Source: Thermaerobacter subterraneus DSM 13965 (lineage in GTDB: Bacteria; Bacillota; Sulfobacillia; Thermaerobacterales; Thermaerobacteraceae). Taken from it: DNA of 64,000 nucleotides. Made by a program: the position numbers and the translations under genes. The DNA is taken from the NCBI RefSeq assembly GCF_000183545.2, contig NZ_JH976535.1, forward strand, positions 1,293,890-1,357,889, read 5' to 3'. Positions 1-64,000 of this stretch are shown here, one piece after another (the stretch's first letter is position 1; each line of letters opens with the position of its first letter). The notes beneath the pieces are model-generated. The model searched no databases, was not told where the DNA came from, and saw only the letters and a list, made by a program, of their open reading frames with translations.

Positions 1-1
1 C

Positions 2-952
2 TTTGGCGTGCTGGCATCGGTCATCGCCCGGGCCTTTGCCGAGGTGGTCAACGCCAACGTGCTGCGCAACACCCCGGTCGAGGCCATCATGATCCCCATG
101 CTGCTCGCCGCGGTCTTCCTGGTCCACCACCGCACCGTCACCGTGATGCGGGCCATCGAGCTGACCTTCCCCGTGCTGGTGGTGACCCTGGTGCTGCTGG
201 CCCTGGCCACCATGGGCCGGGTCAACCTCATCTACGTGCGGCCCCAGTGGGCGCTGGGCGCCGGCCCCCTCATCCAGGGCGCCGCGGCGTCGCTGTTTGC
301 CTATTCAGGGTTCGCAGTGTACCTCTTCCTGCTGCCCGAGCTGGAAGCCCGGCCCCGCCGGGCCATGCCCTGGCTGGTGGCAGGCCTGGTCGGCCTGATC
401 TACAGCATGGTGGTGTTTTCGGCGGTGGGCACCTTCGGGGTGGTGGAGGTCCAGCGCATCACCTGGCCCACCATCGAGCTGGTGAAGGTGACCCAGATCC
501 CTGGCCGGGTGTTCGAGCGGCTGGAGTCGGCCTTCCTGGCCGTGTGGGTGACGGCGGTGTTCACCACCGTGGGTCCGGCCCTCTTCGCCGCGGCCAAGGC
601 CTTGCAGGCCCTGTTCGAGCTCGACGAGCACCGGGTCCTGGCCCCCATGGCCCTGCCCCTCATGTACGTGGTGGCGCTCCTGCCGGCCAACTTCGCGGCT
701 GTGGGCCAGCTGATGACCGTGCTGGGCTGGGTGAGCCTGGGCCTGGAGGTGGCCGTGCCCCTGCTGCTCTGGGCGGTGGCGGCGATCAAGGGCCGGCGCC
801 TGCAGCGGGCTCACCGCGGCCCCGCGGCGGCGGCTGCCGCCGGGGCCGGTCCCTCCCCCGTCCGCCCGTCCGGGGGTCCATTCGGGCGGGTCGCCGGTGC
901 TGGATCGCCCGCCGGGTCCGGGGCGGCCTCCGGCCCCGAGCGCGGGGTGTAG
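2..952 (+). CDS. Spore germination permease, GerAB family (5' truncated by window edge)
   Basis: The reading frame is open from the first bases of the window, so the true start lies upstream and only about the C-terminal 316 residues are present. The protein is almost wholly hydrophobic, with roughly eight membrane segments, and its pattern fits the APC-superfamily GerAB/GerKB permeases that form the inner-membrane transporter-like subunit of germinant receptors. The last 45 residues are a Gly/Pro/Ala-rich cytoplasmic tail, longer than is usual. The GerAC-type lipoprotein gene follows after 3 nt, which is the conserved gerA-gerB-gerC order, so a GerAA subunit gene is expected just upstream. 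Family assignment rests on topology plus the neighbour; which germinant it senses cannot be told. Confidence 0.85.
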   Translation, partial: FGVLASVIARAFAEVVNANVLRNTPVEAIMIPMLLAAVFLVHHRTVTVMRAIELTFPVLVVTLVLLALATMGRVNLIYVRPQWALGAGPLIQGAAASLFAYSGFAVYLFLLPELEARPRRAMPWLVAGLVGLIYSMVVFSAVGTFGVVEVQRITWPTIELVKVTQIPGRVFERLESAFLAVWVTAVFTTVGPALFAAAKALQALFELDEHRVLAPMALPLMYVVALLPANFAAVGQLMTVLGWVSLGLEVAVPLLLWAVAAIKGRRLQRAHRGPAAAAAAGAGPSPVRPSGGPFGRVAGAGSPAGSGAASGPERGV

Positions 953-955
953 CCC

Positions 956-2179
956 GTGGCCCGGTGCTTCCAGGGCGCCCGGCGGGCGGTGGCTGCGGAC
1001 CGGCGTCCCTCTCGCCGCCCCGGCGGGCGGCTGGTTCTGGTGCTGGTGGCGGCCGCTCTGGTGCTGGGCGGGTGCTGGGACGCCCGGGACGTGGAAGATC
1101 GGGCCATCGTGGTGGGGGTCGGCCTGGACCGGGCCCGGGGCGGGCGCATCGAGGTGAGCCTGGAGGTGACCATTCCCGGGGGCACCACCACGCGGCCGGG
1201 CATCAGCGGCAACCAGCCGGGGCAGCGTGGCGGCCTCCAGGGGGGCACCAAGGTGGTGCTTGCTGCTACGGGAGCCACGGTCCACGAGGCGATCGCGCAC
1301 CTTCGGGATGCCGCCCGCTTTGACATCTTCCTCGGCCACGTGCGGGTGGTCCTCGTCGGGGAGGACCTGGCCCGGGCTGGGGTCCTGCAACACCTGGAGA
1401 TGCTGGTGCAGAACCCCGAGATCCGGCGGCTGATCCCGCTGGCCGTCGTGCGGGGCCGGGCGAAGGATTTCCTGACGACGACCATGGCCCAGGACGCCAC
1501 GGCCGCCCTCTACCTGAGCCAGATGCTGGACGATCTGACCCGCACCGGCCGTGCCCCCAACGTAGACCTGTCGCGGTTCCTCACCGATGTCTCGGAGCCC
1601 GGCGTCGATCCCGTGGCCTCCGTGCTGCGGCAGGCGGCGGGAACGGAAGCGGGCATCGACTGGGCCGGCCTGGCGGTGTTCCGGGACGACCGCCTCCAGA
1701 CGATCATCCGGCCGCCCGAGGCATGGTACCTGATGTGGGCCATGGGCAGCCCGCGGCGGACCACCCTGTACGTCCCCGTGCGGGAGCCTGTATCGGGCGG
1801 CGTGGTGCTCGACATCTTCCACGTGGACTCGCGCCTCAACCTCCAGGGGCCGCCGGACAGCCGTGAGGCGGTGCTTCGCCTGCTGGTGGAGGGGCGGGTG
1901 GTCGAGCACCGGGCCGGCGGGATCGACCTGACGGACACCGCCACCATGCGCCGGATCCAGGCCCGTACCCAGCGGGACCTGCAACAGCGGGTGCAGCGGA
2001 TCGTCGCCCGCGTCCGCGACCTGGGGGCGGATCCCTTCGGCATCGGGCGCGCCTTACGGGTGGTGGAGCCGTCCCTCTGGCCGCAGCCGGGCAGCGCGAC
2101 GCGGCAAGCGGCAGAGCGCATCGAGGCCCGGGTCGAGGTCGTGGTCCGGGTGCGCCGCACCGGCTTGACCATCCGGTAG
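956..2179 (+). CDS. Spore germination lipoprotein, Ger(x)C / GerAC family
   Basis: A 407-residue protein starting at GTG, 3 nt after the GerAB-like gene. The N-terminus is basic, followed by a hydrophobic stretch ending in a lipobox LGGC with Cys40 as the predicted lipidated residue. The mature protein begins CWDARDVEDRAIV, the typical GerAC opening (CWD-x-rE-v). GerAC proteins are lipid-anchored on the outer face of the spore inner membrane and work with GerAA and GerAB in nutrient-triggered germination. The length matches the family. The two genes are almost certainly co-transcribed. No odd features apart from the long basic leader before the signal segment. Confidence 0.93.
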   Translation: MARCFQGARRAVAADRRPSRRPGGRLVLVLVAAALVLGGCWDARDVEDRAIVVGVGLDRARGGRIEVSLEVTIPGGTTTRPGISGNQPGQRGGLQGGTKVVLAATGATVHEAIAHLRDAARFDIFLGHVRVVLVGEDLARAGVLQHLEMLVQNPEIRRLIPLAVVRGRAKDFLTTTMAQDATAALYLSQMLDDLTRTGRAPNVDLSRFLTDVSEPGVDPVASVLRQAAGTEAGIDWAGLAVFRDDRLQTIIRPPEAWYLMWAMGSPRRTTLYVPVREPVSGGVVLDIFHVDSRLNLQGPPDSREAVLRLLVEGRVVEHRAGGIDLTDTATMRRIQARTQRDLQQRVQRIVARVRDLGADPFGIGRALRVVEPSLWPQPGSATRQAAERIEARVEVVVRVRRTGLTIR

Positions 2180-2271
2180 AACCGCGCCCCTGGGCCCGGG
2201 GTGCCGGCCCAGCCGCAAGGCGGGACCGTCCCCACGAGAGGGGCACCAGGAGGGGCAAGGGGGGTGCCGGC

Positions 2272-2511
2272 ATGTCCACCATCCTGGCGGTGGTGGCCCT
2301 CCTGGCGGAGGCCGCGGAGCCCGTGACGGCTCTGGCCTTCCTGGGCAGCGGCCTGTTCCTCTTGCGGTTCGAAGCGACGGCCGGGGACCTGGGACCCGCC
2401 GCCCGGCGGCTGGCCCGCCGGGTGGGCTGGGCGTACCTGGTCCTGGCCGGCGTGATCGGTGTCCTGCTGATCACCGGCATCGTGCCCTGGGGCCTGGCAG
2501 AACACGGGTGA
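2272..2511 (+). CDS. Small two-span membrane protein, unknown function
   Basis: A 79-residue protein with an ATG start and purine-rich GGAGGGGC and GGGG stretches upstream. Two hydrophobic segments (about residues 3-35 and 52-74) flank a short charged loop, predicting a small integral membrane protein. It lies 92 nt after the GerAC-like gene on the same strand and may belong to the same transcript. Other germination operons sometimes carry a short fourth membrane protein (GerD/GerKD-like), but no specific motif supports that here. Function unknown. Confidence 0.55.
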   Translation: MSTILAVVALLAEAAEPVTALAFLGSGLFLLRFEATAGDLGPAARRLARRVGWAYLVLAGVIGVLLITGIVPWGLAEHG

Positions 2512-2540
2512 CCGGCGTCCTACCCCCTACTGGGGGATCG

Positions 2541-2557
2541 GGCCCGCCGGGCGGGCC
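2541..2557. terminator. Short GC hairpin between converging genes
   Basis: GGCCCGC pairs with GCGGGCC across a 3-nt loop, between the small membrane protein gene (plus strand) and the TetR gene (minus strand). There is no T-tract, so this is only a possible bidirectional terminator. Confidence 0.3.
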
Positions 2558-2576
2558 GTAGAGGGCAAGAACGGGC

Positions 2577-3203
2577 TCAGGCGCCCGGCCAAGCCGCCCC
2601 GAGCCCCCGCAGGCAGAACCCCACCAGCGGCTCTACGGCTTCGGCCAGATCGGCCGGCACCTCCGCCTGCAGCCAGCTGATCACCACCTCGTAGAGGGCG
2701 CCGATCAGGGCGCGGGCGGCGATGTCCGCCGGCTGGTCAGGGAGCAGGCCCTCCTCCACCGCCTCGCGGATGTCTTCCGCGACAAGGTCCCAGAGCTCCC
2801 GGTGGATGCGGGCCAGGAGCTCGTCAAAGAGGGGATGGGCGCCCGGCGCCCGGACCAGGGCGATGTGGGCCAGGTTGCGATGGGCGCCGAAGACCCCCAG
2901 GGCCGCCCGGATGGAAGCCGCCAGCTTATCCAGCGTAGTGGCCATGCCGGCCCGGGCCGCCACCACCTCCGCCAGCACCCGGCCGTACAGGCGCTCGATC
3001 AGGGCGATGCAAGACTGCTCCTTGTTGGCGAAGTAGAGGTAGAAGGTCCCCGTGGCCACTCCGGCCCGCTCCACGATGTCCTTCACCGTGGTCTGGTGGT
3101 AACCCCGGGTGGCGAACTCCGCGGCGGCGGCTTCCAGCAACTGCTCGTACCGTTCCTGCAGGCGGGGGTCGTTGCGCCCCGCCAGGGGCGGCTGCTTGGC
3201 CAT
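2577..3203 (-). CDS. TetR/AcrR-family transcriptional regulator
   Basis: A 208-residue protein. The start is the ATG at 3203, preceded by AAGGAG at good spacing; longer readings upstream run through intergenic sequence. Residues 13-60 form the TetR DNA-binding domain, with the typical RERYEQLLEAAAAEFATRG opening, then TTVKDIVERAGVATGTFY and LYFANKEQ, the recognition-helix region. The C-terminal helical ligand domain is generic, so the effector is unknown. It is divergent from the deacetylase gene. A 20-nt inverted repeat lies between its start and its -10 element, consistent with autoregulation. Confidence 0.93.
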   Translation of the reverse strand: MAKQPPLAGRNDPRLQERYEQLLEAAAAEFATRGYHQTTVKDIVERAGVATGTFYLYFANKEQSCIALIERLYGRVLAEVVAARAGMATTLDKLAASIRAALGVFGAHRNLAHIALVRAPGAHPLFDELLARIHRELWDLVAEDIREAVEEGLLPDQPADIAARALIGALYEVVISWLQAEVPADLAEAVEPLVGFCLRGLGAAWPGA

Positions 3204-3516
3204 GATCCGGGCTCCTTGGCCTCCTGTATGCCTCACGGATCTCCTGCATGCATCACGTGCGGAACCTGACGCACGGAACCTGGCTCGCAACTGGTTCATT
3301 GTAGCATGGCGGTCTGCCCCCGGACATAGGTATGAAGGGGCGCCGGGGCCCGGCCCAACTCCCTGGAGCGACGCACCTTGCCGGCCGGGCCGGCCGGAGG
3401 ATCCCGACGCCCGGACCGCCTCCCGGCGCCGGCCCGGGCCGGCGCGGCATGCCGCATCCCGGTCCGGCAGCCTTGACGAATCCGGCCCCGGCGGGCGCAG
3501 GGACGGAGGGACCATC
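3204..3516. other. Divergent intergenic region, tetR / deacetylase
   Basis: 313 nt without a credible gene. It holds the tetR -10 and the inverted repeat described separately, and the Shine-Dalgarno of the deacetylase gene (GGACGGAGGG, ending 6 nt before its GTG). I could not find a convincing sporulation-sigma promoter for the deacetylase. Confidence 0.6.
3256..3303 (-). promoter_or_regulatory. tetR promoter -10 element and candidate operator
   Basis: On the minus strand a TACAAT hexamer (3303 to 3298) sits about 95 nt before the tetR start. No good -35 is visible at 16-18 nt. Just downstream is a perfect inverted repeat, CGTGCG-N8-CGCACG (3256-3275), in the region where a bound repressor would block initiation. 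Operator function is inferred from position and symmetry only. Confidence 0.4.
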
Positions 3517-4401
3517 GTGGCAGGGGAGGAACGCCGCTGGTTTGCGGCCGGGCTGCTGGCCGGCCTGTTCGTCCTGGTCCTGGCGGTGCGCATGGCCGCG
3601 CCCACCCCGGCGGACGACATGGTATCCCCCGCCGGCCCGGCGCCGGTGGTGCCGCGGTTTGCCGCCGGGGAGCCGCCGGCTCCCGCCAAGAAGAAGCTGC
3701 CCATCTACAGCGTCCAGACGGACGCCAGGCGGATCGCCATCTCCTTCGACGCCACCTGGGGCGCCGACAAGACGCCCAAGATCCTGGAGATCCTCCGCCG
3801 GCACAACGTGAAAACCACCTTCTTCCTGGTCAGCATGTGGATCCGCAAGTATCCCGAGGAGACCCGCATGATCGCCCGGGAGGGGCACGAGATCGGGCTG
3901 CACTCCGCGACCCACCCCGACTTCCGCACCCTCTCCGACGCCGAGATCCGGCGCGAGCTGGAAGACAACCTCCGGGCCGTGCGGGAAACCGCCGGCTTCG
4001 AGGCCCGGCTGTTCCGGCCGCCCTTCGGCGCCTACGACGACCGGGTGATCACGGTGGTGGAGAGCATGGGCATCATCCCCATCCAGTGGGACGTGGATTC
4101 CCTGGACTGGATGGACGTGACGCCGCAGCAGATCGTGGACCGGGTGACCCGGCTGGTTCGTCCCGGTTCCATCGTGCTCTTCCATAACAACGCGGAGTCG
4201 ACGCCCGCGGCCCTGCCCGAGATCCTGCGGCGCCTCCAGGGCGAGGGGTACGAGATCGTCCCCGTCTCCCAGCTCCTGCACAAGGGGCCCTACTACATCG
4301 ATCACACCGGGCGCCAGATCCCCACCGGCCCGCCGCGCCTGGCGCCGGCCCCGTCCCCCGGCCGGGAGCCTGAAGGCGGCGGGGGGCGAGAACGGGAGTG
4401 A
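3517..4401 (+). CDS. Polysaccharide deacetylase (NodB domain), PdaB-like
   Basis: A 294-residue protein; the GTG start follows GGACGGAGGG at 6 nt. Residues 9-26 form an uncleaved signal anchor, then a Pro/Ala linker, then a NodB-homology carbohydrate-esterase-4 domain from about residue 70. Visible motifs: SFDATWG with Asp78 (the PdaB-like first motif, with a single Asp where canonical enzymes have two), zinc ligands H129-x3-H133 (HSATH), and RPPFGAYDD at 167-175. PdaB-type enzymes act on spore cortex peptidoglycan in sporulating Bacillota; location would be membrane-anchored and extracytoplasmic. The deacetylase fold is clear; the sporulation role is inferred from the motif variant and from the organism. 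Confidence 0.88.
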   Translation: MAGEERRWFAAGLLAGLFVLVLAVRMAAPTPADDMVSPAGPAPVVPRFAAGEPPAPAKKKLPIYSVQTDARRIAISFDATWGADKTPKILEILRRHNVKTTFFLVSMWIRKYPEETRMIAREGHEIGLHSATHPDFRTLSDAEIRRELEDNLRAVRETAGFEARLFRPPFGAYDDRVITVVESMGIIPIQWDVDSLDWMDVTPQQIVDRVTRLVRPGSIVLFHNNAESTPAALPEILRRLQGEGYEIVPVSQLLHKGPYYIDHTGRQIPTGPPRLAPAPSPGREPEGGGGRERE

Positions 4402-4626
4402 GAACGCATCGTAAGAGCGGCCGCCGCGAGGGCGCCCCAAGCCGGTCCCGGGCCGGCCGGCCCTGGATGGGCCTGGCGGCCCGGCTGCGCCATTCCTGTG
4501 ACCCGCCGCCGGCCCGGAAAAGGAATCCCGCCCTCCCGTCCGAATGGTAGGGGAAAGGGCCGCGGGAGGGGGCGGGTTCGGCCGCCGGACGAACCCGGCC
4601 TGCCGGGACCCGCTGGGGGTGAGGCC

Positions 4627-5709
4627 ATGACGCTGGGAGGGCCGGAGCCGGCCGCCGCAGCCGTGCGGACCGTGATCAGCCGGGCCACCGATCCGGCGCC
4701 GCCGGGGATGCCGACCACGGGCCCGCTGGTCGACCGCTTCGGGCGGGTCGTGCGCAAGCTGCGCATCTCCCTGACGGACCGCTGCAACTTTCGGTGCGTC
4801 TACTGCATGCCCGAAGGGGACATCCCCTGGATACCCACGACCGAGATCCTGACCTTTGCCGAGATCGAGCGGGTGGTGCGGATCGTCGCCGGGATGGGGG
4901 TGGAAAAGATCCGCCTGACCGGCGGCGAGCCCCTGCTGCGACCCGGCGTGGAGGAGCTGGTGGCGCGGCTGGTGCGGGTGCCGGGGATCCGTTCCGTCAG
5001 CATGACGACCAACGGCTTCTTCCTGCGGGAAAAGGCCGGGGCCCTCAAGGCGGCGGGCCTTGCGGGCGTGAACGTCAGCCTGGACTCGCTGGACCGCGAC
5101 CGGTTCCGGCAGCTCACCCGCCGGGACGAGCTGGACCGGGTGCTGGACGGGATCGCGGCGGCGGCCGCCGCGGGCCTTGAGCCCATCAAGATCAACGCCG
5201 TGGTGATGCGGGGCTTCAACGACGGCGAGATCGAGACCTTCCTGCGCTGGGTGCGGGAACAGCCCATCCAGCTGACCCTGCGGTTCATTGAGTTCATGCC
5301 CCTAGACGGTTCCAACGTCTGGACCCGGGATCTGGTGTACACGGCGGCGGAGATCCTCCAGCAGGCCCAGCGCATTGCGCCCGTGGTGCCCCTGCACAAC
5401 GACCCCGCGGACCCGGCCCGCCTGTACCGGTTCGCCGACGGCAGGGGCACCTTCGGCATCATTGCATCGGTCTCCCAGCCCTTCTGCGCCAGCTGCGACC
5501 GGATCCGGCTGACGGCCGACGGCAAGATCCGCAACTGCCTGTTCGCCGTCGAGGAGTTCGACCTGCGGGAGCTCCTGCGCGGCGGGGCTGATGATGAGGC
5601 GGTGGCGGCAGCCATCCGGCGGGCGGTGTGGGCCAAGTGGGCCGGCCACCTGATCAACCAGAAGGGTTTCGTCAAGCCCCAGCGGGCGATGTACGCCATC
5701 GGCGGCTAG
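4627..5709 (+). CDS. moaA: GTP 3',8-cyclase (molybdenum cofactor biosynthesis)
   Basis: A 360-residue radical-SAM enzyme that converts GTP to 3',8-cyclo-GTP in the first step of molybdopterin synthesis. The radical-SAM cluster is C53-x3-C57-x2-C60 (CNFRCVYC). The C-terminal second [4Fe-4S] cluster that binds GTP is C287-x2-C290-x13-C304. The chain ends in Gly-Gly, as MoaA should. I chose the ATG at 4627 because GGGGGTGAGG sits just upstream. No other moa/mog genes are visible here. The cofactor would be needed by the molybdenum hydroxylase at 10.8-15.1 kb, but the two loci are not one operon. Confidence 0.96.
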   Translation: MTLGGPEPAAAAVRTVISRATDPAPPGMPTTGPLVDRFGRVVRKLRISLTDRCNFRCVYCMPEGDIPWIPTTEILTFAEIERVVRIVAGMGVEKIRLTGGEPLLRPGVEELVARLVRVPGIRSVSMTTNGFFLREKAGALKAAGLAGVNVSLDSLDRDRFRQLTRRDELDRVLDGIAAAAAAGLEPIKINAVVMRGFNDGEIETFLRWVREQPIQLTLRFIEFMPLDGSNVWTRDLVYTAAEILQQAQRIAPVVPLHNDPADPARLYRFADGRGTFGIIASVSQPFCASCDRIRLTADGKIRNCLFAVEEFDLRELLRGGADDEAVAAAIRRAVWAKWAGHLINQKGFVKPQRAMYAIGG

Positions 5710-5858
5710 AGCCGGCGGTGGGGGCGGCCGCCGGGCCCGGCACCGGGGGGTTCAGGAGCCGCTGGAGGCGCCGCCTGCGCGTGCCGGCCAGCGGCGGCCG
5801 GGAAGACTGGCCCCCGTCCCTCCTTCGCGCTATCCTGGTGGCAACTGGAGGGATGGCA

Positions 5859-6428
5859 ATGGCTGAACCCACCTTCGACCGCCAGGCCGCCTGGCAGCTG
5901 TTGACGGAGTTCACCCAGTCCCCCCACCTGATCAAGCACGCCCTGGGGGTGGAGGCGTGCATGCGTTACTATGCCCGCCTCTTTGGCGAGGACGAGGAAA
6001 AGTGGGGGATCACCGGCCTGCTCCACGATTTCGACTATGACCGCTACCCCTCCCTGGACGACCACCCCTTCCGCGGCGCCGAGATCCTGCGTCAGCGGGG
6101 CTGGCCCGAGGAGATCGTGCGGGCGATCCTTTCCCACGGGGATCACACCGGCGTGCCGCGGCAGACCCGGATGGAGAAGGCCCTTTACGCCGTGGATGAG
6201 CTGACGGGCTTCGTCATCGCCTGTGCCCTGGTCCGGCCCACCGGCCTGGCCGACCTGACCGTGCCGTCGGTGAAGAAGAAGTTCAAGGACAAGGCCTTCG
6301 CCCGCGGGGTGAACCGGGAGGACGTGATCCGCGGGGCGGAAGACCTGGGCGTCCCCCTGGACCAGCACATCGCCCACGTCATCGAGGCGTTGCGGGGCAT
6401 CGCGCCGCAGCTGGAGCTGGCCGGGTAG
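5859..6428 (+). CDS. HD-domain hydrolase
   Basis: A 189-residue HD-superfamily protein. Two in-frame ATGs lie 6 nt apart; the second (5859) has the better spacing to GGAGGG. The HD metal site is visible: a His near residue 27, the H56-D57 doublet in LLHDFDYD, and a downstream His in LSHGDH. This compact form, with HPF-x-GAEILR following the HD pair, is common in Bacillota and archaea and is usually annotated as an uncharacterised metal-dependent phosphohydrolase. The substrate is unknown, and the neighbours (moaA, a BtuF-fold protein) give no firm clue. Confidence 0.85.
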   Translation: MAEPTFDRQAAWQLLTEFTQSPHLIKHALGVEACMRYYARLFGEDEEKWGITGLLHDFDYDRYPSLDDHPFRGAEILRQRGWPEEIVRAILSHGDHTGVPRQTRMEKALYAVDELTGFVIACALVRPTGLADLTVPSVKKKFKDKAFARGVNREDVIRGAEDLGVPLDQHIAHVIEALRGIAPQLELAG

Positions 6429-6538
6429 GCCTGCCGCCCGCCCTGGACGGCCGCCCGGTGGCGGCGGTCCGGCCCTGCCGGCATGCTGCCGCCGGGGGCC
6501 GGCCGGGCCGGCAGGCCCGGTTGCGGGAGGGATTCGCC

Positions 6539-7396
6539 GTGCGCATCGTCTCCCTGGCCCCCAGCAACACGGAGATCGCCTTTGCCCTGGGCCTGGGGGA
6601 GTTCGTGGTCGGGGTCGACGACCACTCCGACTATCCTCCGGAGGTGGCGCGCCTGCCCCGGGTGGGGCCGGACCTGACCGTCGACATCGACCGGGTGGCC
6701 GCCCTTGAGCCCGACCTGGTCCTGGCCTCCCTCAGCGTTCCCGGCATGGAGCGCAACGTCGAAGCCCTCCAGCGCCGGGGCCTGCCCCACCTGGTGCTCA
6801 ATCCCCAGCGCTGGCCCGAGGTGCTGCAGTCCATCCAGGCGGTGGCCGCCGCCACCGGACGGGAGGAACGCGGCCGCCGGCTGGTCCGGCAGCTCCAAGC
6901 CCGGGCCGCCGCGGTCCGGCAGCGCATGGCGCGGCTGGCCGCCCGGCGGGGGCGGCCCTGGCGGCTCTACCTCGAATGGTGGCCGCGGCCGCTGATCACA
7001 CCCGGCCGGCGGAGCTGGTTCACCGACATGGCCGAGATGGCCGGAGGGCAGAATATCTTCGCCGATCTCGACCGCACCAGCGGCGTCGTCGAGCCGGAGG
7101 CGGTGGTGGCCCGGGTGCCCGACGTGATCCTGCTGTGCTGGTGCGGGACGCTGCAGGGGCACATGGACCCCTCGCGGGTGGCGGCCCGGCCGGGCTGGAG
7201 CCGGCTGGAGGCCGTGGCCCGAGGCCGCGTCGTGCCCCTGCCCGAAGCCCTGTTCGGCCGGCCCGGTCCCCGCCTGGTCGAGGGGCTGGAGCGCCTGGCC
7301 GGCCTCCTGGCCGGGTTCGTCCAGGAGGAGGCAGGGGAAGGAGGGCCCGGCGAAGATGGATCTTCAGGAAGTGCAGCTGTCCCACCCGGCCGCTGA
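6539..7396 (+). CDS. BtuF/FecB-fold protein without signal peptide (cobalamin-binding-like)
   Basis: A 285-residue protein of the periplasmic-binding family used by vitamin B12 and iron-siderophore ABC importers. It begins directly with the fold (MRIVSLAPSNTEIAFALG), followed by VVGVDDHSDYP and LEPDLVLAS, both typical of the family. There is no signal peptide or lipobox, and no ABC permease or ATPase nearby, so it is probably a cytoplasmic relative rather than a transport component. GTG start with GGGAGG upstream. The 3' end overlaps the next gene by 41 nt. The binding fold is confident; the ligand is not. Confidence 0.82.
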   Translation: MRIVSLAPSNTEIAFALGLGEFVVGVDDHSDYPPEVARLPRVGPDLTVDIDRVAALEPDLVLASLSVPGMERNVEALQRRGLPHLVLNPQRWPEVLQSIQAVAAATGREERGRRLVRQLQARAAAVRQRMARLAARRGRPWRLYLEWWPRPLITPGRRSWFTDMAEMAGGQNIFADLDRTSGVVEPEAVVARVPDVILLCWCGTLQGHMDPSRVAARPGWSRLEAVARGRVVPLPEALFGRPGPRLVEGLERLAGLLAGFVQEEAGEGGPGEDGSSGSAAVPPGR

Positions 7397-7706
7397 CCCC
7401 GCCTCGGCGACGGTGGTGAACGAGGTACGGCGCGTGGCGCCCGGGGTGCAGCTGCAGGGCGATCGCCTGCGCTTCGAAGCCGATCTGGTGGCCCGCATCG
7501 AACCCTTCACCCGTCCGGGCAAGGTGGAGATCTACCGCTGCCCGGAGGGCTGGCTGCTGTACTGCTACGATTCGGCCAAGGACAACTGGGCCTGCTCCGG
7601 TTCCACCCTGGAAGAGGTGATCGGCCGGCTGGAGGAAGACAGCCTGGCCCACCTGGTGCGGGCGGGGCTTGAGCGCAGCGGGCACCTGGCCGCCCGGCGG
7701 CCGTAG
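7356..7706 (+). CDS. Hypothetical protein, 116 residues
   Basis: A soluble, acidic 116-residue protein whose start overlaps the BtuF-fold gene by 41 nt; GGAAGGAGGG lies 10 nt before its ATG, supporting real translation coupling. The central part (KVEIYRCPEGWLLYCYDSAKDNWAC) is rich in aromatic residues with two Cys. I do not recognise a family. It is the last plus-strand gene before a convergent minus-strand gene 20 nt away. Confidence 0.6.
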   Translation: MDLQEVQLSHPAADPASATVVNEVRRVAPGVQLQGDRLRFEADLVARIEPFTRPGKVEIYRCPEGWLLYCYDSAKDNWACSGSTLEEVIGRLEEDSLAHLVRAGLERSGHLAARRP

Positions 7707-7726
7707 CCGGCGCGCGGGGCCGGCGG

Positions 7727-9832
7727 CTATCCGGGCTGGCCCGGCCCGGCCGCTCCCCCGGCGCCGCCTGCCTGTTCGTCCCGGGTCCGGGCTCGGGGCC
7801 GCCCCTTCCTGCCCCGGGCCAGCAGGTAGGCGGCCCCGGCGACGGCGGCGAGCGGTGCCAGCACCACCACGATCTCGACGACCAGGAGGGCCATCTCCCG
7901 CAGGCCCCACCAGAGCAGGCCCTGGCGGGCCATGATCAGCGGGATCAGCGCCAGCAGGGCGAAGTACGCCATCCCGGCGTAGCGGAAGAAGCGGTGCGCC
8001 CGCTGGCGGGCCCGCTCGAGGCGTTCCTCGTCCGGTGGAGCGGGCGGCTCGGTGCGCTGCTCGTGACGACCCCCGCCGGGCTGCGCGGGACCGCCCCGGC
8101 CGGGTAACTCGTGACGGCCCTCGTCCGGCTGCTCGTGCTCGTGACGGTCCCCGCCGCGGCCCTTGCCGGGGTGGCCGCCGGCCGGTGCGGCGGCCCCGTC
8201 ATGACCCTCCAGGCGGGCCGCCGGGGCGGCGCCAGCGGGGCCTGCCTGGCCTGGGGTCCCCGCAGGGGCCCCGGGGCCCTCCGGGTGGCGCCCGGCCGTC
8301 GCGGTGGCCGGGCCGTGGGACGAGGCTTGGCCACCGCCGGGCCCTCCACCTAGGAGCGCTTCCAGCTCATGGGGTGCGAGCTGCCACACGGCGGCGGGTT
8401 CCTCCAGCCGCCCGGCGGCGGCCAGGTCCCTCCCAGCCCCCAGCACCGCCCGCCGCCACCAGGACCTGAGGACCAGCATGTGGTAGCCCATCTCCGCGGC
8501 CACCCGGGTGGTGGCCTCGGCCAGCCGCCGGGTCTCCTCGATGCGGCCCCGGTCGAGGGGCCGCCGGGCCAGGTGCCGGCGGATGGCCTCCTCCAGCTGC
8601 TGCTGGCGCCGCTGGGCGTTGATCTCCGCAGCGATGGGGCTGAGCCCCCGGTCCTGGAAGAACCGGGCCAGCCAGGCCAGGGCGGGCTCGGGGTCCTCCG
8701 CCCAGGTGGGCTCCGCCAGCTCGGCCGCGGGCAGGGCCACGTACCCGTACCGCTCGAGGAACTGGCCCCACAGCTCCAGGAAGGCGGCCACCGGCCCGCC
8801 GTGTTCCGGCGACGCTCCTGCGCCGGCACCGGGGGCGTCCTGGGCAAGGCGCGACAGCCGGGGGTGGTAGGGCGGTTCCCGGAAGACGGCGGCCACCGCC
8901 CCTGCTTCCCGGCCGCGGGCGGCCAGGTGCCAGAGCCGCTGGCCCATCTCCGCCACCACCGCCGGAACGGGGACCAGGTCGCCCGCCCGCGGGGCACCGG
9001 GCAGCTGAAAGGCCTGCAAGAGGGCGTCCAGCTGCCAGAGGCTAAGGGTCGCCAGGGCTTCGAGGCGCAGGAGCCGGTCCAGGTGAGCCCGCCAGATGTC
9101 CCGGCAGCGTTCCAGGGTCCGCCGCCATTCCTGGAGCCGCCCGGGCCCGCCGGGCCCGCCGGGGGTCCCCCCGGCCCGCTCCAGGGGGATCACCCGCAGC
9201 CGCAGCTCGCCGGCGTCGGCCAGCAGGGTCCGGGCACCCTGCTCGTCCCACCAGCGAACCAGCTCGGCCGCCTGGCGGGCGGCGATCCAGCCGTGGCGGG
9301 CGGCCCGCCAGGCCAGGGCCCCCGGCCAGGCGGCGGCCGGGAGGGGGCGGGCCAGGAGATGGCCCTGTTCGTCCACGGTCAGGTCGACACCGGCGCTGGG
9401 CAGCGACAGGTCCCGGCTGATCCGCCCCGTCAGGTCCGGCAGCTCCTGCCGCCACAGGGCGGCGGAATAGGGGGTCAGCGGGCGCGGGGCCAGAGCCTCT
9501 TCCCGGCGCCACGGGCCCGGGCGCCCGCCGGCCGGCTCCAGCCAGGTACGGGGCAGAAGGCTCCAGGGTGCCAGGGGTCCGGTCCCGGCGAGGTTGAGGC
9601 CGCTGTCCTCTCCCCTCGGGGTGCTGCCCGGTCTGCCGCCGGGTGGACCCGCCGGGGTTGCGGCCACCGGCGGTGCGGTGGAGGGGGCGCCATCAGGCGG
9701 AGCCCCAGGAGTCCCGCTGGCGCCTGCCGGCCTGGCGCCGGCTGGCTCCGGGTCAGGGGCGGCCGTGCCGGTCACTGTGCGGACCTCCGGACCGGCACCC
9801 GGCCGGGGTTGCGGGTGGGCGTTGCTGGTCAC
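7727..9832 (-). CDS. Large hypothetical protein with C-terminal membrane hairpin
   Basis: A 701-residue protein starting at GTG, with GGAGGAACG upstream. The first ~90 residues are a Pro/Ala/Gly-rich disordered stretch. Residues ~95-480 are a helical soluble region rich in Trp, Arg and Glu, with no motif I recognise. A second low-complexity Gly/His/Pro segment follows, then two strongly hydrophobic segments near the C-terminus (about 615-680) that would anchor it in the membrane, ending in a basic tail. It is transcribed alone, divergent from the enoyl-CoA hydratase. A TATGAT -10-like hexamer lies at 9896-9891. Function unknown. Confidence 0.7.
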   Translation of the reverse strand: MTSNAHPQPRPGAGPEVRTVTGTAAPDPEPAGARPAGASGTPGAPPDGAPSTAPPVAATPAGPPGGRPGSTPRGEDSGLNLAGTGPLAPWSLLPRTWLEPAGGRPGPWRREEALAPRPLTPYSAALWRQELPDLTGRISRDLSLPSAGVDLTVDEQGHLLARPLPAAAWPGALAWRAARHGWIAARQAAELVRWWDEQGARTLLADAGELRLRVIPLERAGGTPGGPGGPGRLQEWRRTLERCRDIWRAHLDRLLRLEALATLSLWQLDALLQAFQLPGAPRAGDLVPVPAVVAEMGQRLWHLAARGREAGAVAAVFREPPYHPRLSRLAQDAPGAGAGASPEHGGPVAAFLELWGQFLERYGYVALPAAELAEPTWAEDPEPALAWLARFFQDRGLSPIAAEINAQRRQQQLEEAIRRHLARRPLDRGRIEETRRLAEATTRVAAEMGYHMLVLRSWWRRAVLGAGRDLAAAGRLEEPAAVWQLAPHELEALLGGGPGGGQASSHGPATATAGRHPEGPGAPAGTPGQAGPAGAAPAARLEGHDGAAAPAGGHPGKGRGGDRHEHEQPDEGRHELPGRGGPAQPGGGRHEQRTEPPAPPDEERLERARQRAHRFFRYAGMAYFALLALIPLIMARQGLLWWGLREMALLVVEIVVVLAPLAAVAGAAYLLARGRKGRPRARTRDEQAGGAGGAAGPGQPG

Positions 9833-9989
9833 GGGCTCGTTCCTCCACAGGGGCGTTCAAGGGTTGGTGCCGCGGGCGGCACCCTGCTCATCATAGCAAA
9901 GCCGCCGCACAACGGCTGAGGCCGCTGCCTGCCGGCGCCGCAGGGAACCGGTTCCTCCCAGGCGAATGGATGGGCGGAGGTGACCGGGC

Positions 9990-10790
9990 TTGACCGCAAC
10001 GGGGGACGGAGCGGACCGCCGTTACGAGTACCTGCTGGTGGAGACCGACGGGCCGGTGGCCATCGTCCGGCTGAACCGGCCGAAGGTGCTCAACGCCCTG
10101 CGGCGGGACCTCATTGAAGAGCTGGCCGGGGTGCTGGCCGGGTTCGACCGCGACCCGGACATCCGCTGCATGGTCCTGACCGGCAACGAGCGGGCCTTCG
10201 CCGCCGGCGCCGACATCGCCGAGATGGCGGGCAAGGGCCTGGCCGAGGTGACCGGGGACGACCTGCTGGGCGCCTGGCAGCGCCTGTGGCGCATCCGCAA
10301 GCCGGTGATCGCCGCGGTCCAGGGCTACTGCCTGGGCGGCGGGTTCGAGCTGGCCATGGGATGCGACATCATCATCGCCGGCGAGTCGGCCCAGTTCGGC
10401 CAGCCGGAGATCAAGATCGGCGTGATCCCCGGCGCCGGCGGTACCCAGCGGCTGACCCGCGTGGCCGGGAAGTACAAGGCCATGGAGGCCATCCTGACGG
10501 GACGGATGATCCCCGCCCGGGAAGCCGAGGCGTGGGGGCTCGTCACGCGGGTGGTGCCCGACGAGCAGTGCCTGCCCGAGGCCGTGCGGCTGGCCCACGC
10601 CATCGCGGGCATGCCGCCGCTGGCGGTACAGATGGCCAAGGCGGCGGTGCTGCAGGCTTACGAGACGCCCCTGGGCGCGGGACTGGAGTTCGAGCGGCGG
10701 CTGTTCTACAGCCTGTTCGCCACGGAAGACCAGAAGGAAGGCATGCAGGCCTTTCTGGAGAAGCGGGCCCCCCAGTGGAAGGGCCGGTAA
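9990..10790 (+). CDS. Enoyl-CoA hydratase (crotonase family)
   Basis: A 266-residue crotonase that hydrates trans-2-enoyl-CoA in fatty-acid beta-oxidation or related acyl-CoA routes. TTG start behind GGAGGTGACC. Both catalytic glutamates of the mitochondrial-type hydratase are present: Glu120 in GGGFELAMGCD and Glu140 in FGQPEIKIG. The oxyanion-hole segments AFAAGADIAEM and GYCLGGG and the C-terminal FEKRLFYS-like block are also conserved. Residues agree so well with short-chain ECHS1-type enzymes that true hydratase activity is likely. The next gene starts 17 nt later. Confidence 0.94.
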   Translation: MTATGDGADRRYEYLLVETDGPVAIVRLNRPKVLNALRRDLIEELAGVLAGFDRDPDIRCMVLTGNERAFAAGADIAEMAGKGLAEVTGDDLLGAWQRLWRIRKPVIAAVQGYCLGGGFELAMGCDIIIAGESAQFGQPEIKIGVIPGAGGTQRLTRVAGKYKAMEAILTGRMIPAREAEAWGLVTRVVPDEQCLPEAVRLAHAIAGMPPLAVQMAKAAVLQAYETPLGAGLEFERRLFYSLFATEDQKEGMQAFLEKRAPQWKGR

Positions 10791-10807
10791 GGAGGCGACG
10801 GGACACG

Positions 10808-11467
10808 TTGTCCAGGGATCGCAGCGGCGGGAACGGGGGCCGCGGCGGACTTCCGGGCGGCGAGCCTCTCGGCGGCGCTTTCCCCGGGGTCGGGGACGAA
10901 CCCGGCTCCCGGGAACCGGAACCGGGAGCCGGAGAATCGGCCCTGCCGGCGTTCCGCGCCCAGGTTCCCGTCCGCCTGGTGGTCAACGGGGAGACCTGGG
11001 TGGGAGACGTTCCGGCGAGCCTCACCCTGGCCGCGTTCCTCCGCGAGCGGCTTGGCCTGATGGGGACCAAGATCGGCTGCGGGGAAGGCAATTGCGGGGC
11101 GTGCAGCGTGATCGTCGACGGGGAGCTGGTGTACAGCTGCCTGGTGCCCGTGGCCGCCTGCGACGGCAGCCGGGTGGAGACCGTGGAGGGGCTGGCCCGG
11201 GGCGATCGCCTGCACCCCATCCAGGAAGCGTTCATCGCGGAGGACGCCCTGCAGTGCGGTTTCTGCACGCCCGGGCAGATCATGGCCGTCAAGGCCCTGC
11301 TGGACCGGGAGCCCCACCCCACCCGGGAGCAGGTGGTGGCCGCGCTGTCCGGCAACCTCTGCCGGTGCGGGGCCTACACCCGGATCGTTCAGGCCGCCCT
11401 GCGGGCTGCCGGGGCGCTGGGCGGGGCCGGGGGCGGAGGAGGGGTGTCCGGTGCCGCGACTGGTTAA
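10808..11467 (+). CDS. Molybdenum hydroxylase, [2Fe-2S] small subunit (PaoA/YagT/CoxS-like)
   Basis: A 219-residue iron-sulfur subunit. Plant-type [2Fe-2S] cluster: C91-x4-C96-x2-C99 with C111. Second, C-terminal cluster: C150-x2-C153 and C185-x-C187. It passes electrons between the molybdenum centre and FAD in the heterotrimer. Fifty extra N-terminal residues are Gly/Glu/Pro-rich and carry no twin-arginine signal, unlike E. coli PaoA, so the enzyme is probably cytoplasmic. The TTG at 10808 is 13 nt after AGGAGG, so a later start is possible. It overlaps the large-subunit gene by 17 nt. Confidence 0.92.
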   Translation: MSRDRSGGNGGRGGLPGGEPLGGAFPGVGDEPGSREPEPGAGESALPAFRAQVPVRLVVNGETWVGDVPASLTLAAFLRERLGLMGTKIGCGEGNCGACSVIVDGELVYSCLVPVAACDGSRVETVEGLARGDRLHPIQEAFIAEDALQCGFCTPGQIMAVKALLDREPHPTREQVVAALSGNLCRCGAYTRIVQAALRAAGALGGAGGGGGVSGAATG

Positions 11468-13934
11468 GACCCGCTTCGAGTTCGAGGGCCGGGTGCAGGA
11501 GCGGTTCGTGGTGGTCGAGGACGACCCCGCGGCGCCGCTGCCCGGAGAAGACCGGCTGCGTTACATCGGCCGGCCCGTACCGCGGGTGGACGGCTGGGAG
11601 AAGGTGACCGGGCGCGCCCGCTACACCCACGACGTCCGCCTGCCCGGCATGGTCCATGCGGTGGTCGTACGGAGCCCTTATCCCCACGCCCGGATCCGCT
11701 CCATCCGGGCGGAGCGGGCCCTGGCCATCCCGGGGGTCCTGGCCGTTTTGACCCATGAGAACTGCCCGCCCATTCCCTGGGGCCGCGAGGGGGATCGCGT
11801 CCTCAACCCGGTGGTGCGCTACCACGGGGATGAGGTGGCGGTGGTGGCGGCCCGCGACCTCGAGACGGCCCGGGCCGCCGCGGCGGCCCTGGAGGTGGAG
11901 TACGAGCCGTTGCCCTTTGTGGTCGACCTGGAAGAGGCCATGAAGCCCGATGCCCCGCCCGTGCGGCCCCAGGGCAACGTGCGCTGGGACCGGGCGACCC
12001 GCTACAGCCGCGGGGACGTGGAGGCCGGCTTTCGCGAGGCGGAGGTGGTGGTGGAGGGCACCTTCCGCACCCCGGTGCAGCTGCACAACTGCATGGAGAC
12101 CCACGGCAGCGTGGTGGACTGGCAGCAGGACCGGGTGACCATCTACGACTCGACCCAGCACCTGTTCGGCGTCCGGGACCGGTTTGCCCAGCTCTTCGGG
12201 CTGCCCGTGCACCGGGTGCGGGTGGTCAAGGAGCACATGGGCGGCGGTTTCGGCAGCAAGAACGGGCTGCACAAGTACACGGTGCTGGCGGGCATCCTCA
12301 GCCGGCAGCTGGGGCGGCCGGTGCGCTGCGTGCTGGACCGGGAGGAGGAGAACCTGGCCGCAGGCAACCGCCACAGCACCCTGCAGCGGCTCAAGCTGGG
12401 CGCCCGGGCCGACGGCCGGCTGGTGGCCCTGGACCTGGAAGCTTATGCCGCCGTGGGGGTCCTGGGCAGTCCCGGCAGCATCGGCGGCCCGGCCCGCCAG
12501 CTGTACGCCATTCCCAACGTGCGCACGGTCGAAGTGCCGGTCCACACCAACACCGGGCCCACCTCCGCCTTCCGGGCGCCGGGCTACGTGGAGGGCACGG
12601 TGGCCCTGGAGGTGCTGATGGACGAGCTGGCGCGCCGTCTCGACCTGGACCCGCTGGAGCTGCGGCTCCGCAACTACGCGGAGGTCGACCCCACCAGCGG
12701 CCGGCCCTACTCCTCCAAGGGGCTGCGGCAGGCCTACGCCATGGGCGCCGCCATGGCGGGCTGGGAGGCCAAGCGCGGCGGGAGTGGATGGGGTGTGCCG
12801 GGCGTTGTCGCCCTTGAGGCCGCTGCCCAGGGGGCCGGCGGCGACCGCCCCGCCACCGGGACCGGTGCCGGGGCCCCCGCGACGGGGGGAACGGGCGGCC
12901 CGGTTGCGGAAGGCGGAGCCGGCCGCCGGCGCCGGCTGCGGGGCATCGGCATGGCCAGCCAGATCTGGGGTGGCGCGGGCGGCCCTCCCGCCCAGGCCGA
13001 GGTGCGGGTTCATCCGGACGGTACGGCCACGGTGGTGACGGCGGGCCAGGACATCGGAACCGGCACGCGCACCGTGCTGGCCCAGATCGCCGCGGAAGAA
13101 CTGGCCCTGCCCCTCGAGCGGGTGCGGGTGCAGCTGGGGGATACCGACGGCGGGCCTTACGCTCCCATCAGCGCCGGCAGCATGACGGTACCTTCCATGG
13201 GACCGGCGGTGCGGTCGGCGGCGGCGGATGCCGCCCGCCAGATCCTGGAGCTGGCGGGCGGGCTCCTGGAGGCCGATCCGCGGGATCTGGAGCTGGTTCC
13301 TCCGGGGCGGGTGCAGGTCCGGGGGGCTCCCGACAGGGCGGTCACCTTCCAGGAACTCGGCAAGACCCTCGGCCAGTACGTGATCACCGGCCGCGGCAGC
13401 CGCGGCCCCAACCCCGACGAGTACGCCATCCACACCTTCGGCGCCCAGTTCGCCGAGGTGGAGGTCGATCCGGCTACCGGCGAGGTGCGGGTGCTCGACC
13501 TCTGGGCGGTCCACGACATCGGCCGGGTGGTGAACCCCCTGACGGCGGCGGCCCAGATGGAGGGCGGCATGATCCAGGGATTGGGGTTCGCGCTCATGGA
13601 GGAACGGGTCATGGATCCGCTGAGCGGCCGGGTGCTCAACCCCAACCTGGAGAACTACCGGGTGCCCACGGTGGCCGACATCCCGCGGCTGCACGTGGCC
13701 TTCACCGGCGGGCCCGATCCTCATGGCAACAACCTGGGGGTCAAGGGGGCGGGGGAGCCGCCCATCATCCCCACGGCGGCGGCCATCGCCAACGCCTTCT
13801 ACCACGCCACGGGCATCCCCGTGCGGGAACTGCCCCTCACCCGCCAGCGGGTGCTGGCCCTCTTGCGCCGCCACGGCATCGGCCCCGACGGCCGGCGGCA
13901 GCCCCAGGCTGCGGGGGGAGGTGATCCCCGGTGA
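11451..13934 (+). CDS. Molybdenum hydroxylase, molybdopterin-binding large subunit (xanthine dehydrogenase/aldehyde oxidase family)
   Basis: An 827-residue catalytic subunit; GTG start with GGAGGAGGGG upstream. It carries the family's GRARYTHDVRLPGM opening, the GGGFGSKNG and SAFRAPGYVEG loops, and the active-site glutamate Glu769 in GVKGAGEPP. The CO-dehydrogenase signature AYRCSFR is absent; the matching loop reads SAFRAPG, as in aldehyde/xanthine-type enzymes, so form-I CO dehydrogenase is unlikely. A Gly/Pro-rich insertion (about residues 440-490) is unusual. The substrate is unknown; the PaoB-like partner suggests an aldehyde or aromatic heterocycle. It needs the molybdopterin cofactor. 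Confidence 0.92.
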   Translation: MPRLVKTRFEFEGRVQERFVVVEDDPAAPLPGEDRLRYIGRPVPRVDGWEKVTGRARYTHDVRLPGMVHAVVVRSPYPHARIRSIRAERALAIPGVLAVLTHENCPPIPWGREGDRVLNPVVRYHGDEVAVVAARDLETARAAAAALEVEYEPLPFVVDLEEAMKPDAPPVRPQGNVRWDRATRYSRGDVEAGFREAEVVVEGTFRTPVQLHNCMETHGSVVDWQQDRVTIYDSTQHLFGVRDRFAQLFGLPVHRVRVVKEHMGGGFGSKNGLHKYTVLAGILSRQLGRPVRCVLDREEENLAAGNRHSTLQRLKLGARADGRLVALDLEAYAAVGVLGSPGSIGGPARQLYAIPNVRTVEVPVHTNTGPTSAFRAPGYVEGTVALEVLMDELARRLDLDPLELRLRNYAEVDPTSGRPYSSKGLRQAYAMGAAMAGWEAKRGGSGWGVPGVVALEAAAQGAGGDRPATGTGAGAPATGGTGGPVAEGGAGRRRRLRGIGMASQIWGGAGGPPAQAEVRVHPDGTATVVTAGQDIGTGTRTVLAQIAAEELALPLERVRVQLGDTDGGPYAPISAGSMTVPSMGPAVRSAAADAARQILELAGGLLEADPRDLELVPPGRVQVRGAPDRAVTFQELGKTLGQYVITGRGSRGPNPDEYAIHTFGAQFAEVEVDPATGEVRVLDLWAVHDIGRVVNPLTAAAQMEGGMIQGLGFALMEERVMDPLSGRVLNPNLENYRVPTVADIPRLHVAFTGGPDPHGNNLGVKGAGEPPIIPTAAAIANAFYHATGIPVRELPLTRQRVLALLRRHGIGPDGRRQPQAAGGGDPR

Positions 13935-15127
13935 CAGAGCGCTGGGGAGAGGAACGGCATTCGGCTGCCGCGAGCGGTGGCGCGGCGCCGCCGGCACCGC
14001 CGGCGGCAGCGGCGGAAGGATCCGACCGGGACGAGGGGCACCTGCCGGCGGCCGGCCCGGCCTATGGCCGGGCGGTGACCCTGGAGGACGCCCTCCAGGC
14101 CCTGGCCGCTGCCCACCAGGGCGAGCGGCCGGTGGCCCTGGCCGGGGGGACGGACCTCCTCACCCTGATGCACCAGGGCCGGGCGCGGCCCCGGTGGCTG
14201 CTGGACATCCGCCGGATCGGCGGCCTCCGCGGCATGGGGCCTTTGGACGACGGGCGGTGGCGCATCGGCGCCCTGACTACCCTGGCCGACCTGGCCCGGC
14301 CGGGTGCCCTGCCCGGACCCTACCGGGCCCTGGCCCAGGCGGCGGCCGCCTCGGCCACGCCGGCCCTGCGCAACCGGGCCACCCTGGGAGGGAACCTGGA
14401 GCAGCAGGTGCGCTGCTGGTACTTCCGCACCGGCCTGCCCTGCCGCCTGGCGGGGCACGACCACTGCACCTGTGCCGCTCCCGGTGCCGCCGGTCCCTTC
14501 CAGGCCGTCTTCGGCCACGGTCCGGGCGAAGACGGGGCAGGATGCGGGGCCGTTCACCCCTCGGACCCCGCCGTGGCCCTGGTGGCCCTGGGGGCCGAGG
14601 TGGAGCTGGCCCGGTGGCAGGCGGGGGGGATTGGCCGCCGGCGGGTTCCCGCCGGGGAGTACTTCACGGGGCGGGTGCCGGCCGGGCGGCCGGCCCTCAC
14701 GGTCCGGGAACCGGACGAGCTGGTGGTCGCCATCGACCTGCCGGCGGCCGGTGGCGGAGCGCACTGGACCAGCGCCTACCGGAAGCTCACCGACCGGCGG
14801 GCCTGGCAGTTTGCCCTGGTGAGCCTGGCGGCCTCCATCCGCTGGGACGAAGGCGGTGAACCGGGGACCGGGCCGAGGGTCCGGGTGGCCCGGCTGGCGC
14901 TGGGCGGGGTTGCCCTCAAGCCCTGGCGGCTGGAGAGCGTGGAGGCCTGGCTGGAGGGGCGGCGGCTGGATCCGGAGGCGGCCCGGCAGGCGGGCGCCCT
15001 GGCCGTGGAAGGCGCCCGTCCTCTGCCGGGCAGCGAGTACAAGGTCGAGCTGATCCGGGCGCTGGTGGCCGATACCTTGCTGGAGCTGGCGGAGGAGAGG
15101 GCCGGTGCCCGGGCGGTGGCCCGGTAG
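13931..15127 (+). CDS. Molybdenum hydroxylase, FAD subunit with PaoB/YagS-type cysteine insertion
   Basis: A 398-residue FAD-binding subunit overlapping the large-subunit stop by 4 nt (GTGA). FAD-site motifs: ALAGGTDLL at about 69-77 and NRATLGGNL at 148-156. Immediately after comes a Cys-rich insertion with C162, C171, C179, C181 and C205, leading into AVHPSD. This matches the segment that holds an extra [4Fe-4S] cluster in E. coli PaoB/YagS and is absent from plain CoxM/XdhB subunits. The first ~45 residues are a disordered Ala/Gly-rich extension. With the two preceding genes it forms a small-large-FAD operon, a different order from paoABC. Confidence 0.9.
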   Translation: MTERWGEERHSAAASGGAAPPAPPAAAAEGSDRDEGHLPAAGPAYGRAVTLEDALQALAAAHQGERPVALAGGTDLLTLMHQGRARPRWLLDIRRIGGLRGMGPLDDGRWRIGALTTLADLARPGALPGPYRALAQAAAASATPALRNRATLGGNLEQQVRCWYFRTGLPCRLAGHDHCTCAAPGAAGPFQAVFGHGPGEDGAGCGAVHPSDPAVALVALGAEVELARWQAGGIGRRRVPAGEYFTGRVPAGRPALTVREPDELVVAIDLPAAGGGAHWTSAYRKLTDRRAWQFALVSLAASIRWDEGGEPGTGPRVRVARLALGGVALKPWRLESVEAWLEGRRLDPEAARQAGALAVEGARPLPGSEYKVELIRALVADTLLELAEERAGARAVAR

Positions 15128-15302
15128 GTTTCCGCTCCCGGCAGGGCGCGACAGCTGGCAGGTTGCGGGTCCGGCAGGTCGGGTCCCTCGCCGGCCGCGC
15201 CTTCGGCAGGTTGCAGTACGTCGCCGGTCGTGGGTCCGGATGGCGCGGGCCGGCAGGCCGCGGCACCCCGGGTGGGCCGGGGTGGGCTGAGGAGGGACGG
15301 GG

Positions 15303-16202
15303 ATGCCCTTGGTGCTGATCACGGGTGCCGGCAGCGGCATCGGGCGGGCCAGCGCCCTGGCCCTGGCCCGCGCCGGGTGGACGGTGCTGGCCGGCGTCCG
15401 CCGCCCGGAAGACGGCGAGGCCCTGCGGGAGGCGGGTGGGCCGGCGGTGGAGCCGCTGCTCCTCGACGTGACCGACGAAGAGCAGGTGCGAGCCGCGGCC
15501 GAGACCGTCCGGCGCCGCGCCGGCGAAAGGGGTCTCCAGGGGCTGGTCAACAATGCCGGCATCGCCGCCGCCGGTCCGGTGGAGCTGATCCCCGAGGCCG
15601 TCTGGCGCCAGCAGCTGGAGGTCAACGTGGTGGGCGTGGTGGCCGTCACCCGGGCCCTGCTCCCGGCCCTCCGGCAGGGGCGCGGCCGGATCGTGCTCAT
15701 GGGCTCCGTATCGGGCCTCGTGTCCCTGCCCTTCATGGGGCCTTATTCGGCCTCCAAGTTCGCCCTGGAGGCCCTGGCCGACGCCCTGCGCATCGAGCTG
15801 GCCCCCTGGGGCATCGCGGTAAGCCTCATCGAGCCCGGCTCGGTGGTGACGCCCATCTGGACCCGGTCGGCGGAGGCGGCCCAGGGTTACCTGCTGCCGC
15901 CTCCACCGGGTACGGAAGCGGTCTACCCCGCGGCGGTCGCCGCCATGACCCGGATTGCCCAGCGCAACGCCCGGCAAGGCCTGCCGCCGGAGGCCGTGGC
16001 CCGGGCGGTGGTCCATGCGCTGACGGCCCCTCGCCCCCGGGCCCGCTACCTGGTGGCCGCCCCGGAGCGGGCCCGGGAGGTGCGCCTGCTGCGGTGGCTG
16101 CCCACGGGGCTGCGGGACCGCCTGGTCCTGGCCACCGTCCGCCGCATGCTGGGCCGTGGTGCGGGGCAGGGCCCCGGTGCGCCGGGGCGGGCCCGAGGGT
16201 AG
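15303..16202 (+). CDS. Short-chain dehydrogenase/reductase (SDR)
   Basis: A 299-residue classical SDR that would use NAD(P)H. Cofactor motif TGAGSGIG at 7-14, NNAG at 83-86, catalytic Ser135, and Y148-x3-K152 (YSASK). ATG start 7 nt after GAGGAGGGACGG. The chain has an extra C-terminal ~60 residues (RYLVAAPERAREVRLLRWLP), as in SDRs of the retinol/17-beta-hydroxysteroid-dehydrogenase-like group. It lies 175 nt downstream of the molybdenum-hydroxylase operon and might act on a related aldehyde or alcohol, but that is only inference. Confidence 0.92.
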   Translation: MPLVLITGAGSGIGRASALALARAGWTVLAGVRRPEDGEALREAGGPAVEPLLLDVTDEEQVRAAAETVRRRAGERGLQGLVNNAGIAAAGPVELIPEAVWRQQLEVNVVGVVAVTRALLPALRQGRGRIVLMGSVSGLVSLPFMGPYSASKFALEALADALRIELAPWGIAVSLIEPGSVVTPIWTRSAEAAQGYLLPPPPGTEAVYPAAVAAMTRIAQRNARQGLPPEAVARAVVHALTAPRPRARYLVAAPERAREVRLLRWLPTGLRDRLVLATVRRMLGRGAGQGPGAPGRARG

Positions 16203-16552
16203 CCGGACATGCCGGCGACGGGGTGGTCACCGGCGTGTCCGGCGGTGATGGAACGCGGCCCGGCGGGCCCTGGGCCTGGCATGCCGGTGGACGGCCGGAT
16301 CCCGCCTGGATGCCCCAGGCCCACCGGGCCGCGAACCCATGCCTGGCCCGGCCGTGGACCGGCAAGGTGGCGTTCCGCCGCCCCAGCTCTTGCCTGGGCC
16401 GGCTGCACCGCCCTCCCGGGCCCCGGACCGGTTCCGGTCTGGAGCCTGCCGGCCCGCGACCGGCTCGGGACCGGTCGCTCCGGGCCAGGGGGGTCGCTCC
16501 CGCCGCTTGCCTTCGGGGGGATCGTGGCCTGACGCGGCACCCGGCCGGTTCG
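16203..16552. other. Convergent intergenic region, no gene seen
   Basis: 350 nt between the SDR gene (plus) and the FMN oxidase gene (minus). It is extremely GC-rich with only short inverted repeats such as GACCGG-tt-CCGGTC. Open frames across it look compositional, with no credible ribosome-binding site. No clear terminator. Confidence 0.5.
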
Positions 16553-17731
16553 TCACACCCGGGTCACCAGGCTCCCGTCGATCTCGGCCGCGGAGCGGAC
16601 GCCGCAAAGGCCCATGGTCAGGTCCAGATCGGCCAGCAGGTGCCGCAGCAGCCGGGCCACCCCCGCTTCCCCGGCGGCGGCCAGGGCATAGACGTAGGGC
16701 CGGCCGACCAGCACCGCCCGGGCCCCCAGGGCCAGGGCCTTGAGGACGTCCGCCCCGCGCCGGATGCCGCTGTCGAACAGGACGGCTACGCGGCCGGCCA
16801 CCGCCTCCACCACCTCGGGCAGGGCGTCCAGGGCGGCCACGGCCCCGTCCACCTGCCGGCCGCCGTGGTTGGAGACGATGATCCCCTGCACCCCGCACTC
16901 CACCGCCTGGCGGGCGTCGCCGGGGTGGGTGATCCCCTTGACGAGGACCGGCAGGCGGGTCTGGCCTCGAATGAAGGCCAGCTCGTCCCAGGTGAAGGAC
17001 GGGTTGACGAAGACCTGGAGGAACTGCAGGATGGCCCCCTCCCGGTCCTCTTCCGGCGGCCGGGGCAGGCGGGCCCGGAAGGCCGGGTCCGACAGGTAGT
17101 TGGCGATCCCCTCCCCCAGCAGGAAGGGGAGGTAGGCGTTCTCCAGGTCGTGCTCCCGCCAGCCCAGCATGGTGGTGTCGACGGTGACCACCAGCGCCTC
17201 GTAGCCCGCCGCTTCGGCCCGCCGGATCAGGCTGGCCATGATCTCCCGGTCCCGGGCCGGGTAGAGCTGGAACCAGCGCGGCCCGTCGCCCATGGCCTCG
17301 GCGATGCCCTCCAGGGTGACGGAGGAGACCGTGCTGGCGATGAAGGGAAGGCCCAGCCGGGCCGCCGCCCGGGCGGGCGCCCGCTCCGCCTCGCCGTGGA
17401 CCACCGAGAGCACGCCCACAGGCGCCAGCAGCACCGGCGCCGGCAGGCGGCGCCCCAGCAGTTCGGTGGACAGATCCCGCTGGGCCACGTCCCGTAGCAT
17501 CCGCGGGCGCAGGCGCCAGCGGTCGAAGGCCTGGCGGTTGGCGGCCATGGTGGCCCCGCCGCCCGCTCCGCCCTCCACGTACCACCAGGGCCCGTCGGGC
17601 AGCACGGCCCGGGCCCGTTCCCGCCACCGGTCGACGCTCACCGGAAGCCGCTGGGCCTGCCCCGCCGACAGGTAGATCTCCACCTGGGCCTGCAGGCCGA
17701 AGTTCCCCTGGAACGAGGGAAGGCTGCTCAT
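16553..17731 (-). CDS. FMN-dependent alpha-hydroxyacid oxidase/dehydrogenase (lactate 2-monooxygenase-like)
   Basis: A 392-residue TIM-barrel flavoprotein of the lactate oxidase / glycolate oxidase family that oxidises L-2-hydroxyacids. ATG at 17731 behind AAAGGAGT. The catalytic base is His289 in SNHGGRQVDGA, followed by DSGIRRGADVLKALALGA, the FMN phosphate-binding segment. The N-terminal YVEGGAGGGATMAANRQAF matches proteins usually annotated as lactate 2-monooxygenase. Substrate range cannot be read from the sequence. It sits between an SDR and the glycolate oxidase operon, in a region rich in 2-hydroxyacid metabolism. Confidence 0.9.
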   Translation of the reverse strand: MSSLPSFQGNFGLQAQVEIYLSAGQAQRLPVSVDRWRERARAVLPDGPWWYVEGGAGGGATMAANRQAFDRWRLRPRMLRDVAQRDLSTELLGRRLPAPVLLAPVGVLSVVHGEAERAPARAAARLGLPFIASTVSSVTLEGIAEAMGDGPRWFQLYPARDREIMASLIRRAEAAGYEALVVTVDTTMLGWREHDLENAYLPFLLGEGIANYLSDPAFRARLPRPPEEDREGAILQFLQVFVNPSFTWDELAFIRGQTRLPVLVKGITHPGDARQAVECGVQGIIVSNHGGRQVDGAVAALDALPEVVEAVAGRVAVLFDSGIRRGADVLKALALGARAVLVGRPYVYALAAAGEAGVARLLRHLLADLDLTMGLCGVRSAAEIDGSLVTRV

Positions 17732-17975
17732 GCGCTTCACTCCTTTCGCCGCGGCGGGGCTGGCCCGCACCGGCAGACCGCCACCGGCGGGTTTCCCCCG
17801 CGGGGCGCCCCCGCGCCACCCCGGGTACCAGGCCGTCCCCCCACCGCGACGGGGCGGGCCAGGGAGCGGCGGCCGGCGCGGAGCCGGCCCCTGCCGGCAC
17901 CCCGGCCACCGGCTGCACCGGGTCCGGCCCCGAACCCCGGATGCCCGGACCGGCCGCCGCGCCCCGCCGGAAGCT

Positions 17976-19871
17976 CTAGCGGCGGGAGGTGGGGAACAGG
18001 CTGGCCCGGACCTGGAGGGCCAGATCGGGCCGGTCGGTGACGATGCCGTCGACCCCGGCCAGGAACATCTGCTCCATCTTGCGCGGGTCGTTGACGGTCC
18101 AGGTGTGGACTTCCACCCCGCGGTCGTGGGCGAGTCGCACCAGGCCCCCGGAGAAGACCCTGAGGATTCCGTGGTACTCGGGCACCTGCAGGGCGACGCC
18201 CGCCGTCCGGTGGTAGGGCGTGAGCCCCAGCCGCTGCAGGATGACGAAGCGCAGGGCTTCGCCGCTGGCCAGGCTGGTGGGAACCCGAGGAGCCACCTGG
18301 CGGAAGTGCTGGAGGGTCCGGTCGTGGAAGGAGGCCACCATGACCCGGTCCGTGGCGCCGTGCGCCTCCAGAACCCGGGCCACCGCCTCGGCCAGCTGCA
18401 GGTCGTCGTCCTTGAGCTCGATGAGGAGCCGCTGGCCGGGCAGGGCCTGAAGGACCTCTTCCAGCGTGGGGACGGTCAGACCCCGGCCGCGATACGGGTA
18501 GGTCCGCCCCCCGTCGGGGGTCCACCAGTACCCGGCATCGAGCGCCTTGACCTCGGCCAGCGTCATGGCGTGGACGTCCCCGCTGCCGCTGGTGGTCCGG
18601 TCCACCGTCTCGTCGTGGAGGACGACCAGCGACCCGTCGCGGATGCGGTGGACGTCCAGCTCGATCCAGTCCGCACCCAGGGCGGCGGCGTACCGGAAGC
18701 TCTCCAGGGTGTTTTCCGGCCGCTGGTCGCCGCCGCGGTGGGCGATGACCAGGGGCACCGGGCGGCGGGCCGGCTCGCCCGCCATGGGGCCGTATTGGGC
18801 CCGGTCAAGGGGAGGCTGGGCCAGGGCGGCGCCCAGCGCGGTGGCGGCCAGGAACCCCGCCGCCAGACGCAGCAGGGGACGAACCGGCGCCGCCAGGGCG
18901 GCGGCGCCGGCGGCCGGGCCTGCCGCCGCGGGCTGGATGCGGGCGCCGGCCAGGGCGGCGGACCCGGTTCCACCGGGCACCACCAGGCCCTCCGCCGCGG
19001 GCGTCTCGCCGGCCGTTCCGGGCCCTCCTCCGGCCAGGCCCAGCCGCCGGAAGAGCCACGGCGCTCCCGCCGTGACCCACAGGCCCAGCAGCGCATAGCC
19101 CGGCAGTTCCGGCAGCCCGTTGGGAATCAGCGCGCCATGCAGGACGTAGAGGACGGCAAACCCCGCCAGCCCCACGCCCAGGCGGGCCGCGGCCACGGCA
19201 GGCCGCGCCGGCGTGGAGTAGGGCAGGGCCTGCATGGCGTAGAGGTCGCCGGCCAGAAAGCCCATGAGGAAACCCAGGGTCTGGTAGGCGACGGATTCGC
19301 CATAGAGGGGCAAAAGGATGACCGGCACCACCAGCGCCAGCAGGAGCTTTCGCCGCCGGGGCCAGGTTCCTCCCAGACCTTGGGCGAATCCCCAGCGGAA
19401 GAGCACGAGCACCACCAGGCCGATCAGCAGCCCGCCCAGGGTGTCGCCCAGGTAGTGCACGCCCAGGTACGGACGCGAGAAGGCGATGAGCACGATGAGC
19501 ACCGCGCAGAGGGCCCGCCACCAGCCCACCTGGTATTCCGCGAACAGGTACCCGAACACCGTCATGGCACCCTGGGCGTGGCCTGACGGGAAGCCGTTGC
19601 TGCTCTCCCGCACCAGCACCTGCACCCCGTCCAGCAGGGCCGACGGGCGGGGCATGTTGGCCACGTCCTTGAGCAGGCCGTTCAGCCACATGGAAACCAG
19701 GAACAGGAACGCCAGCTGGTGGCCGCGCCGCCGGTCGGCGCACCAGTACCACAGCGGCAGGATCAGCATGTAGAAGTACTCGCTGCCCAGGTAGGTGAAG
19801 ATCCGGGCCACGGCGTCCAGCACCGGGTGGGCCGCCTGCTGGAACCAGAGGACCCCGCTGCCGTCGAACAC
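17976..19871 (-). CDS. PAP2 phosphatase - glycerophosphodiester phosphodiesterase fusion
   Basis: A 631-residue membrane protein joining two lipid-phosphate enzymes. The N-terminal PAP2 domain shows all three motifs: K68-x6-RP, FPSGH (Ser96-His98) and S132-R133-x5-H139, among about six membrane spans; further spans follow to about residue 350. The C-terminal GDPD domain has H378-R-G-G, ENT, E404-x-D406 and H419. The start is the GTG at 19871 with CGGAGGCGG upstream; longer readings to 20012 lack a ribosome-binding site. Likely role: dephosphorylation of (poly)prenyl or phosphatidyl phosphates plus hydrolysis of glycerophosphodiesters at the outer membrane face. It is divergent from glcD. Confidence 0.88.
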   Translation of the reverse strand: MFDGSGVLWFQQAAHPVLDAVARIFTYLGSEYFYMLILPLWYWCADRRRGHQLAFLFLVSMWLNGLLKDVANMPRPSALLDGVQVLVRESSNGFPSGHAQGAMTVFGYLFAEYQVGWWRALCAVLIVLIAFSRPYLGVHYLGDTLGGLLIGLVVLVLFRWGFAQGLGGTWPRRRKLLLALVVPVILLPLYGESVAYQTLGFLMGFLAGDLYAMQALPYSTPARPAVAAARLGVGLAGFAVLYVLHGALIPNGLPELPGYALLGLWVTAGAPWLFRRLGLAGGGPGTAGETPAAEGLVVPGGTGSAALAGARIQPAAAGPAAGAAALAAPVRPLLRLAAGFLAATALGAALAQPPLDRAQYGPMAGEPARRPVPLVIAHRGGDQRPENTLESFRYAAALGADWIELDVHRIRDGSLVVLHDETVDRTTSGSGDVHAMTLAEVKALDAGYWWTPDGGRTYPYRGRGLTVPTLEEVLQALPGQRLLIELKDDDLQLAEAVARVLEAHGATDRVMVASFHDRTLQHFRQVAPRVPTSLASGEALRFVILQRLGLTPYHRTAGVALQVPEYHGILRVFSGGLVRLAHDRGVEVHTWTVNDPRKMEQMFLAGVDGIVTDRPDLALQVRASLFPTSRR

Positions 19872-20014
19872 CGCACCGCCTCCGTTCCGGCGCAACGGTT
19901 TGGGTAGGATGGGGCACATTTCGCGCCCGCCGGACCCGGTTCCTACCGGCGGCGCACGGAACCAGGAACTTGGCTGCGCGTCGTGAATAAGAATCCCAGT
20001 ACCTTCCCGCACAA

Positions 20015-20077
20015 GAATCCGGATTCCGGTCCGGACATCCCGTCATGACGGCAGGGTGAGGCGGGGCCCGAGGCCCC
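20015..20077. promoter_or_regulatory. Cluster of palindromes upstream of glcD
   Basis: Three perfect inverted repeats lie in 63 nt before glcD: GAATCCGGATTC (20015-20026), CGTCATGACG (20041-20050) and GGGGCC-CGA-GGCCCC (20063-20077). The first two have no spacer and are typical in size for dimeric repressor sites. Glycolate and lactate operons are often controlled by GntR/FadR-type regulators, but no such gene is in the window. Confidence 0.45.
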
Positions 20078-20114
20078 ATGATCGGCACTGGGGGAGCAAG
20101 CGGGGGGGATCGCC

Positions 20115-21647
20115 ATGGCGGCGGAGGCGGAGAAGGGCTCCTTTCTCACGGCCCTGAGCCGGATCTACCCGCCGGGGTCGCTGCATACCGATCCGGCCCA
20201 GCTGGCGGCGTACGAGTGCGACGGCCTGACGGTGTTCCGGGCCCGGCCGGTGGCGGTGGTCCTGCCCACCCGGCGGGAGCAGGTGGAAGCCACGGTGCGC
20301 CTCTGTCGGGATTACGGCGTTCCCTTCGTTGCCCGGGGCAGCGGCACCAGCCTCTCGGGGGGTGCCGTGCCCGTCCCCGGCGGGATCGTCATCGCCCTGA
20401 ACCGGATGAACCGCATCCTCCACCTGGATCCCGCCGACCGCCTGGCGGTGGTGGAACCCGGCGTGGTCAACCTGCAGATCAGCCGGGCCGCCGCACCCTA
20501 CGGCCTCTACTACGCCCCCGATCCCTCCAGCCAGGTGATCTGCACCATCGGCGGCAACGTGTCCTTCAATTCCGGCGGGGCCCACTGCCTGAAGTACGGC
20601 ATGACCGCCAACCACGTGCTGGGCATGAAGGTGGTGCTGGCTACCGGCGAGACGGTGACCATCGGCGGCAGCAGCCTGGACGTGGCCGGTCCCGACCTGC
20701 CGGGGCTGTTCACCGGCGCCGAGGGCCAGTTCGGCGTGGTGGTGGAGGTGACGGTCCGGCTGCTGCCGCGGCCGGAAGCGGTGCGCACGGTGCTGGCCGC
20801 GTACCGCCGCCTGGACCAGGCGGGCGACGCCGTCGGTGCCGTGGTGAAGGCGGGGCTGCTGCCCGCCGCCATGGAGATCATGGACCGGCTGGCCATGGAC
20901 GCGGCCGAGGCGGCGGTGGGCGCCGGCTACCCCCGCCAGGCCGGCGCCCTGCTGATCGTGGAGCTGGACGGGCCCGCCGGTGAGGTGGAGGCCGACTTCC
21001 GCCGCCTCATGGAGGTCATCGCCGCGTCCGGCCCGACGGAAGTGCGGCTGGCCGAGGACGAAGCCGAGCGCCAGCGCCTCTGGAAGGGGCGCAAGAGCGC
21101 CTTCTCCGCCGTCGGCCACATCAGCCTGGGTTATCTGGTCCAGGACGGCGTGGTGCCCCGGACCCGCCTGGGCGAGGCCCTGGCCCGGATCGAGGAGCTG
21201 GCCGCCCGCCACGGTTTCCGGGTGGCCAACGTCTTCCATGCCGGCGACGGCAACCTTCACCCCTTGATCCTCTTCGACGACCGCTCCCCCGAGACGGTGG
21301 AGCGGGCCGAGGAGCTGGCGGCGGCCATCATCGAGACCTGCATCGAGCTGGGCGGCTCCATCACCGGCGAGCACGGGGTGGGACTGGAGAAGCGCCGCTT
21401 CCTGCCCCGCCTGTTCGACCCCGTGACCCTGGACCTGATGCGCCGCATTCGCCGCACCTTCGACCCTCTGGAACTGGCCAACCGGGGCAAGGTCTTTCCC
21501 GACGAGCCGGCTCCGCCGGCCGGCATCCCGGCGGGAGAGCCGGCGGCCTGGGGGCAGGCGGGGGTGGCGGTGCCCGCGGGGGCAGGGTCCCTGGCCGAGC
21601 CGACGCCGGTGCCCGGGCCCGCGGGCCGGGGGAGGGATGTCCGGTGA
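20115..21647 (+). CDS. glcD: Glycolate oxidase, FAD subunit GlcD
   Basis: A 510-residue FAD-linked oxidase (PCMH/VAO type) that oxidises glycolate to glyoxylate. The FAD-binding region has [16 protein letters not shown] and GNVSFNSGG; the C-terminal domain has the substrate/metal region [11 protein letters not shown] and [10 protein letters not shown], all hallmarks of GlcD. The C-terminal 45 residues are a Pro/Ala/Gly extension beyond the usual end. ATG start. First gene of glcDEF; it overlaps glcE by 4 nt (GTGA), so the two are translationally coupled. Confidence 0.95.
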
Positions 21648-23215
21648 GCGAGCCCCTTCCGGCTGCGGCGCCTGCGGGCGGGCCGGTGGCGCGGCCGTCC
21701 ACCCTGGAGGAGCTGGCGGCCCTGGTGCGGGAGGCGGCCCGGGTGTTCCCCCGGGGCGGCGGGACCAAGGCTGCCCAGCCGGCGTTTCCAGCTGGCGAGG
21801 ACCAGAGCAGGCCCGCTTGGCCCGGCTTCCCGGGCCCCGCGGGACCAGGTCCGGCCGGGCAGCCGGTCCCGGCGGCGCAGGGGCTCGGCGGCCCGGCCGG
21901 CGACCGGCACCAGAGCCCGGAAGGCGGCCGGGGCCCCACGGGCGTCCTGGTGGTCGACACCACGGGCCTGGCGGGGGTGGTGGACTACGACCCGGCGGAG
22001 TTTACCGTCACGGCCCGCGCGGGAACGCGGGTGGCGGTGCTCGAGGAGCTTCTGGCCCGGCACGGCCAGTACCTGCCCTTCGACCCGCTGCTGGTGCGCG
22101 CGGGAGCGACCCTGGGCGGGACCGTGGCCACGGGCGTTTCGGGTCCCTGCCGGATGCGCTACGGCGGCGTGCGGGACTTCGTGCTCGGCGTGACCCTGGT
22201 GGACGGCCGGGGCCAGGTGGCCCGCGGCGGCGGGCGGGTGGTGAAGAACGCCGCCGGCTACGACCTCCCCAAGTTCCTGTGTGGCAGCCTGGGACGTTTC
22301 GGCATCCTGGCGGAGCTCACCTTCAAGGTGTTCCCCCGGCCCGAGGCCTTCGCCACGGCCTGCTTCGCCTTCCCCTCGGCGGAGGAAGCGGCGGCGGCCC
22401 TGGCGGCCGTCTACCGCTCGCCGCTGGAGCCCCACGCCCTGGAGGTGGCCGGTCCCGGCGTGATGATGCGGCAGGCTGCAGGCGCCGCCGGTGCTCCTGC
22501 GGGCCTGGAGGGCTTCGGCCAGGCCTATACCCTGCTGGTGCGGGTGGGCGGGCCGGCCGCCATCCTCCCCGCCTGGGTCGACCGGGTGGTGACGGTGGTG
22601 GGCGGAGCCGCCGCGGCCCGCCGGGCCGAGATCTTGCAGGGGGAGCCGGAAGAGCAGCTGTGGCAAAGGCTGCGGGAACTGGCCTGGACCGCCGCCGAGG
22701 GCGATCCCGGCCCGCCGGTACCGGCGGCCGGGCCGGCACCGGAGGCCAGCCGGGCACCGGTTGCCGGACCGGCACCGGCCGCACCCGCTGTACCGGCCGC
22801 CGGCGCCGCGGGACCGGGGCGGTCACCGGAGGAGGGCGGTCCCGAGGGATCCCACCGGGGGCCCGACCTGCTGCGGCTGTATTCCCGGCCCGGCTTGCTG
22901 CCGGCCCTTGACGCCCTGCTGCGCCGGCACGGGGCCGTGGTCCTGCACACCCAGGCGGGGACGGCGGCCTGGGCCCTGTTCCCGCAGGCGCCCGGCGCCG
23001 GCGAGCGGGCCCGGCTCCTGGCCGAACTGGCCGGTCTCGGCATCCCGGTCCTCTGCTGGCGGGGCCACGGCTGGGCCAGCCAGCCGCCGCCCGCCTTCGC
23101 CGTGCCGCCGGCAGGAACGGCGGTGGCCCGAGCCCTCAAGCAGGTGTTCGATCCCCACGGGCGCTTTCTGGACCTCCCCTGGGCGGAACCGCCGGCGGGA
23201 AGCCCCCCGGGCTGA
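21644..23215 (+). CDS. glcE: Glycolate oxidase, FAD-binding subunit GlcE
   Basis: A 523-residue GlcE-type protein, the second FAD-domain subunit of the membrane-associated glycolate oxidase. Visible family features: [11 protein letters not shown] near the N-terminus, [27 protein letters not shown] and [14 protein letters not shown]. coli GlcE is near 350 residues; the excess is two low-complexity Ala/Pro/Gly insertions (about residues 48-98 and 345-400). These would be surface loops, since the core motifs around them are intact. It overlaps glcD by 4 nt. Confidence 0.93.
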
Positions 23216-23276
23216 CCTTCCCGGCGGCGGCCGGTTCGGGACATGGCGCGGGTTGCGGCGAGAGGGGGGCAGACCG

Positions 23277-24680
23277 TTGCAGCACCAGATTCCCGTGGAG
23301 CAACTGGGACCGGCCGGGCCGGCCATGGCAGCAGCCGTCGATGCCTGCGTCCACTGCGGCTTCTGCCTGAGCGCCTGCCCCACCTATCTGGTGCTGGGCG
23401 AGGAGATGGACTCGCCCCGGGGCCGGATCTACCTGATGAAGGAAGCCTTGGAAGGCCACCTGCCCCTGGCGGGCAGCGTGAGCGAGCACGTGGACCGGTG
23501 CCTGGGTTGCCTGGCTTGCGTAAGCGCCTGCCCCTCGGGGGTCCAGTACGGCCAGCTTTTGACCCCCTTCCGCGCCCTGCGGGAGGAACAGGCTCCTCGC
23601 CCCTGGATGCAGCGCCGGCTGCGGCAGGTCTTGCTGGCCACCCTGACCCATCCCCGCCGCTTCCGCCGGGCGCTGGCGCTGGCGACCGCCGCCCGGCCCC
23701 TGCTGGCCGCCTGGCTGGAGGGCCGGGCAAGGCCGGGGAAGCGGGCGGAGGGGGAGGCCCCGCAGGAGGTTCCGGTCGCACCCGGGGAAGAACCCGGCGA
23801 GCCCGCCGGCGAAAGTCCGGCCCGTTCCCGGGGCGGGGAGCTGGCCCGGCAACTGGCGGCCGTTGTGGCCCTCACCCCGCCCCGCGTGCCTCCGCCGGAT
23901 CCGCTGCCGCCGGTGATCCCGGCCCGCGGGCCCCGGCGGGCCCGGGTCGTCTTGCTGGCGGGCTGCGTGCAGCAGGTGCTGGCACCGGAGATCAACCGGG
24001 CCACCGCCCAGGTGCTGGCCGCCAACGGGGTGGAGGTGGTGGTCCCGGCCGCCCAGGGCTGTTGCGGGGCCCTGCCCATGCACGCCGGCGAGCTGGAGCA
24101 GGCCCGGCGCCTGGCCGCCGTCAACCTGCGGGCCTTTCCCGCGGACATCGACGCCGTGGTGGTCAATGCCGCCGGTTGCGGCTCGGCCATGAAGGAGTAC
24201 GGACACCTCTTCGCCGGGCACCCCGAGGAGGAGGCCGCCCGCCGCCTGGCCGCCCGGGTCCGGGACGTGGCCGAGTTCCTCGACGAGCTGGGGCCTCGGA
24301 AACCGGGCCCCCTGCCGGCCGCCCTCCGGGTGGCCTACCACGACGCCTGCCACCTGGCCCACGGCCAGGGGATCCGCACGGCCCCCCGCCGCCTGCTGGC
24401 GGCCATCCCCAACCTGGAGCTGGTGGAGCTGGACGAACCCGACCTCTGCTGCGGCTCCGCCGGCACCTACAACCTGGAGCACCCGGAGGTGGCCCGGGTC
24501 CTGCAGGAGCGCAAGGTGGCCAGCATCCGCCGCAGCGGTGCCGCAGCCGTGGCCACGGGGAACATCGGCTGCCTGGTGCAGATCCGCCAGGGGCTGGAAC
24601 AGGCGGGCCTCCCGGTGCCGGTGGTCCATACGGTCCAGTTGCTGGCCGAAGCGTACCAGGCCCTCCCGGCGGCACCGTAA
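23277..24680 (+). CDS. glcF: Glycolate oxidase iron-sulfur subunit GlcF
   Basis: A 467-residue electron-transfer subunit. Two ferredoxin-type [4Fe-4S] motifs: C24-x2-C27-x2-C30-x3-C34 and C75-x2-C78-x2-C81-x3-C85, each followed by Pro. Two CCG domains follow (GCCGALPMHAGE and CCGSAGTYNLEHPE), as in heterodisulfide-reductase-like and GlcF proteins. A low-complexity linker sits between the ferredoxin and CCG parts. The TTG at 23277 has AGGGGGG upstream and starts just before the conserved region. It passes electrons from GlcDE towards the quinone pool. Confidence 0.94.
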   Translation: MQHQIPVEQLGPAGPAMAAAVDACVHCGFCLSACPTYLVLGEEMDSPRGRIYLMKEALEGHLPLAGSVSEHVDRCLGCLACVSACPSGVQYGQLLTPFRALREEQAPRPWMQRRLRQVLLATLTHPRRFRRALALATAARPLLAAWLEGRARPGKRAEGEAPQEVPVAPGEEPGEPAGESPARSRGGELARQLAAVVALTPPRVPPPDPLPPVIPARGPRRARVVLLAGCVQQVLAPEINRATAQVLAANGVEVVVPAAQGCCGALPMHAGELEQARRLAAVNLRAFPADIDAVVVNAAGCGSAMKEYGHLFAGHPEEEAARRLAARVRDVAEFLDELGPRKPGPLPAALRVAYHDACHLAHGQGIRTAPRRLLAAIPNLELVELDEPDLCCGSAGTYNLEHPEVARVLQERKVASIRRSGAAAVATGNIGCLVQIRQGLEQAGLPVPVVHTVQLLAEAYQALPAAP

Positions 24681-24756
24681 GGCGGTCCCGGCCCCCGGGA
24701 CCGGCGGCCGGCGGCAAGCCTTCCCGGCCGGTGAGCACGAGAAGGGAGGATGGGGC

Positions 24757-26196
24757 GTGTTCGACTCCCCCGCGTCGCAACCGTCGTCACAGCCTCCGCT
24801 GAACCGGCCCGGCCCGGAGCAGCTGGAGGAGCTCCGTGCCCGGCTCGGGGACCCGCGCAAGGTCACCACCGGCCGGGCAGCCCGCGAGCACCACAGCCGC
24901 GACTTCAGCTACCACCCGCCCCACTTGCCCGACGCCGTGGTCTATCCCGAATCCACGGCCGACGTCCAGGCGGTCCTGGAATGGGCCGCCCGCCACCGGG
25001 TGGCGGTGGTGCCCTTCGGCGTGGGCAGCAGCCTGGAGGGCCACACCGTGCCCCTGGCCGGGGGCATCAGCCTGGATCTCACCCGGATGGACGCCATCCT
25101 GGAGGTGCGGCCCGAGGACTTCCTGGTCCGGGTCCAGCCGGGCATCACCCGGTCGCGGCTCAACCAGCGCCTGGCCCGGGAAGGCCTGTTCTTCCCCGTG
25201 GATCCGGGCGCCGACGCCACCATCGGCGGCATGATCGCCAACAACGCCAGCGGGACCAGCGCCGTCCGGTACGGGGCCATGAAGCACCAGGTGCTGGGTC
25301 TGGAGGTGGTGCTGGCCGGGGGCCGGGTCCTCCGCACGGGGAGCCGGGCGGTGAAGTCCTCGGCCGGATACAACCTGACCGCCCTCTTCGTGGGGTCCGA
25401 AGGCACCCTGGGGGTGGTGACGGAAGCCATCCTGCGCATCTACCCGCTGCCCGAGTTCGTGCTGGCTGCCCGGGCCAGCTTCCCCGACGTGGAGGCGGCG
25501 GCCCGGGTGGCGGTGGCCCTGATCCGGGCCGGCGTGCCCGTGGCCCGGGTCGAGCTGGTGGATGCCGCCACCATCCGGGCGGTCAACGGCTACAAGGGCA
25601 CCGCCTACCCTGAGCGGCCCACGCTGTTTCTGGAGTTCGCGGGCACCGAGGCGGCCGTCCGGGAGGAGGTGGCCCTGGCCCGGGAGCTGGCGGCCCTGGA
25701 GGACGCCGTGGACTTCACCTTCGAGACGGACCCGGCGGCCCGGGAAAAGCTCTGGGAGGCCCGCCACCAGGCGGCCCTGGCCATCGCTGCAGCCGCCCCG
25801 GGCCGGCGCATGATGGCCACCGACGTCTGCGTTCCCCTCTCCCAGCTGCCCGCCAGCATCCGCTTCGCCCGCCAGGTGGCGGAAGAACACGGCCTGGAAG
25901 CCGCCGTCCTGGGGCACGTGGGCGACGGCAACTACCATGTCACCTTCATGGTCGACCCCGAGGACCCCGCGGAGGTGGCCCGTGCCGAGGCCGTCAACCG
26001 GCGCATCGTGGAAGACGCCCTGGCGCGGGGTGGCACCTGTACCGGCGAGCACGGGGTCGGCATGGGCAAGATCCGGTACCTGGTGGCCGAGCACGGGGAG
26101 GAAGGCGTCCGCTGGATGCGCTCGTTGAAGGCGATGCTGGATCCGCTGGGGATCCTCAACCCCGGCAAGGTGGTGGCGCCCGCCGGCCAGGCATAG
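24757..26196 (+). CDS. FAD-linked oxidase, D-lactate dehydrogenase (cytochrome)-like
   Basis: A 479-residue homologue of GlcD/LDHD-type flavoproteins that oxidise D-2-hydroxyacids. FAD-site motifs VVPFGVGSSLEGHTVP, GGMIANNASGTSAVRYG and KSSAGYNLTALFVGSEG, and the C-terminal LGHVGDGNYHV and CTGEHGVGMGK, are all present. GTG start with GAAGGGAGGA upstream; 76 nt after glcF, so probably in the same operon. The SSAGYNLT segment and overall length match LDHD rather than GlcD. It may supply a D-lactate entry to the same electron chain. Confidence 0.9.
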   Translation: MFDSPASQPSSQPPLNRPGPEQLEELRARLGDPRKVTTGRAAREHHSRDFSYHPPHLPDAVVYPESTADVQAVLEWAARHRVAVVPFGVGSSLEGHTVPLAGGISLDLTRMDAILEVRPEDFLVRVQPGITRSRLNQRLAREGLFFPVDPGADATIGGMIANNASGTSAVRYGAMKHQVLGLEVVLAGGRVLRTGSRAVKSSAGYNLTALFVGSEGTLGVVTEAILRIYPLPEFVLAARASFPDVEAAARVAVALIRAGVPVARVELVDAATIRAVNGYKGTAYPERPTLFLEFAGTEAAVREEVALARELAALEDAVDFTFETDPAAREKLWEARHQAALAIAAAAPGRRMMATDVCVPLSQLPASIRFARQVAEEHGLEAAVLGHVGDGNYHVTFMVDPEDPAEVARAEAVNRRIVEDALARGGTCTGEHGVGMGKIRYLVAEHGEEGVRWMRSLKAMLDPLGILNPGKVVAPAGQA

Positions 26197-26637
26197 GGGT
26201 GAGCAGGCGGGCGATGCCGGGAAAGGGGGGATGCCGGGCCGGGTTCCTCCAGCGACCGCCCCCGGCGGGCGGGCTGGTTGCCGGGCCGCCGGGCGGGTGC
26301 GGTGCAGGGTGTACCCCGGGCAGGGGTGCACGCCGGGCGGGGGGTGCCTCTGGCGGCCGGGGGCCCGTTAAAGGGGTTCCGAGACCGGCAGGGCGCGACC
26401 CGGCGCCAGGAGCGGGAGGTACAGAGCGGGCGGAAAGCGAGAGGAACCGGGACCGGGCCGGCACAGCTCGTGCCGGCCTCGAAGGGCTCGCGCCGGCCCG
26501 CTGGGGGACGGGCCGGCGGCCCAAGATGCGGAGCCCGGCCACCGGCCGTGTCCGGTGACGCCCTCCGCGGACCACAGCGCGGGGCAGGAACCCTGTGCCT
26601 GAGGCATCGGGATGCCCCGCCCAGGGAGGGGTGAACC
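26197..26637. other. 441-nt gap between the D-lactate dehydrogenase and transporter genes
   Basis: No credible gene. It contains the two hairpins listed separately and, just before the transporter's Shine-Dalgarno, the inverted repeat GGCATC-gg-GATGCC (26603-26616), a possible regulator site. No match to a riboswitch I can recognise by eye. Confidence 0.5.
26456..26518. terminator. Tandem GC hairpins downstream of the glc operon
   Basis: Two neighbouring stem-loops: GGCCGGCAC/GTGCCGGCC (26456-26478, 5-nt loop) and CGCCGGCCCG/CGGGCCGGCG (26491-26518, 8-nt loop). No T-tract follows either, so intrinsic termination is uncertain; they could equally be leader structure for the transporter gene. 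Confidence 0.35.
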
Positions 26638-28110
26638 GTGGCGAAGGCTGTTCGTACCGTCCCCATGGGCTACGGCCCGCCGATGGAGATCGGCGAGCTC
26701 CCGGCGCCGCCGCCCTTCAACTTCCGAAACTTCATCCGCATGATCGGGGTCAGCGCCATCCTGATCAGCATCTCCATCGGCAGCGGCGAGTGGCTCCTGG
26801 GCCCGCGCTCGGTGATCCAGTACGGCCCGGCGCTCTTGTGGATCGCCACCGTGGCCACCGTGCTGCAGACGGTGTTCAACCTGGAGTGCCAGCGCTACAC
26901 GCTGGCCACCGGCGAGTCCATCATTCCCGGCCTGATGCGCCTCTGGCCCGGCCGGTGGGTGTGGGGGCCGGTGTGGGCGCTCATCTGCCTGCTCTCGGTG
27001 TCGCCCGGGTGGGCGGCGTCGTCGGCCACGGCCCTGGCCGCCCTGCACCTGGGGCGCTTGCCCACGGATGCGGATCGGGGCCTGGTGCTGGTCTACGGGA
27101 TCCTGGCCATGCTGCTGGTCATGCTGGTGATGGCCTTCGGCTCCCGGGTCGAGCGGACCCTGGCCCGGGTCTCGACCTTTGCCGTGGCCTTCATCTTCAC
27201 CAGCCTGATCGTCCTCGACCTGTGGCTTGTGCCCCTGGAGTGGTGGGGCCGCGTGGCGGCCGGGTTCTTCCAGTTCGGGTACCTGCCGTCGGGATCCGGG
27301 GGCGGGGTCGACTGGACCCTCATCGGCGGGTTCGCCGCCTACGCCGCCACCGGCGGCGTGTTGAACATGGCCGCCTCCAACTGGATGCGCGACCGCGGCT
27401 GGGGCATGGGAAGCCAGGTGGGTTACATCCCGGCCCTGGTGGGCGGGCGCAAGGTGGAGGTCTCGCCCACCGGCAAGATCTTCGACCTGACGGCCGAGAG
27501 CCTGGCGCGGTTCCGGGAGTGGCTCCGGTACAGCCGCTGGGAGCAGTGGACCCTCTACTGCGGGGGTTGCCTGCTGGGCATGTACCTCTGCGTGCTGCTG
27601 GCGGTGGGCCTCATCGAGCCGGGCACGCCCCTGAAGGGGAACTACGACGTCGCAGCCATCCAGGCCCATGCGGTCTCGCAGGTGATCGGCGGGCTCGGCT
27701 GGGTCTGGGTGCTGCTGATCGGCTTCTGGGTCCTGTGGGGTACCCAGATCAGCGCCACCGACGCCGTGGTGCGGCACCTGACGGACACCCTGTGGTCCGC
27801 CGGCCTGGGGCGCTGGACCCGCAACGACATCCGGGTCGTCTACTACATCATCATGGCCGTGATCACCGTGTGGCTCGCCATCCTGTTTGCGTACAACCCC
27901 CTGACCCTGGTGCTGCTGGTGGCCAACATGGCCGGCGTCGCCTTCGTTCTCGGCGGGCTCACGCTGCTGTGGCTCAACACCCGGGTGCTTCCGCCCGAGT
28001 TGCGCCCCGGCTGGCCGTCGCGCCTGGGCCTGGTGTTGCTCTCGGCCTTTTACGCCTTCTTCGTGTACCAGACGGGCCAGCAGGTCTTGCGGCAGCTCTT
28101 CGGCGGCTGA
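26638..28110 (+). CDS. Divergent Nramp-superfamily transporter
   Basis: A 490-residue membrane protein with about eleven hydrophobic segments and the overall pattern of the Nramp (SLC11-like, LeuT-fold) family. GTG start 6 nt after GGGAGGGG. The first membrane helix reads SIGSGEWLLGP where true Mn2+/Fe2+ Nramps carry DPGN, and the sixth-helix region reads NMAASNWMRDRG instead of the metal-binding Met-Pro-His. Both canonical metal-ligand positions are therefore replaced. It probably belongs to a distant Nramp-related clade with another substrate. It lies between D-lactate dehydrogenase and malate synthase genes, so carboxylate-linked uptake is a speculative option. Confidence 0.75.
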   Translation: MAKAVRTVPMGYGPPMEIGELPAPPPFNFRNFIRMIGVSAILISISIGSGEWLLGPRSVIQYGPALLWIATVATVLQTVFNLECQRYTLATGESIIPGLMRLWPGRWVWGPVWALICLLSVSPGWAASSATALAALHLGRLPTDADRGLVLVYGILAMLLVMLVMAFGSRVERTLARVSTFAVAFIFTSLIVLDLWLVPLEWWGRVAAGFFQFGYLPSGSGGGVDWTLIGGFAAYAATGGVLNMAASNWMRDRGWGMGSQVGYIPALVGGRKVEVSPTGKIFDLTAESLARFREWLRYSRWEQWTLYCGGCLLGMYLCVLLAVGLIEPGTPLKGNYDVAAIQAHAVSQVIGGLGWVWVLLIGFWVLWGTQISATDAVVRHLTDTLWSAGLGRWTRNDIRVVYYIIMAVITVWLAILFAYNPLTLVLLVANMAGVAFVLGGLTLLWLNTRVLPPELRPGWPSRLGLVLLSAFYAFFVYQTGQQVLRQLFGG

Positions 28111-28150
28111 CGGGGGAGCGGGGCGGGCGGGTGGCAGGGGCTCGGCGGAT

Positions 28151-28184
28151 GGGGGAGGCGCTCGGGTGGATGGCCGCCTCCCCC
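28151..28184 (+). terminator. Hairpin downstream of the Nramp-like gene
   Basis: A 10-bp perfect stem, GGGGGAGGCG with CGCCTCCCCC, closes a 14-nt loop 40 nt after the transporter stop. There is no T-tract, so it is a terminator-like or 3'-stabilising structure rather than a classical intrinsic terminator. Confidence 0.45.
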
Positions 28185-28494
28185 ACCGCCCTGCCGTTCA
28201 CCCCCCGGGGGCGGCCGCCTGCCCCCTGCGGGCGGCTCCTGGCGCCGGGGGGAAGGAACGGCTGTCACCGGCCGCGAAGCGGAGACAAGCGCCGATGTCA
28301 AAAACCACCACCCGGCCGGGTCCTGCCGCCAAGCCGGTCGAACCCGGCACCCGATGGCGGGGCCTCCGGGCCCCGGCCTCCGGGCGCCCGGCGGCAACCC
28401 CCGGACCGGCCGGATGGGAGGGCCCTCTCTGGGAGGATGGGGCAGGGCGGCGAGCGAGGCGGGGTCACCGGCGAACCGAGAAGGAGGTATGGGC
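28185..28494. other. Leader region upstream of malate synthase
   Basis: 310 nt of very GC-rich sequence with no convincing promoter or gene. Short open frames here lack ribosome-binding sites and have no recognisable content. The malate synthase Shine-Dalgarno (AAGGAGGT) closes it. Confidence 0.4.
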
Positions 28495-30090
<1,596 letters not shown>

Positions 30091-30172
30091 TCCCGGCCGG
30101 GACCGGGCCGGCGGGCAGGATGGGTCGGGCGACCCTGCGGAAGCCCTGCGGGGGACACCGCCGGACGAACAA

Positions 30173-30208
30173 GCCCGGGGCGGGGACCGGCGGGTCCCCG
30201 CCCCGGGC
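30173..30208. terminator. Bidirectional terminator between aceB and the thioredoxin-like gene
   Basis: A 16-bp perfect stem (GCCCGGGGCGGGGACC with its complement) around a 4-nt loop, between two converging genes. On the minus strand it is followed by TTGTTCG; on the plus strand by GCTGTTGG. Position and strength suit a shared terminator. Confidence 0.7.
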
Positions 30209-30290
30209 GCTGTTGGCTCGGCCGGCAGGTGATCGGTGTTGCCCGCCCGGGCGCCCCGTCCCTGGCGTCCCGGGGCGACCGGCGGGCCCG

Positions 30291-31157
30291 TCAGGAGGAC
30301 TTGTCGCTCCCGGCATCTCCCGCCGGTGCGGCCGTGCCGGCCTCGGCGGTGCTTTCCGCAGCGGGCTTCTCACCCGCGACGGCCGCACCGCCCTGGGCCT
30401 CAGGGGTCGCGGCTTGCTGCTTGGCCCGCTCCGCCTTGAGCCGGGCCGCCTTCTCCAGGGCCGCCTGCACCCGCGCGTCCCTGTCGCCGGCGGCCGCAGC
30501 CCGCGGCCGCCCTGCGGCCGCCGGACCCGCCTGGTCGCCGCCGGCCCCTTCGCCCTGGGCGGTCGCTGCCTTACCGGCGCTCCCGCCTTCGCCGGCCGCG
30601 GCCTTCTGCTTCGCGCGTTCGGCCTTGAGCCGGGCCGCCTTCTCCAGGGCGGCCTTGATCTTGGCGTCCTTGTCGCCGGCGGCGCCCCCCGCGTCGCCCC
30701 CCGCAGCGCCCCCGGGCGCATCGGACTCGTCCGTGGGGACGGACGTCTTCACGTCCTCGACGAACTTGGCCAGAAACACGTCCAGCTGCCGGCGGACGTT
30801 GTACGCGATCAGTTCGGGGTCGGAGTTGACGATCAGCGGCTTCATGGTGGTGATCAGCTTGCCGTTGCGGAAGAGGGCGACCCCCGGCACGTGGGCCAGG
30901 TCGTAGGTCTGGTTGATGGCCCGGCGCCGGTGGTATTCCTGGATCAGGTCGCCGTACTCGTCCACGTTGATCCGGACCAGCTTGACCTCGGGATGCCGCT
31001 GGGCCTGTTCGGCCAGGGCCCGGGTGAAGAACTCCGTGTCCTTCCCGGGCCGCCACAATTCCACCAGGACCTGCCCCTTGTGCTGCAGGACCTCCTGCTC
31101 AAAACGGTCGCGGGGAACCTCCACGGGCCGGGTGAGAGATGGGGTCGCAGTCGCCAT
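30291..31157 (-). CDS. Thioredoxin-fold protein lacking CxxC, with duplicated helical repeat
   Basis: A 288-residue protein. Residues ~8-125 have thioredoxin-fold spacing (QVLVELWRPGKD, KLVRINVDEYGDL, VPGVALFRNGKL), but the redox motif WCxxC is replaced by WRPGKD (35-40), so it cannot be a disulfide oxidoreductase of the usual type. From about residue 140 the chain is Ala/Gly-rich and carries the motif ALEKAARLKAERAKQ twice (about 162-185 and 225-248), likely basic amphipathic helices. ATG at 31157, with AAGGAG 11 nt upstream. Possibly a binding or scaffold protein; function unknown. A TACAAT hexamer lies at 31213-31208. Confidence 0.75.
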   Translation of the reverse strand: MATATPSLTRPVEVPRDRFEQEVLQHKGQVLVELWRPGKDTEFFTRALAEQAQRHPEVKLVRINVDEYGDLIQEYHRRRAINQTYDLAHVPGVALFRNGKLITTMKPLIVNSDPELIAYNVRRQLDVFLAKFVEDVKTSVPTDESDAPGGAAGGDAGGAAGDKDAKIKAALEKAARLKAERAKQKAAAGEGGSAGKAATAQGEGAGGDQAGPAAAGRPRAAAAGDRDARVQAALEKAARLKAERAKQQAATPEAQGGAAVAGEKPAAESTAEAGTAAPAGDAGSDKSS

Positions 31158-31207
31158 CGCCCTGCACGCTCCTTCGTCCCGAGCAATCGACATGACTACC
31201 AGGAAAC

Positions 31208-31213
31208 ATTGTA
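31208..31213 (-). promoter_or_regulatory. -10 element of the thioredoxin-like gene
   Basis: TACAAT on the minus strand, 51 nt before the start codon, inside GTAGTACAATG. The same 11-mer occurs before the ferredoxin oxidoreductase alpha-subunit gene. No good -35. Confidence 0.4.
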
Positions 31214-31297
31214 CTACAAGGAGGAGGGCCTCCGGCCGGGCCGGGGCGGGATCCCGGAGCCCGGCGAAAGGACCCCGCTCCCTGGGGAGGTGACAGC

Positions 31298-31852
31298 GTG
31301 CGCGTCCAGTTGACGCCGGAGGCCGCGGCCTTTGCGGCGCGCGAGCTGGCGCGGCGGCCGGAACTGAACTACACCCTCACCGTGGAAGCGTTCCTGGTCT
31401 CGGGCTGCTGTTCGCCGAACCTGCCTCCCGAGGTGCACCTGGGGCCTCCGCCCAGCGGTGACTTCCGGGCCGTGACGGTGCCCCTGGCGGTCCCCGGCGG
31501 CGGGCCCGCCGGCCCGGGCTGGGAATCCGACCGCGGCCTCGCCCCAGGCCGTGGGCCGCTCCCGGCGGGCGACGGTGCCGCGGGGCCGGTGGCCGCCCGG
31601 GCGGCAGGCGCGGCGGCCGGGTCGCCCCAGCCGGCGGTGCCGGCAGCGGAGGTATACATTGACCCGCTGGTGGATGAGTTCGTCCGGGAGTGGTACGGGG
31701 AAGGTGGGCAGGAGCAGGCCCGGCGAGCGGTGCTGCGGATCGACCTGGCCCGGTACGGCGAGCGGGAAGAACTGACGGTCCGGCCCTGGCCTCCCCGGGC
31801 CGAAGAGGCCGGAGAAGGCGGGGTGACCCTTGCGGAACGTCCCGTCCCGTAA
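31298..31852 (+). CDS. CC-motif protein, HesB/IscA-related in appearance
   Basis: A 184-residue protein; GTG start 6 nt after GGGGAGGTGAC. The first ~55 residues (LTPEAAAFAARELARR then VSGCCSP with Cys37-Cys38 and PEVHLG) resemble small proteins of the HesB-like CC/selenocysteine-motif group. An Ala/Gly/Pro linker (about 70-115) then leads to a C-terminal part with EVYIDPLVDEFVREW. Iron-sulfur or persulfide binding at the CC pair is possible but unproven. It is divergent from the thioredoxin-like gene by 140 nt. Confidence 0.6.
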   Translation: MRVQLTPEAAAFAARELARRPELNYTLTVEAFLVSGCCSPNLPPEVHLGPPPSGDFRAVTVPLAVPGGGPAGPGWESDRGLAPGRGPLPAGDGAAGPVAARAAGAAAGSPQPAVPAAEVYIDPLVDEFVREWYGEGGQEQARRAVLRIDLARYGEREELTVRPWPPRAEEAGEGGVTLAERPVP

Positions 31853-31886
31853 CCGGGACCCCGGGCTCCCGCGCCGGCAGGCTGGG

Positions 31887-31943
31887 TCAGGCAGCCGATC
31901 CTTGTGGATCGGCGGTGCCGGTCTTCACCCGGCCATGCGCCGG
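31887..31943. repeat. Dispersed hairpin repeat, copy A
   Basis: GCCGATCC-ttgt-GGATCGGC hairpin within a ~37-nt block that recurs at 59973 with two mismatches, both in the loop. The downstream part GGCCATGCGCCGG is also shared (GGCCATACGCCGG in copy B). It lies 35 nt after the CC-motif gene, in a 297-nt gap with no other feature. Confidence 0.7.
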
Positions 31944-32149
31944 TGGGCTTCCGCTTCCTCCGGGATCGCCTGCGGTGCGGCACGTCTTCCATCCCTTCCA
32001 CGGGCGTTTGACATCTCCGGGCCACTCCCGGCGACGGCGGCCGCCAGGCCCGTGAGATTACGGGTCGCGGGCGCAAAGCGATGGGAAGCGCGTTGGCTGT
32101 TCTCAACCCCCGCCCCGCTTCGTAAGGTGCAGCGGGGGGATGTCCCGCC

Positions 32150-32617
32150 ATGGGGCCCAAGGCATGGTGGGTCTGGGTGCACGACCTGGGGGCCGTGCTG
32201 TGGCTGGGCAGCGTCCTCTACCAGCTGCTGGTGGTGGCGCCCGTCCTGGCCGGCCAGCCGCCCCTCCTGCGCCGGCGCCTGTGGTTGCAGCTGGTGGCCC
32301 GGTTCCACGGGGTGGCCGTCGTGGCCGCCACAGCGGTGGTCGCCAGCGGCATCGTCCGGATGCTGGCCCTGCCCTGGCCCCTGGCCGAGCTGCCCGGAAC
32401 CCTGTACGGGCGCCTGCTGCTGGCCAAGATGGCCGGGGCGGCAGGCATGCTGATCACCGGGGCGGCCCTGGCCTTCGGGGTGACCGCCATGCTGCGGGAT
32501 CCCCAGGGCATGGAGCGCTTTCCCCTGGCGGCCCGCTGGCTGGTCCTGCTGCTGGCCCTGGAGGCCGGATTGGGCGGCGTGGTGCTGTGGTGTGTGGCGC
32601 GGATCCACGGCGGCTGA
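32150..32617 (+). CDS. CopD-like four-span membrane protein
   Basis: A 155-residue integral membrane protein with four hydrophobic segments. The first has WVHDLGAVLWLGS and the second ARFHGVAVV, the spaced histidines typical of CopD-domain and related cytochrome-like membrane proteins. ATG start with GGGGGG about 10 nt upstream. Copper import or heme/electron roles have been suggested for the family; nothing here decides. No copper genes are adjacent. Confidence 0.65.
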   Translation: MGPKAWWVWVHDLGAVLWLGSVLYQLLVVAPVLAGQPPLLRRRLWLQLVARFHGVAVVAATAVVASGIVRMLALPWPLAELPGTLYGRLLLAKMAGAAGMLITGAALAFGVTAMLRDPQGMERFPLAARWLVLLLALEAGLGGVVLWCVARIHGG

Positions 32618-32783
32618 GGCGGCGTCGTGCCGCGGCCAGCAAGCCGTCAAGGCCTGGCCTGGGGCGCCGCGGGACGGCGGGATGGGGCGGCTCCGGGAGG
32701 CGGCGCGGGCTGCCGGCGCCGGGCCGGACGGGCCGCCCGGGCCGGGGTGCGCCGCCGGTGCCTGGGACCGGCATCCTTTGGGC

Positions 32784-32789
32784 TACAAT
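32784..32789 (+). promoter_or_regulatory. folE -10 element
   Basis: TACAAT inside GGGCTACAATGGGGG, 71 nt before the folE start. The -35 position is poor (CTGGGA at 16-nt spacing at best). Confidence 0.4.
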
Positions 32790-32860
32790 GGGGGCGTACC
32801 GCGGCGGCCGGGCCGGACGAGCCCGGCCGTGCCGACTTCACCGAGGAAAGGGGACGCCCC

Positions 32861-35414
<2,554 letters not shown>

Positions 35415-35435
35415 AGGAAGGCTGCAAATTGCCCC

Positions 35436-35463
35436 TTTCCAGACCGGTCGGATGGGATAAAAT
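35436..35463 (+). promoter_or_regulatory. rpsD promoter
   Basis: TTTCCA (-35, four of six consensus) and TAAAAT (-10) with a 16-nt spacer, 37 nt before the rpsD start; TAAAAT stands out in this GC-rich sequence. GGGAGG supplies the ribosome-binding site. Confidence 0.55.
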
Positions 35464-35499
35464 AGCCTTTGGCTGCTGGCAACTCGGGAGGTCGGTTGG

Positions 35500-36105
35500 A
35501 TGGCACGCTACACGGGCCCCAAGCACGCCATGTGCCGGCGTGTGGGCCGGCCGCTCTGCGGGTCGCCCAAGTGCCCCGCCCTGAAGCGGCCCTATCCGCC
35601 CGGACAGCACGGTCCGGGCCGGCGGCAGAAGCTCAGCGAGTACGGCCGCCGCTTGCTGGAGAAGCAAAAGCTTCGCTTCATGTACGGGGTGCTGGAGCGC
35701 CAGTTCCGGCGCTACTTCGAGCGGGCGCAGCGGTCCAAGGGCAACACGGGGGAGCGGCTGCTGCAGCTGCTGGAGACCCGGCTGGACAACCTGGTCTACC
35801 GGATGGGTTTTGCGCCGACCATCTGGGCGGCGCGCCAGCTGGTGGTCCACGGCCACATCCAGGTGAACGGCCGCAAGGTGGACCGCCCGTCCTACCAGGT
35901 TCGTCCCGGCGATGTGATCGCCGTGCGGGAGAAGAGCCGCCGGATCCCCCTGATCCAGGAGAGCCTGGAGAACGCCCAGCGGGCGCCGGAGTACCTGAGC
36001 GTCGAGCCCGAGAGGTTCCAGGGCACGCTGCTGCGGGTGCCCGCCCGGGACGAGATCCCCATCGACATCGAGGAATCCCTCATCGTCGAGTTCTACTCGC
36101 GCTGA
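35500..36105 (+). CDS. rpsD: Ribosomal protein S4
   Basis: A 201-residue 30S assembly protein that binds 16S rRNA. It has the MARYTGPK start, RPYPPGQHG, the S4 RNA-binding domain (about 90-155) and the VEFYSR C-terminus. In the N-terminal zinc-finger region it carries His9, Cys12, Cys20 and Cys25; Thermus S4 has Cys at all four matching places, so the first ligand appears changed to His. It stands alone, outside the usual S13-S11-S4-alpha operon, with its own promoter and strong terminator, as in Bacillus. Confidence 0.98.
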   Translation: MARYTGPKHAMCRRVGRPLCGSPKCPALKRPYPPGQHGPGRRQKLSEYGRRLLEKQKLRFMYGVLERQFRRYFERAQRSKGNTGERLLQLLETRLDNLVYRMGFAPTIWAARQLVVHGHIQVNGRKVDRPSYQVRPGDVIAVREKSRRIPLIQESLENAQRAPEYLSVEPERFQGTLLRVPARDEIPIDIEESLIVEFYSR

Positions 36106-36111
36106 CGCACG

Positions 36112-36146
36112 GCAAGGCCGGTGCCCGGGCACCGGCCTTGCTTTTT
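36112..36146 (+). terminator. rpsD intrinsic terminator
   Basis: A 14-bp perfect stem (GCAAGGCCGGTGCC with GGCACCGGCCTTGC), a minimal loop, then TTTTT. It starts 6 nt after the rpsD stop and is the most classical intrinsic terminator in the window. Confidence 0.95.
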
Positions 36147-36197
36147 CGCGGGACGTTCGCCGGCCATGGCGGCCGGGCCAGCGGGAGGGGACGGCAG

Positions 36198-36410
36198 GTG
36201 CAGATTCAAGCGGAAATGGCCGGGATCGTCCAGGAGGTCCTGGTGCAGGAAGGCCAGGCGGTGGAGGCCGGCCAGGACGTGGTGATCCTGGAATCGATGA
36301 AGATGCAGATCCCCGTGGCCAGCCCTGCCGGGGGCACCGTCCGGGCGGTGCGCGTGCAGCCGGGCGATTTTGTCAACCAGGGCGACGTGCTCATCGAGCT
36401 GGACACCTGA
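36198..36410 (+). CDS. Biotinyl (BCCP-type) domain protein
   Basis: A 70-residue single-domain biotin carrier. Biotinylation site Lys35 in LESMKMQIPV, preceded by VQEGQAVEAGQDVV and followed by VQPGDFVNQGDVLIEL, a complete biotinyl fold with no linker. GTG start with GGAGGGG upstream; no ATG fits the fold's beginning. It is 39 nt before the carboxyltransferase gene, so the two should work together. A biotin carboxylase gene is not seen in the window. Confidence 0.9.
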   Translation: MQIQAEMAGIVQEVLVQEGQAVEAGQDVVILESMKMQIPVASPAGGTVRAVRVQPGDFVNQGDVLIELDT

Positions 36411-36449
36411 GGCAGCCAAGGCCACGGTCGAGCGCGGGAGGGGAGTCCA

Positions 36450-37991
36450 TTGACCGGCGGCACCGGCGAGCTGGACCGGCAGCTGCTGGAGCGGCTGGCT
36501 GCCGTGCGCCGCGGCGGCCCGGAACGCTATCACGCCAGGAACCGGGAGCAGGGCAAGCTCTTCGCCCGGGAACGGCTCAGGCGGTTGCTGGACCCGGACA
36601 GCCTGGTGGAGGATGCCACCTTAGCCAACGTGCTGGCGGGGGATCTGCCCGCCGACGGGGTGATCACCGGCATCGGCCGCATCGCCGGCCGGCCGGTGGC
36701 CGTCATGGCCAACGATTCTACGGTGAAGGCGGGTTCCTGGGGCGCCCGCACCGTGGAGAAGATCCTGCGCATTCAGGAACAGGCGCTGCGCCAGCGCATC
36801 CCCATGCTCTACCTGGTGGACAGCGCGGGGGCGCGCATCACCGACCAAGTGGAGATGTTCCCCGGCCGGCGGGGCGCGGGGCGCATCTTCTACAACCAGG
36901 TGCGCATGTCGGGCGTGGTGCCCCAGATCTGCCTGCTCTTCGGCCCCTCGGCGGCCGGCGGCGCCTACATCCCCGCCTTCTGCGACCTGGTGATCATGGT
37001 GGAAGGCAACGCCAGCATGTACCTGGGCTCGCCGCGGATGGCGGAGATGGTCATCGGCGAGAAGGTGACCCTGGAGGAGATGGGCGGCGCCCGGATGCAC
37101 TGCACCGTCTCGGGCTGCGGCGACGTGCTGGTCGCCGGCGAAGAGGAGGCCATCGCCGCCGCCCAAGCCTACCTCTCCTACATGCCGAGCCACTGGGAGG
37201 AGCGTCCACCCCGGGCGGAGCCGCGGCCCCCCGCCCCGGGACCGGCCATCGACAGCATCATCCCGGCCAGCGCCAACGTGCCCTTCGACATGTACCGGCT
37301 CATCGACCGCCTGGTGGACGAGGGCTCCTTCTTCGAGATCAAGCGCCTCTTTGCACCGGAGCTGATCACCGGGCTGGCGCGCCTGGACGGCCGGGTCGTG
37401 GGCGTGGTGGCGAACCAGCCCAGGGTGCGGGGTGGCGTGCTGTTCGTCGACTCGGCCGACAAGGCCGCCCGCTTCATCTGGCTCTGCAACGCCTTCAACA
37501 TTCCCCTGCTGTTCCTGGCCGACGTGCCGGGGTTCATGATCGGCTCGGCGGTGGAGCGGCAGGGCATCATCCGGCACGGGGCCAAGATGATCGCCGCCGT
37601 CTCCGAGGCCGAGGTGCCCAAGATCTCGGTCATCGTGCGCAAGGCCTACGGCGCCGGCCTCTACGCGATGGCGGGCCCGGCCTTCGGCGCCGATGCCTGC
37701 CTGGCCCTGCCCACGGCCCAGATCGCCGTCATGGGACCCGAGGCGGCGGTGAACGCCGTCTACTACAACCACATCGCCCAGCTGGAGGGGGAGGAGCGCC
37801 AGCGCTTCATCGACGAGAAGCGGCGGGAGTACGCCCGGGACATCGACATCTACCGCATGGCCTCGGACCTGGTGGTGGACGAGGTGATCCCGGCGGCCCG
37901 GTTGCGCGAGGAACTGGTGCGGCGCTTCGCCCTCTACGAGAACCGCCGGCGGGATTGGCCCGCCCGCCACAACCCGGTGCACCCGGTCTGA
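36450..37991 (+). CDS. Acyl-CoA carboxylase carboxyltransferase subunit (propionyl-CoA carboxylase beta type)
   Basis: A 513-residue carboxyltransferase of the PccB/MmdA family, which moves CO2 between carboxybiotin and an acyl-CoA. N-terminal ARERLRRLLD, central SAGARITDQVE and FGPSAAGGAYIPAF, then C-terminal VRGGVLFVDSADKAARF, FLADVPGFMIG and KAYGAGLYAM, are all conserved. TTG start behind GGGAGGGG. Paired with the biotinyl-domain gene. It could belong to a carboxylase with a distant biotin carboxylase or, less likely, a decarboxylase; no membrane beta subunit is present. Confidence 0.93.
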   Translation: MTGGTGELDRQLLERLAAVRRGGPERYHARNREQGKLFARERLRRLLDPDSLVEDATLANVLAGDLPADGVITGIGRIAGRPVAVMANDSTVKAGSWGARTVEKILRIQEQALRQRIPMLYLVDSAGARITDQVEMFPGRRGAGRIFYNQVRMSGVVPQICLLFGPSAAGGAYIPAFCDLVIMVEGNASMYLGSPRMAEMVIGEKVTLEEMGGARMHCTVSGCGDVLVAGEEEAIAAAQAYLSYMPSHWEERPPRAEPRPPAPGPAIDSIIPASANVPFDMYRLIDRLVDEGSFFEIKRLFAPELITGLARLDGRVVGVVANQPRVRGGVLFVDSADKAARFIWLCNAFNIPLLFLADVPGFMIGSAVERQGIIRHGAKMIAAVSEAEVPKISVIVRKAYGAGLYAMAGPAFGADACLALPTAQIAVMGPEAAVNAVYYNHIAQLEGEERQRFIDEKRREYARDIDIYRMASDLVVDEVIPAARLREELVRRFALYENRRRDWPARHNPVHPV

Positions 37992-38124
37992 GCCGCGGGG
38001 CTCCTCAGCCGCCGGCGCCGTCCCGGCGTCGGAGCGGGAGCCCCGAGCCGGCTGCCCCTGCCGGCCGCTGGACCCGGTGTCCGGGCCGGTTGCCCCGCGT
38101 CGCGGTAGGCTGCCCGGGCGGAGG

Positions 38125-38167
38125 CCGCCTGCAGGCGGCGTGTCGAATCCTGTCTTTCGTTCGACAC
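38125..38167. promoter_or_regulatory. Palindrome and hairpin upstream of the response-regulator gene
   Basis: A perfect 14-bp palindrome CCGCCTGCAGGCGG (38125-38138), directly followed by GTGTCGAA-N12-TTCGACAC (38140-38167). They lie in a 315-nt gap with no gene, 133 nt after the carboxyltransferase stop and 140 nt before the receiver gene. They may be a terminator pair or regulator sites; no T-tract follows. Confidence 0.4.
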
Positions 38168-38306
38168 CGGCAGGAACGGCCCGGGGCAGGCGGTATCCCT
38201 GTTTGTATGGGAAGATACGTCCCGGCCCGGAGCGGAGCTGGACGGGCCCGGCGAGAGGCCGGGACCCGCGCAAACCCACGGTGGGCCGGGTGGGGAGGTT
38301 GAGGGG

Positions 38307-38702
38307 GTGCCGCCGGAAGAACCCAGCGGCGGGCGCCGCGTGCTGGTGGTCGACGATGTGCCCGCGGTGCGCGCCTTTCTCCAGCTGGCCCTGGCCGAGC
38401 AGGGCTATCAGGTCATGCTGGCCGGCGACGGCCAGACCGCGCTGCAGATGGCCCGGGAGGTTCAGCCGGACCTGATCCTCCTGGACTGGGTGATGCCGCG
38501 GATGAACGGGGCCCAGGTGCTGCGGGCCCTGCGCCGAGACCCGCGGCTGAAGCAGGTCCCGGTCGTGCTCATGACCGGCAGCGTGGGTGTGGACGAGATT
38601 GCCGCCGGCTACGGTGTGCAGTGGATTCTGGAAAAGCCTTTCGGCGTGACCGACCTCTTTCTGATCCTGGAAGAGGCGCTTTCTGCCGTGGAACCGGCCT
38701 GA
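38307..38702 (+). CDS. Stand-alone response-regulator receiver protein
   Basis: A 131-residue CheY-like protein with no output domain. Acidic pair Asp16-Asp17 (VLVVDD), phospho-acceptor Asp60 (LILLDWVMP), Thr90 and Lys110 (LEKPF) complete the receiver site. GTG start. No kinase is adjacent, so its partner is unknown; a Spo0F-like or chemotaxis-like relay role is possible. It converges on the SH3-domain gene with a strong hairpin between. Confidence 0.92.
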   Translation: MPPEEPSGGRRVLVVDDVPAVRAFLQLALAEQGYQVMLAGDGQTALQMAREVQPDLILLDWVMPRMNGAQVLRALRRDPRLKQVPVVLMTGSVGVDEIAAGYGVQWILEKPFGVTDLFLILEEALSAVEPA

Positions 38703-38754
38703 CCGGCCTGCGGTGCGGGCCGGAGGCCGGTTCGGGCGGTGGAGCCTCACGGGA

Positions 38755-38807
38755 GCCAGCCGGGGGGCAGGCAGGGCGCGAGCCCGCCTGCCCCCCGGCT
38801 GGCCTTT
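38755..38807. terminator. 18-bp hairpin terminator between converging genes
   Basis: GCCAGCCGGGGGGCAGGC pairs perfectly over 18 bp with its complement (38786-38803) across a 13-nt loop, followed by CTTT. It lies 53 nt after the receiver gene. It is followed by about 185 nt without features before the SH3 gene stop. Confidence 0.75.
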
Positions 38808-38991
38808 CCCGCTGCACACCGGTCCGGCGCAGCAAGGGCCGAAAGAATGCGGCCTCCGAACGAGGCCGCGGGAGATGGGGCTGGGGCTGGTGCTGGGTTC
38901 CGTCCCGGTGCTGCCGGAGGTTGGTCCCGGGGTGGGCGCCGCGGGCGGATGGGGCCGGGGTACGGCCGGGTCCGGCCTGGGGCCGGGCGGC

Positions 38992-39501
38992 TCAGCGCTG
39001 CAGGTAGCGGGCGTCCACCCAGCCCTCGTACGTCCGGCCGTTGGCCTGGTAGCGCACCCGGGCCCAGCCGTTCTGTTCCTCCAGGACCTGGACCGTGCTC
39101 CCCTTGGCCAGGGTACCGACCCGGGTGGATTCCTGGGTGGGTTCGGCGCGGACGTTGAGGTACTGGGTGGTGACGGTGGCCGTCTGGCCGGTGCTGGCCT
39201 GGGGTTCCGCCGGCTCGGCCGCCTGGCCCCCGGAACCCGTGGAGCCGGTCTGGTCCCCGCCGGCGGCCTGGTCATCCCCGGTGCTGCCCTGGTCCGGCCA
39301 GCCGGCGGCCAGGTCGCCACCGCCCGCCAGGGCCGCGGAGATCTCGGCCTGCTGGGCTTCGAGCTGGGTCATGCGCACCATCAGGTCGTCGACGGTGGTC
39401 ATCGTCTGCTGGACGTTGTTGAGCCAGCCCCCGACGCTGTAGGCCATGAAGGCCACCACCAGGACGGCGACCACGACCCAGAGGCGATTGAGTCGCTCCA
39501 T
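38992..39501 (-). CDS. Membrane-anchored bacterial SH3-domain protein
   Basis: A 169-residue protein: N-terminal membrane anchor (about 8-27), a short coiled-coil (NNVQQTMTTVDDLMVRMTQLE), a Gly/Ser/Thr/Gln linker, and a C-terminal SH3_3 domain from about residue 108 (QYLNVRAEPTQESTRVGTLAKG, GWARVRY, GWVDARYL). ATG at 39501 with GAGGAGGG upstream. SH3_3 domains usually bind peptidoglycan, so an envelope role outside the membrane is likely. Confidence 0.88.
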   Translation of the reverse strand: MERLNRLWVVVAVLVVAFMAYSVGGWLNNVQQTMTTVDDLMVRMTQLEAQQAEISAALAGGGDLAAGWPDQGSTGDDQAAGGDQTGSTGSGGQAAEPAEPQASTGQTATVTTQYLNVRAEPTQESTRVGTLAKGSTVQVLEEQNGWARVRYQANGRTYEGWVDARYLQR

Positions 39502-39653
39502 ACCCGCACCCTCCTCTCGTGGTACAGGAATATGGGGGGCTGTCAGCGATTATTCCGCCCGTCCAGCCCCGGCGACGGCCCGTTGTCCACCGGGGCGGGG
39601 TGGGCTAACCTGGGAGCGATGGGGATTCAAGACCGGGCTGGAGGAAGGGAGCC

Positions 39654-40517
39654 TTGACGGTCTCGGCAACTGATTCCCAGGCCGCGGTGGTCCATCTGGT
39701 GACCCCTGGCCTGGAGGGCGAGGAGGAAGACCTGCCGCCTGCCCTGGTGGCCGCCCTGCGCCGTCACTGGCCGCGGGTCGCCGTCTGGCCCGTGGCCGAC
39801 GGGGAGGCGGAGCAGATCCGCTGCCTGGCCGCCCTGCCCCCGGGCGAGCCTGTGCTGCTGGTGCCCGCCCGGGACGCGGGTCCGGAGCTGGGGAAGCTGG
39901 TGGCAGGCCGGGTGGCGGTGGCCGCGGGCCGGGTTCTTCCCGGCAGCCGGCTGGATACGTGGGTGGTGGAAAACTACCGGGCCGGATACCTGGCCGGCAA
40001 GCACCTGGTGAACCTCAAGCACCAGGAGGTGGCGTTCCTGGGCCCGGCAGGCGAGTCGCCGGCGGCGGGCGAGCGGCTGCGGGGTTTTCGCCAGGCCCTG
40101 GCCCATAACGGCCGCCAGCTGCCGCCGAAGCGGGTCGCCCAGGTGGCGCCCGATCCCGTCGCCGTGGCGGAGGCCTGCCGCCGCTGGTGGTCCGAGGAAC
40201 CCGGCCCCACGGCCCTCTTCGCGGCCTCGGCCCAGCTGGCGGCCTGGGCGGTCGAGGCCCTGGAGGAGCTGGGCAAGACGGTTCCGGGGGATGTGGCCCT
40301 GGTGGCCTACGGCGGCGGGATGCTGGCCCGGGCGGTGCGGCCCCGGCTCACGGCCGTCGTGCCGCCCCTCGAGGAGCTGGCCCGGCAGGCGGCCGCGGCG
40401 CTGGCCCAACGGGCCGCTGCCGGCCGGCAGGCAGGGGACGTCCGGGCGGAGCCCGAACGCCTGGCCCCCCGCCTGATCATTCGCCAGTCCTGCGGCCTGC
40501 GGGCGGCGGGTGCGTGA
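39654..40517 (+). CDS. LacI-type sensor (periplasmic-binding-like) domain protein without HTH
   Basis: A 287-residue protein with the two-lobe fold of LacI/GalR effector domains: NYRAGYLAGKHLVNLKHQEVAFLG, RLRGFRQAL, PTALFAASAQLAAWAVEALEELGKTVPGDVALVAYGG and LTAVVPPLEELARQAAAAL follow the family order. The N-terminal helix-turn-helix of LacI regulators is missing, and no signal peptide is present, so it should be a cytoplasmic ligand-binding protein. TTG start with GGAGGAAGGG. Ligand unknown. Confidence 0.78.
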   Translation: MTVSATDSQAAVVHLVTPGLEGEEEDLPPALVAALRRHWPRVAVWPVADGEAEQIRCLAALPPGEPVLLVPARDAGPELGKLVAGRVAVAAGRVLPGSRLDTWVVENYRAGYLAGKHLVNLKHQEVAFLGPAGESPAAGERLRGFRQALAHNGRQLPPKRVAQVAPDPVAVAEACRRWWSEEPGPTALFAASAQLAAWAVEALEELGKTVPGDVALVAYGGGMLARAVRPRLTAVVPPLEELARQAAAALAQRAAAGRQAGDVRAEPERLAPRLIIRQSCGLRAAGA

Positions 40518-40631
40518 ATGCCCCAGGCCGGAGGCCCCGCCGGGTCCTCTTCCCCCTACCCGTAGCAACCGGCCGTCGCAACCGGCGGCACCGGAACGGC
40601 GGGAGGACGGAACCGGGCCCCTGGCAACGCA

Positions 40632-40681
40632 AACCCCGCCGGCCTCGGGCCGGACCGGCAGTGCCGGTCCCCGGCGGGGTT
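40632..40681. terminator. Long compound hairpin between converging genes
   Basis: Outer stem AACCCCGCCGG / CCGGCGGGGTT (11 bp) and inner stem GGACCGGCA / TGCCGGTCC, with an asymmetric bulge. It lies between the sensor-domain gene and the DUF3243 gene. On the minus strand the outer stem runs into TTTGCGTT. Likely bidirectional terminator. Confidence 0.65.
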
Positions 40682-40780
40682 CTGTCCTGGTGGCCGGTAG
40701 CGCCCCCTGGCCCCCGCCCTGTCCTGGGTGCCGGGCATTGCGGGCCAGCGGGCCACCGGATGGAAGCTCGGCCCGGGCGC

Positions 40781-41044
40781 TCAGCCGCTGATGCCCGGCT
40801 GGCGCTGGATGACCTTCACCAGGGAGCTGGCGATGGCCTCCTGTTCCTGCTGGTTGGCCACCTGCCACATCTCCTTGAGCAGCCGCTGTTCGGGCGTGCG
40901 GGGTTCGACCTCCTGCGCCAGCCAGTCACCGATCTGCTGGGCGCGCGCCTTGATGTCCTGCTGGGACATCCCGGCCTGCCGGGCGGCCTGGATGCGCTGG
41001 GAGAGTTCCCTGGTGAACTGCTGGAACTGGTCGGTCACGGGCAT
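40781..41044 (-). CDS. DUF3243 family protein (YmfJ-like)
   Basis: An 87-residue helical protein; ATG at 41044 behind AAGGAGG. The sequence FTRELSQRIQAARQAGMSQQ, IGDWLAQEV and PRTPEQRLLKEMWQVA fits DUF3243, known from Bacillus YmfJ. In Bacillus ymfJ lies close to the M16 peptidase genes ymfF/ymfH; here it is divergent from two such genes, supporting orthology. Function unknown. Confidence 0.88.
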   Translation of the reverse strand: MPVTDQFQQFTRELSQRIQAARQAGMSQQDIKARAQQIGDWLAQEVEPRTPEQRLLKEMWQVANQQEQEAIASSLVKVIQRQPGISG

Positions 41045-41278
41045 GGGAAACCGCCTCCTTCCCGTTGGGTCGGGCGTAGTATCCGCGTACCCCCGCGGCG
41101 GTATTCCTAAGGAAGAACCGGGCCGGAGCGTGGGGCCACCGCGGGGCAGGAGCCGGCCGCGCTCCGGCCGAGCTCTGGCCGCGCGAGCCCGGCCCGGCGG
41201 CCCGAGGTGGCGGACCTGGAGGGCGTGGAGGGGGGCGGAGGGCGGGGTGCCGCAGGCGGATGGAGGAGGTGTGAGGGC

Positions 41279-42580
41279 GTGCAGCTCGAGGAGCGGGTGC
41301 TGCCGGCCCTGGACGAGCGGGTCTATGAAGCGCGGGTGGAACCGGGCGCCGAGGTGGTGGTGATCCGCAAGCCGGGATTCGGGAAGAAATACGCGACCTA
41401 TGCCACCCGGTACGGCAGCATCGACCGGGTGCTGCAGGACCCGGAGACGGGGCGCCGGATGGAGATCCCGCCCGGGGCGGCCCATTTCCTTGAGCACAAG
41501 ATGTTCGACAAGCCCGAGGGCAGCATCCTCGAGCGCTTTGCCCGGCTGGGCGCCAGCATGAATGCCTACACGGGCCACTTCTACACCGTCTACCTCTTCT
41601 CGGTGGTGGAAGCCTTCGAGCCCTGCTTTGAGCTGCTGCTGGACTACGTGCAGGACCCGCGCTTCACCCCGGAAAGCGTGGCGAAGGAGCAGGGGATCAT
41701 CGGCCAGGAGATCGCCACGGCCTACGACCACCCGGTGCACCGGCTCTACTACGACTTCCTCGAGGCCATGTACCGCGAGCACCCCGTGCGCGACTGGATC
41801 CTGGGATCGCCCGAATCCATCGCCACCCTGACGCCGGAGTTGCTGGAGGCCATTCACCGCACCTACTACCACCCGGCCAACATGACCGTCTGCGTGGTGG
41901 GGGACGTGGATCCCCGGCGGGTGGTGGACATGGTGGCCGCCGACCTGGCCCGGCGCCGCTTCCCGGCGCGGCCCCGGCCGCGCCGGGAAGTGCCCGAGGA
42001 GGGTCCCGACCTGGCGCGTCCCGCGGTGGAGCGGCAGATGGCCGTTTCCCGCCCCTACGTGCAGTGGGGCATCAAGGTCGGTCCCTTCCCGGCCGCGGAA
42101 GAGGGCTTGCGCGATGCCGTCCTGGGGGATCTGGTGGCGGAGGCGCTGTTCGGCCGCCTGAGCCCGTGGTATGAACAGCAGTACCGCCGTCACGTGATCA
42201 CCGACCGCTACTGGTTCGGCCTGTCGGTGGTGCCCGGCGCGGCCCACTGGGAGGTGGGCGGCGAGACCGGCGACCCCGACGCCTTCGCCGCGGCCTGCAG
42301 CCAGCGCCTGGGGGAGGCTCTCAGCGGAGGGCTCGACCCTGGCCTTTTCGAAGCGGTGCGGCGAAAGGCCCTGGGCGAGTTCCTGTCGGTGCTGGACTCG
42401 CCGGAAGACCTGGCCCACGCCTTCCTCACGGACCGCTTCCTGGGGTGGGACTTCTACCGGCGGCTGGAGATCCTGGAACGGGTCGATGTGGAAGCGGCCG
42501 ACCGCTGGCTGCGGGAGCACGCCGACCCGCGGCGCACGGTGCGGGCCGCGGTGCTGCCGGGGAAGGAGGCGGCATCATGA
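41279..42580 (+). CDS. M16 family zinc peptidase, catalytic type (YmfH-like)
   Basis: A 433-residue insulinase-family protein. The inverted zinc motif H69-F-L-E-H73 is intact (AAHFLEHKMF), with the downstream acidic ligand region EQGIIGQEIATAYDHP. The GTG at 41279 has GGAGGAGGTG upstream; longer readings start inside GC-rich leader. The gene overlaps the second M16 gene by 4 nt (ATGA), so a heterodimer of one active and one inactive subunit is expected. Cytoplasmic; no signal peptide. Confidence 0.93.
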   Translation: MQLEERVLPALDERVYEARVEPGAEVVVIRKPGFGKKYATYATRYGSIDRVLQDPETGRRMEIPPGAAHFLEHKMFDKPEGSILERFARLGASMNAYTGHFYTVYLFSVVEAFEPCFELLLDYVQDPRFTPESVAKEQGIIGQEIATAYDHPVHRLYYDFLEAMYREHPVRDWILGSPESIATLTPELLEAIHRTYYHPANMTVCVVGDVDPRRVVDMVAADLARRRFPARPRPRREVPEEGPDLARPAVERQMAVSRPYVQWGIKVGPFPAAEEGLRDAVLGDLVAEALFGRLSPWYEQQYRRHVITDRYWFGLSVVPGAAHWEVGGETGDPDAFAAACSQRLGEALSGGLDPGLFEAVRRKALGEFLSVLDSPEDLAHAFLTDRFLGWDFYRRLEILERVDVEAADRWLREHADPRRTVRAAVLPGKEAAS

Positions 42581-43932
42581 GCGGTGGCCTGGATCTAGGG
42601 CGGGCGGCGGGCTTCATCCGGCATGACCTGCCCGGCCTGCGCGTGCACGTGCGGCCCGATCCCCGGTTCAAGCGGGTGGCGGCCGTCCTGGCCTGGCAGA
42701 TGCCCCTGGCGACGGACACCGCCAGCCCCTTCGCCCTGCTTCCCCGGTTGCTGCGCCGCGGGACCCGGCACCATCCCGACCTGCCCGCCCTGGAGCGGGC
42801 GCTGGCGGAGCTCTACGGGGCCAACCTGGGCGCGGGCGTGGAAAAGATGGGCGACCGGCACGTGGCCACCTTGACGTTGACGTGGCCCGCGGGCCGCTTC
42901 GTCCCGGGGGCCCGGGAGGAGGGCGCCGGCGGCCTGGTGGCGCGCGCCGCAGGGCTGTTGATGGAGGTGTTCACCGACCCCTACCTGGACGGCACGGGGT
43001 TTCCGGCGGACCGGGTCGCGGAGGAGAAGGAGGCGCAGATCCAGCGCATCCGGGCCCTGGTCAACGACAAGGCGACCTATGCCTTGCGTCACTGCCTGGA
43101 GCACCTTTGCGCCGGCGAGCCTTACGGCCTCAGCGAGCTGGGGGATCGCGAGCGCCTGGCCATGCTGGACGGCGAGGACCTGCTCCGCATGCACCGGCGG
43201 GTGCGGGCCGTGGCTCCCCTGGACCTGTTCGTCGCCGGGCCGGTCGAGCCCGGCTCCCTGGTGGAGGCGGTGGCCGCCGCCTGGGAGCGGGCGGGCGGCG
43301 GGCCCAGGGAGGTCCTGTCCCTGCCTCCGGCGGTGATCCGGGGCCCCCGCCCCGAACCCCGGCGGGTGGAGGAGACCTTGCCCATGGAACAGGGATGGCT
43401 GGTCCTGGGGCTGCGGGCCCCCATCGGTTTCGACCACCCGCTGCGGCCGGCCCTGGAGATGTACAACGGCATCCTGGGCGGGTTCGTCCACTCCAAGCTC
43501 TTCCTCAACGTGCGGGAGCGGGCCAGCCTGGCTTACTCCGCCTGGTCCCGCCTGGTCCGCGGCAAGGGGCTGATCCTGGCCATGGCGGGCATCGACCCCC
43601 GCCGCCGCCAGGACGCCGAAGCCATCATGCTGCGCCAGGTGGAAGACATGGCGGCCGGCCGCATCAGTGACGAGGAACTGGAGGCCACCCGCCGCTCGCT
43701 GGTGGAACGCCTGCGGGCGGAGCTGGACCAGCCGGGTGCCCTGATCCGCGCCGCCCTGGAAGCGGAGGTCCACGGTCACCGGGACGACCCGGAAGAGCTG
43801 ATCCGCGCCTGGCAGGGCATGGGCCGGGCGGACATCCAGGCGGTGGCCCGGCAGGTGGGGCTGGATACCGTCTATTTCCTGCACGGCGGCTCCGGAACCC
43901 AGGGCAGGGAAGGTGGCCATGGCACGGCCTGA
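42577..43932 (+). CDS. M16 family peptidase-like protein, non-catalytic (YmfF-like)
   Basis: A 451-residue M16-fold partner. At the place of the zinc motif the sequence reads LLRRGTRHHPDLPALERAL, so HxxEH is lost and it should be inactive. Conserved M16 blocks ELYGANLGAGVEKMGDRH, FVHSKLFLNVRERASLAYSAWS and MAGIDPRR are present. ATG start inside the previous gene's stop. Pairing with the upstream catalytic subunit mirrors YmfF/YmfH. Confidence 0.9.
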   Translation: MSGGLDLGRAAGFIRHDLPGLRVHVRPDPRFKRVAAVLAWQMPLATDTASPFALLPRLLRRGTRHHPDLPALERALAELYGANLGAGVEKMGDRHVATLTLTWPAGRFVPGAREEGAGGLVARAAGLLMEVFTDPYLDGTGFPADRVAEEKEAQIQRIRALVNDKATYALRHCLEHLCAGEPYGLSELGDRERLAMLDGEDLLRMHRRVRAVAPLDLFVAGPVEPGSLVEAVAAAWERAGGGPREVLSLPPAVIRGPRPEPRRVEETLPMEQGWLVLGLRAPIGFDHPLRPALEMYNGILGGFVHSKLFLNVRERASLAYSAWSRLVRGKGLILAMAGIDPRRRQDAEAIMLRQVEDMAAGRISDEELEATRRSLVERLRAELDQPGALIRAALEAEVHGHRDDPEELIRAWQGMGRADIQAVARQVGLDTVYFLHGGSGTQGREGGHGTA

Positions 43933-44290
43933 AAAACCCCGTTCCCTGGAACCCGAAGCCCCGGGCCGGGGGGCGGGTCCCGCCCGGTGGCTGGTGCCCG
44001 TGGCCGCGGCGCTGGCCCTGGGCGCGTTGACGGCCCTGGCCGTGTTCCTCTGGCCGGGGCCCTTCCGGCGGGAGGTCCTGGGCCGGGCCCTGGCCGTCGA
44101 GGTGGCCCTGGTCCTCCTGTCGGCCCTGAACTACTCCGGGTTCTTGTGGGGCCGGCGGACCTTTCTCGAGCTGGTCACGGCCCAGCCCCACCCCCCGCCC
44201 GAAGAACTGGCCCGGCGGGACGAGCTGTTCGTCCAGCTGGCGCTGGCGGGGGCGGTGCTGTTCCTCTTGTGGCTGCTGGCTGCGGGCTGA
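43919..44290 (+). CDS. Small membrane protein, unknown function
   Basis: A 123-residue protein with three hydrophobic segments (about residues 26-46, 58-78 and 101-121) and a basic Pro-rich N-terminus. It overlaps the end of the second M16 gene by 14 nt, with GGAAGG before its ATG, so it is translationally coupled. I recognise no family. Confidence 0.6.
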   Translation: MARPEKPRSLEPEAPGRGAGPARWLVPVAAALALGALTALAVFLWPGPFRREVLGRALAVEVALVLLSALNYSGFLWGRRTFLELVTAQPHPPPEELARRDELFVQLALAGAVLFLLWLLAAG

Positions 44291-44437
44291 GGGAGGCCGG
44301 TGGGCGGTGGGCAGGCGGCCGCAGGTCCGGCCGGCGGCCGGCGGCCCGGGGACGGGGCGGGGACCTACAGGGCTCGGGGGGTGATGCCTGCGGGACTGGG
44401 GGGACGAACCGGGTGCCCGCCCTGGGGAGCGGTGCGC

Positions 44438-44443
44438 TACAAT
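44438..44443 (+). promoter_or_regulatory. tatA -10 element
   Basis: TACAAT in GCGCTACAATAGCGG, 86 nt before tatA. No -35 match at 16-18 nt. It restarts transcription after the peptidase operon. Confidence 0.4.
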
Positions 44444-44529
44444 AGCGGCGACGCCCTGAGGGACGAGGCCGGCCGCCGCCGGCCCGCGGGGCGGCTCCGG
44501 GGACGGGGCCGCCCAAGGAGGTGCCAGCC

Positions 44530-45006
44530 GTGGGACAGATTGGCTTGCCTGAGCTCTTGCTGATCGGTGCGGTCGCCTTGATCATCTTCGGCCCGGCGCG
44601 ACTGCCCGAGCTGGGCCGCTCCCTGGGCCGGGCGATGCGCGAGTTCCGCTCGGCGGTCCGGTCCCTGGACGACGGTGACGAGGATGCCCCTCATGCCCGC
44701 GGGAGGGCTGGCGCGGCGGCGGCCGGAACGGGCGGTACGGCCGCGGCCGGAATGCCGGCGGCCGGCGCGGCGACCGCCGGGCAGCCCGGGCCAGCGGCCG
44801 GTGCGCAGGCGGGAGCGGCGGGCGCGCAGCAGCCGCCGAACGCTTCGGGTGCGCAACAGGAGCCGGCGCTCCAGGCCGTGCCCCCGGCTGCCCCCGCGGC
44901 GGGGAGCTCGGGGGGCGGCGCTGCAGGGGCGGCCGGAGCGGGCGGGACCGCACCGCCGGCAGGGGCTCCGGACGGCGAGCTGAGCCGCCAGGAACCTGCC
45001 GGGTGA
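44530..45006 (+). CDS. tatA: Twin-arginine translocase subunit TatA/TatB type
   Basis: A 158-residue single-span protein: N-terminal membrane helix (LPELLLIGAVALIIFG), the FGP hinge, then the amphipathic helix ARLPELGRSLGRAMREF. The GTG at 44530 has AAGGAGGTG at ideal spacing. The tail after residue 50 is nearly all Ala/Gly/Pro/Gln, about 100 residues, much longer than a usual TatA. tatC follows after 3 nt, forming a minimal two-gene Tat system. Confidence 0.94.
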   Translation: MGQIGLPELLLIGAVALIIFGPARLPELGRSLGRAMREFRSAVRSLDDGDEDAPHARGRAGAAAAGTGGTAAAGMPAAGAATAGQPGPAAGAQAGAAGAQQPPNASGAQQEPALQAVPPAAPAAGSSGGGAAGAAGAGGTAPPAGAPDGELSRQEPAG

Positions 45007-45009
45007 AGG

Positions 45010-45807
45010 ATGGTCCCAGGGGTGGAGGAGACCGGAGGGAGCGGCTTCTGGCCCTCCCTGGCCGAGCACCTCAGCGAGCTGCGGCTGCGCCTGATCTACT
45101 GCGGGCTGGCTCTGGTGGCCGGCGTGGCGGTGGGGTTCTTCTACGCCCGGCCGGTTTTGGAATGGCTGATCGAGAGGGGCCCCGAGGTCAAGCTGGTGGC
45201 CCTGGCTCCCGCGGAGGCCTTCCTGGTCACCCTGCGCATCGCCGTGCTGCTGGGCCTCGGCCTGGCGTCGCCCGTGATGGTCTACCAGGCCCTGCGCTTC
45301 ATCTGGCCGGGGCTCACCGAGGCGGAGCGCCGGTACGTGCGCTGGTATGCGTTCCCGGCCCTGGTCCTTTTCGCCGCGGGGCTGGCCTTCGGCCTCCTGG
45401 TCGCGGCGCCCATGGCGCTGAACTTTCTCCTGGGGTTCAATGCCGGCCCCATCGAGCGTACCCTCTCGGTGCAGGCCTACGTCGACTTCGTCACCGGCCT
45501 GGTCTGGCCCTTCGGCTTCATCTTCGAGTTGCCGGTGGTGGTGGGGATCTTGACGGAGATCGGGCTCCTCACCCCGCCGTTCATGGCGCACCTGCGCAAG
45601 TACGCCCTGCTGGCCTCCCTGGTGGTGGCGGCCTTCCTCACGCCGACCACCGACATCATCACCCAGCTGGTCTTCACCGTGCCCCTGGCCGTGCTGTACG
45701 AGGCCGGTTACGGCCTGTGCTGGCTCATCCACCGGCGGCGGTCGTCGCAGGGGCGGCCCGCGCGCCAGGGAGGCGGGCCGCAGGGGGGAGGAGTGGCCGA
45801 TGCCTGA
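45010..45807 (+). CDS. tatC: Twin-arginine translocase subunit TatC
   Basis: A 265-residue six-span membrane protein that recognises twin-arginine signal peptides. The N-terminal LAEHLSELRLRL, the first-loop AEAFLVTLR segment, RYVRWYAFP and VYQALRFIWPGLTEAERR are TatC hallmarks. The ATG at 45010 follows GGTGAAGG closely; a GTG nine bases on is an alternative. The C-terminus adds a basic Gly/Arg-rich tail. It overlaps the deacetylase gene by 8 nt. Confidence 0.96.
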   Translation: MVPGVEETGGSGFWPSLAEHLSELRLRLIYCGLALVAGVAVGFFYARPVLEWLIERGPEVKLVALAPAEAFLVTLRIAVLLGLGLASPVMVYQALRFIWPGLTEAERRYVRWYAFPALVLFAAGLAFGLLVAAPMALNFLLGFNAGPIERTLSVQAYVDFVTGLVWPFGFIFELPVVVGILTEIGLLTPPFMAHLRKYALLASLVVAAFLTPTTDIITQLVFTVPLAVLYEAGYGLCWLIHRRRSSQGRPARQGGGPQGGGVADA

Positions 45808-46642
45808 GCCGGAGGGAGGCGGCCACCGCTTGCAGGGAGGCGGGCGCCGCTTGCTCTGCCTGACGGCCCACCCGGATGACGAGTCCTTCAGTCCCGGCGC
45901 CTCTTTGGCCCGGTACGCCGCCGAAGGGGTGGAGGTGACGGTGGTGTGCGCCACCCGCGGCCAGGCCGGCAAGGCGGGTGACCCGCCCCTCTGCAGCCGG
46001 GCCGAGCTGCCCCGCGTGCGGGAGCAGGAGCTGCGGGCCGCCTGCCGGGCGCTGGGGGTCGCCCGGGTGCATGTGCTGGACTACGAGGACGGGCGACTGG
46101 CCCGGGTGGCCCCGGCGGAGCTGGTCGCGGTCCTGGCCGGCTGGATGGAGCGACTCGAACCCGACGTGGTGCTGACCTTTCCGCCGGGGGGTATCTCCGG
46201 CCATACCGACCACCGGGTGCTGTCCCGGGCGGTGGAACAGGCCTTCCGCCAGGTGCTGGCACCAGGGGACCGGTCGCGGCTCTACTACTTCACCCTGCCT
46301 GCCGCCGTCTACCGGCTCAACGGGCTGGGTCGCCCGCCCCATCCCCTGGACGCCACCGTCACCACCGTGGTCGATGCCCGCGCCTGGGCGGAGCGCAAGC
46401 GGGCCGCCCTGGCCTGTCACCGCACCCAGCACCGGTCGGTGGAACGGGCCTTCGGCGGCTTCCCGCCGCCACCGTCACCGCGGCTGGGATGGGAATTCTT
46501 TTACAGGGCGTGGCCGCCCTTCCCGGCAGGACTGCCGCCCCATCCGGAGGCGGTGGCCGCGGCCGCGGCGGCTCCCGAGGCGGTGCGCCCGGCCGTTGCC
46601 GGGGCGGTGGAGTGGGGCCTCTTCCCTGCGGCCGCCGGCTAG
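45800..46642 (+). CDS. PIG-L family N-deacetylase (BshB/MshB-like)
   Basis: A 280-residue zinc deacetylase. Metal site motif A-H24-P-D-D27-E in LTAHPDDESF and the second site G-H135-T-D-H138-R are intact. The family includes BshB, which deacetylates GlcNAc-malate in bacillithiol synthesis, and MshB. A truncated BshA-like glycosyltransferase sits at the right edge of the window, making a bacillithiol role plausible. ATG overlaps tatC by 8 nt. A GlcNAc-lipid or other substrate is possible. Confidence 0.88.
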   Translation: MPEPEGGGHRLQGGGRRLLCLTAHPDDESFSPGASLARYAAEGVEVTVVCATRGQAGKAGDPPLCSRAELPRVREQELRAACRALGVARVHVLDYEDGRLARVAPAELVAVLAGWMERLEPDVVLTFPPGGISGHTDHRVLSRAVEQAFRQVLAPGDRSRLYYFTLPAAVYRLNGLGRPPHPLDATVTTVVDARAWAERKRAALACHRTQHRSVERAFGGFPPPPSPRLGWEFFYRAWPPFPAGLPPHPEAVAAAAAAPEAVRPAVAGAVEWGLFPAAAG

Positions 46643-46699
46643 CGGGTGGGGCCGGTCAGGCGGGCGGTGCGGTCGCGATCCCAGCAAGGAGGCGATACC

Positions 46700-47248
46700 G
46701 TGGACGATCGGGAGCGGAACCGGCCGGAGCCGGAGCGGGTAGGGGGAAGCGACGCCGCAGGCGGCCCGGGGCAGGCCAAATCCGCAGGGGCGGCGCCTCG
46801 GGGCGAAGGGCGCCCGCAGGCCGGGGACCCGGGTGCGGCCGGGCCCGCCGGGAGCGAGGCGGGGCGGGCCGGTTCGTCCGGCAGGGGCCATGCGGGACAG
46901 GGCGCGGACGCAGGCGCGACGCCGCCGGCCGGTCCAGGCGCCACGGGGCCGGCCGCAGGCCCCAGCGACCCGGAGGCCCTGATGGACCTTTATTACGAGG
47001 TGTCCATGGAGGGCGTCGATCTTGAGCAGTTCCTGCAGCGACTGGACGCCGGCGAGTGGGGACCCGTGGAGCCGGAGGTGGTGGCGGACTTCCTGCGGGA
47101 CCTGGAGGCGGTGATCCTGAGCAACATCGAGGTGAAAGCCATGGAAGGCCCCCACTACGCGGGTCGCCGCCTGGAGGTGATCGAGGAGACCCAGCGGCAG
47201 TTCGAGGAGCTCATCGCCCGCTATCTCAGCCGGGGGCCGGGCGTCTAA
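46700..47248 (+). CDS. Hypothetical protein with disordered N-terminus
   Basis: A 182-residue protein: the first ~95 residues are Gly/Ala/Pro/Arg-rich and disordered, the last ~85 form an acidic helical domain (ALMDLYYEVSMEGVDLEQFL, LEVIEETQRQFEELIARYL). GTG start with AAGGAGG upstream. Its stop overlaps the end of the next, convergent gene by 4 nt. Family unknown. Confidence 0.6.
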   Translation: MDDRERNRPEPERVGGSDAAGGPGQAKSAGAAPRGEGRPQAGDPGAAGPAGSEAGRAGSSGRGHAGQGADAGATPPAGPGATGPAAGPSDPEALMDLYYEVSMEGVDLEQFLQRLDAGEWGPVEPEVVADFLRDLEAVILSNIEVKAMEGPHYAGRRLEVIEETQRQFEELIARYLSRGPGV

Positions 47249-47955
47249 CGGCCCAGACGCAACTCGCCGACCCCCCGGGTGTCGCCCGGCGCCAGGGGCG
47301 GGAGCCACGTGACCGTACCGGCCTCGGCCAGTTCCTGGGGGTCCAGGCGGCCGTCGCGGGTGGCCTGCCGGTACTCCTCCCGGGTCAGGGTCACCGCCGC
47401 CACCATCTGCTCCCCGGCGCGGGTGGTGGGGTACGTGGCTCCCACCGACACGGCCTGCCACTTCTCGTACTCCGGCCGGCCGAAGACCACGTCCATGATC
47501 CGGCGGCAATCCTCAAGGATGGCGGCCTTCAGCGCCTCGCGGGAGGCCGCCCGGTCGGCCCGCAGGGTGACCAGCAGCGTGGTGCTGGCCGCCTGGGATC
47601 GGCGGTGATCCTCGGGCCCTTGCTGGACGAAGACCTTGCGGTTTTCGCCCCGGTTGGACGGGGTCACCGCTGCCTGGAGGTCGGCGCTCAGCAGGGGGCC
47701 CTCGTTCCACCGCGGCTTGGTGAACACCGCCGCCCTGCCGGCGCTGTGAGGCTCCCAGCCCACCCACACCGCCAGGGAGAGCACGGCCAGGGAGACGGCC
47801 GCCGTCAACCAGCCCGCCGCATGGCTGCGCAGGCGGAACAGGCTGCTGCGGCCGGTGACGATGGCGGTGACCCCCGCCACCATGCCGGCCAGGGCGACCA
47901 GTCCCAGAATGCCGAGCACGACATAGGGCACCGGTTGGAGCAGAAACCGTGTCAC
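47245..47955 (-). CDS. Hypothetical membrane-anchored protein
   Basis: A 236-residue protein with two N-terminal membrane segments (about 5-30 and 42-62) and a soluble C-terminal domain (TTLLVTLRADRAASREALKAAIL through VTLTREEYRQAT). GTG at 47955 with GGAGGAGG upstream. The gene ends inside the last codons of its plus-strand neighbour. I recognise no family. Confidence 0.6.
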   Translation of the reverse strand: MTRFLLQPVPYVVLGILGLVALAGMVAGVTAIVTGRSSLFRLRSHAAGWLTAAVSLAVLSLAVWVGWEPHSAGRAAVFTKPRWNEGPLLSADLQAAVTPSNRGENRKVFVQQGPEDHRRSQAASTTLLVTLRADRAASREALKAAILEDCRRIMDVVFGRPEYEKWQAVSVGATYPTTRAGEQMVAAVTLTREEYRQATRDGRLDPQELAEAGTVTWLPPLAPGDTRGVGELRLGR

Positions 47956-48059
47956 CGTGGGGGCCTCCTCCGGGCGGCGGACCGCCTTAGAGGGCGGTGC
48001 ACCGCCGGGGCGGGCTGCCGGCGCCTGGCGCACCGGGCCGCCCGCCGCCTTGTCCGGCC

Positions 48060-49445
48060 CTATTGTTCCCGACCGGAGGATTGCGATGCCGCGGCTCCCG
48101 GAGAGGCCGCGCTGGAAGGTCCCGCCGCTTCCCCCGCTGCCCTCCCGCCGCCGGCCGCCGCCCAGCCTACCGTCGCCAGCAGGGCCAGGAGCGCCAGCCG
48201 GAGGCCCCGGTCCAGGCCGGACCGATCGATGTACTCGTCCAGGGTGTGGGCGCCGTCGCCGTGGCGGATGCCGAAGGTCACGGCAGGGATGCCGCGGCTC
48301 AGGGGCAGGTTGGCGTCGGTGCTGGCCGGCAGGTCGTGGGCGGGGATACCGCACGTGCGCATGGCTTCCCGCACCAGGGCCACCAGGGGGTGGTCCGGCG
48401 CCAGGGCGCCCTGGGGCCGGTCACCGACCACCGCCACGTCCACATCCACTCCTTCTTCCCCGGCGGCCTCTGCCAGCACCTGGCGCACGGCCTGTTCCAG
48501 GCTCGCCAGGGCGGTGGCGTCTTCCGACCGCAGGTCCAGCTCCAGCTGGCAGGTGGAGGCGATGGTGTTGACCGACGTGCCGCCGCTGATGCGGCCGGCG
48601 TTCCAGGTGGTGCGGGGCTCGGAGGGCATCGGCAGGCTTGCCAGCCGGGCCAGGGCGCGGCCCGCGGCGACGATGGCGCTGGGCTGGCCGAAGTCCTTCC
48701 AGCTGTGCCCGCCGGGGCCGGTGAAGGTAACCCGCAGCCGCCGGCTGCCGATGCCCCGGTAGCACAGCATGCCCAGGCCACCGTCCAGCACCAGCATGGC
48801 CGCCGGGGGGACGGGGCAGGCGTCCAGGAAGGCGCGCATCCCCCGCAGGTTGCCCAGGCCCTCTTCCCCGGTATTGAACAGCCAGATCACCGGCACGGGC
48901 GGCGCGAAGCCGGCGTGGGACAGGGCCTCGGCCAGCAGCAGCAGGCACGCCACCGAAGCCGAGTTGTCGCCGATTCCCGGCCCGTACAGCCGCCGGCCCT
49001 GGCGGCGCACGGTCAGGGGGGTCTCCGGCGGGAACACGGTGTCCAGGTGGGCCGAGATCACCACCGGGGCCGGGGATCCGGCACCGTCCCCAGTGCCATG
49101 GCCGGTTGGGCGGCCGCGCCCCGCGAGGTCCCGCGGGGCCGGGGCCGGCTTGAGTGCGGGCCAGGGCGCCCACACGTTGCCCGCCTCGTCCCGCCGGACC
49201 GCCAGCCCCAGCTCTTCCAGGCGGGCCGCCACATAGCGGGCGCGGGGTTCTTCCGCAAAGGTGGGAGCGGGGATCTGGGTGATCCGGACGATCTCTTCCA
49301 CGTAGCGGTCCAGCTGGCGCCTGAGATAGGACCAGGCGTGGCGCCAGGTGGGGTCCTGCAGGACCTGCCGGACCAGCGGGCCGGCCGCCGCGGCCGCGGC
49401 GGCTTCCCCGGCGGAGCGGGCGGGAGTCGGCGGCGGCATGCTCAC
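48060..49445 (-). CDS. M20 family metallopeptidase
   Basis: A 461-residue zinc peptidase/deacylase of the M20 family. Metal and catalytic segments: SAHLDTVFP (first His and Asp), GPGIGDNSAS, TGEEGLGN (general-base Glu), the dimerisation lid TGPGGHSWKDFG and a C-terminal GDGAHTLDEYID. It resembles PepT/ArgE-type aminotripeptidases. A short Ala/Gly-rich C-terminal tail is extra. The start is GTG at 49445 or the ATG two codons later (49439). It follows the Nudix gene with a 4-nt overlap. Confidence 0.92.
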   Translation of the reverse strand: MSMPPPTPARSAGEAAAAAAAGPLVRQVLQDPTWRHAWSYLRRQLDRYVEEIVRITQIPAPTFAEEPRARYVAARLEELGLAVRRDEAGNVWAPWPALKPAPAPRDLAGRGRPTGHGTGDGAGSPAPVVISAHLDTVFPPETPLTVRRQGRRLYGPGIGDNSASVACLLLLAEALSHAGFAPPVPVIWLFNTGEEGLGNLRGMRAFLDACPVPPAAMLVLDGGLGMLCYRGIGSRRLRVTFTGPGGHSWKDFGQPSAIVAAGRALARLASLPMPSEPRTTWNAGRISGGTSVNTIASTCQLELDLRSEDATALASLEQAVRQVLAEAAGEEGVDVDVAVVGDRPQGALAPDHPLVALVREAMRTCGIPAHDLPASTDANLPLSRGIPAVTFGIRHGDGAHTLDEYIDRSGLDRGLRLALLALLATVGWAAAGGGRAAGEAAGPSSAASPGAAASQSSGREQ

Positions 49446-50233
49446 GGGTGCCCGTCACGCTCCCCCCGCCCTTCCGGCCCTGCAGCCTCCGGACGGGTGC
49501 GCGGCGCGCCGCGGGTCCCGGAAGGGAGATTCGCCCGGACGCCGGGCTCGCCCGACGCGCCGTCCGGATTGCAGGGGGCCATGCCGCCCCGGGAGGCAGC
49601 GCCCCAGGGGGAAGGAACCGGCGGGGCGGTACGGGACGAACCGGCTCCCCACGGTGTGGGCTCTCCGGCCAGGGCGGCCAGGGCGGCATCGGTCAGGGCC
49701 ACGCGATAGCGGAAGAGACCGCGCCCGGTGGCCAGCATCCGCTGGCGGATGGGCCCGGCCAGTTCCTCCAGGGTGACGAAGCGCGCCTCGGCGATCTCCC
49801 CGGGGTCGTGGGGGTCCAGCCGGGACGACGCGGTGCGGGCCGCGAAGACGTGGCTTACCCAGTCCTCCCACTGGTCCCCGCAGGTGAACCGGGCATGGAT
49901 GCGCAACAGGTAGCGCGTGGGTTCGATGTCAAGCCCCGTTTCCTCCCACGCCTCCCGCCGCAGGCCTTCCAGCAGCGGCTCGCCGGGCCGCGCACCGCCG
50001 CTGGGTGCCCGGTAGATGCCGGGGGGGAAAGAGGGCTTGCGGATGGCGGCGACCCGTCCCGCGGGGTCGAAGACGAAGAAGGTCAGATCATGGTGACGCC
50101 CGCGCCGGGTGCTGGCCCGGACCAGTTCCAGCTCCTCGGGACCCACCTCGCCGGTCCACTGCAGGCACTGGGGCCGGCCCAGGCGGGCCTCCACGGCAGC
50201 CAGCTCCTCTGCGGGGAAATCGGGGTCGAACAA
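49442..50233 (-). CDS. Nudix hydrolase
   Basis: A 263-residue protein with a complete Nudix box, G-x5-E-x7-REAWEETGL, starting in SGGARPGE. It would hydrolyse a nucleoside-diphosphate-linked compound; substrate unknown. The N-terminal ~45 residues and a ~75-residue Pro/Gly/Arg-rich tail lie outside the domain. TTG start at 50233 with GAGGAGT upstream. First gene of a two-gene transcript with the M20 peptidase. TATACT at 50319-50314 is a likely -10. Confidence 0.92.
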   Translation of the reverse strand: MFDPDFPAEELAAVEARLGRPQCLQWTGEVGPEELELVRASTRRGRHHDLTFFVFDPAGRVAAIRKPSFPPGIYRAPSGGARPGEPLLEGLRREAWEETGLDIEPTRYLLRIHARFTCGDQWEDWVSHVFAARTASSRLDPHDPGEIAEARFVTLEELAGPIRQRMLATGRGLFRYRVALTDAALAALAGEPTPWGAGSSRTAPPVPSPWGAASRGGMAPCNPDGASGEPGVRANLPSGTRGAPRTRPEAAGPEGRGERDGHP

Positions 50234-50313
50234 GGCCCGGGACTCCTCTCCGGCGGTCTCCCATGGGGTTCTGGCCGGCTCCGGCGGGGCTGCCAGCCCG
50301 ATCCGCTATCCCC

Positions 50314-50319
50314 AGTATA
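50314..50319 (-). promoter_or_regulatory. -10 element of the Nudix gene
   Basis: TATACT on the minus strand (five of six consensus), 80 nt before the TTG start. No convincing -35. The rest of the 373-nt gap (50234-50606) shows no gene. Confidence 0.45.
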
Positions 50320-50606
50320 GCACCCGTCCCCGGCGAACCGGCCCTCCCCCGGGGCCGCCCGAGCCCCGGCGGATCCTCCCGGTGGCCGCCGCCATGGCCG
50401 CTGCCGGGCCCGGCCTCCGCAGCGCCGTGCCGGGCGGGCCCGCCCTGGGACCACCGTGCCCACCGCGGCAGCGTCAGCGGGCGCCAGGGCCGTAACCGCC
50501 GCAACCGCGCCTCTTCCCGCCGGCGTTCCGACCTCGTGCCCGCCTGCCCCGGCGCCCGCCGCTGCCGGCAGGAGCCCGGCCGGGCACGTGGTAACCCCTT
50601 AAGAAT

Positions 50607-51353
50607 ATGAGCGGGATTCTTCCTGCCCCGGCGTGGGCTGGTTCCGGCGAGCGGGGGGCCTTCGCCCGCGGGCTGGTGGCGGGTATGCCCATCGTCGCCG
50701 GCTACCTTCCCATTGGGCTGGCCTACGGGGTGGTCGCCGTCCAGGCGGGCCTGACGCCCCTCGAGGCGCTGGCCATGTCCGTGCTGGTCTTTGCGGGTTC
50801 GGCCCAGTTCGCCGCCGCGGGGATGATGGCAGCGGGCGCGGCCACGGCCACCCTGGTGGCCACCACCTTCCTCATCAACCTGCGCCACGTCCTCTTCGGC
50901 GCCGCCCTGGCCCCGCGCCTGGCGGAAAGGCGCTGGGGCCGCCTAGCGTTGGCGGCCTTCGGCTTGACCGACGAGGTGTTCGCCGTGGCCCAGGCCACGC
51001 TGGAAGGCGTTGCCCGGCCCTGGCCGTACCTGCTGGGTCTGGAGGTGGCCGCCTATGCCTCCTGGTGCGGTGCCTCCTGGCTGGGAGCCTGGATCGGCGA
51101 CGCCCTGACCGGTCTGGGGGACTGGGGACTGGATTACGCGCTGCCGGCCATGTTTCTGGCCCTGATCGCCCTCCAGCTGGGCGGGCGGGTGGGCCGGGGC
51201 CTGGTGGTCGCCCTGGTGGCGGCCGGCGTGTCCCTGGCTCTGGGCGCTGCCGGCTGGCCCCACTGGCGCGTCCTGGGTGCCGCCGTGGCAGGCAGCGCCG
51301 TGGGGGTGGTGATGGACCGGTGCGCCCGTCGGTGGTGGCGGCCTTCCTCCTGA
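50607..51353 (+). CDS. azlC: Branched-chain amino acid exporter, AzlC
   Basis: A 248-residue membrane protein, the large subunit of the AzlCD branched-chain amino acid exporter. Conserved AGMPIVAGYLPIGLAYG, MSVLVFAGSAQFAAAGMM, TTFLINLRHVLFGAAL and GLTDEVFAVA mark the family. The ATG at 50607 has no Shine-Dalgarno, so this start is less sure than most; translation may begin slightly later. It overlaps azlD by 34 nt. Confidence 0.93.
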   Translation: MSGILPAPAWAGSGERGAFARGLVAGMPIVAGYLPIGLAYGVVAVQAGLTPLEALAMSVLVFAGSAQFAAAGMMAAGAATATLVATTFLINLRHVLFGAALAPRLAERRWGRLALAAFGLTDEVFAVAQATLEGVARPWPYLLGLEVAAYASWCGASWLGAWIGDALTGLGDWGLDYALPAMFLALIALQLGGRVGRGLVVALVAAGVSLALGAAGWPHWRVLGAAVAGSAVGVVMDRCARRWWRPSS

Positions 51354-51646
51354 TGGGCATCGTCACCTACCTGCCCCGTTGCCTGCCGCTGGTGGGCCTC
51401 AGCCGGGTGCGCCTGCCCCGGCTGGTGGAAGATGCCCTGCGGTACGTCGGCATTGCCGTCATGGCTGCCCTGGTGGCGCCGGACCTGGCGGCCACCTGGG
51501 GACAGCCGCCCTGGGGACTGGGGCCCCGGCTGGCCGCGGCGGTGCCGGCGGCCGTCGTCGCCCTGTGGACCCGCAACATGGCCTGGACGGTGGTGGTGGG
51601 GGTTGCGGCCTACGCGCTGTTGTCGCGGGGCGTGCCCGCCGGCTAG
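51320..51646 (+). CDS. azlD: Branched-chain amino acid exporter small subunit, AzlD
   Basis: A 108-residue membrane protein with four hydrophobic segments: VVAAFLLMGIVTYLPRCLPLVG, LVEDALRYVGIAVMAALVAP, a Trp-rich loop, and MAWTVVVGVAAYALL. Size and position directly after azlC fit AzlD. The GTG at 51320 lies inside azlC, four codons before another GTG (51332). Confidence 0.88.
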   Translation: MRPSVVAAFLLMGIVTYLPRCLPLVGLSRVRLPRLVEDALRYVGIAVMAALVAPDLAATWGQPPWGLGPRLAAAVPAAVVALWTRNMAWTVVVGVAAYALLSRGVPAG

Positions 51647-51941
51647 GGGAGCGCCCGGGGCCGGAGTGTCCCCGCCCTCCGCGGGGGTACCCCAGGGCGC
51701 GGCGCGGCGGGCCTTGTCCCCCGGTGTGGTGCTCTTCCCGGCGGCGGCGCCGTGCCCCGGGCCGGGGGTCCTGGTTCCTTGCGCCTTGCGCCCTCGCCCC
51801 CCGCGCCGTATGCTGGCGATGGCGGGATCGGGTGCCCAACCGGGTGGAGCCGGGTCTTCACCGGGTCGTTTAAGGGCCGTTGCGACGCACCATCGGCTCT
51901 CTGCCCGGTGGAGTCGGCGCCGCCTTCCGGCTGCCGTCCGA

Positions 51942-51970
51942 TGGACGGGCAGCCGGCGCGGGCGTATCAT
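51942..51970 (+). promoter_or_regulatory. Promoter of the two-component system
   Basis: TGGACG (-35, four of six) and TATCAT (-10) with a 17-nt spacer, 28 nt before the kinase start. It lies in a 351-nt gap without genes. This is one of the few sites here with both hexamers. Confidence 0.55.
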
Positions 51971-51997
51971 ACCCCCGCCATGGGCGAGGCTCCGCGG

Positions 51998-53230
51998 ATG
52001 CGCTGGATTTACGCCATCCACAATCGCTTGAACATTTTCCAGAAGGTCCTGATCGCCAACGCGGTCCTGCTGGTGGCCACGGGGATCGGGGCGGCGGCGC
52101 TGGCGGCCCATGTGCGGCAGCTGCCGCTGGTCCAGCGGTGGCTGCAGGACCAGGCGCTGACCGTGGTGATCCTGGCTTTCCTCACCGCCGGGCTGGTGGT
52201 GAGCCTGGGGATCAACTGGGTCATCCTGCGGGTGGCCTTCCTGCCCCTGTTCCGGCTGCGGGAGATCATGGACGACGTGCGGGCCGGCCAGTTCCACGCC
52301 CGGGCGCCGGCCATCGTGGGGGACCCGGACGTGGCGGCCATGGGCGCCATCTTCAACGAGATGCTGGACCGGCTGGACGAATACCGCCGGGCCACGGCCT
52401 CCCAGGTGCTGCGGGCCCTTGAAGAGGAGCGCAAGCGCATCGCCCGCGAGCTGCATGACCAGACCAGCCAGGTGCTGACCTCCCTGCTCATCCACCTGGA
52501 CCTCTTGAAGGAGCGGCTGGGCGGCGACGCCCCCGAGGACGTCCAGCGCAAGCTGGCCTTCATCCGCCAGCTGACCAGCGACACGCTGGAGGAGATCCGC
52601 CGCCTCACCTTTGATCTGCGCCCGACCATCCTGGACGACCTGGGGTTGGTCCCCGCGGTGCGATGGTACGTCCAGAACGTGCTGGAGCCGGCCGGCATCG
52701 AGGTCGAACTCAGCGCCAGCGGTTTCAACGGCCGGTTGCGGGACGAGATCGAGACGGCCCTCTTCCGCATCGTCCAGGAAGCCCTGACCAACATCCTCAA
52801 GCATTCCCGCGCGACCCGGGCCCAGGTCATGCTGCGGCGGGAACCCGGTGGCGTGTCGGCGGAGATCCGGGACAACGGGGTCGGGTTCAATCCCCGCCAG
52901 ATGATTCCCGGCGCGGGTCCCGATCCGGGACGTGGCCTGGGGCTCTTCGGTATGCGGGAGCGGGCCGCCCTGGTGGGCGGCCGGATCGAACTGCATTCCC
53001 GGCCGGGACAGGGCACCTGGCTGCGGGTCTGGATACCCCTGGAAGGCCCGCCGGGCCACCCGGGCGGGGAGGCCGCGGCCCCGGGGGAGGGGGCCGGGAC
53101 GCGCCCCGTCGGAGCGCCGGATGCACCCGGGGCGCCGGGTTCCCTCGCGGGGCCGGCGGCACCCGTGACCGTCGCCGGCAGTGGCGGCGGGGAAGATGCC
53201 CGGGAGGAGGCGGCCATGGACCATGTCTGA
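51998..53230 (+). CDS. Sensor histidine kinase, HisKA_3 (NarL-partner) type
   Basis: A 410-residue kinase with two membrane segments (about 15-38 and 54-80), a HAMP-like region, then the HisKA_3 phospho-acceptor box RIARELHDQ with His153, and an HATPase domain (EALTNILKHSRATRA, IRDNGVGFNP, GLGLFGMRERA). The extracytoplasmic loop is only ~15 residues, so it probably senses envelope stress or an intramembrane cue, like LiaS/DesK-type kinases. ATG at 51998, with GCGAGG upstream. A low-complexity tail follows. It overlaps its response regulator by 8 nt. Confidence 0.93.
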   Translation: MRWIYAIHNRLNIFQKVLIANAVLLVATGIGAAALAAHVRQLPLVQRWLQDQALTVVILAFLTAGLVVSLGINWVILRVAFLPLFRLREIMDDVRAGQFHARAPAIVGDPDVAAMGAIFNEMLDRLDEYRRATASQVLRALEEERKRIARELHDQTSQVLTSLLIHLDLLKERLGGDAPEDVQRKLAFIRQLTSDTLEEIRRLTFDLRPTILDDLGLVPAVRWYVQNVLEPAGIEVELSASGFNGRLRDEIETALFRIVQEALTNILKHSRATRAQVMLRREPGGVSAEIRDNGVGFNPRQMIPGAGPDPGRGLGLFGMRERAALVGGRIELHSRPGQGTWLRVWIPLEGPPGHPGGEAAAPGEGAGTRPVGAPDAPGAPGSLAGPAAPVTVAGSGGGEDAREEAAMDHV

Positions 53231-54041
53231 GTTCGCAGGACGGACCGGCCCCGGCGGCGCGGGCGACGCCGCCGGCCGCCGGGCGGACCCGGCAGGGGGG
53301 GCGGGCGCGGCGAGCGGGGCAGGCGGCCGGGAGCCGGGGGGGCCGGAAGCTGGCGCGGGCCGCGAGGTCCAGCGGCCCATCCGGGTGCTGGTCTGCGACG
53401 ACCACGCCATCCTGCGGGACGGCATTCGGACCCTGCTGGAAGCCCACCCCGACATCGCCGTGGTGGGGGAGGCGGCCGACGGCCGCGAGGCGGTGGAACT
53501 GGCGCGGCGGCTGCAGCCTGACGTGGTGCTGCTGGACATCGGGATGCCGGGGATGAACGGCATCGAGGCGACCCGGGCGATCCTCAAGCAGCGCCCCGAA
53601 ACCCGCGTGCTGATCCTCTCCATGCACGACAACGAGGAGTACATCTTCCCCATCCTGGAAGCGGGGGCGGCGGGCTACGTGCTGAAGCGCTCCGCGGCCA
53701 CGGAACTGGTGTCGGCCCTGCGGGCGGTGGTGCAGGGGCACACCATCCTGCATCCCGATGTGGCGGCCAAGGTGGTGAGCGGCGCCGCCCGGCGCCAGAA
53801 GGGGGAGGGGGCCGGCGAGGGGGCGCCCCGCCGGGTGGACGGCCTCACGGAGCGGGAGACCGAGGTGCTGACCCTGATCGCCCAGGGGCTGACCAACCAG
53901 GAGATCGCCGACCGCCTGTTCATCAGCATCAAGACGGTCCAGGCGCACCGCTCCAACATCATGGAGAAGCTGGACCTGCATGACGCCGTGGAACTCACCA
54001 AGTACGCCATCCGCCACGGCCTGATCTCCCTGGACGACTGA
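53223..54041 (+). CDS. NarL/FixJ-family response regulator
   Basis: A 272-residue regulator, partner of the preceding kinase. The first ~50 residues are a disordered Gly/Ala-rich extension. Receiver: Asp59-Asp60, phospho-acceptor Asp105 (VVLLDIGMPG), Lys155. C-terminal LuxR-type helix-turn-helix: LTERETEVLTLIAQGLTNQEI and ISIKTVQAHRSNIMEKL. ATG overlaps the kinase end by 8 nt. Target genes unknown. Confidence 0.95.
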   Translation: MSEFAGRTGPGGAGDAAGRRADPAGGAGAASGAGGREPGGPEAGAGREVQRPIRVLVCDDHAILRDGIRTLLEAHPDIAVVGEAADGREAVELARRLQPDVVLLDIGMPGMNGIEATRAILKQRPETRVLILSMHDNEEYIFPILEAGAAGYVLKRSAATELVSALRAVVQGHTILHPDVAAKVVSGAARRQKGEGAGEGAPRRVDGLTERETEVLTLIAQGLTNQEIADRLFISIKTVQAHRSNIMEKLDLHDAVELTKYAIRHGLISLDD

Positions 54042-54119
54042 CGGGACCGGGGCGGCGGGCCGGAGGCGGCGGAGGGCGGAGGCTCCGGGGACGGGGGGCT
54101 GGAGGTGGAGGAGGCGCTG

Positions 54120-54662
54120 GTGCCACGCCGGGTGGCCGTGGGTTCGACCAACCCCACCAAGGTGGAGGCCGTGCGCCGGGTGATCACCGCCGCCTGGCCG
54201 GGCGCGGAGGTGACGGGCCACCAGGTGCCCAGCGGGGTGCCGGACCAGCCGCTGGGAGCCGCCCAGACGGAGGCGGGAGCGCGGCAGCGGGCCCGCCTGG
54301 CCCTGGAGTGGGCGGGCGGGGTGGCGGATCTGGGGATCGGCTTGGAGGGTGGGGTTGATCCTGCCGGGTTCCTCCTCAGCGCCTGCTGCGCCCGCGACCG
54401 GAAGGGCCGGGAAAGCGTGGCCTGGAGCCTGCGGATGCCCCTGCCGCCGGTGGTGGTGCGGGCCGTCCTCCACGGGGAGGAACTGGGCCCGTTGCTGGAG
54501 CGCCTGGGCGGCGTGGCCGGCATCGGGCGTGGCCCCGGAGCCGTGGGCCTGTTCACCCGGGGGCTGGTCGACCGCACCCAGCTCTGGCAAATGGCCGTGG
54601 CCGGCGCTCTGGCGCCCTGGCTCACGCCCCAGTGGGACTGGTTCTCGTCCCCGGCCGGATGA
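54120..54662 (+). CDS. DUF84 inosine/xanthosine triphosphatase-like protein (YjjX family)
   Basis: A 180-residue protein; GTG at 54120 follows GGAGGAG. VAVGSTNPTKVEAVRRV, VPSGVPDQPLGAAQTEAGARQRA and IGLEGGVD are typical of the family, which removes non-canonical ITP/XTP from nucleotide pools. The C-terminal GRGPGAVGLFTRGLVDR also fits. Similar proteins in Bacillota are common; substrate choice is by family only. Confidence 0.9.
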   Translation: MPRRVAVGSTNPTKVEAVRRVITAAWPGAEVTGHQVPSGVPDQPLGAAQTEAGARQRARLALEWAGGVADLGIGLEGGVDPAGFLLSACCARDRKGRESVAWSLRMPLPPVVVRAVLHGEELGPLLERLGGVAGIGRGPGAVGLFTRGLVDRTQLWQMAVAGALAPWLTPQWDWFSSPAG

Positions 54663-54822
54663 TGCCGGCGCCGTGAGCGCCCGCCACGGCCGGCGCCTCT
54701 TCGCCAGCGTGCCAGGTGCCGCCGGGGCCAGCGCCCGGGCGGGCCGCCCTGCTGGGATGTCATCAGCGGCTTCGCCGAGGTCCGGCGCCGGGAGTCCGGA
54801 CGGCGGTGGAGGGCGGCGGGGC

Positions 54823-55401
54823 TCAGCGGGGGTCCTGCGGCAAGGGTTCCATGGCACCCTGCTGGACCCAGTGGCGGGCGATGCGTTCCAGCTGGCGGGC
54901 GTGGACGTTCTCGTGCAAGCCCACGAAGTGGATCCACTGGGCGGCGTTGAAGGGCCAGCCGTAGAGAGGGTGCGGCTCGATCACCCGCTCCACGTCGTAC
55001 CGCGGCAGGTCAGGGAGAATGGCTTCGAGGCGCCGGCGGCTGGCCGCCAGCTCCTCCGCCACCTCCTCGTCGTGCCAGCGGCCCCGGGGTTCTGCCCACA
55101 CGGGCGCGCTGTAGGTCTTGCCCTCGGCGTCCAGCATGACGGGGCGGGCATCGACCCACTGGACGGGCAGGCCGCGGCTCATCCGGCCCTCGCGCCGGGC
55201 CCTCTCCAGCATGCGCTCCAGAAGATCCCCGCAAAACCGCTCGGTCAACACCAGGTGTTCCAGGTTGTCCAGCACCGACCAGCGATCGGGGGCCGGGCGC
55301 TGGTGCCACAGGGGTCGCGGCACCTGCACGGCCAGGCGCAGCACCTTGCGCCGGGATTGGTCCAGGTAGCTTTGCAGATCCTCCAGGGTGTGCACCGGCA
55401 T
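54823..55401 (-). CDS. DinB-family four-helix protein
   Basis: A 192-residue protein. Helix-bundle features: WSVLDNLEHLVLTERFCGDLL with a first His, and WIHFVGLHENVHARQLERI with the second and third metal-type His. DinB-like proteins include bacillithiol/mycothiol-dependent transferases and many unknowns. The ATG at 55401 has GGGAGGT upstream. A TACAAT hexamer lies at 55514-55509. Transcribed alone. Confidence 0.85.
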   Translation of the reverse strand: MPVHTLEDLQSYLDQSRRKVLRLAVQVPRPLWHQRPAPDRWSVLDNLEHLVLTERFCGDLLERMLERARREGRMSRGLPVQWVDARPVMLDAEGKTYSAPVWAEPRGRWHDEEVAEELAASRRRLEAILPDLPRYDVERVIEPHPLYGWPFNAAQWIHFVGLHENVHARQLERIARHWVQQGAMEPLPQDPR

Positions 55402-55508
55402 GGCGGGCACCTCCCACTGGCCGCCGGGCCGGCCGCCGCCCGCGGCCGGAGCCCCAGGGCAGGGCGTCACGGCTTCCGCGGCGCCCGTCCCTTGTAAGGT
55501 TTGTTCGT

Positions 55509-55514
55509 ATTGTA
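55509..55514 (-). promoter_or_regulatory. -10 element of the DinB-family gene
   Basis: TACAAT on the minus strand in GGGTACAATACG, 108 nt before the start codon. No clear -35. Confidence 0.35.
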
Positions 55515-55774
55515 CCCAAGCGGCGGCGTCCATGCGCGGCCCGGCCCGCCAGCGGCCGGTGGCAGCCGGTGAGCGGTGGCGCCGGGCCGCCGGGTGGCGG
55601 CATCCGGCGCGCCGGCCCAGGCGGCGCCTGGCGGCGGAGCCCGCGGGTCAGCAGGGCAGGGCGGCTGCACGGCTGCACGGCGCTCCCGGGAACGGCTGCC
55701 CCGTGGCTTTGCCGGCACCCCTCCGGTCCCGGGCGGGCCGGGGTTGGCGGAGCCAGGAGGCCCCGCCAAGAACG

Positions 55775-55823
55775 CGCCCCCGGAAGCACCCGGCCGTGCC
55801 GCGGCCGGGTGCTTCCGGGGGCG
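55775..55823. terminator. 22-bp hairpin, distal of two, downstream of korB
   Basis: A perfect 22-bp stem (55775-55796 with 55802-55823) around a 5-nt loop. On the minus strand it is followed by CGTTCTTGG, weakly T-rich. Likely terminator of the korAB transcript. Confidence 0.75.
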
Positions 55824-55844
55824 TGCAGGAGCGTCACGCTGTCG

Positions 55845-55895
55845 CTGCCGCCGCGCTGACCGGCGGCTGCCGCCCGCCGGTCAGCGCGGCGGCAG
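55845..55895. terminator. 22-bp hairpin, proximal of two, downstream of korB
   Basis: Another perfect 22-bp stem (55845-55866 with 55874-55895), 7-nt loop, 18 nt after the korB stop. No T-tract, so it may stabilise the 3' end or help termination together with the distal hairpin. Besides the two hairpins and the dinB -10, the 512-nt gap from 55402 to 55913 is featureless. Confidence 0.65.
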
Positions 55896-55913
55896 GGGCC
55901 CGGGGTGCCCGGG

Positions 55914-56792
55914 TCAGGCGAACTCCTTGAGGATCGCCTGCCAGTGCTCGGGCTCGTATTCCAGCCGGGCCTTGACCAGGGGCTCTTCCGCGTAGCCCGG
56001 CAAAAGGTCCTGGTACGAGGGCTGGCTGTCGTCGATGTAGATCCGGCCGATGACCAGCTCGTCGTACTTGCGCACCGTCTCCACGGCCAGGTCGTAGTTG
56101 CGCGGGTCGTAGTCCGGATCCTCGTCCAGGTTGACCAGGTTCTCCTTGTAGAAGTCGTAGGTGTTGACCTTGTTGTAGGTCACGCACGGGCTGATGCAGT
56201 TCACCAGCGAGAAGCCCTTGTGCTGGATGGCCTCGGCGATGATCTCGGCCATGTGGTCGGGATGGGACGAGAAGGCCTGGGCCAGATAGGTGACCCCGGC
56301 CGAGAGGGCCAGCTGCAGGGGCTTGATGGGCCGGTCCGCCGTGCCCGCGGGCGACGAGGTGGTCTTGAAGCCCTGGGCGCTGGTGGGCGAGAACTGGCCC
56401 TTGGTCAGCCCGTAGATGTGGTTGTCCATCACGATGTAGGTGATGTCGATGTTCCGGCGCACCGCGTGGATGAAGTGGTTCAGGCCGATGCCGTAGCCGT
56501 CGCCGTCGCCGCCCGCGGCGATCACCGTGAGGTCCCGGTTGGCCAGCTTGATGCCCATCGCCACGGGCATGGTGCGGCCGTGGACGGTGTGCACGCTGTA
56601 CGACCGGAAATAGTCGCCGATCTTGCCCGAGCAGCCGATGCCGGCCACCAGGACCACGTTCTCCGGCGCCAGGTTGAGCTTGGCGGCCGCCTCCTGCAGC
56701 GCGCGCAGCACGCCGAAGTCGCCGCAGCCGGGGCACCACCAGGGCGCCGCGTTCGTCCGGTAGTCCTTGGGCGTGCGGATCACCGTCGCCAT
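55914..56792 (-). CDS. korB: 2-oxoacid:ferredoxin oxidoreductase, beta subunit
   Basis: A 292-residue thiamine-diphosphate subunit. [4Fe-4S] ligands Cys20 and Cys23 (WWCPGCGDFG), Cys54 (GIGCSGKIG) and Cys203 are spaced as in two-subunit archaeal enzymes. The TPP/Mg motif GDGDGYGIG is at 95-103. ATG behind AAGGAGG, 3 nt after korA. It catalyses oxidative decarboxylation of a 2-oxoacid (2-oxoglutarate or pyruvate) to the acyl-CoA with reduction of ferredoxin; the substrate is not certain. Confidence 0.94.
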   Translation of the reverse strand: MATVIRTPKDYRTNAAPWWCPGCGDFGVLRALQEAAAKLNLAPENVVLVAGIGCSGKIGDYFRSYSVHTVHGRTMPVAMGIKLANRDLTVIAAGGDGDGYGIGLNHFIHAVRRNIDITYIVMDNHIYGLTKGQFSPTSAQGFKTTSSPAGTADRPIKPLQLALSAGVTYLAQAFSSHPDHMAEIIAEAIQHKGFSLVNCISPCVTYNKVNTYDFYKENLVNLDEDPDYDPRNYDLAVETVRKYDELVIGRIYIDDSQPSYQDLLPGYAEEPLVKARLEYEPEHWQAILKEFA

Positions 56793-56795
56793 GCC

Positions 56796-58571
56796 TCATC
56801 CAACCTCCTTGGCCGACGCCGCCATGGGCGACACCGCGGCCAGCACCGGCTCCACGATCTCCGCCGGCAGGAACAGGGTCCCGTCGTACTTGTTCACGGT
56901 CCGCAGGCGCGCCTTGTCGGCGCTGTCAATGTGCTGGCGCATCAGGGCCGCCAGCTGGCCCTGGGCGTTGTTCTCGGCCACGAACACGTGCCTGGCGCGG
57001 GCAAGCAGTTCGGCCACCGGCCCCACGGGGAAGGGGGCCAGCAGCCGGATGTGGGCGTGGCCCGTGGCGACGCCGCGCTCCGTCAGGATCTCCCGGGCTT
57101 CCCGCAGGGCGCCGTAGCTGGCTCCCCAGCCGACCAGCAGCACCTCGGGCTGCTCGGGGCCCTCGTAGCGCACCGCCTCCACCCCGTCCACCTGGGTGAA
57201 CTTGCGCAGCCGCTTCTGCATCATGCGGACGCGGTTGCCGCGGTCCTCGGTGATGTGACCCGTTTCGTCGTGCTCCAGGCCCGTGGCCAGGTGCAGGCCG
57301 CCCGGCATGCCCGGCAGGGAGCGGGGCGAGATCCCGGTGTCCGTGAACCGGTAGCGCTTGAAGTCGCCGCCTTCCCAGTTCAGGTCGTCGGGCAGCGCCA
57401 CGGCGCCGCGGTCGATGCGCACCCTCTCGAAGTCGATGCCTTCCACCGTCTGCTTCGCCAGGCCCAGGGCCAGGTCCAGGGCCAGGATCACCGGCGTCTG
57501 GTAGCGGTCCGCCAGGTTGAAGGCGTCCACGGCGCCGTAGAAGCAGTCTTCGATGGTCACCGGCGCCAGGACGATGCGCGGCAGGTCGCCGTGGGAACCC
57601 ATCACCATCTCGAACAGGTCGGACTGCTCGTGCTTGGTGGGCATGCCCGTGCTGGGACCGGCGCGCTGCACGTTGACGATGACGCAAGGCGCCTCGATCA
57701 TCCCCGCGTAGCCCAGGGCTTCCTGCATCAGGGAGAAGCCCGGGCCCGAGGTGGACGTCAGGGCGCGCACGCCGGCGTAACCGGCGCCGATGACGGTGCT
57801 GATGGCGGCGATCTCGTCCTCGGACTGGACCACCACGCCGCCGTACTGGGGCAGCTTCTTGACCAGCCAGTGCATGATCTCGGAGGCCGGGGTGATGGGA
57901 TAGGCCGCCACCAGACGGCAGCCCGCCACCAGCGCGCCGAAGGCTGCCGCCTCGTCGCCGGTCATCAGGTAGCGGCGCCGGCCGTCGGCCGGGGCCAGGT
58001 GCAGGTGGCCGTCCGCCTCGCCCAGGGCTTGCAGGGCCGCATCATAACCCCGGCGCAGGGCGGTCTTGTTGGCCTCCACCAGCTTGCCGCCCTTCCCGGC
58101 GAAGCGCTCGTCGATGATGGGCTCGATGTCTTCCGGGGCCAGCCCCAGCAGCGCGGCGGAGACGCCGACGCCGACCATGTTCTTCATGATCGGGTTGCCC
58201 AGCTCGCGGGCCAGGTCGAGCATGGGGACCTCGATCAGCCGGACGCCCTCCACACCGGGTGGCAGCTTGCCCCGGCCGCCCTTGCCGTTAAAAACAACGA
58301 CGCCTCCCGGGGCCATCTCGCCGGCGAGGCGGTTGATGCTGTCCTGATCGAACGCGATGAGGACGTCGATCTGGGGTGCAATGCCGTAGACCGGCCGCTG
58401 CGCGATACGGATCCGGTAGTTCGTATGCCCGCCTTTGATCCGGGACCCGAAGGTCCGATAACCGTAGATATAATAGCCAAGGCGGTTCAGCGCCGACGCC
58501 AGGATCTCACCCGTCGTATCGATCCCCTCGCCCTGCTGGCCGCCTACCACCCAGGTGAGCTCATTGCTCAC
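56796..58571 (-). CDS. korA: 2-oxoacid:ferredoxin oxidoreductase, fused gamma-alpha subunit
   Basis: A 591-residue subunit combining the gamma domain (residues ~1-190: GGQQGEGIDTTGEILA, RIKGGHTNYRIR) with the alpha domain (AAYPITPASEIMHWL, TSTSGPGFSLMQEALGYA, QRAGPSTGMPTKHEQSDL). The gamma-alpha fusion plus a small beta subunit is the two-subunit KorAB/OAFO arrangement; no delta ferredoxin gene is present. GTG at 58571 behind AAGGAGG. A TACAAT box lies 61 nt upstream. Probably a TCA-cycle enzyme in this thermophile. Confidence 0.95.
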   Translation of the reverse strand: MSNELTWVVGGQQGEGIDTTGEILASALNRLGYYIYGYRTFGSRIKGGHTNYRIRIAQRPVYGIAPQIDVLIAFDQDSINRLAGEMAPGGVVVFNGKGGRGKLPPGVEGVRLIEVPMLDLARELGNPIMKNMVGVGVSAALLGLAPEDIEPIIDERFAGKGGKLVEANKTALRRGYDAALQALGEADGHLHLAPADGRRRYLMTGDEAAAFGALVAGCRLVAAYPITPASEIMHWLVKKLPQYGGVVVQSEDEIAAISTVIGAGYAGVRALTSTSGPGFSLMQEALGYAGMIEAPCVIVNVQRAGPSTGMPTKHEQSDLFEMVMGSHGDLPRIVLAPVTIEDCFYGAVDAFNLADRYQTPVILALDLALGLAKQTVEGIDFERVRIDRGAVALPDDLNWEGGDFKRYRFTDTGISPRSLPGMPGGLHLATGLEHDETGHITEDRGNRVRMMQKRLRKFTQVDGVEAVRYEGPEQPEVLLVGWGASYGALREAREILTERGVATGHAHIRLLAPFPVGPVAELLARARHVFVAENNAQGQLAALMRQHIDSADKARLRTVNKYDGTLFLPAEIVEPVLAAVSPMAASAKEVG

Positions 58572-58631
58572 GGACGCTGCCTCCTTAGAAGGATTCGGCG
58601 GAAGCCGCCATCCGTTCTTTGCCGCACCGTC

Positions 58632-58637
58632 ATTGTA
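58632..58637 (-). promoter_or_regulatory. -10 element of korA
   Basis: TACAAT on the minus strand in GTAGTACAATG, the same 11-mer as before the thioredoxin-like gene. No good -35. Confidence 0.45.
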
Positions 58638-58827
58638 CTACGACCGCTCCGCAACCGCCCATGCAACTTTGCAGGGGGACGCAACGTTTCCTGCACGTCT
58701 GCCATTCCATTCCACAACGTCGCCGGCGGCGTGGCGTGCCGGGGGCCGGATCACCCGCGCACCTTGCCGCGTGCCGGCTCTTGAGGCGGCCGGAACCGGA
58801 TGCCGGTGAAGAAGCCTGAGCTTGGCA

Positions 58828-58857
58828 GCATGAAGGGGGAAGGCCGTCCTCATGCTA
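58828..58857 (+). promoter_or_regulatory. Sigma-G-type promoter of the spore protein gene
   Basis: GCATG (-35) and CATGCTA (-10) with an 18-nt spacer, 53 nt before the spore-protein start. This meets the Bacillus sigma-G consensus GHATR-N18-CATNHTA at every defined position, and the gene behind it is exactly what sigma-G should drive. The remainder of the 339-nt gap (58572-58910) has the korA -10 and nothing else. Confidence 0.8.
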
Positions 58858-58910
58858 TGACTGCCTCGGGCAACGACGGCCCTCAAGAAGCCGTAAAAGG
58901 AGGTGCGACA

Positions 58911-59171
58911 ATGGCCCAGGGTCAGCAGCGGAACCGCGCCCTCTTCCGCGGTGCGGAGCAGGCGCTGGACCGCTTCAAGTATGAGGTGGCGCAGGAGCTG
59001 GGGATCCAGGTCCCGCAGGACGGTTACTGGGGTGACATGCCCACCCGCCTGACCGGTGCCGTGGGCGGTCACATGGTGCGGCGCATGATCGCGCTGGCGG
59101 AGCAGCAGCTGGCGCAGCAGGGCACGCTGCCGCCGGTGAGCCAGCAGATCCCCGGCCAGCAGACCCGGTAA
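58911..59171 (+). CDS. Small acid-soluble spore protein, alpha/beta type
   Basis: An 86-residue protein; ATG behind AAAGGAGG. The conserved SASP core is clear: FKYEVAQELGIQV, then GYWGDMPTRLTGAVGGHMVRRMIALAEQQL. These proteins coat spore DNA and protect it from UV and heat. Gln-rich ends flank the core. It has its own sigma-G-type promoter and a downstream hairpin, so it is a monocistronic forespore gene. Confidence 0.95.
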   Translation: MAQGQQRNRALFRGAEQALDRFKYEVAQELGIQVPQDGYWGDMPTRLTGAVGGHMVRRMIALAEQQLAQQGTLPPVSQQIPGQQTR

Positions 59172-59250
59172 GCGGGCATGAGCATGCCGGGTGACGGGCC
59201 CGCATCCGCGGGAAGAACCGGCTCCCGGCTCGGCCCCAGGACACCCCGAT

Positions 59251-59276
59251 GAGGCGGGGGCTCAGGTCCCCGCCTC
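59251..59276 (+). terminator. Terminator of the spore protein gene
   Basis: GAGGCGGGG pairs with CCCCGCCTC over 9 bp with an 8-nt loop, followed by CTTCCTGTT. Seventy-nine nt after the stop codon. Confidence 0.6.
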
Positions 59277-59377
59277 CTTCCTGTTGCGAAGGATCCGTCC
59301 CTGTTCCGGAAGATCCGCGTCGCGGCGGAACCTGGCCCCCGCGCCGGGATCACCTCGCCCCCCAGGAGCCCTGGCCA

Positions 59378-59390
59378 CCCCCCCCCCCCC
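59378..59390. repeat. C13 homopolymer
   Basis: Thirteen consecutive C in the 320-nt gap between the spore protein and mgsA genes. It is not inside a gene I trust. No gene is seen in the rest of this gap. Confidence 0.9.
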
Positions 59391-59491
59391 GCGCAACCCC
59401 CGCGGCAGATGGCGGCTTGCGCCAGGGCCACGGCGCGCGCCCCATCGCCGGTGCCAGGAGTCGGAGCCGACCCGCAGGGCTGCGGCCCGTT

Positions 59492-59917
59492 CTACCCCTG
59501 GACGGGCGGCACCCCCGTCCCGTCGCCGGAAGCTCCGGCCGCGTCCGCGTCCAGGCGCGCCAGGTGGGCCATCACGGCCTCGGCGGTGCCCAGGTTGGTG
59601 GCGATGGGCAGGTTGTGGACGTCACACAGGCGCAGCAGGGCGCTGACATCGGGCTCGTGGGGATGGGCCGTCAGCGGATCGCGCAGGAAGAAGACCACGT
59701 CGATCCGGCCCGCGGCGATCTCGCTGCCGATCTGCTGGTCGCCCCCCAGGGGCCCGGAAAGGTAGCAGTGCACCGGCAGGCCCGTGGCCTCGGCCACCAT
59801 CCGCCCCGTCGTGCCCGTGGCCACCAGCTGGTGGCGGGCCAGCACCTCGCGGTATCGCTGGACGAACCGCAACAGGTCCGGTTTCTTCTTGTCGTGGGCA
59901 ATGAGCGCCACCCTCAA
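59492..59917 (-). CDS. mgsA: Methylglyoxal synthase
   Basis: A 141-residue enzyme turning dihydroxyacetone phosphate into methylglyoxal and phosphate. [38 protein letters not shown] and [17 protein letters not shown] give the phosphate site and the catalytic Asp/His set. The TTG at 59917 has GGGAGG upstream at good spacing; an ATG at 59941 is in frame but the ribosome-binding site lies inside it. A short Ala/Gly tail follows. Confidence 0.95.
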
Positions 59918-59972
59918 GCCAAACCGCCTCCCTGATGCCATTATGCCGTTACCTGAAACACCGTCATCTGCT

Positions 59973-60050
59973 TCAGGCAGCCGATCCTTCCGGATCGGCG
60001 GTGCCGGTCTTGTCCGGCCAGCGGTGCCGGTCTTGTCCGGCCATACGCCG
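59973..60050. repeat. Dispersed hairpin repeat, copy B with internal duplication
   Basis: Shares ~37 nt with copy A at 31887 (two loop mismatches), including the GCCGATCC/GGATCGGC stem. A 23-nt unit, GCGGTGCCGGTCTTGTCCGGCCA with its twin, is repeated in tandem after the hairpin, then GGCCATACGCCGG as in copy A. It lies between mgsA and the 3' end of the flippase gene. Confidence 0.75.
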
Positions 60051-60119
60051 GCCCGGCGGGCGGCCCGGCGCCGGAGGCCGCGTTTCACGAGCGCCTGCGA
60101 GGCGGGAGGCGGCGGGCGC

Positions 60120-61736
60120 CTACGACGGCAGGGCGGTCCGCGGCGGCCGGGGCGGCGCGGCGGCGACCCAGGCGATGGCGGCCACGGCCGCGCCGGCAGC
60201 GCTCCAGCTGAGCAGCCGGCCTGCCAGCCCGGAACCCAGCAGGGGGGCCAGGCCGTCCAGGATCCCCAGGGCGGCCAGCCCGGCGCAGGCCGGCAGGACG
60301 ACCCAGCCCACCAGGTCCGGGGCCGTGCCGGTCCGCCAGAGGGCGCAGGCCAGGTTGCCACCGCCGGCCACCACCACGTCGGCGACCAGGGAAAGGCAAA
60401 CCACGCGCACCGCCGCGTCGGGCGGCATCCCCGGGCGGATGCCCCAGGCGATGACGGCGATGCGCACTCCCGCCGAGGCCAGGTCGACCACCATGGGTTC
60501 CAGGGGGCGGCCCAGACCCCGCATCACCGCCGCCGCCACCTGGTCGGCGTACAGCAGCAGCGCCGCCGGAGCGATCCAGTGGATCAGGCGACCGGCTCCC
60601 GGGTAGTCGCCACCGGCAGCGCCGGGGAAGAGCAGGGCGGCCAGGGCGGTTCCCTCCCGGGCGAACAGCACGGCGGCCAGCACACCCAGGTGCAGCGCCA
60701 CCGCCACCACGCGTCGCACCTGGTCCCGCAGCCTGCGGGGATCGTGTTCCGCCTGGGCCACTGCCGGGACGATGGCCGCGGCCAGGGCGCCGCTGAAGAC
60801 CGTGGGCAGCAGGAGCAGGGGCGCGGCCAGCCCGCCCAGTTCGCCGTACACGGCCAGGGCCTGGGTGACCGTCAGGCCGGTCTGAACCAGGCGGGTGGGA
60901 ATCAACGTGGCCTCCAGCAGCCGTGCCGCAGACAGCAGGATTCGCTCCACCGTGGCCGGGCCCGCCAGCGCCAGCACCTCCCCCAGGCTGGGAGCCGGAC
61001 CGCCGCCCTGCCCGGGCGGGCCCGCCGGCCGCATGGCCGCCGCCCCGTGCCCGGGCCCGCCGGCAGGGGGCGGCGGCTGCCCCACCGTGCCCCGCCCGGG
61101 CGGCGAGCCGCTGCCCGCCGGCGGCGCGACGGACCGGTAAGCGAGCCAGGTGGAGAGGAAACCCACGGCCTCCCCCGCCACCAGAAGGCCGGTGAGGAAC
61201 ACCAGGGGCGGCCAGGGCAGCCGGACGCCGGGATGGACCGCCAGGGCCAGGGCGCCCACCCGCACCACCTGTTCCACCAGCTGGGCGATGACGATCCAGG
61301 CCGAGCGCCCGTCGCCGAGGAACTGGCCTCGCAGCACGGCCGAGGCCGCCGCCAGGGCGATGGCCGGGAGCAGCAGCACCAGGGGCACGGCCTGGCGGGC
61401 CTCCACCCAGCCCGGGCCGGGCGGCGTCCAGCCCGTGAGCAGCAGCCAGGCGGCAGGCAGGGCCACGCCGGCCACCGCCAGGGCGGCGGTGCGGGTGATC
61501 ACCCGGGGAAGGGCCGGATGCCCGGCGCTGCGGGCCGTCACCCGGGCCACGGCGTCGGGCAGCCCGGCCACCACCGGGGTCAGCAGGGAAAAGTACAGCG
61601 ACATGGCCAGCTGGAACAGGCCCAGGCGAGCGGGGTCGAGAAGCCGGCCCAAGAGGAGCCGGTAGAGCAGGCCCAGGATCCGGTTCGCCAGGTTGCCCGC
61701 CGTGAGCCACAGGGTGGAGCGCAGGATGCCCCCCAT
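60120..61736 (-). CDS. SpoVB-family flippase (MOP/PST exporter superfamily)
   Basis: A 538-residue membrane protein with about fourteen hydrophobic segments. The N-terminus [32 protein letters not shown] and the following [17 protein letters not shown] are typical of SpoVB/YabM-type polysaccharide or lipid-II-linked exporters. A Gly/Pro-rich cytoplasmic loop (about 205-250) is longer than usual. I prefer the ATG at 61736, behind GAGAGGGG; GTG at 61757 is possible. It may act in spore cortex or envelope synthesis. It is preceded on the same strand by the S1-domain gene, with a terminator between. Confidence 0.85.
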
Positions 61737-61830
61737 GCCGATCCCGTCCCCTCTCACGCCACCATGCCTATGCCGCCGGGGACGGGCTCAAACCAGGAGG
61801 ACGCGCGGGCCAGGCCCGCCGGAAAAACAA

Positions 61831-61856
61831 GACCGCCGGCGGTCGAACCGGCGGTC
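61831..61856 (-). terminator. Intrinsic terminator of the S1-domain gene
   Basis: On the minus strand GACCGCCGG pairs with CCGGCGGTC across an 8-nt loop and is followed by TTGTTTTTCC, a real T-tract. It lies 153 nt after the S1-domain gene stop. Confidence 0.85.
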
Positions 61857-62008
61857 CGGGTGCGGGTGATGGAACCATGTGCGGGTGAGGGAACCACGGG
61901 TCACGGGAGCGAGAGGTCGCCGCTCCGCAACAGGTGGCCGTTCACGGAACCCGTCTTGCCGCCTGCCGGGCGGTCGCCTGCCTGCCGCCCGCTGACCGGT
62001 CCTCGGGC

Positions 62009-62371
62009 TTACCAGCGCTCGAGCCGGGCGTCGCGCAACTTCTTCTCCGACTGCTTCAGGAAGTCGGCCAGCTTGCGCTCGAAGTCGCGATTGTCGCGCC
62101 GGGGCCGGCGGCCGCCGTCAGCCGGCGCCGGCTGGGTCGCCTTGATGGACAGGGCGATCTTGTTGTTGGCCTCGTCGATGCGCAGGATCTTGACCTTCAC
62201 CGTGTCGCCCACCGAAAGGTGGTCGCTGACGTTTTCAACCCACCCGTGGGCGACTTCCGAGATGTGGACCAGCCCGGTCCGCCCATCGGGCAGCTTGACA
62301 AAGGCGCCGAAGCCGGTGATCCCGTCCACCGTGCCCTCGACGATGTCCCCGACCGAATATGCTTCCGCCAT
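62009..62371 (-). CDS. S1 RNA-binding domain protein (YabR/GSP13-like)
   Basis: A 120-residue protein: one S1 domain (residues 5-75: VGDIVEGTVDGITGFGAFV, GLVHISEVAHGWVENV, VGDTVKVKILRID) and a basic C-terminal helix. It fits the YabR / general stress protein 13 group, which binds RNA or ribosomes. ATG behind AGGAGG. A GATAAT -10-like box lies at 62407-62402. An insertion sequence begins about 35 nt further upstream. Confidence 0.92.
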   Translation of the reverse strand: MAEAYSVGDIVEGTVDGITGFGAFVKLPDGRTGLVHISEVAHGWVENVSDHLSVGDTVKVKILRIDEANNKIALSIKATQPAPADGGRRPRRDNRDFERKLADFLKQSEKKLRDARLERW

Positions 62372-62401
62372 GCCGCGCCTCCTAGATGCCAGGATGGGCC
62401 T

Positions 62402-62407
62402 ATTATC
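62402..62407 (-). promoter_or_regulatory. -10 element of the S1-domain gene
   Basis: GATAAT on the minus strand, 31 nt before the start; the -35 (TTCAGT at 18 nt) is weak. It lies just outside the IS end, so the promoter appears intact. Confidence 0.4.
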
Positions 62408-62440
62408 TCACATCCGGGCGCGGAACTGAAGAGGACGCAA

Positions 62441-62503
62441 TCACTCAGCCAAAATGTAACCGAAGGGGTCCCGGATCACTCACGGAGAAATCTTACCGAA
62501 GGG
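62441..62503 (+). repeat. IS left terminal repeat, two sub-sites
   Basis: Outer site TCACTCAGCCAAAATGTAAC followed by CGAAGGGG (62441-62468) and inner site TCACTCACGGAGAAATCTTA followed by CCGAAGGG (62476-62503) are related direct repeats. Confidence 0.8.
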
Positions 62504-62516
62504 ACGTGCTGTGCCG

Positions 62517-63681
62517 ATGTCACTCGCCAGCCGCCGCGAGTATCTCGCCACCATGCGAGAACGGTACTGGGCGGCCCGAACCCGCCGGGAACGCACCGAG
62601 ATCCTGAACGAAGTCCAGCAAGTCTGTGGTTACCACCGCAAGTACACGATCCGGGTCCTCCGACAGGCCACGCCGCCGGCCCCGGCCAAGCGCCGTCGCA
62701 AGCGGGCCCTGCGCTACCTCGAGGCCTTGCCGGTCATCGCACGGATCTGGGAAGCACTGGACTACCCTTGCGCCGAACGGCTTCACCCGGTGCTCTTGCC
62801 CATGGCCGAGCACCTGGCCGCCCACGGGGAAGTCGTCCTCACAGACGCCGTGCGCGAGGCCCTCCGGAAGATCAGCCGGGCCACCCTGGCCCGCCGCCTC
62901 GCTGCGATGCCCTCGCCCAAGCCGCGCCGCCGGCTTCCTCGTCCGCGACCGGGGCTGCTGCAAAGCCAGATCCCCATGGCCACCTACGACTGGGACGAAG
63001 CCCGCCCCGGGGGCCTTGGAGGTCGATCTGGTTGAACACAACGGCGGCTCGACCGCCGGCCAGTACGCGTACACCCTCAGCATGGTCGACATCGTGACGG
63101 GGCGGGAGCCGCCCGCCGGGCCCCTTGGTTGGCCGAAAGCCAGCGCGCCCGTTCCACGAAAGCCATCCAGGAACCTGATCGCCCAATGGCCCTATCCCGT
63201 CTGGGGCCTGCACACCGACAACGGTGCCGAGTTCGTCAACCATCACCTGCAGCGGTACGCCAAGGTACACCACCTGACGTTCACCCGCAGCCGCCCCTAT
63301 CGCAAGAACGACAACGCCCACGTCGAGCAGCGCAACCGCCAGCTGGTCCGGGAGATCGTCGGCTACGCCCGCTACGACCGCCCCGAGCAAGTCGAACAGC
63401 TCAACCGGCTCTACGCCCGCTTGGACCTCTACGCCAACCTGTTCCTCCCAACCCGGAAGCTCAAGAACAAGGTCCGGGACGGCGCCCGGGTGCGCAAATC
63501 CTACGACGCCGCCCGGCCCCCGCTGGATCGCATCCTCGAGCGCGACGTGCTCTCGCCCGAGGAACGGGCGCGCTGGCTGGCCCTACGGCAGTCCCTCAAC
63601 CCGCTGCAACTCCATCGGGAGTTGGATGAGCTCATCGCGGGCCTGCAGCATCCCCCGGAAACGGCCATGTCCGCCGATTGA
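62517..63681 (+). pseudogene. Integrase-core (rve, DDE) transposase, frameshifted
   Basis: The N-terminal part (REYLATMRERYWAARTRRER, VCGYHRKYTIRVLRQ) is typical of transposases with an rve catalytic core; the C-terminal part has GLHTDNGAEFVNHHL (second Asp), then RSRPYRKNDNAHVEQRN (the Glu). The frame changes at GGGGG (63009-63013), where one G too many separates ARPG from ALEVDLVEHNGG. A second change lies near 63095-63115, and a third at 63174, where an extra C separates KAIQE from LIAQWPYPVWG. With three breaks, no functional protein is expected. Start ATG at 62517 (GTG at 62511 possible). Confidence 0.85.
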
Positions 63682-63685
63682 GGCG

Positions 63686-63749
63686 TTCGGTGACATTCTT
63701 ACGTGAGTGATCAGGACCCGTTGGGTAACATTTTTAGCTGAGTTGACAC
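63686..63749 (-). repeat. IS right terminal repeat, two sub-sites
   Basis: Read on the minus strand: outer site TGTCAACTCAGCTAAAAATG then TTACCCAAC, and inner site TCACTCACGTAAGAATGTCA then CCGAA. They mirror the two left-end sites. Confidence 0.8.
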
Positions 63750-64000
63750 GGAGGAGGGGCCCGAGGAGGGGCCGTCCTCGCCCAGCAGGCGCCGGTAGAG
63801 GGCTTCGTAGCGCGGGATTACGGTCCCTGCCGCGAAACGGCGGTGGGCGGACCGGGCGGCGGCGCGGGAGAAGACCGCGTGGCGGGCGGGATCCTGCAGC
63901 AGTTCCAGGGCGCGGCGGGCCATGCCCTCCACGTCCCCGGGCGGCAGCAGGTAGCCCGTGCGGCCGTGTTCGACCACCTCGGGCAGGCCCCCGGTGCGGG
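63711..64000 (-). CDS. Glycosyltransferase family 4, C-terminal part (BshA-like), 3' end altered by IS
   Basis: The minus-strand frame is open to the window edge, so only ~96 C-terminal residues are visible: RTGGLPEVVEHGRTGYLLPP with the GT-B sugar-nucleotide Glu region, then DPARHAVFSRAAARSAHRRF and VIPRYEALYRRLLGE. Pattern and length after the Glu motif fit BshA, the first enzyme of bacillithiol synthesis; other GT4 enzymes are possible. The last ~13 residues (VSTQLKMLPNGS, then TGA at 63713-63711) are encoded by the IS right end, so the native stop was lost or displaced. The enzyme may still work, since the fold ends before that tail. Confidence 0.8.
   Translation of the reverse strand, partial: RTGGLPEVVEHGRTGYLLPPGDVEGMARRALELLQDPARHAVFSRAAARSAHRRFAAGTVIPRYEALYRRLLGEDGPSSGPSSVSTQLKMLPNGS

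Follow-up and report, generated by a model that had tools for sequence, protein, structure and literature searches.

The gene at 30291..31157 on the minus strand of a 64,000-nucleotide stretch of DNA from Thermaerobacter subterraneus DSM 13965 (the whole of which we call the window) probably encodes a non-redox pseudo-thioredoxin adaptor, in which a groove of the domain would hold one protein partner and helices of the tail another, the two contacts forming one joint reading. The 288-residue product is a cysteine-less protein with a predicted thioredoxin-fold domain and a tail that carries two copies of a helical motif, and the combination of the predicted fold, the missing redox cysteines and the repeated basic helix makes a binding protein more likely than an oxidoreductase. 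We do not file the Thermaerobacter protein as a thioredoxin, since it has no CxxC site and scores below the cut-off of the thioredoxin model. Below we describe the gene, the domain, the tail and the family to which the protein belongs, and weigh the functions that gene order in its relatives brings to mind.

The gene and its surroundings

The start codon at 31157 is preceded, as read from the sequence, by AAGGAG 11 nt upstream. The mechanically called ORF start at 31193 would add one cysteine to the product and still leave it without a pair. Among the congeners (n = 4), the domain and both tail motifs differ mainly at the third codon positions of the 288-residue frame, a bias that argues against the long antisense ORFs over 30291-31157. 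A terminator-like stem of 16 pairs (30173..30208, minus strand) lies approximately 80 nt 3′ of the stop codon; it is a consensus match only, one such stem being found against a mean of 0.6 in shuffled sequence. In Thermaerobacter the gene stands alone, outside any motA-motB operon, and a malate synthase gene (Pfam match) converges on it. The divergent neighbor (window 31298-31852, plus strand) encodes 184 residues with a GCCSPN motif, is HesB/IscA-like by eye only and has no match in Pfam. Further along the plus strand, window 33606-35414 encodes a fusion of a Cys/Met-metabolism PLP enzyme, by eye of the O-acetylhomoserine sulfhydrylase type, with a C-terminal CoA_binding_2 domain.

A divergent thioredoxin fold

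Residues 1-148 (30714..31157, minus strand), to judge from an AlphaFold2 model, VIA-align and the family profile, are predicted to adopt a divergent thioredoxin fold. Single-sequence AlphaFold2 modeling of these residues gave a mean pLDDT of 72.9 and a pTM of 0.69 for the best model (51.9-72.9 for the mean pLDDT across the five models). Compared with solved structures, Foldseek retrieves thioredoxins at E of about 1e-7, thioredoxins and thioredoxin fusions making up most of the 50 matches listed, and the best VIA-align match is likewise a thioredoxin (Z 12.5, 2.1 Å over 102 residues); in both searches the absence of other families among the matches listed excludes nothing. The first-pass annotation had called the protein a thioredoxin-fold protein, and the predicted model, Foldseek and VIA-align, with Z up to 12.5, bear this out; the structure prediction it had suggested yields the thioredoxin-fold domain and two tail helices. 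For the full-length protein, again modeled from a single sequence, the overall pTM falls to 0.41, with linkers of low confidence.

Set beside the thioredoxins (PF00085, TIGR01068), the domain shares the predicted fold, the order of strands and helices and a proline before the strand that follows the third helix, and it differs in lacking CxxC, in a site that is one residue shorter, in approximately 10 extra residues before the proline and in a long last helix (residues 114-138). It also differs in score, the whole protein reaching 16.8 bits and the domain 19.8 bits against Pfam Thioredoxin (PF00085), both below the cut-off of 23.5. Identity of the domain among congeners is 91-99%. The same genome codes elsewhere for an ordinary thioredoxin with WCGPC.

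The lost CxxC site and the retained proline

The site of the lost WCxxC is occupied by WRPGKD (residues 35-40; 31038..31055, minus strand), as placed by alignment with true thioredoxins. The WCGPC of four such thioredoxins falls opposite GKDT plus a gap, and a pairwise match agrees, so that both cysteine positions are gone. The claim made at first reading, that WRPGKD marks an active site without redox cysteines, thus stands, with no cysteine in the 288 residues; a functional pair elsewhere in the fold was looked for and none is present. Disulfide reductase activity is not expected of a protein without cysteines. Phosducin, HyaE/HoxO and KaiB are cysteine-less thioredoxin-type folds that serve in binding and not in redox chemistry, a use that our protein may share; none of the three was among the matches in Pfam, NCBIfam or PDB-sequence searches.

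Pro91 (30885..30887, minus strand) lies at the position of the thioredoxin cis-proline in the alignment, and all 18 family members, as aligned, have a proline there. Cysteine is absent from the CxxC positions of every member (0/18, of which 17 were aligned with four thioredoxins, a few of them N-terminally cut for this purpose, and the G082 copy, cut by a contig end, was read separately), and three of the 18 have one cysteine elsewhere. Across the family, conservation is at least 90% at R97, G99, T103, Q124 and F128. At the old CxxC site acidic residues are common in the clade linked to motA (described below), and no residue is common to the whole family.

Two helical motifs in a drifting tail

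The tail carries two copies of a 26-residue unit, at residues 162-187 (30597..30674, minus strand; predicted helix 160-188) and 225-250 (30408..30485, minus strand; predicted helix 223-249), within which ALEKAARLKAERAKQ occurs twice, at residues 170-184 and 233-247. The copies agree at 21 of 26 residues, 64 of 78 nucleotides and 15 of 26 codons, too much divergence for a recent duplication of the DNA. Within the tail (138 residues) the longest stretch repeated exactly spans 16 residues; in 5000 shuffles of the tail the maximum was 12, reached once. Both motifs are basic, with net charges of +5 and +3, and the motif helix does not stand out for amphipathicity, its value being attained by 12926 and 8656 of 20000 shuffles of its own sequence. 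A basic helical repeat present twice in a Gly/Ala-rich C-terminal half had been noticed at the outset, and the 21/26 unit and the predicted helices uphold that observation.

The two tail motifs look selected, since they are conserved among the four Thermaerobacter genomes while the linkers drift. Against each of three congeners, motif identity is 81-100%, and the changed codons of the motifs, summed over both motifs and the three comparisons, comprise 39 synonymous and 13 non-synonymous changes. The Ala/Gly-rich linker between them (residues 188-224; 30486..30596, minus strand) is 41, 66 and 72% identical to the three congeners, counted over residues 188-223, and the variable C-terminal tail (residues 251-288; 30294..30407, minus strand) is 29, 29 and 79% identical.

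Basic helical repeats of this kind had led the first-pass annotation to a tie with respiratory-complex subunits, and this tie finds no backing. In its own genome, at E up to 10, a profile of the repeat matched no protein besides the product of 30291-31157. Across 154 genomes of the class it gave eight matches, all in the four Thermaerobacter genomes (two each), plus two weak ones in G153 and G023 (E 0.004 and 0.006) that we attribute to chance, one containing an internal stop and the other covering 11 of 31 positions; 398 genomes of the phylum returned only the same eight Thermaerobacter matches. The repeat was not found in 14 more distant family members, and searched alone against PDB chains it gave one match, at E 0.75, which we dismissed. 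NuoC of the same genome, located and read, is without such a tail, respiratory subunits other than NuoC being covered by the repeat profile search. A link of this motif to respiratory complexes therefore finds no support in the own genome, the 154 class genomes or the 398 phylum genomes. No other gene of the genome carries the repeat, as the early note had allowed, yet the orthologues of all four congeners conserve it; and of the proposed partner or scaffold role, the preference for a binding protein over an oxidoreductase survives while the respiratory-complex partner does not.

A cysteine-less family within one class

With a profile of the domain, 18 of the 154 class genomes contain a family member, at 69-224 bits, and the next match drops to 44.8 bits; the lower matches that were read in this search are CxxC thioredoxins. 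The members are spread over eight taxonomic families of the class, and in a tree of 17 members and four thioredoxins the branch separating the two groups has support of 100/99. Thirteen sequences from outside the genus have complete C-termini; after the last helix, 12 of these have [YF]DP and one has FDA, followed in seven of the 13 by QKN. At this position Thermaerobacter has FVEDVKTSVP and the motif tail instead.

No Pfam or NCBIfam model reaches its cut-off for any of the 18 members, and the matches below cut-off are mainly to thioredoxin, the best PF00085 score being 23.3 bits (G016) against the cut-off of 23.5. A known family name was sought for the protein in Pfam, NCBIfam, PHROGs and, by sequence, the PDB, and only thioredoxin models below cut-off came forward; DUF5662, TIM21 and hits seen in a single member were weaker than these and were dismissed. 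In the 398-genome phylum sample, where at most nine candidates per genome were scored, so that misses are possible, we found five members, all of the same class and none outside it, together with 12 matches at 28.6-34.4 bits. Three of these 12 were read: L100 is a CxxC thioredoxin, and L099 and L101 are thioredoxin domains fused to a reductase. The latter two (L099, G347:C22; L101, G494:C45; match from position 1501 on) come from other members of the phylum and are thioredoxin-reductase-like by eye; the CxxC site of their C-terminal thioredoxin domain reads SPTSQAS or SPTSEAS, again without cysteines. A plasmid search gave no family match, and a scan of genome contigs, in which records near the window were possibly left out, returned two ordinary thioredoxins. 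Literature searches on thioredoxin-like proteins, motA operons and Thermaerobacter, mostly at the level of listings, brought nothing on the family to our notice, and together with the family libraries they indicate that it is probably undescribed.

Gene order in relatives

Nine of the 18 members lie upstream of motA, directly or across thrC, and all nine belong to one clade. In G014, G039 and G091, which represent three genera and three taxonomic families, the gene is 76, 75 and 45 nt 5′ of motA, which is followed by motB, in likeness to MotA/MotB stator operons (the distances rest on mechanical ORF starts); the query gene differs in standing outside any such operon. In all six members from one taxonomic family (f43, GTDB-type), the gene either shares 4 nt with thrC or stops 2-3 nt short of it, gaps that again rest on mechanical starts, with thrC assigned above the NCBIfam cut-off in 6/6; a MotA_N match follows after another 2.2-2.8 kb, without change of strand or contig. 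An intervening thrB was confirmed in G085 and seen by eye in G087 and G089. In the six f43 genomes examined (L072-L075, L077 and L078), motA is thus 3′ of thrC, and of thrB where checked; we know of no earlier instance of motA downstream of thrC/thrB. Several genomes encode, immediately 5′ of the family gene, a small protein that ends in an ERR...A[VL]A-like sequence (L072 9112-9417; L075 5773-6087; L077 10719-11114; L078 10537-11046; L026 7350-7805), and the two copies tested had no Pfam match.

Elsewhere the surroundings vary. In G084 the contig with the family gene also carries motA, at a distance of approximately 10 kb, and in G016 and all four Thermaerobacter genomes motA is far from the family gene or on another contig. 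In G005 a GGDEF protein gene comes next, 35 nt downstream; in G006 the family gene is followed by dapF and then by a GGDEF protein gene. A GABA-type aminotransferase gene lies approximately 0.1 kb away in G039 and approximately 3 kb away in G085. The nine motA-linked members and G084 form one clade (support 100/99), so that the linkage counts as a single ancestral block preserved along long branches and not as nine independent observations.

A proposed adaptor and its alternatives

According to the reading that we favor, the thioredoxin fold would have been kept while CxxC was lost, and a protein partner would bind, without disulfide chemistry, in the groove that surrounds the retained proline. 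This groove partner would be common to the family. In Thermaerobacter, where a flexible tail presenting two copies of the basic helical motif appears to have replaced the C-terminal [YF]-D-P segment, the paired motifs would engage a second one. Because two conserved copies sit in drifting linkers, the tail motifs would most likely bind a repeated or oligomeric second partner. The position of the gene before motA in one clade of relatives makes the MotA/MotB stator, or some process encoded next to it, a possible ancestral partner; the thrC or GABA aminotransferase gene in the same neighborhood means that motility is not singled out.

The most specific lead, drawn from that one ancestral gene block and not amounting to a result, is a stator role: the family would bind MotA (or MotB) in the cytoplasm and tune motor assembly or torque, possibly with c-di-GMP, the Thermaerobacter gene having been kept after the block broke up. 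We regard this as possible and rather unlikely. It fits the nine members upstream of motA, three at 45-76 nt and six across thrC, and the GGDEF genes of G005 and G006; the T. subterraneus genome, moreover, has motA, motB (by eye) and FliG. Weighing against it, the linkage is one block in one clade, motA is nearby in none of the four genomes of the query genus, G005, G006 and G082 have the family gene and no MotA_N match, and of the 119 class genomes in which MotA_N is matched, 104 are without a family member. FliG does not discriminate: 17 of the 18 genomes with a family member have it, but so do 133 of the 154 class genomes overall. T. marianensis is described as non-motile yet carrying flagellar genes (PMC3035304). 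The fuller version, in which the family, found so far within one class, is a cytoplasmic flagellar-stator adaptor that Thermaerobacter rewired by losing [YF]-D-P and gaining two docking motifs, is doubtful. That the family instead serves a step of amino-acid biosynthesis, with motA as a bystander, seems quite unlikely to us: thrC is overlapped or nearly touched in all six f43 members, dapF adjoins the gene in G006 and the aminotransferase gene is near in G039 and G085, but G014, G039 and G091 have no thrC between the gene and motA, amino-acid genes are common enough for their recurrence to be chance, and in Thermaerobacter the gene is flanked by malate synthase and by a divergent gene that Pfam does not match.

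Two further readings concern the domain itself. Another chemistry could have replaced CxxC, with the fold binding a metal, a thiol compound or a nucleotide; the conservation of R97, G99, T103, Q124 and F128 and the acidic residues that are common at the former CxxC site among the motA-linked members could be taken this way, but that site has no family-wide residue, and we hold such an enzyme to be improbable. A decaying, functionless thioredoxin paralogue might be expected to look as divergent as this protein does, which reaches the cut-off of none of the Pfam and NCBIfam models that it matches; the high identity of the congeneric domains, whose differences fall mainly at third codon positions, the occurrence in eight taxonomic families and the invariant proline disfavor decay to the point that we give it hardly any credence.

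The pseudo-thioredoxin adaptor that we favor would add to the thioredoxin-like proteins a clearly bounded family that is unnamed in the family libraries searched, and for which motA, thrC and GGDEF genes provide the genomic lead. It may also offer an example of a catalytic fold that has seemingly turned into a binding module and then, within one thermophilic genus, gained repeated linear motifs.
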